Below are positions 1 to 11,102 of a stretch of DNA of 11,102 nt, piece after piece (position 1 is the stretch's first letter; every line of letters begins with the position of its first letter). Position numbers and translations under genes: made by a program. Source of the stretch: Verrucomicrobiales bacterium (GTDB lineage Bacteria > Verrucomicrobiota > Verrucomicrobiia > Verrucomicrobiales > DEV007); contig JALRFZ010000522.1 in NCBI GenBank assembly GCA_023253615.1, positions 1-11,102 of the forward strand, written 5' to 3'. The notes under the pieces are model-generated. The model saw nothing but the letters and a program-made list of their open reading frames with translations, was not told the origin of the DNA and ran no database searches.

Positions 1-217
1 ACCCGGCCACCACCGAAGTGACCAGTTGAAACCAGTCACTCTGGTCGGAGTTCATTTCCTCCTCACGTCCCCAGCAAGGCTCGAGCGCGGACATGGCGGC
101 TTCCAGATCGACCTCGTCGTGGATGGGGCGAGGCAGCCATCGGTCGCGGCACAAGGACACATAATCCTTGGGCATCTTTTCAAACGGCACCCCGGCGATG
201 TTGGATCGGGTCTTCAT
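1..217 (-). CDS. higA: HigA-type antitoxin, N-terminal part (runs off window)
   Basis: Antitoxin partner of the HigB toxin; in this family it binds and neutralises the toxin and represses the operon. The ATG lies at 217-215 and 72 codons are visible before the left edge. The protein begins MKTRSNIAGVPFEKMPKDYV and contains LCRDRWLPRPIHDE (about residues 22-35), then an acidic stretch and DQSDWFQLV (about 58-66). The CR..LPRPIHD motif followed by an x-DQ-D-hydrophobic segment is typical of the N-terminal half of HigA antitoxins; the helix-turn-helix would lie beyond the edge and is not seen. Its ATG overlaps the higB stop in an ATGA (214-217), so the two are translationally coupled, toxin first, the usual higBA order. 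Family assignment is by motif memory; it fits the neighbour well. Confidence 0.8.
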   Translation of the reverse strand, partial: MKTRSNIAGVPFEKMPKDYVSLCRDRWLPRPIHDEVDLEAAMSALEPCWGREEEMNSDQSDWFQLVTSVVAG

Positions 218-522
218 AGGTGGTTCTTCCAGGTATCTTTGGAGTATTCAGCATGGGTTAAAAAGGCGAGCGCGAACGCCACCTGCGTGTTGAAATGAAT
301 CGCTGCGATGAGCCGGTATTGGTTTCCCCCGATGTTGAAAACGACCATGTTTCGTCCGCTGGCCACTTTCACGAGATCCGCCGACGGCAGCGTCCGACGG
401 AGTTCGGAAAAACTCCGCCAACGCCCCCCTCGCATCAGATCGAGCCAAAATCTCAACCCGGACCGAGCGCCGGGATGGCTTTCCATCCACTCTTCAATCG
501 TGGCGGGCTTGATGACTCTCAC
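214..522 (-). CDS. higB: HigB-type mRNA interferase toxin
   Basis: Toxin of a type II toxin-antitoxin system of the HigB family (RelE-like fold), which cleaves mRNA, generally on the ribosome. With the GTG start at 522 the protein is 102 aa, the usual size, and opens with the family's RVI segment. Recognisable blocks: an HPGA-R-GL-FW helix, RSFSELRRTLPSADLV (about residues 36-51), FNIGGNQYRLIAAIHF (about 62-77) and FLTHAEYSKDTWK near the C-terminus. An ATG at 570 would add 16 residues, but that extension is encoded by the palindromic operator and matches nothing in the family, so the GTG is preferred. No strong ribosome binding site is visible. higA follows with a 4-base overlap. Nothing in the reading frame suggests decay, so it is probably intact and active. 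Confidence 0.88.
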   Translation of the reverse strand: MRVIKPATIEEWMESHPGARSGLRFWLDLMRGGRWRSFSELRRTLPSADLVKVASGRNMVVFNIGGNQYRLIAAIHFNTQVAFALAFLTHAEYSKDTWKNHL

Positions 523-534
523 GGCATCAAAGAT

Positions 535-561
535 TCCAGATTCTGGACAATTTGTCCAGAA
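535..561. promoter_or_regulatory. Tripartite palindromic operator upstream of higBA
   Basis: A perfect 10-base inverted repeat with one central base, TTCTGGACAA-T-TTGTCCAGAA (541-561), overlaps a second inverted repeat, TCCAGA-T-TCTGGA (535-547). Together they form three alternating half-sites: TCCAGA 535-540, TCTGGA 542-547, TCCAGA 555-560. The block sits 12-39 bases upstream of the preferred GTG start of higB. HigA antitoxins repress their own operon by binding palindromes in this position, so this is the likely autoregulatory site. The repeats are seen directly; the binding protein is inferred. No convincing -35/-10 pair could be fixed around it. Confidence 0.72.
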
Positions 562-683
562 TGAATCCACCGCATGTTTCCTGGCGGGTTTTGCCTCACA
601 TCGACGGACTCAAGGCCGCCGAGGGCGGTAATGGCCTCCTGCATCCGCGGGCGTATGACACGCTGAACGAGATTCCGGAGTGA
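562..683. other. Short intergenic stretch between higB and the 476-aa gene
   Basis: About 120 bases between the higBA operator and the end of the large minus-strand gene. A small plus-strand frame (561-683, ATG to TGA, 40 codons) ends exactly where the minus-strand gene ends, in TGATCA, but its peptide is not recognised and no ribosome binding site precedes it. A short GC-rich inverted repeat (CCGCC-GAG-GGCGG, about 625-637) has no T-run on either side and is not a convincing terminator. Any promoter for higBA should lie here. Confidence 0.4.
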
Positions 684-2114
684 TCAGGGTGCGGGGGCTT
701 TCGACGCGTTCGTATCGAAGAGTTTCTGCAAGCCTGGGTTTTCTCCGAAATATGGCTCGGCGCCGGCGCGCCCGAAGGCGGCGAGGGATTCATCCCCGTA
801 TTGTCGGCCGAGCCGCCACACCGTGTGGTAGTTCCATCCCGAGGCAGGATAACGCGAGACGAAATCGCGCGCCCGGCGCACGACCTCCTCTTCTTTCACG
901 AATCCGCCCGCGTTGAACATCGCCAACCCTCTGACCACCTGGGGGCGCTCCGAATCGCCGGGCAGCGGTTCTTCAAAAACGCCGATCAAGCTCCATCTCG
1001 CCTCTTCATCCCAGTCCCGGCACTGCCTCGCCAGCACCGCGATGGCACCGCCGAAAAGATTGGCATGAAAGCCTTCCGAGTCGCGATAACGATCGAAATC
1101 GAGACCCTCGAAATCACTCCAGGTCCAGTTGCCCGACTTGTTGGGAACGCGCTCGATCATTTCAAGCGCGATATGGAGCGGATACATTCTGGAATCCCGA
1201 CGGACCATCCGGTACAGCCCCGAGATATCCCTGCCCGACGGCTCCAGTTCGCGAAATGGCTCCGTTGAGAAACAAAGCTCCTTGATGGCGTCTCTCTGCT
1301 CTACGGTGATCTCCAATCCGAGAAGTGCGCGTCTCCAGAGGTGATACTCCAGAACCTCGAAGGCATGCACCGGCCTGCCGGAGGATTCCCACTGTCCGGA
1401 TTCGGACAATTCGGCCAGGTGGCACCGGATTTCCCGGCAATCCCCATGCGTCAAATTCGCATCGAAATCCAGAAAGGGCAGGATTTCCCGATAGTAGTCG
1501 CTGGTGGCGGACTCCCGCAGGAAGGCGACCTTTTCCGGCATCAGTGCCGGGGCGCCATACAAGCCTCCCAGCAAGACCGTGGTTTGCCGTTCCAGCCTCT
1601 TGTTGGAAAAGTCGGCAGCTTCGAAAGGCAGCGCCAATTCACGCAGGTCATCCTCGTATTTCGTGATGTGTGACGGCGAATACGGCCACCGGAGATTCAC
1701 GTAACTCAGGGATCCGTAGACCGGAAGATGATCACGCAGCCCCGACAAGCAGACCGATACGTAGATCCAGAGTTCATCGCCTTCGGGAAACGCCTCCCGG
1801 AATTTCGCCAATGCCGGAGAAGCGAGATCACTCCGCTTCATTCCCTTCGGGATCCCGTAGTCGAGTTCATCCGCGCGGGCTTCCATCAACTTCCTCGCAG
1901 CCTCAACCTCACCTTTCAGGGCGAGTTTCCAGACCCGCTCCGTCACGGGCAGGGAGGAGTTCGTCAGGAGGTTTTGTGTCTCGGAAATCCCTTTTGAATA
2001 TGGCAGCGCCCGGGCCTGCAACTCGCGGAGGGATTTGAAACCAAAGTCATCGAGGCCCGGCCACGGCGCTTCGAAAACAATGGCCTGCAATCTTTCGAAG
2101 AGCGGCCGGATCAT
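684..2114 (-). CDS. Hypothetical protein, probably helical, second of a pair
   Basis: Not recognised. From the ATG at 2114 the protein has 476 aa, with no signal peptide or membrane segment, and is rich in Leu, Glu, Arg and aromatics in amphipathic stretches, suggesting an all-helical, perhaps repeat-type, cytoplasmic protein. No catalytic signature was seen. The start is uncertain: an in-frame ATG at 2168 would add 18 residues (Ser/Pro/Arg-rich, not coding-like), and both starts lie inside the preceding 866-aa frame. From 2114 the overlap is 68 bases. G/C at third positions is visibly higher in this frame than in the other through the overlap, which supports real coding from about 2114. The pair may be an overlapping operon or one gene broken by a +1 shift. 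Codon use is mixed (CTC, CTG, TTG, ATT), unlike the CTC-dominated genes to the right. Confidence 0.7.
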   Translation of the reverse strand: MIRPLFERLQAIVFEAPWPGLDDFGFKSLRELQARALPYSKGISETQNLLTNSSLPVTERVWKLALKGEVEAARKLMEARADELDYGIPKGMKRSDLASPALAKFREAFPEGDELWIYVSVCLSGLRDHLPVYGSLSYVNLRWPYSPSHITKYEDDLRELALPFEAADFSNKRLERQTTVLLGGLYGAPALMPEKVAFLRESATSDYYREILPFLDFDANLTHGDCREIRCHLAELSESGQWESSGRPVHAFEVLEYHLWRRALLGLEITVEQRDAIKELCFSTEPFRELEPSGRDISGLYRMVRRDSRMYPLHIALEMIERVPNKSGNWTWSDFEGLDFDRYRDSEGFHANLFGGAIAVLARQCRDWDEEARWSLIGVFEEPLPGDSERPQVVRGLAMFNAGGFVKEEEVVRRARDFVSRYPASGWNYHTVWRLGRQYGDESLAAFGRAGAEPYFGENPGLQKLFDTNASKAPAP

Positions 2115-4647
2115 CCGGCCGTGTTTCCGCCTCGGCGATGAGGTCGGTGAAGATCCGGACGAATTCATGCGACTCGAAATACTCCCGCCGCTCCATGATT
2201 TCGATCGCTTGCCGGGCCTCCCAGACGAGCAGACGCGCGACCTCCTCCTTGGTGAAATCCCGTCCGTCCGGATGTCGGGGAGGACGTCGGTTTCTCCAAT
2301 ACACGACGGGATTTCTCAGAAAGAAGCGGCGTGCCCCGGGAGAAGCGGTTTCGAAATCCCTTTCGAAGGCATCAAGATCGAAGGTCTTGTCGAAGGATTC
2401 CTTGATCACCTCCCTTACCCACGAATGTTCCGTCAGTTCGAGAATCCCGCTGAGCTGCTCCGGTCGCTTGTCGAGGTTGGGAAATCGATCGTTTAACAGA
2501 TTCCTCAGAATCCAACGCCGCAGCGGGTGTTGACCGAAACGGATGTGGCAGCCATCAATGATCTCAGCCGGGTCCGCGGCGATGTCGCGGTAGAAAAACG
2601 CGAATGTGGCCGGCCATGAATAAAGCTCAGACCGCTTGTCCGCGAGAACCGCACCAAGCCAGTCAAGGTGATCCGCGACATTTTCCTCTCCCAGACCGCG
2701 ATTCATTTCCTCGTAGATTTCGTGAACCAGCCTCACCATGTCCACATCGGGATTCCGCGCGTGGTGATCCTCGATCCTGTCAAACATCCATCCAACGGCG
2801 TCCTCCCAACGTCTCGCCTCGATGAATCGTCGCCCCACCCAGACACCGAGGTACGTCCCGGCCGGTTTCGAGTTGCCACGTCCCACCCCCAGAAACTCCT
2901 CGAGCCGATCCAAGCCGTGTCCGGCAGTCTCGTCCTGTGGAAGGCTGCGGATCAAACCCACCACGGTTCCTTCCAACGAAGGGAGCTCGGACATGGTGAC
3001 AAAATTCCGGAAGTATTTGCTCCAGACTTCGTAGCCGCTCTCATCCCTGTCAAAATCACCGCGGACGACACGGTCCACCACCATCTCGGGTGTCACCGCC
3101 CCCCGCCACTTGTCGAAACACGGACGGGCGGCCGCAAAGAATTCATCGGTCATCTCCACGACCAGGGCCACGGTCCGCTCGAGCAGATAGGGATTGAAAG
3201 TCTCCGCCTCATTGAGCATTTCGATGGCTGCGAGCACCTCCCGCTTCGCCGCGTCCTCTTCCGGGGTCCGGTGAAGATTCCTCATCGCCGTGATCCCGAG
3301 TTCAAGCCGGATGAAGCCTTTTACCTGGTCCTCGTTCGAATGCTCCCTGATGCGCTCACCGAGGGCGAGGTATTCATCGAGCTTTTTGGCCTTTTCCTCC
3401 TGATAAGTCTCCTTCTGGCTCCGGATGGAATGCAGATCCCCTTTCGCCCCCTCGATCAGGGCGCAGACCGCGGCGTAATGGCCCGCGTCGATGAAATGGC
3501 CAATCCAGAACGAACGATGCGGCACCTGATCGCCCCAGATCTCCAAAGCCCGGTTCAGCAACCCCTCCGCATTCACCGAATGACAAAGCCAGACGAAGTC
3601 GGAGCCGACTTCGTTTCCAATCCAGCTTTCCAGATCCGGTTCGGGATCGATCTTCGAGAGAAGGATCCCGGCGACGAAATTCCAATCGGACGCCAGCTTC
3701 GACCCCTCCTTCGTGATTTCCCGGACAAGGCTGCTGGCGCACTCCTTGGCGAAGGCCGGTTCGGTTCGCCGGAACTCTTCCAGCAGATCGCCGATCGTCG
3801 CGCGATGATGCTTCCGCCATTCCTCGCTCTCCCGTCCGAGGGCGAGCCAGGTGAAAACCCCAAGCCTGAAAGATCCGACCCGCGCATCCTTCAGGATCCG
3901 GGCCGGCATTCCCCAATCGGCCTCCGGGAATCCGCCGGTTTTCCATTCGGACACCAGGGCACCATGGGCACGCTCCGGCGGGACGCCGAGGTCTCCCATC
4001 ACCAGGTAAAGGAGAGCCTCCGCCCCGGGATCCGTCTCCTCCACCAGCGCCCGCGCGAAACCGGCGGGTGTCAGGGCGTAGAGTTCGTAGATTCGCTGGA
4101 GCGACGCCATCCGATGCGAGCCCGGCTGATGAGCCTGCTCGAACTCCCGCAAGGTCCTCACGATCGGGGCCAGTTCGTCCAAGGCACCGCTGCGATGGGC
4201 GCTCCTCGCGATCGTCAGTTCCCACGTGGCAAAGCCGGCCGCGTCCGCCCGCACCAAGGCCGCCTCCAAACGTTCCGCATCGGCGCCACCCGTCATTTCC
4301 TCCAGCGACTTCCGCACGTGAGGCCAGGTCGGTTGCAAACCCGGCGCGATCCCCCCGGTCGAATCCCTCCATGAGGCGACGGCCACCGCGTAATCCGCCT
4401 CCACCGGCAGCTCCCCGGTGAGCCGCCGATCCCGCTCCCGTCGCGCGTTGGCGAAATAGGTGATGCCGAATCGATTCGCCCACATTTCGAGCCGGCTTCC
4501 GGCCACCCCTCCATGCCGCCTCGCCGCGAGCCATTCCTCGTATTTTTCCCCGGGAGTCGGAGCCACCGAACGGAAGACCAGCCACACCGCCAGCCCCCAG
4601 AAGAGCAACAGGCCGAAGACCAGAACCGCTTTTCCCGATCGTGTCAT
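2047..4647 (-). CDS. Hypothetical membrane-anchored large helical protein
   Basis: Not recognised. The 866-aa product starts MTRSGK followed by one hydrophobic helix (about residues 8-27, AVLVFGLLLFWGLAVWLVF), so it is probably anchored in the inner membrane with the rest on one side. The remainder is charged and helix-rich, with recurring patterns such as ALxRA, LEEFRRTEP and ELYAL that resemble a degenerate alpha-solenoid (TPR/SEL1-like), though no clean repeat period could be drawn. No nuclease, protease or nucleotide-binding motif was found. The ATG at 4647 is the first in frame, lies right after a good promoter, and places the membrane helix at the N-terminus. The 3' end overlaps the 476-aa gene by 68 bases in another frame, so the two are probably co-transcribed or are halves of one protein. 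A role in envelope or surface assembly would be a guess. Confidence 0.8.
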   Translation of the reverse strand: MTRSGKAVLVFGLLLFWGLAVWLVFRSVAPTPGEKYEEWLAARRHGGVAGSRLEMWANRFGITYFANARRERDRRLTGELPVEADYAVAVASWRDSTGGIAPGLQPTWPHVRKSLEEMTGGADAERLEAALVRADAAGFATWELTIARSAHRSGALDELAPIVRTLREFEQAHQPGSHRMASLQRIYELYALTPAGFARALVEETDPGAEALLYLVMGDLGVPPERAHGALVSEWKTGGFPEADWGMPARILKDARVGSFRLGVFTWLALGRESEEWRKHHRATIGDLLEEFRRTEPAFAKECASSLVREITKEGSKLASDWNFVAGILLSKIDPEPDLESWIGNEVGSDFVWLCHSVNAEGLLNRALEIWGDQVPHRSFWIGHFIDAGHYAAVCALIEGAKGDLHSIRSQKETYQEEKAKKLDEYLALGERIREHSNEDQVKGFIRLELGITAMRNLHRTPEEDAAKREVLAAIEMLNEAETFNPYLLERTVALVVEMTDEFFAAARPCFDKWRGAVTPEMVVDRVVRGDFDRDESGYEVWSKYFRNFVTMSELPSLEGTVVGLIRSLPQDETAGHGLDRLEEFLGVGRGNSKPAGTYLGVWVGRRFIEARRWEDAVGWMFDRIEDHHARNPDVDMVRLVHEIYEEMNRGLGEENVADHLDWLGAVLADKRSELYSWPATFAFFYRDIAADPAEIIDGCHIRFGQHPLRRWILRNLLNDRFPNLDKRPEQLSGILELTEHSWVREVIKESFDKTFDLDAFERDFETASPGARRFFLRNPVVYWRNRRPPRHPDGRDFTKEEVARLLVWEARQAIEIMERREYFESHEFVRIFTDLIAEAETRPDDPAALRKIAGHCFRSAVAGPR

Positions 4648-4677
4648 GTTCCCGGATACGAGAGCATCTCCGCGGAT

Positions 4678-4707
4678 TTTATAGATTTCTCCGGCAGGAC
4701 CTGTCGA
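4678..4707 (-). promoter_or_regulatory. Sigma-70-like promoter for the 866-aa gene
   Basis: On the minus strand a -35 box TCGACA (4707-4702, 5 of 6 matches to TTGACA) is followed after 18 bases by a -10 box TATAAA (4683-4678, 5 of 6). Transcription would start near 4671, giving a leader of about 24 bases before the ATG at 4647. Seen by eye, not tested. Confidence 0.5.
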
Positions 4708-4791
4708 TCAGAATCCACCCGAATCACGCGACCCGCGCGTCCCATCCGCTGCCGCCTCCTCGAATACCCCCGCATCCGGCAACCTTCCCTC

Positions 4792-4827
4792 TTGATCTAA
4801 TTTCCATAAAAATTATATTTAATGGAA
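4792..4827 (+). promoter_or_regulatory. Promoter with inverted repeat ahead of the flippase gene
   Basis: A -35 box TTGATC (4792-4797, 4 of 6) and a -10 box TATATT (4814-4819, 5 of 6) are spaced by 16 bases in a sharply AT-rich island within GC-rich DNA. The start site would fall near 4826, leaving only about 10 bases of leader. A perfect 6-base inverted repeat, TTCCAT (4802-4807) and ATGGAA (4822-4827), brackets the -10 box and could be an operator. The boxes are visible; regulation is inferred, and a 6-base repeat in AT-rich sequence could be chance. Confidence 0.5.
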
Positions 4828-4834
4828 TTTTTTC

Positions 4835-6325
4835 ATGTCCACCGCCGACCGCACGCCTTCCGGGACCGCTGCGCACCGTGACCGTTCCCTGCGGCTCGCG
4901 GTGGTGACTTCCTTGATTTCGAAGGTCGGGACGATCGTGTTGCGGCTCGTCTCGATCCCGATCGCGGTGCATCTCCTCGGCATGGAGATGTTCGGCGTCT
5001 ACACGGCGATCACGATGGCCGTGGGCATGATCGACATGCTCCACATCGGGATCGGACCGGCCCTGACCAAGGCCCTCGCGAAGGCCGTGGCCCGCGGCGA
5101 CCGCGAGACGGAGCGCACCGTCTTCGGCACGAGCATCCTTCTCAGCCTGGGACTCACGGCGGTCGCGGCGATCACCGCCCTGCTCCTCCTTTTCAACGTG
5201 CCCATCCCGGAGCTGTTCGGGGAAAAATTCGCCCCGATGCAGGAGACGATGTTCCGCGTTGCGCTCCTCGGGCTCGTCATCATCCAGATCGAGATGATGT
5301 GCATCCCCTTCGAGATGGGGCGCGACGGGTATCAGGAAACCCGCTTCACGAACGCCTGGGGAGCGGCGGGAATTGTCTTCGGCGCCCTCCTCCTCCTCGG
5401 CGGGATCTGGTTTTTCCCCACGATCGAATTCCTCCTCATCGCGGTGAACGGATCGATCGCCCTCGCGAAACTCGGCAACACGATCCACCTCCTCACCCAG
5501 CGCCCCTACCTCTTCCCCCGTTTCTCGCTTTTCCGGAAATCCCTCGTGCCCACCCTCGCCCGCGACGGGATCCGCTTTTCGATCACCTACATCCTCGCGG
5601 CGGCGGTGGAATACAACCTGATGGCCTTCCTCATCGGCCGTCACGTGGGTCCGGAGGCCGTCGGGGTGTGGAACGTGATGATCACCGTGCATTTCTCGCT
5701 GACCGGCCTCGTCGGGATGATCACGAAACCCTACTGGCCCGCCCTGATGGACGCCTTCGAGCGCCGCGATCACCCTTGGATCGTGCGCAGCTCGAACCGC
5801 CTCCGGCTCGGGGGGCTCAGCTTCTCGCTCTTCGCCGCCTCGGGTCTCATCGCCCTGGGGCCCTGGGGCATGCCCCTCTGGGCGGCGACGGAATTCCACA
5901 CCGCGGTGCCGGAGGCTTTCCTGATGGACCGCCTCGCCCTCATCGCCTTCGCCGCCTATTTCGTCGTGCACATCTGGCGGCACATCAACCAGACCCTCGC
6001 CCTCGGGGTCGGCTGGGTCTCGCCGGTGGCCGCGGTGGTCGTCACCGAGGCGGTCGTGCTGATCTCGGCGGCCTCGTTCGTGCTCCATCACGAAGGCGGC
6101 ATCGGCACGATCTACCTGACGATGGGGGGATCGATCGTGCTTTTGTCAGGATGGCTTTTCCCGCTCTTTTTCCGCAAGGGCCGCACCACGGCCACCCGTC
6201 TCGATGGCCACAAGGAGGGCGAATGCATCCCACCGGAGAATCTCCCGGCGGAGCGGATCCATTTCACACGAAGCGCAGGAACGCCTCCGGCAACGGAGCT
6301 TCAAAGCGGAGGAATTCCCCGCTGA
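4835..6325 (+). CDS. Polysaccharide/lipid-linked oligosaccharide flippase (Wzx-like, MOP superfamily)
   Basis: Polytopic inner-membrane protein of 496 aa, the usual length for Wzx/RfbX-type transporters that flip undecaprenyl-linked sugar units to the periplasmic face. After a short polar N-terminus come about a dozen hydrophobic helices, starting near residue 20 (LAVVTSLISKVGTIVLRLVS). Family features include the N-terminal K-x-G-T-x-V-L-R-L segment, LLGMEMFGVYT (typical of helix 1-2 loops in this family: L-G-x-E-x-F-G-x-Y) and the later YWPALMDAFERRD. The final 35 or so residues are polar and partly encoded antisense to the end of the pseudouridine synthase gene, a 62-base convergent overlap. 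The ATG at 4835 is 15 bases after the -10 box; a weak GGA lies 8-9 bases upstream. No glycosyltransferase neighbours are present, so the substrate (O-antigen, exopolysaccharide or other) cannot be told. Confidence 0.87.
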   Translation: MSTADRTPSGTAAHRDRSLRLAVVTSLISKVGTIVLRLVSIPIAVHLLGMEMFGVYTAITMAVGMIDMLHIGIGPALTKALAKAVARGDRETERTVFGTSILLSLGLTAVAAITALLLLFNVPIPELFGEKFAPMQETMFRVALLGLVIIQIEMMCIPFEMGRDGYQETRFTNAWGAAGIVFGALLLLGGIWFFPTIEFLLIAVNGSIALAKLGNTIHLLTQRPYLFPRFSLFRKSLVPTLARDGIRFSITYILAAAVEYNLMAFLIGRHVGPEAVGVWNVMITVHFSLTGLVGMITKPYWPALMDAFERRDHPWIVRSSNRLRLGGLSFSLFAASGLIALGPWGMPLWAATEFHTAVPEAFLMDRLALIAFAAYFVVHIWRHINQTLALGVGWVSPVAAVVVTEAVVLISAASFVLHHEGGIGTIYLTMGGSIVLLSGWLFPLFFRKGRTTATRLDGHKEGECIPPENLPAERIHFTRSAGTPPATELQSGGIPR

Positions 6326-7211
6326 CGGGATGCCGGAAGGCGAGGCGGCGCGCGTGCAGCATGAGCCGCCCGGTCTTCACCTTCTGCCGGGGCACGTGGG
6401 CGTAGATCGTATCCCCGAGGATGGGGCAGCGCAGCACTTCCTTGAGATGCACGCGGATCTGGTGGGTGCGTCCCGTGTGGATGACGCATTGCAGGGCCGC
6501 CCAATTCTCCCGGGCATCGGACCGCAGCACCCGGTAGTCGGTGACGGCTTCCTTGCCCGCCGGGTCGGGGACGACGGCCATCTTCTGCCGGTTCACGGGA
6601 TGCCGGCCGATCCGGGTCTCGATCGTTCCTTCGTCCTTCGCGGGGATGCCCTCGGTCACGGCGAGGTATTCCTTTTCCGTCTCGCGCCCGGAGAACTGGG
6701 CGACGAGGGAATGGTAGGCCGCCTCGCTCTTCGCCGCGACCAGGCAGCCGGAGGTCTCCTTGTCGAGCCGGTGGACGATGCCGGGACGGTCCTCGCCGGC
6801 GAGCGCGCAGAGTTTCCCCTGACAATGATGCAAAAGCGCGTTCACGAGGGTGCCATCGGGATTGCCCGATCCGGGATGGACGACGAGCCCGGGAGGTTTG
6901 TCGATGACGATGAGATCGTCGTCCTCAAAGAGGATGGAAAGGGGGATCTCCTCCCCGAGCAGCCCGGCCGGGCGATCCGGCTCGATCCTGACAAACACCT
7001 CATCCCCCGCCGCGACGGGATGGCTCGGCTTCACCCGGCGGCCGCCGACGAGGACGCCTCCGGATTTGACGAGATCCTGCACCGCGGCGCGGGAGAGATC
7101 CCGGCCTGTCGAAAGGAGCGCCGCAGGCAGGTACCGGTCGAGCCGGTCACCCGAAGCGGACGCCGGAACGATGAGGCGGTATTCCGCCGGGTTCTCCTCA
7201 TCCTTCCCCAT
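6264..7211 (-). CDS. rluD: RluA/RluD-family 23S rRNA pseudouridine synthase
   Basis: Converts uridines of 23S rRNA to pseudouridine. The 315-aa protein has the standard layout: an N-terminal S4 RNA-binding domain (GDRLDRYLPAAL to AAGDEVFV, about residues 21-74), then the catalytic domain with LIVIDKPPGLVVHPG (about 100-114), the signature HRLDKETSG (147-155) with catalytic Asp150, and the RTHQIRVHL motif nearer the C-terminus. The layout matches RluD rather than RluC, but exact target uridines cannot be read from sequence. The frame is open much further upstream, but that extension overlaps the hydrolase gene out of frame and is low-complexity; the ATG at 7211, 5 bases after the hydrolase stop (7217), is the sensible start. 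The spacing implies co-transcription. The 3' end overlaps the flippase gene tail to tail. Confidence 0.93.
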   Translation of the reverse strand: MGKDEENPAEYRLIVPASASGDRLDRYLPAALLSTGRDLSRAAVQDLVKSGGVLVGGRRVKPSHPVAAGDEVFVRIEPDRPAGLLGEEIPLSILFEDDDLIVIDKPPGLVVHPGSGNPDGTLVNALLHHCQGKLCALAGEDRPGIVHRLDKETSGCLVAAKSEAAYHSLVAQFSGRETEKEYLAVTEGIPAKDEGTIETRIGRHPVNRQKMAVVPDPAGKEAVTDYRVLRSDARENWAALQCVIHTGRTHQIRVHLKEVLRCPILGDTIYAHVPRQKVKTGRLMLHARRLAFRHPVSGEFLRFEAPLPEAFLRFV

Positions 7212-7216
7212 CCCGT

Positions 7217-8374
7217 TCAATCCAGCTTCGGGGTGTAGATGGGGATCTTGAAATTCGGCCGCAGATCGTCGATCATCTGCCGGGTCGAGAGGTTCTTGTA
7301 TCGGGACAAGGGCACGAGGACGAGCTCGCTCTCGGAGCCGATCTCCGCCTTCGCCGCCCCCGTGAGCTTGCGTCCGAAGACGATGCCCCGGGCGATGCGG
7401 ATCTTGTCGAAGGGGTAGTTGCCGCGCAGATCCTTCACCACCTGGTATTCGTAGAGGCCGAGGGCGTTGGCGTAATCCAGCTCGGCCGGATTTTCGATCC
7501 CCGATTTCGCCTCGAGCCGGATGCGCAGGGCGACCTCGCCGGGGAGATCCGCGCTTTCCGAGCCGCCGCCGTTTCCGGGATCCGCGAAACGCTCTTTCGG
7601 CGGACTCTGCAGGGGCACCGCCCTGACAAACACTTTCGGCGCCACCGGCGGGGCGACTTTCATGAACTCGTTGAAATGCGAAGAGACCTTCTCCGCCCAC
7701 CCCCGCGCCTCGGCCGGGCCGTAGTGGATGCCGTCGGTCGCCGGATAGGGATCGACGAACTTCGTCACCTTCCGGCTTTCGAAGACGGTGCCCTCGTATC
7801 GCCCCACCACCTCGCGCATGATCGAAGCCAGCTCCTCCTGCAGCTCGCTCGTGTAACGCTCCTCATGGGAATGGGGCGGCAGCACCCAGTAGGAGACGGC
7901 GCCGGCTTCGGCGATGGCATGGCACATCTGGTCGATCAGGCACCGCACCTGGGCGACGTTCTCCTCCTTCGGCTGGCGCTTCGAGCGCAGGGTGGCGTAG
8001 AGATTGATCCCCGTCTGCACCACCACCACGTTCGGCTTGGTGCCGGCCATGAGATCCTCGATCTTCGGCACGGCGCGCACGTAGCCGACGCGGCGCTCGC
8101 TCGCCTCGGACTTTTCCCAGAAACCGATCATACACGGCAGGGCCTGGTAGTTTTTCAGCCAGTAATAAGGGGTGGCCCCTCCCGCGACGACGGTGTGGAC
8201 CTGGAATCCGGAAGACCGCATCGAAGAATCCAGCGTCTGCCCGAAAGCTCCGATGCTGAGAGAATCGCCGAGATACAAAATGCGGGCCTTGCCATCGCCA
8301 GCCTCCGAACCCGCGGAGAGCCAGAGCGGAACAAGCAGGAGGCTCTTCCCCAAAAATGCACGCAGTCGATTCAT
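7217..8374 (-). CDS. Secreted SGNH/GDSL-family hydrolase with C-terminal extra domain
   Basis: Putative secreted esterase or acyl hydrolase of 385 aa. The start at 8374 gives a signal peptide: basic NRLRAFLGK, hydrophobic SLLLVPLWL, probable cleavage near residues 22-26 (SAGSEAG). Starts upstream of 8374 would bury it. SGNH blocks are all visible: GDSLS with nucleophile Ser38, a block II glycine around GGATP (65-69), TGIN (121-124) with the oxyanion Asn124, and DGIH (214-217) giving Asp214/His217. A Pro/Gly/Ser-rich linker (about 243-280) leads to a C-terminal region of about 100 residues that I do not recognise. The substrate is unknown; such enzymes often deacylate cell-surface polysaccharides, which would fit the nearby flippase, but this is a guess. 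The pseudouridine synthase follows after 5 bases. Confidence 0.85.
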   Translation of the reverse strand: MNRLRAFLGKSLLLVPLWLSAGSEAGDGKARILYLGDSLSIGAFGQTLDSSMRSSGFQVHTVVAGGATPYYWLKNYQALPCMIGFWEKSEASERRVGYVRAVPKIEDLMAGTKPNVVVVQTGINLYATLRSKRQPKEENVAQVRCLIDQMCHAIAEAGAVSYWVLPPHSHEERYTSELQEELASIMREVVGRYEGTVFESRKVTKFVDPYPATDGIHYGPAEARGWAEKVSSHFNEFMKVAPPVAPKVFVRAVPLQSPPKERFADPGNGGGSESADLPGEVALRIRLEAKSGIENPAELDYANALGLYEYQVVKDLRGNYPFDKIRIARGIVFGRKLTGAAKAEIGSESELVLVPLSRYKNLSTRQMIDDLRPNFKIPIYTPKLD

Positions 8375-8381
8375 GGTCCGA

Positions 8382-8445
8382 GATTTACACGAAATCCGAC
8401 CCCAGATCAATCGCGAGATTCGCGCTTTCTATAATTTTCGCGATT
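8382..8445 (-). promoter_or_regulatory. Inverted repeat and candidate promoter upstream of the hydrolase
   Basis: The 105-base gap between the sigma-factor and hydrolase genes is AT-rich and holds a perfect 8-base inverted repeat, AATCGCGA (8409-8416) and TCGCGATT (8438-8445), separated by 21 bases that contain TATAAT/ATTATA. Read on the minus strand, a TTGATC box (8410-8405) lies 17 bases before TAAATC (8387-8382, only 3 of 6), which would put the start at the ATG itself. The repeat is clear; its use as an operator and the promoter call are weak inferences. Confidence 0.35.
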
Positions 8446-8479
8446 TTGAAAGACCTTTTTGCAAATTTTTAACCAAAGA

Positions 8480-9190
8480 TCAGAGTTCGAGGCCTGCCGC
8501 GCAGAGTTTCTGGAAGTCCTCCCACTCGAGCTGCAGCCGGTCGTCGGCCTCGCGGATGCGCTTCATCGTCTCGGTCGCGATCTGTTGGCGGGCGGAGGTG
8601 AGGGTGCGGCTGACGCGGGTCTGGTCGCATTGCCACATCCGCGCGATGGCCGCCTGGCTGATGCCATGCAGATAGGAGAGCTTCAGCATCAGGAGGACCT
8701 CCGGCCCGAGCGAGTCGAAGGCCTCGCGGATGGCACGGGCCATCAGTTCGGAGAGATCGCTGTCGAGGAGGTTCTCATCGGGATCCACTCCCGCGACCCG
8801 GTCGAATTGATCGCCCGAGCGTTCGTCGTCATCGTCGTAGGAGGGCAGCTCGCCACGGAATTTGTCGCGCCGTTTCAGATCGAGCCAGCGATTCCACGTG
8901 GTGCGGATCATCCAGGTCGAAAGGGAGGAGCGGCCTTCGAATTTCTCCAGCAGCGGCCGGGTTTGGCCGTTCTTGCCCGCCCCGAAACACTCGGCCACGA
9001 TGTCGGCGACGAGATCTTCCGCCTGGACCCGGTCGACTCCGCGCGACATGAGGACCCGCTCCAGCATCGGCCGGTAGGTATCCTGGAACTCACGCACCGC
9101 CACCGGCTCGCCGGCGATGGCACGATCCACGAGATCGAGATCGGCGGCGTATTTCAGCGGCTTGAGTTCGGAGCTGGGACCGTTCGTCAT
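8480..9190 (-). CDS. Sigma-70 family RNA polymerase sigma factor (ECF-like)
   Basis: Alternative sigma factor of 236 aa that would direct RNA polymerase to a specific promoter set. Region 2 spans about residues 17-110: a helix with AGEPVAVREF and TYRPMLERVL, then VQAEDLVADIVAECF (core-binding D-x-x-x-x-x-F type helix) and LSTWMIRTTWNRWLDLKRR (the -10 recognition helix). An acidic spacer (YDDDDERS) leads to region 4 (about 155-205): FDSLGPEVLLMLKLSYLHG, then the helix-turn-helix ISQAAIARMWQCDQTRVSRTL. No region 1 or 3 is present, matching ECF-size factors, though it is long for the class. The ATG at 9190 is preferred over an in-frame TTG at 9199. No anti-sigma gene is adjacent. Targets are unknown; the hydrolase and pseudouridine synthase lie downstream on the same strand but after 105 bases. 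Confidence 0.85.
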   Translation of the reverse strand: MTNGPSSELKPLKYAADLDLVDRAIAGEPVAVREFQDTYRPMLERVLMSRGVDRVQAEDLVADIVAECFGAGKNGQTRPLLEKFEGRSSLSTWMIRTTWNRWLDLKRRDKFRGELPSYDDDDERSGDQFDRVAGVDPDENLLDSDLSELMARAIREAFDSLGPEVLLMLKLSYLHGISQAAIARMWQCDQTRVSRTLTSARQQIATETMKRIREADDRLQLEWEDFQKLCAAGLEL

Positions 9191-9197
9191 GAGGAAC

Positions 9198-9227
9198 AAT
9201 CTAACTACGGGCGCGACGAATGATCAA
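9198..9227 (-). promoter_or_regulatory. Candidate promoter of the sigma-factor gene
   Basis: On the minus strand TTGATC (9227-9222) is followed after 18 bases by TAGATT (9203-9198, 4 of 6). The start would be near the ATG at 9190, giving almost no leader. Weak by itself, but the same TTGATC box stands ahead of two other genes here. The rest of the 135-base divergent gap (9191-9325) shows a GGAATCC direct repeat (9241-9247 and 9254-9260) around TCCCG-TC-CGGGA (9245-9256); no convincing plus-strand promoter was found. Confidence 0.3.
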
Positions 9228-9325
9228 CCATGGATTGGGAGGAATCCCGTCCGGGAATCCTGACATCCAAACCCCTCCGCGGTTGCTCCCCTCCCCCACC
9301 CGTGCTAACCGTGGCCTCTTTCGAA

Positions 9326-9631
9326 ATGACCGGCATCCAAGACATCCAGCTCATCGGCGATCTCGTCGCGATCCGTTGGGCCGACGCGGGCGAGACCTAC
9401 CATCGCATGGACCGCCTCCGCTCCCTCTCGCCCAGTGCCGAGACCTCGGGCGAGCGCGACCTGCTCGGGAGCGAGCTCGTCGCCACCGACAAACACCGCG
9501 ATTTCAGCGGCGTGACCGTCATCGGATGGAACGCCGTCGGGAATTACGCCATCCAATTCCGCTTCTCCGACGGCCACAACACCGGTCTCTACTCCTACGA
9601 ATACCTCCGCGAGATCGCCGACGAGATCTGA
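9326..9631 (+). CDS. DUF971 family protein (GBBH-like N-terminal domain)
   Basis: Small soluble protein of 101 aa belonging to the DUF971 family, the stand-alone form of the N-terminal domain of gamma-butyrobetaine hydroxylase-like enzymes; its cellular role is not established, and links to iron or iron-sulfur handling have been suggested for the domain. Seen here: an early LVAIRWADAG strand pair, the middle GERDLLGSEL, and the strongly typical C-terminal motif DGHNTGLYSYEYLR (82-95). The frame is open from 9230, but residues before ATG 9326 are Pro/Ser-rich and outside the family; a GTG at 9311 would add five residues. There is no clear ribosome binding site. purB begins 34 bases downstream, so the two are probably co-transcribed. 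Confidence 0.85.
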   Translation: MTGIQDIQLIGDLVAIRWADAGETYHRMDRLRSLSPSAETSGERDLLGSELVATDKHRDFSGVTVIGWNAVGNYAIQFRFSDGHNTGLYSYEYLREIADEI

Positions 9632-9665
9632 TCTCCCAACTTTCTTACCTTTTACTCCCCGTCAG

Positions 9666-10637
9666 ATGATCCCCAACGTCCTAGCCGAACGCTACGCCAC
9701 CGCCGCCATGAAGGCGGTCTGGTCCCCCGAAGGAAAAGTCCGCCTCGAGCGCGAGCTCTGGATCGCGGTGATGAAAGCCCAGCGCGATCTCGGTCTCGAC
9801 ATCCCCGCGGAGGCGATCGCCGCCTACGAGCGGGTCGTCGATCAGGTCGATCTCAATTCGATCGACGCCCGCGAGCGCGTCACCCGCCACGACGTGAAGG
9901 CGCGCATCGAGGAATTCTGCGATCTCGCCGGACACGAGCACGTCCACAAGGGCATGACGAGCCGGGATCTCACCGAGAACGTCGAGCAGCTCCAGGTGCA
10001 CCGGGCCCTCGGCGTCATCCGCGTCACCACCGCCGCCGCCCTCCACCGGCTCGCGAAACGGGCCGGTGAATTCCGCGGGCTCGCCATCACCGCCCGCACC
10101 CACAACGTCGCCGCCCAGGTCACCACCTATGGCAAACGTCTCGCCATGTTCGGCGAGGAGCTGCTCCACGCCGCCCGCAAACTCGATGAAACGATCGCCG
10201 GCTATCCCGTGCGCGGCTTGAAAGGCGCGGTCGGCACCCAGCTCGACCAGCTCAGCCTCTTCGACGGCGATTCCGCGAAGGTGCTGGAGCTCGAGCGCCG
10301 ACTCGCCGCCCACCTCGGCATCGGGAATCTCTTCACCAACGTCGGCCAGGTCTATCCGCGCAGCCTCGACTTCGAGGTCGTCGCCGTCTTGAACCAGCTC
10401 GCCTCCGCCCCCTCCAGCTTCGCGAAGACGCTCCGCCTCATGGCCGGGCACGAACTGGCGGGCGAAGGTTTCGCCAAAGGACAGGTCGGCTCCTCGGCCA
10501 TGCCGCACAAGATGAACAGCCGCAGTTGCGAGCGCGTCAACGGATTCAAGACCATCCTCGGCGGCCACCTCGCGATGGCTTCGGCCCTCGCCGGCGACCA
10601 ATGGAACGAAGGCGACGTCTCCTGCTCCGTCGTGCGG
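9666..10637 (+). CDS. purB: Adenylosuccinate lyase, C-terminus replaced at a chimeric join
   Basis: PurB of the fumarase/aspartase superfamily acts twice in purine synthesis, splitting SAICAR and adenylosuccinate with release of fumarate. The 324 residues present follow the mycobacterial-type PurB closely: IPNVLAERYA at the start, RHDVKARIEEF, HVHKGMTSRDLTENVEQ (about 95-111), ARTHNVAAQ with catalytic acid His146, GQVYPRSLD, the superfamily signature GSSAMPHKMNSRSCERVNG (275-293; catalytic Ser in the SS pair at 276-277), and QWNEGDVSCSVVR ending at 324. In relatives the next residues are a second Arg and an ALPDAFFA helix, with about 150 more residues completing the protein. Here the frame instead continues as a transporter permease, so the helical bundle and C-terminal domain are incomplete and the product as written could not be a normal lyase. 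The open frame runs 479 codons from 9666 to the window end. Leucine is almost always CTC (29 CTC, 3 CTG). Confidence 0.92.
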
Positions 10638-10640
10638 CAG
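10629..10640 (+). other. Seam between purB and the permease segment
   Basis: The codons for Val322-Val323-Arg324 (10629-10637, GTCGTGCGG) fit both families: PurB has ...CSVVR-R, and ABC-3 permeases have ...V-(V/L)-R-x-G/Q-x-F-A-x-H-A-L at the end of an early helix. The join therefore lies within a few bases of 10637, with short homology of roughly 10 bases possible. Such microhomology is common at assembly or amplification chimeras. The exact breakpoint cannot be fixed from this sequence alone. Confidence 0.7.
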
Positions 10641-11102
10641 GGCACTTTCGCGGCTCACGCGCTGGGCCACATCGGACTGCCCGGGGCCACCGGCGCGGTC
10701 CTGCTGGGCGTGTCACCGGTGCTGGGCCTGGGTGTCTTCTGTGTCGGCGGCGCGATCCTCATCAGCGTGCTCGGCCAGCGCGCCTCCGAGCGTGACATCG
10801 TCACCGGGACGGTGCTGGCCTTCGCGACCGGGCTGGGGCTGTTCTTCAACTCCCTTGCCACCAAGAGCTCGAGCACCATGACCAACGTGCTGTTCGGCAA
10901 CCTGCTCGCGGTGACCCGGGGCCAGCTCGTCGCCTTCGCGGTCCTACTGGCGCTGCTGGCCCTGTGCATCGGGGTCTCGTTCCGGCCGCTGCTGTACAGC
11001 TCGGTGAACCCGCCGGTCGCCGAGGCCAAGGGGGTGCCGGTCCGGGCGCTGTCCATCATGTTCATGCTGGCGCTGGCGGTGGCGGTGACGATGGCCGTGC
11101 AG
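10638..11102 (+). CDS. ABC-3 family metal transporter permease, internal fragment
   Basis: Membrane permease of a zinc/manganese-type ABC importer (ZnuB/MntB/TroB family). The 155 codons visible lack their own start (perhaps 50 residues missing upstream) and run off the right edge. Diagnostic features: QGTFAAHALGHIGLPGATGA, the conserved x-F-A-x-H-A-L-x-H-x-G-x-x-G-A segment of this family, at the very beginning; a hydrophobic helix GVSPVLGLGVFCVGGAILIS; the charged loop QRASERDIVTG; the F-N-S-L...TNVLFGN-LLAV region; then further helices (LVAFAVLLALLALCIGV and IMFMLALAVAV). Leucine is almost always CTG (20 CTG, 4 CTC), and GTG and GCG are frequent, unlike every gene to the left; this suggests a high-GC, perhaps actinobacterial, source. 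It is in frame with purB, but a real fusion of the two is biologically implausible. Confidence 0.85.

Follow-up and report, generated by a model that had tools for sequence, protein, structure and literature searches.

Misassembly that joins fragments from different sources is a recognised error of metagenome-derived genomes and, according to the GUNC paper, such chimeric misassembly is relatively rare in comparison with mis-binning (PMC8201837). Adenylosuccinate lyase (PurB) normally comprises 472 residues in the related genome G014, and the ABC-3 permease in L029, the actinobacterial locus that best matches our sequence, is an ORF of 287 residues. In the window analysed here, by which we mean the whole stretch of 11,102 bases, parts of these two kinds of protein are encoded in one frame. 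The window makes up exactly the length of its contig (C720), so that the window's end is also the contig's end, and it belongs to a draft genome (5.0 Mb, 802 contigs) that is 84.73% complete and 4.65% contaminated. We consider the apparent fusion to be almost certainly a chimeric contig end, that is, an assembly or library artefact, and the hybrid frame very probably does not encode a novel fusion protein. The preliminary description had likewise called it a chimeric join, and this is supported by the two origins of the halves, by the purB tail found on contig C74 and by the absence of the hybrid from the relatives searched. The features concerned are as follows.

9666..10637, + strand: 5' part of purB (adenylosuccinate lyase), 324 codons, the host's own and genuine
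10628..10638, + strand: seam interval, bases that either parent could have supplied in a base-by-base, ungapped comparison
10638..11102, + strand: interior of an ABC-3 metal permease, 465 foreign bases of actinobacterial (mostly mycobacterial) type

The ORF at 9666-11102 on the + strand has an ATG start, extends over 479 codons and is still open at the window's end. Pfam places Lyase_1 at residues 33-293 (5.5e-22) and ABC-3 (PF00950) at residues 322-479 (6.4e-24, model positions 27-185 of 258), and NCBIfam TIGR00928 (purB) covers residues 6-328 (2.5e-86, model 1-319 of 436). ORF and domain matches together thus confirm the earlier account of a single uninterrupted frame that runs from PurB, up to residue 324, into the interior of an ABC-3 permease. 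The PurB part ends after WNEGDVSCSVVR (residue 324) and QGTFAAHALGHIG comes next. Residues 2-324 appear as an ordinary PurB in a search against solved structures (best match 3.9e-127). As a PurB the hybrid scores 290.1 bits, below the curated cut-off of 326.2 that TIGR00928 sets for a functional member, and as a permease its partial coverage of the ABC-3 model falls short of the full membrane-helix set of a functional protein. That the first membrane helix of the permease is missing, as had been proposed, holds true: in L029 the entry point is preceded by 47 residues that include a hydrophobic stretch. The permease is also truncated by the contig end, with 155 of about 287 residues present. 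Base composition is uninformative, as a GC3 of 0.88 for the PurB half versus 0.94 for the permease half does not clearly separate the two.

In 26 of the 32 genomes of the same genus, the PurB half finds a match that spans from residue 1 up to the seam (76-94% identity), and every one of these 26 alignments stops at residue 325 or 326; as for the exceptions, PurB is matched in pieces in G030 and G032 and is without a match in G003, G009, G018 and G027. Some match to the hybrid query was obtained in 54 of the 55 related genomes. All eight same-genus loci inspected continue with R(V/I)MLPDAF(F/Y)A in the place of the window's QGTFAAHALG. Ahead of the seam, positions 4780-10636 of the window (5.9 kb) are collinear with G014 (85.5%) and with G001 (75.4%); the last 148 codons of the gene as found in G014 are absent from C720. 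A second purB was sought in the window's genome and gave weak matches only (81.5 bits on C654 and 70.4 bits on C91), presumably lyase superfamily members of another kind.

The stretch that is collinear with G014 also contains a gene for a 496-residue protein (4835-6325, + strand), which Pfam leaves unmatched up to E = 1 and which we take to resemble a polysaccharide-export type of membrane flippase. Two overlapping large genes for proteins of 494 and 866 residues, located at 684-4647 on the - strand, are without a match in Pfam (E up to 1) and in PADLOC (up to 0.1). This segment has no DNA match in the G014 locus, and relatives of the 866-residue protein occur, at 31% identity, in two of the 55 related genomes; the segment looks like a strain-variable island. 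The variable stretch is bordered by 82 bases (602-683) that are kept at 84-85% in G014 and G010, that are single-copy in the genome and that lie, in G014, about 66 bases from the counterpart of position 4780. Near the other contig end, a HigB-type toxin, as known from toxin-antitoxin pairs, is encoded at 214-570 on the - strand (Pfam HigB_toxin 7.5e-23, PADLOC PD-Lambda-2_A 1.8e-19), and the one frame examined beside it in 1-213 contains stops. The G+C content of positions 1-3500 is 0.56-0.62, and neither a tRNA nor an Rfam match was found in the window.

The permease half comes from elsewhere. It is 63-80% identical to 53 confirmed loci from a named-genome collection, all with actinobacterial titles, in a search that favours close relatives and whose 53 loci do not stand for all permeases. 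Forty of the loci are from Mycobacterium or Mycolicibacterium, and the other 13 are from Gordonia, Luteimicrobium (three), Propionibacterium, one genome labelled Bifidobacterium breve and seven unclassified actinobacteria. Among the 55 relatives of the host, identity to the permease half reaches at most 38% (G049). The expectation that the halves would differ in taxonomy is therefore borne out, the PurB half pointing to the host's own genus and the permease half to the Actinobacteria. In all 53 actinobacterial loci the frame reaches back beyond the seam point and includes there a hydrophobic stretch that the hybrid lacks, and no PurB match (E up to 1e-3) was found in the fetched loci. The window's genome holds no other copy of the foreign piece, the sole other match being about 42 bases long (E 9.4e-4); neither was the rest of the 8.5 kb of L029 found in it, save for three short matches (63-135 bases, 74-83%). 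The genome does have other ABC-3 permeases, one on C505 and two on C787; the C505 protein is 24% identical, and the C787 pair fell below the search threshold.

The seam was mapped by per-base agreement, without gaps, with eight purB loci and the 53 actinobacterial loci. The last base that is clearly purB-only is 10627 (8/8 purB versus 1/53 actinobacterial loci) and the first that is clearly permease-only is 10639 (0/8 versus 39/53), which confines the breakpoint to the 11 bases 10628-10638, in one codon phase for both parents. Each of the 11 bases is found in both sets, in some cases as a minority wobble base (10628 in 3/8 purB loci; 10637 in 1/8 purB and 9/53 actinobacterial loci). Past the seam, 10641 and 10644 agree better with purB (7/8 and 8/8 versus 3/53 and 1/53, respectively), and the bases at 10642 and 10646 are seldom seen in either set; we take these four to be the donor's own bases and the purB fit of 10641 and 10644 to be chance. 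Against three purB loci, 7-10 of every 10 bases are identical ahead of the seam and no more than 5 over the following 20 bases, and against five actinobacterial loci the value climbs to 6-10 within 20 bases of the seam.

But why would the frame stay open through the seam, unlike in most random joins, a property which counts against a chimera? Both purB and the permease gene encode VVR or a similar triplet at this point and do so in the same codon phase, and it is because of this common stretch that the frame is kept. The earlier proposal that short homology explains both the place of the join and the preserved frame thus finds support in the 11-base interval that fits either parent. For how many bases the two real parents agree is something that we infer, the closest donor match being only 80% identical.

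If the contig leaves the host's chromosome inside purB, the rest of the gene may lie elsewhere in the assembly. G014 DNA from downstream of the seam, used as a query, led to contig C74 (17,081 bases), which carries the matching DNA in reverse at its end. Read on the coding strand, C74 starts inside purB and holds the last 48 codons and the stop of the gene, followed by about 1.7 kb that are collinear with G014 at 85-90% identity. Relative to the 472 codons of G014, 324 are thus on C720, 48 on C74 and 100 (300 bases) on neither. A search of the genome for these middle 100 codons, which include the RVALPDAFFA-like segment, found nothing. The preliminary description had looked to another contig to continue purB with just this segment; such a contig does exist, with the last 48 codons and host-genus DNA behind them, and it is the segment itself that did not turn up.

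C74 matches all five relatives tried. In G008 and G001 a further part of C74 and the part downstream of purB are on one contig, on the same strand and in the same order, and in G008 the contig with both parts also carries purB. Beyond about 1.7 kb (C74 position 15340 or so) the next stretch of C74 matches another G014 contig at 90%, and the next stretch of G014 sits on C748 (11973-13716; contig of 24,651 bases). The order beyond this point thus differs between the strains, either by rearrangement or by an assembly fault in one of the drafts. On these alignments C74 is host-genus DNA that belongs behind purB, which would make C720 and C74 most likely neighbours and the 465 bases a false extension. 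The link that we infer is one across a gap of 300 bases within purB, which most likely separates the two contigs. The DNA just after purB in G014 (locus L083, about 11228-11407) consists of intergenic repeats that recur throughout the window's genome: of the 46 matches of the G014 downstream query, 44 are short fragments of this stretch, spread over many contigs. Some fragments match both strands at one place and are hence partly palindromic, and simple TACTC- and CTTTTAC-type repeats are also seen in the matches.

Were the hybrid a natural gene, the same fusion might be expected in independent genomes, and it was encountered neither in the genomes searched nor in the 53 actinobacterial loci. 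None of the 55 relatives has it, apart from weak overhanging alignments: some permease alignments already begin ahead of residue 324 (G053 287-476, G008 264-476 and, in the window's own genome, C505 248-477 are examples, at 24-26% identity), and in a few cases PurB alignments extend past it (for example G038 to 347 and G049 to 340). These we read as overhang because the open frames there have ordinary permease or PurB length. Nor is the hybrid among the matches listed for the 287 other genomes of the order (best 100.1 bits versus 423), the order-wide set of 288 genomes being a sample of a larger group, with five of the 288 giving no match at all. The earlier view of an artefact rather than a natural gene accords with this lack of a copy in the related genomes searched. 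In the literature searched, nothing related to a PurB-ABC permease gene fusion was found. A genuine fusion of PurB and permease that is expressed and has acquired a novel function, in favour of which the one open frame of 479 codons would speak, therefore has next to no probability in our estimate: its PurB would lack the last 148 residues, its permease the first helix and, outside the contig, the C-terminal part, its parts stem from different lineages, and no hybrid was seen in the searched host-side relatives or in the actinobacterial loci.

A true recent horizontal transfer of actinobacterial DNA into purB of one strain, with the gene split and its tail now on C74, deserves somewhat more attention, since a purB tail on a separate contig would be expected here too and the junction does sit within one contig. 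However, C74 ends inside purB, 100 codons past the seam, without foreign DNA there, and the rest of L029 is unmatched in the genome beyond the three short matches mentioned above. Such an insertion would moreover destroy the only strong purB candidate of the genome, and nothing like the hybrid is among the matches listed in the 287 other genomes of the order, so that we regard it as very unlikely. Mis-binning only, with the whole contig derived from another organism, might be thought of in view of the 4.65% contamination, but the 5.9 kb before the seam align collinearly at 75-86% to two genomes of the same genus, the missing purB tail is found within the same bin on C74, and foreign origin of the whole contig would leave the change of origin at the seam unexplained; we give this explanation hardly any credence. 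A chimeric contig end, by comparison, agrees with the different taxonomic origin of the two sides and with the presence of the true host continuation on another contig, C74.

How might such a contig end have come about? The source was presumably a metagenome that contained the window's organism, presumably a verrucomicrobium, together with a roughly mycobacterial actinobacterium, and the host's purB would have been a poorly assembled spot of low coverage. A chimeric fragment could then have arisen in library making, by template switch or ligation; an error in the assembly graph seems less likely. Eleven bases are shorter than the usual assembly words, and since the common stretch is below this length a fragment that became chimeric in the library, at a place of thin coverage, would be favoured. 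The short common stretch coding for VVR, in the same codon phase, may have favoured the join. The assembler would thereby have been led from purB codon 324 into the actinobacterial permease gene, the contig stopping 465 bases on, and the true chromosome most likely runs through 300 unassembled bases of purB into C74.

For practical purposes the hybrid should not be annotated as a fusion, even though automatic annotation could deposit a 479-residue protein with two valid domain hits. The appropriate correction is to cut C720 at about 10627-10638 and to treat C720 and C74 as probable neighbours across a 300-base gap in purB. With no more than 465 foreign bases, the join would probably escape contig checks that work on genes. 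The case also illustrates that a few codons common to two genes, here VVR, can preserve the frame across a join.

Taken together, the hybrid compares with known systems as two incomplete members of well-described families. Residues 1-324 are those of an ordinary PurB (TIGR00928) of the host genus, from which the hybrid differs by the missing last 148 residues and a score below the family cut-off. Residues 325-479 are 63-80% identical to ABC-3 permeases (PF00950) of the mycobacterial type, yet the piece lacks the first helix and the C-terminal part. In L029 the permease gene is preceded by what we presume to be ATPase and binding-protein genes, and it is in their place that PurB stands in the hybrid. 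Finally, C720 resembles the chimeric contigs described in the GUNC paper (PMC8201837) in that two source genomes meet in one contig, here with the foreign part at the contig end, and differs from them in that the join keeps an open frame, so that a gene caller would report a single hybrid.
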